From an uncultured Odoribacter sp. (GTDB taxonomy: Bacteria > Bacteroidota > Bacteroidia > Bacteroidales > Marinifilaceae), in assembly GCA_905204385.1 (NCBI GenBank), contig CAJKZL010000051.1, forward strand, positions 1 to 11,938: DNA of 11,938 nucleotides, written 5' to 3'. The position numbers and the translations under genes are program-made. Below are positions 1-11,938 of this stretch, in pieces; position 1 is the first letter of the stretch; every line of letters starts with the position of its first letter. Under the pieces are notes generated by a model. The model had not been told where the DNA came from. It saw nothing but the letters and a program-made list of their open reading frames with translations, and searched no databases.

Positions 1-261
1 GATTTCTAATACACTGTAAGGTGTACCTGTTCCTAAGTTAAATACTTCCACCCCTTTATGCTGTGCAGCGTATTCTACTGCCTTTAAATGACCATTTGCC
101 AGATCCATTACATGGATATAATCACGACGGCATGTTCCATCCTTTGTAGGATAATCTCCGCCATAAACAGTCAGATGATCTCTTCTTCCTACTGCTACCT
201 GTGCGATATATGGCATCAGGTTGTTAGGAATACCCTGTGGATCTTCACCCATTCTTCCAGA
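1..261 (-). CDS. galE: UDP-glucose 4-epimerase fragment (GalE), foreign to the rest of the window
   Basis: Reading the minus strand from 261 down to 1 gives 87 uninterrupted codons that are clearly GalE. The segment [17 protein letters not shown] is followed by VAVGRRD, then [11 protein letters not shown], then [14 protein letters not shown] and finally [14 protein letters not shown]. GalE interconverts UDP-glucose and UDP-galactose in the cytoplasm; this piece covers the C-terminal substrate-binding part, including the Asn-Asn-Leu-Met-Pro and Arg-Asp-Tyr-Ile-His stretches. The gene runs off the window at base 1 and has no N-terminal NAD-binding half here. Upstream the frame turns directly into susD near 240-261 instead of continuing as GalE. 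Codons favour AGA, GGA, CCA and GTA, unlike the GC-richer neighbours, and the protein resembles clostridial more than Bacteroidales GalE. Family identity is very sure; the source organism is an inference. Confidence 0.93.
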
Positions 262-854
262 TCGGTAATGACGTACTCCAGGATTTTATTCCCGTCCGTT
301 ACGTCCACCATAAATTCCTGGGTATCGTCGGAGTAGGGTTCGGTGATATAAGGCACATCCCGGAACGTCCTCACCAGATAAAAATAACCCAGCGAACGGA
401 TAAATACCGCTTCGGCAATATAGGAATTACACAATTCTTTAGAGAACGTGATATCCGTCTTTAAAGCCAGCGAAGCAAACTGAATCACGGAATTGGCCTG
501 GCCGATGGCCGAATACACGGCCGACCAGTCCGTCAGCAGATTCGAAGGCCGGATATCCATCGCCCGCAGCGACCGTTCGTCCTGGGTGGTCTGGTCATTA
601 CTCGTATTATGAGCCATGCCGTACGACAATTCATCGGCCCGCAATTCCCCCCATTTAAAAAAATTGGGCAGGCAATTCCGCAACTGGATATAAGAAGCCA
701 TCAACACTTGCTCGACTTCCTCCTTCGTTTGCCAGTAAGTGTCACTGGTCTGCACACCGGTAGGATTGATATCCAACCAACTGTTACAGCCTGTCAATGC
801 CAGCAAAAAGCAAAACAGGCAACTCTTTACGCATATATTTTTCATTCTTTTCAT
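240..854 (-). CDS. SusD/RagB-like nutrient-binding lipoprotein, N-terminal fragment
   Basis: SusD-like lipoproteins sit on the outer surface as lids of SusC transporters and bind glycans or other nutrients. The start at 854 has a good AGGAG about 7 nt ahead (GAAGGAGCGAGA then ATG). Residues 1-23 form a lipoprotein signal with lipobox LTGC (Cys23). They are followed by the family's early SWLDINPTG stretch and, near residues 153-175, the SusD_N-type sequence [19 protein letters not shown]. Family members are usually 450-600 residues. Here genuine SusD sequence stops at about residue 199-205 (TDLEEWVK), where the DNA becomes galE; the frame then ends at a chance stop at 216-218 after a few meaningless residues. 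The gene starts 12 nt after susC and belongs to the same operon. Most of the substrate-binding C-terminal part is missing from this window, most likely by misassembly rather than natural truncation. Confidence 0.88.
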
Positions 855-866
855 CTCGCTCCTTCA

Positions 867-3800
867 TTAAAAATTAACCGTGATACCGAAAGCAAACCTG
901 CGGGCGCGGGGCGACAAGCTGTTATCCTGGGCCAAATCCTTGAAACTATTGGGAATACCCACTTCGGGATCCTGTCCCTTATACTTGGTGATAGTGAAAG
1001 GATCGTAGCAAGTCAGATAAAGATAAAGCCCCCTGAGCCGCATCCGTTGCAACGTCTTTTACTGAAAGCGGTAAGAAAGCGTAATGTCCTTCACTTTCAT
1101 AAACGAAGATTTATTCACATACAGGTCCGACCCCAGCGTATTGTAATTGGTACCCCACAACGCCCGGGGAATCTCGGTATCGTCCCCCTCATACCGCCAG
1201 CGGCGCAAAACGGAAGTGCTCTGATTGTTTCCTCCTTCCATCATCTCGGCGTTCAACAGCGCACGGTTGATCACCGACTGCCCCACACGATAGGCCACCG
1301 ACGCCCGCAAGGAAATCCCCCTGTACATTAAGGTCATTCCCCCACCACCGAGAAACAAAGGCTGGGAACTGCCCAAGTATACCACGTCATACTTATCGAT
1401 CACTCCGTCCTTGTTCACGTCGTAATACATCGCATCCCCGGGCCGCTGCCGGAAAGTACCGTTGATCCGGGTCACTACGTTCTTCCCGTAAGCATCCTTG
1501 ATCACATTTCCATCCCGATCGCGGGCATAGGTCTCATCCACATTCTGATAAACGCCCAGGTAACGGAAGCCGAAGAAAGACCCCAAAGGCCGGCCTTCCA
1601 TCACCTTGTTGGTATACGCCCCATTCTTTACCTCCGGAGTCTGATATTCCAGGTTCATCGGCAAATCGAGCACCTTATTCCGGTTGCGCGAAATATTGAA
1701 ATCCAGATTCACCCGGAAATCGCCGATTTTCACCACACTATTTCCCCTCAGGTACAATTCCCATCCTTTGTTCTGAATGCTACCGTCATTAAACCAAGGA
1801 ATTGTGGAATATCCGGTAGTACTCTGTATCTTCATATTTTGCTGCAGCAAGTCGTGCGTAGTCTTGATATAATACTCGAAAGCCATATGGAAACGATCCT
1901 GGAATATCCCGAAATCCAACCCGTAATTCTGCTGCTGCACCGTTTGCCATTTCAGTTTGTTCAATTGCATGGAACTGGGTTTGATGGCCGTCATATCCAC
2001 GTAATTCATTCCCAGGGCTTCATAAGTCCCGGCATACGTCGAACTGCCCGAAGGCGAGCTTCCGCTGATTCCCCAACCTATACGCGGCCGCAAATCGCTC
2101 AGCCATTCGCAACCTCTCAGGAAAGGCTCTTCATTCAGATACCAGGAAGCATTGAGACTGGGAAAAGTTCCCCAACGCGAATCCCGCCCGGTTTTGGAGC
2201 TTCCTTCCGTACGGAAAGCAAAATTCAGGTTTATCCTATTGTTATAGGTATAGAGAAAACTTCCAACAAAGGCCACATTCCGGGTCTGCGATTTGCCTGC
2301 ATACACCGAACTCAGGTTTCCGTTATTGGCCGGATCGCTCAGTGAAGGCACCGGATTACCGTGAGATTTCGACCCATAGTTGGACGATTCATTATCCTGA
2401 GCGGTGAAACGGGCCGAAGCATTGATCTTATGCCTCTTCCAGAACTCGGTAAAATACTGAAGGAAGGCAGTCATGTACAGACTGTTCGTTTGAGAATTAT
2501 TGTCCGTCGAAAGATTGTAATTATCGCTGTTCATCGAGGCCCCCGTGGCGGAAACAGGCAAAAAACTCTTGGACTTGGTCGTACTCAGCGTAAACGACAC
2601 TGTCGCCTGAAATCGTAAGTTATACAACATGCGGTAGTCCAGGTTGAAATTCACTCCGGCATTCCGGTTGATGGCATTATTCACTGCATCGTTGGCCAAA
2701 GCGATCGGATTAGGCAAGCTTCCCTGTATACTCGTCGAAGGCTGATTAAAATATTCGTTGGTAAAATTCCCCTCCCCGTCCAAAACAAAAGGAGTGAGGT
2801 TGGGCATTTTCCGCCGGGCAATCTCGCGGGGCGTCCCTCCGCTATTGTACATGGAATTGCGGTCGCCTTCCGCATAGGAAAACTGGGAAAAAACCTGCAG
2901 CTTATTGGAAAACCGATAGTCCAGATTCAAGCGCGAGGTGACCCGCTTGAAATCTTCTCCCACCGTAGTCCCCGTCTCTGTCAGATAACCGATCGAAAAG
3001 CGATAGGACGCCTTATCACCTCCACCGGACATACTGAAATTCGTTTCACTATTTATAGGAGTCTGTACGATATAATCCAGCCAATCCACATCCTGATTAA
3101 ACTCCCGGAAATACTTGTAATTCGGATTATATCGGATGTCCTGATACTGATTGAGCAATCCCAGATCGGTATACTCATTGTCGCGGATCCTGTTCCAAAT
3201 GGCATCGTTCATCAGGGTAACATACTCCTTTGCATTCAGCAAAGGCAATTTATTAGGTTACAGACAGGAAGATATCTTCTCGGTCACCTCGAAGGTAGGC
3301 TTACTTTTTTTACCCCGTTTTGTCGTAATCTTCAACACCCCGTTGGCAGCCTGGGCGCCCCAAATGGCCGTGGCCGAAGCATCTTTCAAAACTTCGATAT
3401 CTTGGATGTCCGAAGGAGAAATATTGATCAAAGCCCCGAAATCTTCTTCCGTAGCCGTGCCGAAGTCAAAATCGGAACTGATGTCGATATCGGGTTGAGG
3501 AATCTCATCGATGACGATCAAAGGCTCGTTGCTAGTATTCAGCGAAGCGGTACCCCGGATACGGATATTCATCTTCGCCCCGTGCGCTCCGCAAGTAGCC
3601 ACCAATTCCATATTTGCGACTTTTCCCTGCAACATATCTCCCACAGAGGTTACCACCATATCCTGCAAATCGTCCAAATCGATTTTTTGGCGGGCACCTC
3701 CCAGCGCCTTGGTATCCATGCCCATCGCATCTTTATTGATCGCTTTCGCCGTTATCACCACCTCATCCAGGGCCGTCAACTCTTCCTGCAATTTGATATT

Positions 3801-4091
3801 CAAGACGGCTTGCTGGGTATACTTCACTTCCTTGGTTTTGTATCCCACAAACGAAAACACCACTTTCACGATCCCCTGATTCGCCGGAATACGGATAAAG
3901 TATTCTCCATTGGCGTCCGTGATCACTCCGAATACGGCACGATTGTCCTTATTGTATAAAGCAACGGTCGCCCCTAGCAAAGGCCCATCGGCATCGGTGA
4001 CGACACCCCGCATAATATTCTCCTGCGCCACCGCCTGGAAAGAAACCAGAAGCAGCATCAGAACCATGATTCTAAAACACATCACTTTCAT
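867..4091 (-). pseudogene. SusC/RagA-like TonB-dependent outer-membrane transporter, interrupted by two in-frame TAA codons
   Basis: The full frame is 1,075 codons, a normal SusC length. The N-terminus has a signal peptide (about residues 1-22, ending AVAQ). A carboxypeptidase-regulatory-like domain follows (about 27-110; GVVTDADGPLLGATV), then the TonB plug, recognised by IRIRGTASLNTSNEPLIVID and by VLKDASATAIWGAQAANG near residues 175-255. The rest is beta-barrel, ending in the typical TKYKGQDPEVGIP and the aromatic C-terminus AFGITVNF. A TAA at 3258-3260 (after TEKISSCL) and another at 1059-1061 (after ITLSYRFQ) lie in the same frame, and homology-like sequence continues on both sides without a frameshift. 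Other genes here end normally at TAA, so TAA is not generally recoded. Likely origins are CAA or AAA changed to TAA. A TTG at 3246-3248 could restart but would lack signal and plug. As written the transporter is non-functional; readthrough or sequence error remain possible. It follows the FAS1 gene by 15 nt. Confidence 0.9.
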
Positions 4092-4106
4092 AAGTTCTTT
4101 TTTTAA

Positions 4107-6356
4107 TTATTTCTCTGCCGTGACCACCTTAGTGATTCCGAAAATAATACCGTCCGTACCGAAATAGGGAACGTCCCCGTCCGTGAGTACGCTATTTCCG
4201 GCCTCATTACTGATGCGCAAGCGCTTATCATCCACAAAGTCTATTCTCATTTTCGCTTTCACCACCGGGGAATAGGCATAACGGGTATCGAAAAGCCCCG
4301 GATCGCCTAGATTGGGCAAAACATACTCATTCATCTTATTCTCCTTCACCGGAATAAAAAAGAATTTCAGGAAATTGGCCCTTTCGGCCGAGTCTACGGG
4401 AACAATCGTTTCATCCCAGGCCTCATTGGCCGGTGCGAACACTATGGTACGCTCTCCCTTCAGCCAATCCAGCTCGACATCCTTCACGTCCGCTGCCGTG
4501 GAAGCCCCTTCCGGTAACAATTTCAATAAACCGACATTCAGCAATGCCTCGTAAAATTTTTGATATTTTGCGGAATTTTTAAACAAATGCATGCCGATGC
4601 CTTCCGTCTCCGAGCCGAATTTGTCCGGCATTTCGTAAACAACTCCCCGGCCGGAACCGTTTTCATACTCGAACGTCCAGGTATTCAGCGGATCCATGGA
4701 AACCTGATTCTCGCTGTAAATGCTCCCGTCCTCCGTATAGATGTAGTGATACTGATTTTTGGTCGCATAGTATTTACGGCCGGTATACTGATAACCGTAG
4801 TTTACAATCCCGTCCACCACCTGATTCGTGATAAACGTTTTCTGTTCACTACCGTTCATATCCGTCATATTCTGATTTGTTTCGCTGATAAAACGCTTAA
4901 TCACCACCCTGCCGTTGATCAGATCGTTGCTGGTAGGGTTGCCGTTCAGATCGGCGTAATACCCGTACTTACTTTTCAACGCCTCATTATCCACCGCAAA
5001 AATGGTAAACTCCCGGTCTGGATCCACCATAGAAAGAAAAGTCTCCTGTTTATGGGCGATATTCAGCATAGTACTGAACCGGTCATACTTGAAAAACGGC
5101 TGCATCAACATAGTAAACATAGCTGGCTCCAGCACTTTGTCGATACCGTATAAAACCCCGTTGCTGCAGAATTTGGCCCTCTCGATGTCTTTGCGCTTCA
5201 ATTTCCATTTCTCGCCGTAATACCCCTCGATCCCCTTATCGATTTTAGAAGGCAAAATCAGGGTTTGACGATTGGCACAATGAGCCTTTAGCAAATAATA
5301 CATGCTCAGCAGAGGCACATCCTGATAGTTGTATTTTCCCTCCCAGTACTTGTAGATGTAATCCGTCAACACTTCGTCCGAAGGAACAAAACAATTAAAC
5401 GTATACTTCAAACGGGCTTCATAGTCCGCTTCATTTTCCTGTACCGTCCATTCACAGGCAATATCCGGCAAATCGTCCCCGGCATTCGGGGCCAGATAAT
5501 GATAAAACATAAATACACTGTCACCCAACTCGGCATAATTCTTCGTCTTATCGGCATCGTACTGGAAATTCACAAGCCTGTTGTACAAATCCTTGAACAC
5601 CCGGTAATTGTCATTCTCTTCCAAAGCCTGATATACCGTGGGCAATAAATCCACCACTTCGTCCACCAGATACATATAACCGTTGTCCAAAGGTATACCA
5701 CTCTCCAGCACCGCAGCATTGGCCACGTACAAGCGGTCTTTATCGCCCTGCCAGCGGATACCGGGAAAGAACATTTTATAATCGCCTTCATAATCGACGC
5801 TTCCCTGGGCATCGAACAAACGGGTAGAGAGTACCGGCAAAAATTTTTTCTGATGGTACACCTTTTTTTCTTGTTCCGTTGCAGGATTTTTAGTCATCGT
5901 AATGCCTTGCTGCGCCAAAGTCTCGAACTTATAGCAAGAACCGTCCCCTTCCACGGGCTCCTCGGCCGATGCTGTCTTGGAAAAAGCGAGAAAGTCCTGC
6001 CGGTTGAACGAAAACTCAATCAAATGATAGCTCACAAGCAATTTCAAAGAGTCTTGGTCCAGCTCCTCCAGCGATCCTTTTCCCTTTTTCGCCAAATAGC
6101 GCTTGAAAGCTTCGTCGTCCGGAGCAAAGACCGAATACAATCCCCTTCCGTCCAATGCATCCTTGTAATTGGTCATTTCCAGCGCCTGCAAGAAATAAGT
6201 GTAGTTTCCTTTCTCTTTCAGATACTCATAGGCATTACCCCGAAGGTAATCCGGTCGATCATAGTAATTATCCATTTCATTCCGGCACCCCCAGAGCGCC
6301 ATGAATAACAACGGATACGTTAAAAACCTAAGAGACATTTTTCTCATAATTAACAT
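4107..6356 (-). CDS. Lipoprotein with four tandem FAS1 (fasciclin) modules, first gene of a SusC/SusD operon
   Basis: The product is 749 residues from ATG 6356. An equally plausible start is the ATG at 6347 (residue 4), which gives a more usual MRKMSLRF signal start; neither has a clear Shine-Dalgarno sequence. Cys24 in ALWGC is a relaxed lipobox, so the protein is probably a surface lipoprotein. I see four FAS1-like modules. Each opens with a helix-rich F/Y...L region, has a T-I-F-A-P-type core (LYSVFAPDDEAF near 73-84, FNCFVPSDEVL near 320-330, FTIFAVDNEAL near 450-460, TIVFAPANEAW near 637-647), and closes with a G-hydrophobic-Y/F-x-I/V pattern (YMYLVDEVV, VLYGIDKVL, GVVYEMPDKF, IIFGITKVV). 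FAS1 domains generally mediate adhesion or protein-protein contact. In Bacteroidetes, FAS1 genes often travel with susC/susD, which suggests an accessory surface component of that transporter. No catalytic motif or substrate clue is visible. Confidence 0.85.
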   Translation of the reverse strand: MLIMRKMSLRFLTYPLLFMALWGCRNEMDNYYDRPDYLRGNAYEYLKEKGNYTYFLQALEMTNYKDALDGRGLYSVFAPDDEAFKRYLAKKGKGSLEELDQDSLKLLVSYHLIEFSFNRQDFLAFSKTASAEEPVEGDGSCYKFETLAQQGITMTKNPATEQEKKVYHQKKFLPVLSTRLFDAQGSVDYEGDYKMFFPGIRWQGDKDRLYVANAAVLESGIPLDNGYMYLVDEVVDLLPTVYQALEENDNYRVFKDLYNRLVNFQYDADKTKNYAELGDSVFMFYHYLAPNAGDDLPDIACEWTVQENEADYEARLKYTFNCFVPSDEVLTDYIYKYWEGKYNYQDVPLLSMYYLLKAHCANRQTLILPSKIDKGIEGYYGEKWKLKRKDIERAKFCSNGVLYGIDKVLEPAMFTMLMQPFFKYDRFSTMLNIAHKQETFLSMVDPDREFTIFAVDNEALKSKYGYYADLNGNPTSNDLINGRVVIKRFISETNQNMTDMNGSEQKTFITNQVVDGIVNYGYQYTGRKYYATKNQYHYIYTEDGSIYSENQVSMDPLNTWTFEYENGSGRGVVYEMPDKFGSETEGIGMHLFKNSAKYQKFYEALLNVGLLKLLPEGASTAADVKDVELDWLKGERTIVFAPANEAWDETIVPVDSAERANFLKFFFIPVKENKMNEYVLPNLGDPGLFDTRYAYSPVVKAKMRIDFVDDKRLRISNEAGNSVLTDGDVPYFGTDGIIFGITKVVTAEK

Positions 6357-6390
6357 TTTATATTAAAATCAAAATGATGAATCCATATAC

Positions 6391-6398
6391 CAAAAATA
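6391..6398 (-). promoter_or_regulatory. Possible -7 box for the FAS1-susC-susD operon
   Basis: The minus strand reads TATTTTTG here, an exact match to the Bacteroidetes -7 element TAnnTTTG, 35 nt ahead of the FAS1 start at 6356. No TTG lies at the expected -33 distance, and TATTTTTG-like words are common in AT-rich DNA; a second copy on the same strand lies at 6583-6590. The position directly beside the 16-bp repeat at 6400-6415 is suggestive but not proof. Confidence 0.3.
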
Positions 6399-6399
6399 T

Positions 6400-6811
6400 C
6401 GTTCGTTTAAAATGGATATTTTATGCCCTTCCATTTCCATTTTGCTATTCTTAAGCGAATGCTAATATTGTTAATATTTGTATTGTAAGGATTAGTAATT
6501 TTCCTGATCCAATACCTGACAACCGTCCTTTAATTTTGACTCACCTTCTAAAAAATGTTTCAAAATCCTAAAATCAGAGGAGCAAAAATAATTAAGTTTT
6601 ACGAATATTAAAGAGATTAATTAAAAAAATTAATAAATCCTTGTTATTATTTTTTCAATTTTCCTTGAACCCAGGTCTTTTCAATTTATTCTTAAAATTG
6701 TGCAATCAATTGCAAAACTTAAAAATTGTTTTGTTTTATTTCTTTTAAGGTTTATCCACAAATTCTTTTTAATAAAATTTCGGGCTGAATGTTACCCATT
6801 TTAAACGAACG
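6400..6811. repeat. AT-rich segment bounded by a perfect 16-bp inverted repeat (MITE-like)
   Basis: The sequence CGTTCGTTTAAAATGG at 6400-6415 recurs as its exact reverse complement CCATTTTAAACGAACG at 6796-6811, 380 nt further on. Inside the perfect arms a weaker match continues: left ...TTTTATGCCC, and right, read inward on the other strand, ...CATTCAGCCC. The true arms may therefore be about 30 bp and imperfect. The 412-bp segment has no open frame, as expected for a non-autonomous miniature transposable element, but I see no clear target-site duplication (flanks ATAT and TTTT). Alternatively the two copies are matching regulator or sigma-factor sites facing the two divergent units. Confidence 0.55.
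6752..6760 (+). other. Single perfect DnaA-box sequence
   Basis: TTATCCACA matches the DnaA consensus TTATnCACA exactly and lies beside a strongly AT-rich stretch. No second box is visible nearby and neither dnaA nor other origin-linked genes are in the window. It may be chance, a DnaA titration or regulatory site, or part of an origin; the sequence alone does not decide. Confidence 0.3.
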
Positions 6812-6868
6812 TTTTCCTCAGGGATATTCCAAATATCGTCTCCGGTTTGCTATTATTTTCCCTTATTT

Positions 6869-7114
6869 TGACGTACTGTTGCTTGCAGTACGTTGTTTTT
6901 TGATAAGAATAACGTGCTGCATTTTGCAGTACGTCATTTTTTCCCAAATATGAGATGCTGCAAGGTGCTGCACATCATTTTCACCGATATATGACGTACC
7001 GCAATATACCGCACGTCATCTTATGACATAAATGACGTACTGTAACGTGCAACACGTTATTTTCTATAATAGATAACGTACTGCAATGCGCTACACGTTA
7101 TCCTTTCGTGTAGT
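6869..7114. repeat. Tandem array of six 41-bp palindromic units
   Basis: Six units start at 6869, 6910, 6951, 6992, 7033 and 7074, exactly 41 bp apart. Each has a left arm like TGACGTACTG, a 7-nt loop (typically CAATnTG), a right arm like CAGTACGTCA, and a 14-nt spacer that starts T-rich and ends A-rich. Unit 1 pairs perfectly over 8 bp (ACGTACTG with CAGTACGT). In the last three units the inner pairs have decayed but the outer 6-7 pairs remain, partly through paired changes (TGACGT with the later ACGTCA in unit 4, TAACGT with ACGTTA in unit 6). Right arms can also pair with the next unit's left arm across the spacer, giving for example a 15-pair stem with wobbles over units 1 and 2. A degenerate extra right arm (TAGTACGTCT, 7111-7120) overlaps and follows unit 6. 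The array ends about 60 bp before the rplU promoter. The units are too short and degenerate for CRISPR. Function unknown. Confidence 0.9.
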
Positions 7115-7176
7115 ACGTCTTAACTTTCCCGAAATCCACTGCATTTCAAGGCAAGCAATAAAAACCCGAAATTCTT

Positions 7177-7206
7177 TTGGCATCTCCAAAATAAACACTA
7201 CTTTTG
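7177..7206 (+). promoter_or_regulatory. Bacteroidetes-type promoter for rplU-rpmA
   Basis: TTG at 7177-7179 and TACTTTTG at 7199-7206 are separated by 19 nt, an exact match to the Bacteroidetes housekeeping pattern TTG-N19-TAnnTTTG. Transcription should start near 7212-7214, giving a leader of about 70 nt before rplU. Confidence 0.85.
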
Positions 7207-7224
7207 CACCACAAATTTTCCTTA

Positions 7225-7256
7225 GGGGTACAATAAGTGGTCGAAAAGCCCACCCC
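7225..7256 (+). promoter_or_regulatory. Structured 5' leader of rplU, candidate ribosomal-protein control element
   Basis: Within the predicted leader, GGGGT (7225-7229) pairs with ACCCC (7252-7256). Inside that stem, GGT (7239-7241) pairs with GCC (7248-7250) over the loop CGAAAA, leaving an asymmetric internal loop of about nine bases on the 5' side. After the hairpin the RNA is A-rich and unstructured up to the start codon. Compact bulged hairpins like this are typical of ribosomal-protein autoregulation sites, and L21 leaders are known in Firmicutes. Assignment here is inference. Confidence 0.45.
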
Positions 7257-7284
7257 GTGGTATTAACAACAAAAAAGAAAACAA

Positions 7285-7596
7285 ATGTACGCTATTGTTG
7301 AAATTGCAGGACAGCAGTTTAAAGTAGAAAAAGACCGTAAGGTGTATGTTCACCGTCTGGCAGCCGAAGAAGGATCACAGGTTGAATTCGACAACGTTCT
7401 TCTGGTGGACAACGACGGTCAGGTGAAAATCGGCACACCGAAAGTAGAAGGGGCCAAAGTTACCGTAAAAGTATTGAAACATCTGAAAGGGGACAAAGTA
7501 ATCATTTTCAAAAAGAAAAGAAGAAAAACTTTTGAAAGAAAGAACGGTCACCGTCAATATCTGACTCAGATTCAGATCGAATCTATCAACGCTTAA
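7285..7596 (+). CDS. rplU: 50S ribosomal protein L21
   Basis: The product has 103 residues, the usual length for L21, a protein of the large ribosomal subunit that contacts 23S rRNA and L20. It begins with the family's MYAIVEIAGQQFKVEKD, has the central LLVDNDGQVKIGTP segment, and ends with the L21 signature in which Lys and Arg precede GHRQYLTQIQI. The start at 7285 lies after an A-rich tract (AACAAAAAAGAAAACAA), as common in Bacteroidetes, with no Shine-Dalgarno sequence. It is the first gene of rplU-rpmA, driven by the promoter at 7177-7206, and is followed by rpmA after 45 nt. Confidence 0.98.
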   Translation: MYAIVEIAGQQFKVEKDRKVYVHRLAAEEGSQVEFDNVLLVDNDGQVKIGTPKVEGAKVTVKVLKHLKGDKVIIFKKKRRKTFERKNGHRQYLTQIQIESINA

Positions 7597-7616
7597 TAGC
7601 CTAAGGCTTATTTTTT
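7591..7616 (+). terminator. Weak terminator-like hairpin between rplU and rpmA
   Basis: AGCC (7598-7601) and GGCT (7605-7608) can form a short stem followed by ATTTTTT; an alternative pairing uses GCTTA with TAAGGC. The stem is too short for efficient termination, so it may at most trim rpmA expression relative to rplU. It may also be a chance structure. Confidence 0.25.
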
Positions 7617-7641
7617 GTAACTTCTAAATTATTTATACGAT

Positions 7642-7902
7642 ATGGCACATAAGAAAGGAGTCGGTAGTTCCAAGAACGGCCGCGAATCAGAAAGCAAACG
7701 ATTAGGAGTAAAAATCTGGGGTGGTCAATTTGCCAAGGCAGGCAACATCCTGGTTCGTCAAAGAGGAACCGTACACAATCCGGGTGAAAACGTAGGCATC
7801 GGAAGAGACCACACGTTGTTCGCACTGGTAGACGGCACTGTTGTTTTCCGTAAAAAAAGAAACAACAAATCGTTCGTTTCAGTGGAAGCTGCTGCAGAAT
7901 AA
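7642..7902 (+). CDS. rpmA: 50S ribosomal protein L27
   Basis: The product has 86 residues and starts [16 protein letters not shown], the standard L27 N-terminus that reaches towards the peptidyl-transferase centre. Residues 35-57 carry the family signature: [10 protein letters not shown] followed by [10 protein letters not shown]. No N-terminal extension of the type cleaved in Firmicutes is present; the ATG sits directly before AHKKG. It lies 45 nt after rplU in the conserved rplU-rpmA order and is followed 21 nt later by a strong terminator, which closes the operon. Confidence 0.98.
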
Positions 7903-7923
7903 ACTGAAAGAAATTGAAATATT

Positions 7924-7960
7924 AAACTCCTGTGTTCTGCTGAATACAGGAGTTTTTTGT
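7924..7960 (+). terminator. Intrinsic terminator of rplU-rpmA
   Basis: AAACTCCTGT (7924-7933) pairs perfectly with ACAGGAGTTT (7946-7955), extended inward by a G-T and two T-A pairs around the loop CTGCTG. The T-run of the right arm continues as TTTTTTGT. It has a strong stem and the right place, just after the rpmA stop. Confidence 0.93.
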
Positions 7961-7967
7961 ATTTTTG
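7937..7967 (+). promoter_or_regulatory. Probable serS promoter, overlapping the rpmA terminator
   Basis: TATTTTTG at 7960-7967 is an exact Bacteroidetes -7 box. At the -33 distance only CTG (7937-7939) is found instead of TTG. The start would be near 7974, about 68 nt ahead of serS. The -33 region lies inside the terminator loop, so the two elements share sequence. Confidence 0.6.
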
Positions 7968-7993
7968 AAGCACTAAACGACAAACGAGGAAAG

Positions 7994-8029
7994 ATGAACG
8001 ATAATCGCCCATCCGATTCCGAAAGCTAA
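7994..8029 (+). CDS. Possible serine-rich leader peptide ahead of serS
   Basis: An 11-codon frame encodes MNDNRPSDSES and stops 12 nt before the serS start. It follows GAGGAAAG, one of the better Shine-Dalgarno-like sequences in the window, whereas serS itself has none. It would begin about 20 nt after the predicted transcription start. Three of the 11 residues, including the last, are serine (TCC, TCC, AGC). That is what a ribosome-stalling sensor of charged seryl-tRNA would look like. No terminator hairpin fits between it and serS, so any control would act through translation coupling or start-site access. It could also be chance. Confidence 0.35.
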   Translation: MNDNRPSDSES

Positions 8030-8041
8030 AAACAAGATATT

Positions 8042-9316
8042 ATGTTGAATCTGAAATTTATCCAGGAAAATAAGGACACAGTTATAGAACGGCTGGCCGT
8101 TAAAAATTTCGACGCCCGCGAATCTGTTGAAAAAATCATAACACTCGACAACCTGCGCAAATCACTTCAGCAAGAAGCCGAATCCAAACAGGCACAAATG
8201 AACGGCATCGCCAAACAGATCGGCCAACTGATGCAATCCGGCCAGAAAGAAGCAGCCGAAAAAGCCCGCCAGGAAACGGCAGACCTCAAAACATCCATAG
8301 CCGAACTGAACAACCGCCGCAATGAGGTGGAAACAGAGTTATCGGCCATTTTGCTTCGTTTGCCCAATATGCCTCATAGTTCCGTGCCCCGGGGAAAATC
8401 GGAAGCCGACAATGTGATTGTCAAGATTGTCGAAAACATACCCGAAAAACACGAAGACGACATACCTCACTGGGAACTGGCAAAACGCTACGACCTTATC
8501 GATTTCGAAACCGGCGTAAAAATTACCGGAGCAGGCTTCCCGCTTTACAAGGGATGGGGGGCCAAACTGCAACGGGCTCTGATCAATTTCTTCCTGGAAG
8601 AAAACATCAAAGCCGGCTACCAGGAAGTGCAGCCTCCGTTGATGGTCAATGCCGACTCGGGATACGGCACCGGACAGCTGCCCGATAAGGATGGTCAGAT
8701 GTATTATGTCAACGAGGACAACCTGTATCTTATTCCTACGGCAGAAGTGCCTGTGACCAACATCTACCGCGATGTGATCGTGGAAGGCGAAAAGCTCCCG
8801 ATTAAAAATACAGCCTATTCCGCATGCTTCCGCCGCGAAGCCGGTTCGTACGGAAAAGACGTAAGGGGGCTCAACCGTCTCCATCAGTTCGACAAGGTGG
8901 AAATCGTACAGATCACCCGCCCGGAATTCTCCTACGAGGCCCTCGACGGCATGGTGAAACACGTGGAAGGACTCCTGATCAAACTCGGCCTCCCCTACCG
9001 GATCGTCCGCCTGTGCGGAGGAGACATCAGCTTCACTTCCGCACTGACCTACGACTTTGAAGTGTATTCCAAGGCACAGGAAAAATGGCTGGAGGTCAGC
9101 TCCGTTTCTAATTTTGAGGAATTTCAGGCCAACCGGCTGAAATTGCGCTTCAAAGACAAAGGCGATAAAAAAACGACAACCTGCCACACCCTGAACGGCA
9201 GTGCGCTGGCTCTGCCGAGGATTGTTGCCTCCTTGCTGGAAAACAACCAATGTGCCGAAGGAATCCGCATTCCGGAAGTGCTGCAGGCTTTCATGGGTAC
9301 CGACATCATAAAATAA
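8042..9316 (+). CDS. serS: Seryl-tRNA synthetase
   Basis: This cytoplasmic class II synthetase charges tRNA-Ser with serine, and also tRNA-Sec where present. The 424-residue length is normal. Residues 1-110 form the N-terminal tRNA-binding arm, a long antiparallel coiled coil rich in Lys, Glu and Gln. The catalytic domain follows, with the serine-pocket segment IPTAEVPVTN (231-240), motif 2 ACFRREAGSYGKDVRG then LHQF (261-283), ISFTSALTYDFEV (329-341), and motif 3 HTLNGSALALPRIVASLLE (382-400) with its invariant Arg393. All class II catalytic elements are intact. The start at 8042 gives the conserved MLNLKFIQEN. No Shine-Dalgarno sequence is visible. It is separated from rpmA by a terminator and appears to have its own promoter and short leader. 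Confidence 0.98.
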   Translation: MLNLKFIQENKDTVIERLAVKNFDARESVEKIITLDNLRKSLQQEAESKQAQMNGIAKQIGQLMQSGQKEAAEKARQETADLKTSIAELNNRRNEVETELSAILLRLPNMPHSSVPRGKSEADNVIVKIVENIPEKHEDDIPHWELAKRYDLIDFETGVKITGAGFPLYKGWGAKLQRALINFFLEENIKAGYQEVQPPLMVNADSGYGTGQLPDKDGQMYYVNEDNLYLIPTAEVPVTNIYRDVIVEGEKLPIKNTAYSACFRREAGSYGKDVRGLNRLHQFDKVEIVQITRPEFSYEALDGMVKHVEGLLIKLGLPYRIVRLCGGDISFTSALTYDFEVYSKAQEKWLEVSSVSNFEEFQANRLKLRFKDKGDKKTTTCHTLNGSALALPRIVASLLENNQCAEGIRIPEVLQAFMGTDIIK

Positions 9317-9329
9317 ACAAAGACAGCTA

Positions 9330-9360
9330 TCCGGAATGGGCGAAAACGCCTGGTTCCGGA
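9330..9360 (+). other. Strong hairpin after serS without a T-run
   Basis: TCCGGAA (9330-9336) pairs with TTCCGGA (9354-9360). Inside, GGCG (9339-9342) pairs with CGCC (9347-9350) over an AAAA loop, with two wobble pairs and one bulged G joining the stems. It lies 14 nt after the serS stop. The lack of a T-run argues against a classical terminator; it may protect the 3' end of the serS message, assist Rho-independent pausing, or be a REP-like element. The rest of 9361-9528 shows nothing convincing. Confidence 0.6.
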
Positions 9361-9528
9361 CAGCCGCTTTATGAAAAGTGGGGTCTTCGCGTTGGAAACC
9401 GTAACTACCACTAAAAAAGGCTTCCCAATCCTTGTCTCGTTATTTCACTCCGGTCCTGTCTTTTGGGCAGCTTTTCCAGAGTCGGCCTTTAACGAATGGA
9501 AAGGCAAAGCGGAACAATAAAAAACAGA

Positions 9529-9831
9529 ATGAGAATTATTTACAACACCAGCTTTATCATTAACGATGAGATCGAACAGGAATGGGTAGATTTTATCCGG
9601 GATCGCTACGTTGCGGAAGTGCGGCATCATAAACTCAGCGAGGATATCATCTTCACCAAAGTATCCATCGATCAACCGGAAGGAAAGACCTATTCCCTGC
9701 AATTGGTTTTCGGCGATGAAGAACAAAAAAATCATTTTACGGATCATTGGCTTCCGGAAATAGAAAGCAGGATCATCCGCCGGTTTCCCAATCAATATGT
9801 ATGCTTCAGCAGTATACTCACAGAGATTTAA
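9529..9831 (+). CDS. DUF4286 family protein, about 100 residues, function unknown
   Basis: The N-terminus MRIIYNTSFIINDEIEQEWVD is the hallmark of this small Bacteroidetes family. The family resembles ferredoxin-like dimeric alpha/beta barrel proteins: a first strand IIYNTSF, an acidic helix, a middle segment DIIFTKVSI, a strand YSLQLVF, and the ending FSSILTEI. I prefer ATG 9529 over the in-frame ATG 9496 because it aligns with family starts and gives exactly 100 residues; the extra 11 residues from 9496 look unrelated. Its stop is 3 nt ahead of ruvC, so the two are almost certainly co-transcribed and probably translationally coupled. No catalytic residues are recognisable; the neighbour does not prove a DNA-repair role. 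Confidence 0.8.
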   Translation: MRIIYNTSFIINDEIEQEWVDFIRDRYVAEVRHHKLSEDIIFTKVSIDQPEGKTYSLQLVFGDEEQKNHFTDHWLPEIESRIIRRFPNQYVCFSSILTEI

Positions 9832-9834
9832 GGT

Positions 9835-10392
9835 ATGGAAAAATTAATCATGGGTATCGATCCCGGTACCAATTTCATGGGATACGCCATTATCAAAGTC
9901 CTGGGAAAAAACCAGAAACCGGAATTGGTGGTCTCCGGCGTTGTGGATATGGATAAGATCAGCGATCCTTACATCAAACTGCAACGTATTTTCAAGCGCA
10001 CACTTCAGGTGATCGACACCTACCAGCCGGACGAATTGGCCATTGAAGCCCAATTCTACGGCAAAAACGTACAATCCATGCTCAAGCTGGGCCGTGCCCA
10101 GGGGGTTGCCATCGCCGCTGCCCTGCAACGGGATATTCCCATTTTTGAATATGCTCCGCGAAAGGTGAAAATGAGCGTGACAGGCTCAGGGACCGCCTCG
10201 AAAGAACAAATTGCCCTTTTGCTGGGTAAATTCATGACCCTGACGACAAGCACCGAACTGCTCGATGAAACCGACGCAATTGCAATTGCCTATTGCCACT
10301 TTCTCCAAAGCTGCAGCCCGCTCTCTACCGAAAATCCAGGTTGTAAATCCTGGGCCGATTTTATCCGGAAAAATCCCGGAAAATTGCTCTAA
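9835..10392 (+). CDS. ruvC: Crossover junction endodeoxyribonuclease RuvC
   Basis: RuvC cuts Holliday junctions symmetrically during recombination and repair, working with the RuvAB branch-migration motor. The 185-residue length is usual. The RNase H-like active site is complete: Asp9 in MGIDPGT, Glu71 in LAIEAQFYGKN, and Asp144 and Asp147 in LLDETDAIAIAYCH. Other family features are QSMLKLGRAQGVAIAAAL (80-97) and YAPRKVKMSVTGSGTASKEQ (106-125), a DNA-binding stretch. It starts 3 nt after the DUF4286 gene, so expression is likely coupled. The 3' end faces a convergent receiver-domain gene only 15 nt away, too short for a separate terminator. No ruvA or ruvB is nearby. Confidence 0.97.
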   Translation: MEKLIMGIDPGTNFMGYAIIKVLGKNQKPELVVSGVVDMDKISDPYIKLQRIFKRTLQVIDTYQPDELAIEAQFYGKNVQSMLKLGRAQGVAIAAALQRDIPIFEYAPRKVKMSVTGSGTASKEQIALLLGKFMTLTTSTELLDETDAIAIAYCHFLQSCSPLSTENPGCKSWADFIRKNPGKLL

Positions 10393-10407
10393 ATACAGGC
10401 GTTCCCC

Positions 10408-10755
10408 CTACTTTATCCAATCCCTGACTAAAGCAACAAACTTATCTTGACGGAAAGGTTTGATATAGCAAGCACTACAGCCTGCCTTGAACAACGATTT
10501 ATCCCTGGCATCGTACGGTTCGGAAGAGAGAGCTATCACCGGAATATGCTTTGCTGCAAAATGCTCCGATAGGTTCGAATCCGCCCTTAAAATGGTTATG
10601 TCTATCAATAATAAATCGAAGTCCGCTCTATCCTCGTATTTTAACAAGTCCTCCCGGTTTCCCGCCCATTCAAGGACATACCGCCGACGCAGCGCCTTGC
10701 TGATCCATAAAAAATCCAGAGAATCGCAAATGATCAAAATACGTTTTTCTTCCAT
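10408..10755 (-). CDS. Stand-alone response-regulator receiver domain (CheY-like)
   Basis: The 115-residue product is one receiver domain with no output domain. Strand 1 is RILIICDS, strand 3 is DLLLIDITIL with the phosphorylatable Asp52, strand 4 is PVIALSSEP with Ser77/Ser78 in the usual Thr/Ser position, and strand 5 is CYIKPF with the conserved Lys99 and cis-Pro100. The acidic pair that normally binds Mg2+ after strand 1 is reduced to one Asp (Asp11, preceded by Cys10), so phosphorylation may be weaker or altered. No histidine kinase is adjacent, making it an orphan regulator that may act by protein contact. It converges on ruvC with a 15-nt gap. A possible -7 box (TATTTTTG on the minus strand) lies at 10862-10869, about 107 nt upstream. 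Confidence 0.82.
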   Translation of the reverse strand: MEEKRILIICDSLDFLWISKALRRRYVLEWAGNREDLLKYEDRADFDLLLIDITILRADSNLSEHFAAKHIPVIALSSEPYDARDKSLFKAGCSACYIKPFRQDKFVALVRDWIK

Positions 10756-10853
10756 ATCGATGCTAATGCTTATTGTTGCTGCCTTCTGTAATTATACCGT
10801 CGAACGAAGTACTCCAAAAAAAACGTACGATATTTTAGGCACAACAGAAGGTT

Positions 10854-10869
10854 TATTTTTGCAAAAATA
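10854..10869. promoter_or_regulatory. 16-bp palindrome of two opposed -7 boxes
   Basis: TATTTTTGCAAAAATA is a perfect palindrome. Each half is a full TAnnTTTG -7 element, one per strand. The minus-strand copy is placed to serve the receiver-domain gene; the plus-strand copy would start an RNA near 10868 that reads through the hairpin at 10907-10947 towards the HdrC-like gene. No TTG sits at the proper -33 distance on either strand, so it may instead be a repressor site or chance in AT-rich DNA. Confidence 0.4.
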
Positions 10870-10906
10870 CTTAAATGCTTAAAATATTAAAATACTTTTA
10901 ATCAAT

Positions 10907-10947
10907 TTGTTGAAAAATTCAAGATTTATATTATTAAATCTCAACAA
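10907..10947. other. Bulged 13-bp hairpin in the divergent spacer
   Basis: TTGTTG (10907-10912) pairs with CAACAA (10942-10947). Directly inside, AGATTTA (10922-10928) pairs with TAAATCT (10935-10941) over the loop TATTAT. The only interruption is a nine-base one-sided bulge at 10913-10921. It may be an RNA element or an operator; no family match is recognised. Confidence 0.45.
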
Positions 10948-11094
10948 CTGCCTCATTAATCGTACATTTAAATTTCTCATTTATCACCTGATTTACAGGC
11001 TCATTTGCATTTTACGTCACGTTTAAGCCGTAGGTAGTAAAAACACCACCACCCAATACGCATTTACAATCTTTATTTCTATTAACATTCGGAC

Positions 11095-11102
11095 TATTTT
11101 TG
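11095..11102 (+). promoter_or_regulatory. -7 box for the HdrC-like gene
   Basis: TATTTTTG is an exact TAnnTTTG match, 50 nt ahead of the start codon. At the -33 position there is TTTA/TTA rather than TTG. The predicted leader holds a small GACG...CGTC hairpin between about 11117 and 11133. Confidence 0.6.
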
Positions 11103-11152
11103 CATAGAGTAAATCAGACGGTGTAAAATCGTCCAAAAACTTTAAGTCCGCT

Positions 11153-11842
11153 ATGTCTTCCTTAACCGAACGACTGAAACAAGATATACACTATATCGAA
11201 AGCTTAAATAGCTGCATGAACTGCGGAGTATGCACCGCCATTTGCCCTTCGGCAGAATTTTACAATTATGATCCCCGCATTATCGCCGACACCGTACAAC
11301 GCCAGGACGAGGAAGCGTTGGAAGGATTGTTGAAATCCGATACCATCTGGTATTGCGGCGAATGTATGTCGTGTAAGACCAGATGTCCCCGCTGCAATAC
11401 CCCCGGAGGCATTATCATGGCCCTCCGTCGGTTATCCCAGGAAAAAGGCTGGTTTACCCAGTCGGAAAAAGGAAGACAACAATTTGCACTCAAACGGGTA
11501 TTGGGAAACAATATTCTCAATTATGGATATTGCGTGACACCCGATATTGTGAAGCCCGAAATGCATCCCGAACAAGGACCGGTCTGGGAATGGATTTACG
11601 AACACCGGGATGAGGTGTACGAAAAAACGCATTCCAATTATCAAAAATCAGGAGCAGGCGCCTTGCGGAAAGTGGACGATGAATCCCTGAAAGAATTGAA
11701 TGCCATATTCGAAGTCACCGGGGGACACGACTTTATGGAGCAAATCGAAACTTTCTCACAAGAAAAAGCAAAAGAGATGGGAATGGATATGGAAAGCTAT
11801 TTTCTTCATACTTACACGGATAATAGCGGGGGACATGGGTAG
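11153..11842 (+). CDS. HdrC-like protein with two [4Fe-4S] clusters (heterodisulfide reductase subunit C family)
   Basis: The product has 229 residues and is soluble, with no signal peptide. Two cluster-binding motifs are complete: Cys21, Cys24, Cys27 and Cys31 in CMNCGVCTAICP, and Cys68, Cys71, Cys74 and Cys78 in WYCGECMSCKTRCP. Two CxxCxxCxxxC(P) motifs about 45 residues apart are the hallmark of HdrC and related electron-transfer subunits (also seen in glycolate oxidase and fumarate reductase iron-sulfur proteins). HdrC passes electrons to a catalytic HdrB-type partner. In non-methanogens such complexes use disulfides or quinone-linked reactions, and the substrate here is unknown. Residues 100-229 form a charged C-terminal region lacking further motifs except Cys81 and Cys127. 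HdrB or HdrA partners are not in the window and may lie to the right. The start MSSLTERL matches short HdrC N-termini. Confidence 0.85.
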   Translation: MSSLTERLKQDIHYIESLNSCMNCGVCTAICPSAEFYNYDPRIIADTVQRQDEEALEGLLKSDTIWYCGECMSCKTRCPRCNTPGGIIMALRRLSQEKGWFTQSEKGRQQFALKRVLGNNILNYGYCVTPDIVKPEMHPEQGPVWEWIYEHRDEVYEKTHSNYQKSGAGALRKVDDESLKELNAIFEVTGGHDFMEQIETFSQEKAKEMGMDMESYFLHTYTDNSGGHG

Positions 11843-11938
11843 GGGAGAATATAAAAAATAAAGTTTAAAGTTAATAGTTGAGAGATGAGGGTGAGAGATT
11901 AAAGATTATAGATAATATATGACAGATTATAGATTAAA
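11843..11938. repeat. AT-rich spacer of short imperfect direct repeats after the HdrC-like gene
   Basis: The 96 bp to the window end have no gene and no clear terminator. AGATTATAGAT occurs twice (11903-11913 and 11924-11934), 21 bp apart, and variants of AAAGTTTAAAGTTAATAG and GAGAGATGAGGGTGAGAGAT repeat on either side. Such slippage-prone purine/AT spacers are common between Bacteroidetes genes. Confidence 0.6.

Follow-up and report, generated by a model that had tools for sequence, protein, structure and literature searches.

The window—that is, the whole stretch of 11,938 nucleotides analysed here, from a contig of an uncultured Odoribacter sp.—is Odoribacter-like, its RuvC being 82-85% identical to those of several Odoribacter loci and also 84% identical to that of a locus labelled Bacteroides sp. 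S18_Bin4. It contains a tandem array of palindromes located between divergent genes in intergenic DNA. The leftward operon beside the array covers a fasciclin-domain protein as well as TonB-receptor plug and SusD-like fragments, the rightward one consists of rplU-rpmA-serS-DUF4286-ruvC, and both point away from the array, as the first-pass annotation of this DNA had described. The features are as follows:

6582-6590, minus strand: TATTTTTGC box, a possible promoter of the fasciclin/SusC operon, from pattern match alone
6869-7114, unstranded: six-unit 41-bp dyad-symmetric array, from period and symmetry tests
6869-6895, unstranded: palindrome of unit 1, with 12-nt arms and a 3-nt centre; terminator-like on the plus strand
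6910-6936, unstranded: palindrome of unit 2; terminator-like on the plus strand
6951-6977, unstranded: palindrome of unit 3
6992-7018, unstranded: palindrome of unit 4
7033-7059, unstranded: palindrome of unit 5
7074-7100, unstranded: palindrome of unit 6
7111-7120, unstranded: extra half-site GTAGTACGTC, out of register, after unit 6, read from the sequence
7176-7207, plus strand: putative rplU promoter (TTTG at 7176-7179, TACTTTTGC at 7199-7207)

Concerning the promoters, the assignment of TTTG and TACTTTTGC at rplU follows the Bacteroidetes-type promoter consensus; counts of the pattern are near chance (7 found vs 4.2 expected), and the second box is conserved among 17 aligned leaders. The array ends approximately 60 bp upstream of this putative promoter and, since the rplU leader and the likely promoter box are conserved in 17 loci, it is positioned just upstream of conserved promoter DNA. 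If the TATTTTTGC box represents the fasciclin/SusC promoter, both putative promoters would have the array upstream of them. The rplU leader also exhibits a hairpin (GGGGU...GUGG...CCAC CCC; window 7218-7275) conserved in the 17 aligned loci, with 11 predicted pairs, two of them showing a compensatory change, and with no gathering-level match in Rfam; it may perhaps be an L21 autoregulatory leader.

At the left end of the window, on the minus strand of positions 1-854, part of an NAD-dependent epimerase (ORF 1-252) is joined directly to a truncated SusD-like protein (216-854), suggesting that the contig end is chimeric or that the DNA was rearranged. The SusC-like receptor (867-4091, minus strand) is divided into three frames (277, 729 and 61 aa); the two breaks, near 3250 and 1055, reflect frameshifts, a pseudogene or sequencing error; Pfam matches are present in the first piece only, the other two being presumably its continuation. 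A 19-nt inverted pair (6400-6418/6793-6811; 95% complementary, 374 nt apart) is located beside the array, not around it.

The array itself consists of six units at an exact period of 41 bp without indels, beginning at 6869, 6910, 6951, 6992, 7033 and 7074. At lag 41 it matches itself with an identity of 0.66; in 2000 mononucleotide shuffles, the best lag between 10 and 100 reaches 0.34 on average and 0.415 at most. The units are pairwise identical in 20-28 of 41 positions; TRF, run with a minimum score of 30, does not list the 41-bp array. Every unit has complementary arms, best described as 12 nt around a 3-nt centre, a better fit that shares its axis with the 10 nt around 7 nt proposed in the first-pass annotation, the six starts and the closeness of the period to four helical turns being likewise confirmed. 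Eight palindrome centres of the array are among the window-wide top 30, all of them on a 20.5-bp grid, as is bound to follow when a periodic sequence has a single dyad. The unit consensus is 68% self-complementary compared with 48% in shuffles (P 0.005; second test P 0.003). A CRISPR array was considered and rejected, the repeats being diverged and the spacers not unique (mean column identity across the spacers 0.52).

The palindromes had been called covarying, and this did not hold up: arms of the same unit form 8.67 Watson-Crick pairs out of 12 vs 8.70 for arms of different units (permutation P 0.62), or 9.67 vs 9.57 when G-U pairs are allowed (P 0.49). What is kept in the arms is their sequence, the pairwise identity of arm columns being 0.72 vs 0.48 for loop and spacer (P 0.0037; best of 41 rotations). 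A3, T6 and G10 are present in all 12 half-sites. In columns 2/26, 7/21 and 11/17 both sides vary between the same two bases, columns 2/26 and 7/21 matching internally in just three and two of the six units, respectively; columns 4, 9 and 12 are variable in both arms, with no alternative base in common. Arms conserved as sequence are more in keeping with a dyad in the DNA than with a stem in RNA. The array of the window combines a tandem period, a dyad and mirror-symmetric conserved half-sites, the last being what an array of dimeric operators would have. An excess of transitions in its arms (19:5 vs 16:19 outside, P 0.015) was discarded as a signal, the trend being opposite in the wider class of arrays described below (113:130 in arms vs 352:306 outside, P 0.07).

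At the same locus, no array was found upstream of rplU, by eye and by the class-array detector, in any of 14 relatives with 700 bp of sequence (13 Odoribacteraceae loci and one of the Marinilabiliaceae, out of 16 with upstream sequence; L001 and L018, whose upstream sequence is too short, were left out). In L012, TRF gives one 1.9-copy 20-bp repeat there, by eye a single hairpin. Owing to this absence, a role as a conserved regulator of rplU is unlikely. Concerning the sequence itself, an 18-bp match was all that blastn with the array returned from 18 genomes, plasmid and phage collections yielded no relative, and the exact palindrome pattern has no match in viral contigs. Under stricter filters, a covariance model of the units scored three times at E of at most 0.1 among 56 family genomes: in an unrelated 41-bp array of O. 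lunatus (L082) and in two lone hairpins that follow a gene in G044 and G045. Among 99 phylum genomes, the reference genome G058 being one of them, it scored once (L177). A single perfect hairpin with a T run, GGCTGCAATTTGCAGCC, occurs behind a gene in L083 and L084, i.e. in two genomes, and is likely a terminator.

Palindromic arrays with periods of 41, 21-23 and 82 bp are nevertheless present in other genomes, as seen in 80 fetched loci. A detector covering periods 10-149 with no preference for 41, applied with extra genomes sampled, found 70 arrays in 2.8 Mb of mostly Bacteroidales DNA (a set that runs up to L171 and counts about 20 kb of L007 twice): 20 at 20-24 bp, 38 at 40-42 bp, two at 82 bp and ten elsewhere. 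The 60 arrays in the first three ranges are referred to here as the class; shuffling inside 100-bp blocks left the detector with zero arrays. The class reaches 25 arrays in 200 kb of G058, 10 in 100 kb of G057 and 9 in 100 kb of G059, where all detected arrays belong to it, as well as three of four arrays in 57 kb of G060; these four genomes, picked since their first loci held arrays, supply 55 of the 60 (RuvC loci included). The detector found none in 60 kb of G003 and in 100 kb each of G014 and G010. When sampling was less biased, non-coding class arrays were present at 6 of 80 RuvC loci (L027, L060, L064, L070, L074, L080) and in 3 of 20 genomes taken from the order (L186, L188, L194), with none detected in 20 genomes drawn from the phylum or in 250 kb of E. 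coli. Similar arrays of the same period are thus distributed patchily in related bacteria.

As an independent tool, TRF agrees in the array-rich genomes: among its arrays with periods of at least 19 bp, the share within the class ranges is 53 of 57 for G057-G059. It is 23 of 29 for Odoribacteraceae, 49 of 68 for the other Bacteroidales, 7 of 14 for the phylum-wide sample and, both at 20-21 bp, 2 of 4 for E. coli. Since TRF counts many two-copy repeats at 20-24 bp, the 40-42 range is more telling; there, TRF lists none in the phylum sample and none in E. coli. In Odoribacteraceae its 41-bp arrays number two, that of L017 (2 copies) and that of O. lunatus L082 (3.4 copies), the latter missed by the detector and having a lag-41 identity of 0.59 vs at most 0.44 in shuffles. 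O. lunatus also contains dispersed 22-bp palindromic repeats (AAAAAGAG..CTCTTTTT) at L095:2107, L096:246 and L103:167, found by TRF.

The members of the class have symmetry in common rather than sequence. The unit consensus is dyad-symmetric at P of at most 0.05 against shuffles in 29 of the 60 class arrays (25 of 40 with long and 4 of 20 with short periods) and in none of the ten other arrays. The 65 array entries, one locus being entered twice, fall into 48 clusters (blastn, E 1e-4), and CTGCAA alone is over-represented (11 of 63 consensus units vs 0.85 expected, families not collapsed). One family of G058 is found at five places, two of its copies with common flanks, and in 0 of 98 other genomes of the order. 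By ORF calls alone, with arrays masked, the class arrays lie between ORFs except for the coding one of L022, the flanking ORFs being co-directional in 30 cases, divergent in 17, convergent in 11 and undetermined in two; without masking, 20 of the 60 overlap an ORF of at least 150 aa, at least some of these being antisense to a longer masked ORF, although a coding role is conceivable.

In 33 of the 34 arrays testable by having enough units and arms, conservation is higher in arm columns than in the others (Wilcoxon 3e-7; mean rotation percentile 0.80), arms and axes having been picked from the same data as tested. The raw count alone overstates the effect, since neutral runs—in which variation was reassigned among columns and the whole analysis repeated—are positive in 58%; 32 of the 34 arrays exceed the mean of this simulation, with a combined z of 9.1. 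Mirror columns in arms are jointly variable 36 times vs 22.3 expected (z 5.25; 43 arrays), and the complementary alternative base is common to 29 of the 36 mirror pairs vs 445 of 793 controls taken from unpaired columns (P 0.0024). Because of related arrays and common genomes, the class tests are not fully independent, and less so than their P values would imply. Concerning compensation within units, 12 compensatory doubles stand against 11.1 in permutations, next to 261 one-sided changes; this permutation is preferred to an earlier within/between pairing test (z -3.15), as indels upset the register in some arrays. In 15 pairs of related arrays, 138 base pairs are unchanged, 43 changed on one side, 8 compensated and 3 changed without pairing, the compensated ones being weak evidence either way, because six of the eight are the same two L176 changes seen against three partners. 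Conserved, mirror-alike half-sites without compensation point to recognition or copying at the level of DNA. The first-pass annotation had held that absence from relatives and lack of covariation, together with the lack of a transcript or bound protein, would leave a neutral minisatellite. The first two were found, the absence in 14 relatives, and they count against a structured RNA; yet a merely neutral minisatellite is not what is left, as arm conservation goes beyond the neutral simulation both in this array and in 32 of the 34 testable ones.

Among known repeat systems, the REP/BIME elements of enterobacteria are tandem clusters of intergenic palindromes with a defined consensus and are not known to have a constant 41-bp direct period; the likeness to the array is in the tandem intergenic palindromes, the sequence here differing by array. 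The REP-like satellite considered originally is borne out in part, the class of repeats being dispersed and genome-specific; REP membership is conjectural. The sopC locus of the F plasmid consists of centromere-like 43-bp repeats with inverted repeats and is similar to the array in its tandem repeats of about four turns, each with a dyad, the difference being that no plasmid or partition gene is among the window proteins scanned. The closest lengths are those in Porphyromonas gingivalis W83, for which PMC4596501 describes 41-, 23- and 22-nt tandem direct repeats—the same set as the class periods here—with the 41-nt repeat residing in the 464/PgRS MITE and the 23-nt repeat in the BrickBuilt MITE. 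As far as this description goes, 464/PgRS shares with the array the 41-nt period, the tandem arrangement and the order Bacteroidales, but its repeat is inside a MITE with IS5-like ends, none of which was found near the array. BrickBuilt, in the same account (PMC4596501), is likewise intergenic, dispersed, species-specific and dyad-forming with predicted long stem-loops, but has a 23-nt period, a leader, a tail, terminal inverted repeats and many copies, whereas one array is visible in the window. PINSR (188 bp; PMC4755523) is a different repeat. Outside P. gingivalis, the literature search retrieved no account of Bacteroidales arrays with restricted periods; neither the cross-genome pattern nor the arm conservation turned up in it, the P. 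gingivalis repeat lengths being known.

The reading tentatively preferred here is that the array acts at the DNA level as a phased array of half-sites for a symmetric protein. Given periods of 20-24 and 40-42 bp, neighbouring dyad axes would be about one or two helical turns apart, both arms could serve as interchangeable half-sites for a putative dimeric protein, and several copies of it might line up along the same side of the DNA between the two divergent promoters, forming an architectural or insulating platform. Arm conservation together with the fixed periods favours this view, and the multi-site platform suggested in the first-pass annotation is still a fair candidate, its protein being putative. 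On the opposite side, there is no binding sequence common to the 48 clusters, so that one sequence-specific protein cannot read all the arrays; periods of 23 bp fit two full turns poorly; the array is absent in relatives; and two of its plus-strand hairpins are terminator-like. The symmetric-protein reading is slightly ahead of a hairpin-driven minisatellite devoid of host function, itself a serious candidate, in which a palindromic seed would have been amplified by replication slippage or template switching. Any arm could then pair with any other, and arms re-copied, also in inverted orientation, would stay alike while spacers drift. This agrees with pairing between units equal to that within them, with the alternative bases common to mirror columns, with arrays in every gene orientation and even in coding DNA, and with the absence from the rplU locus of relatives; the sequence diversity between arrays and their genome-specific families, such as that of G058, favour it as well. 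Slippage by itself explains neither the two preferred period ranges nor why the detector found no class array in 250 kb of E. coli, where TRF lists four repeats with a period of at least 19 bp.

Less probable is a relic of a non-autonomous mobile element of the MITE or REP type with internal tandem repeats, similar to BrickBuilt or PgRS. The 23-nt and 41-nt tandem repeats held by P. gingivalis MITEs, as far as described in PMC4596501, would suit it, as would the dispersed G058 family with its commonly flanked copies. No IS5-like terminal repeat is, however, near the array, none occurring between 5925 and 8567 (six matches in the whole window with two mismatches allowed vs 4.5 expected). The array is flanked by a weak inverted pair (6771-6784/7165-7178; 86%), but no target duplication was seen and the right-hand arm of the pair runs as far as the rplU promoter. 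The lack of blastn relatives beyond the 18-bp match also argues against mobility, and Y1 transposases, found in 5 of 12 genomes including the array-rich G058 and G060, are absent from the array-rich G057 and G059.

Tandem bidirectional terminators, or an insulator against read-through, are a still poorer explanation: five terminator-like sites at 6300-7300, four of them inside the array, compare with 0.4 in shuffles, but the neighbouring operons both point away, the array would be upstream of the promoters of both, long T runs are present in units 1 and 2 only, and merely 11 of the 60 class arrays are convergent. A structured non-coding or leader RNA, suggested originally, is very improbable, since the fold of the whole array into one long hairpin (z -10.6 on the plus and -9.1 on the minus strand) arises from its dyad symmetry, covariation is missing in both array and class, the array is upstream of the likely rplU promoter, and Rfam gave no gathering-level match, its 12 matches at E up to 1 (11 microRNA-shaped models and one Bacillus sRNA) being all far under the cut-offs.

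Taken across genomes, period, symmetry and arm conservation common to arrays without like sequence imply a common process or binding mode. A bolder and rather unlikely view is that tens to hundreds of intergenic arrays in some Bacteroidales share a structural code of dyad and helical phase instead of a sequence code, their units being kept close to 2 or 4 helical turns in length and their palindrome half-sites alike; the sequence would be invented anew in each array, and a putative conserved machinery would recognise or generate the arrays. Tandem repeats are usually dismissed as noise, and what sets the length of about 41 bp is a directly testable question. In Parabacteroides sp. An277, where 200 kb contain 25 arrays, the whole 3.7-Mb genome would by extrapolation contain some 460, which would be a large unannotated share of its intergenic DNA.
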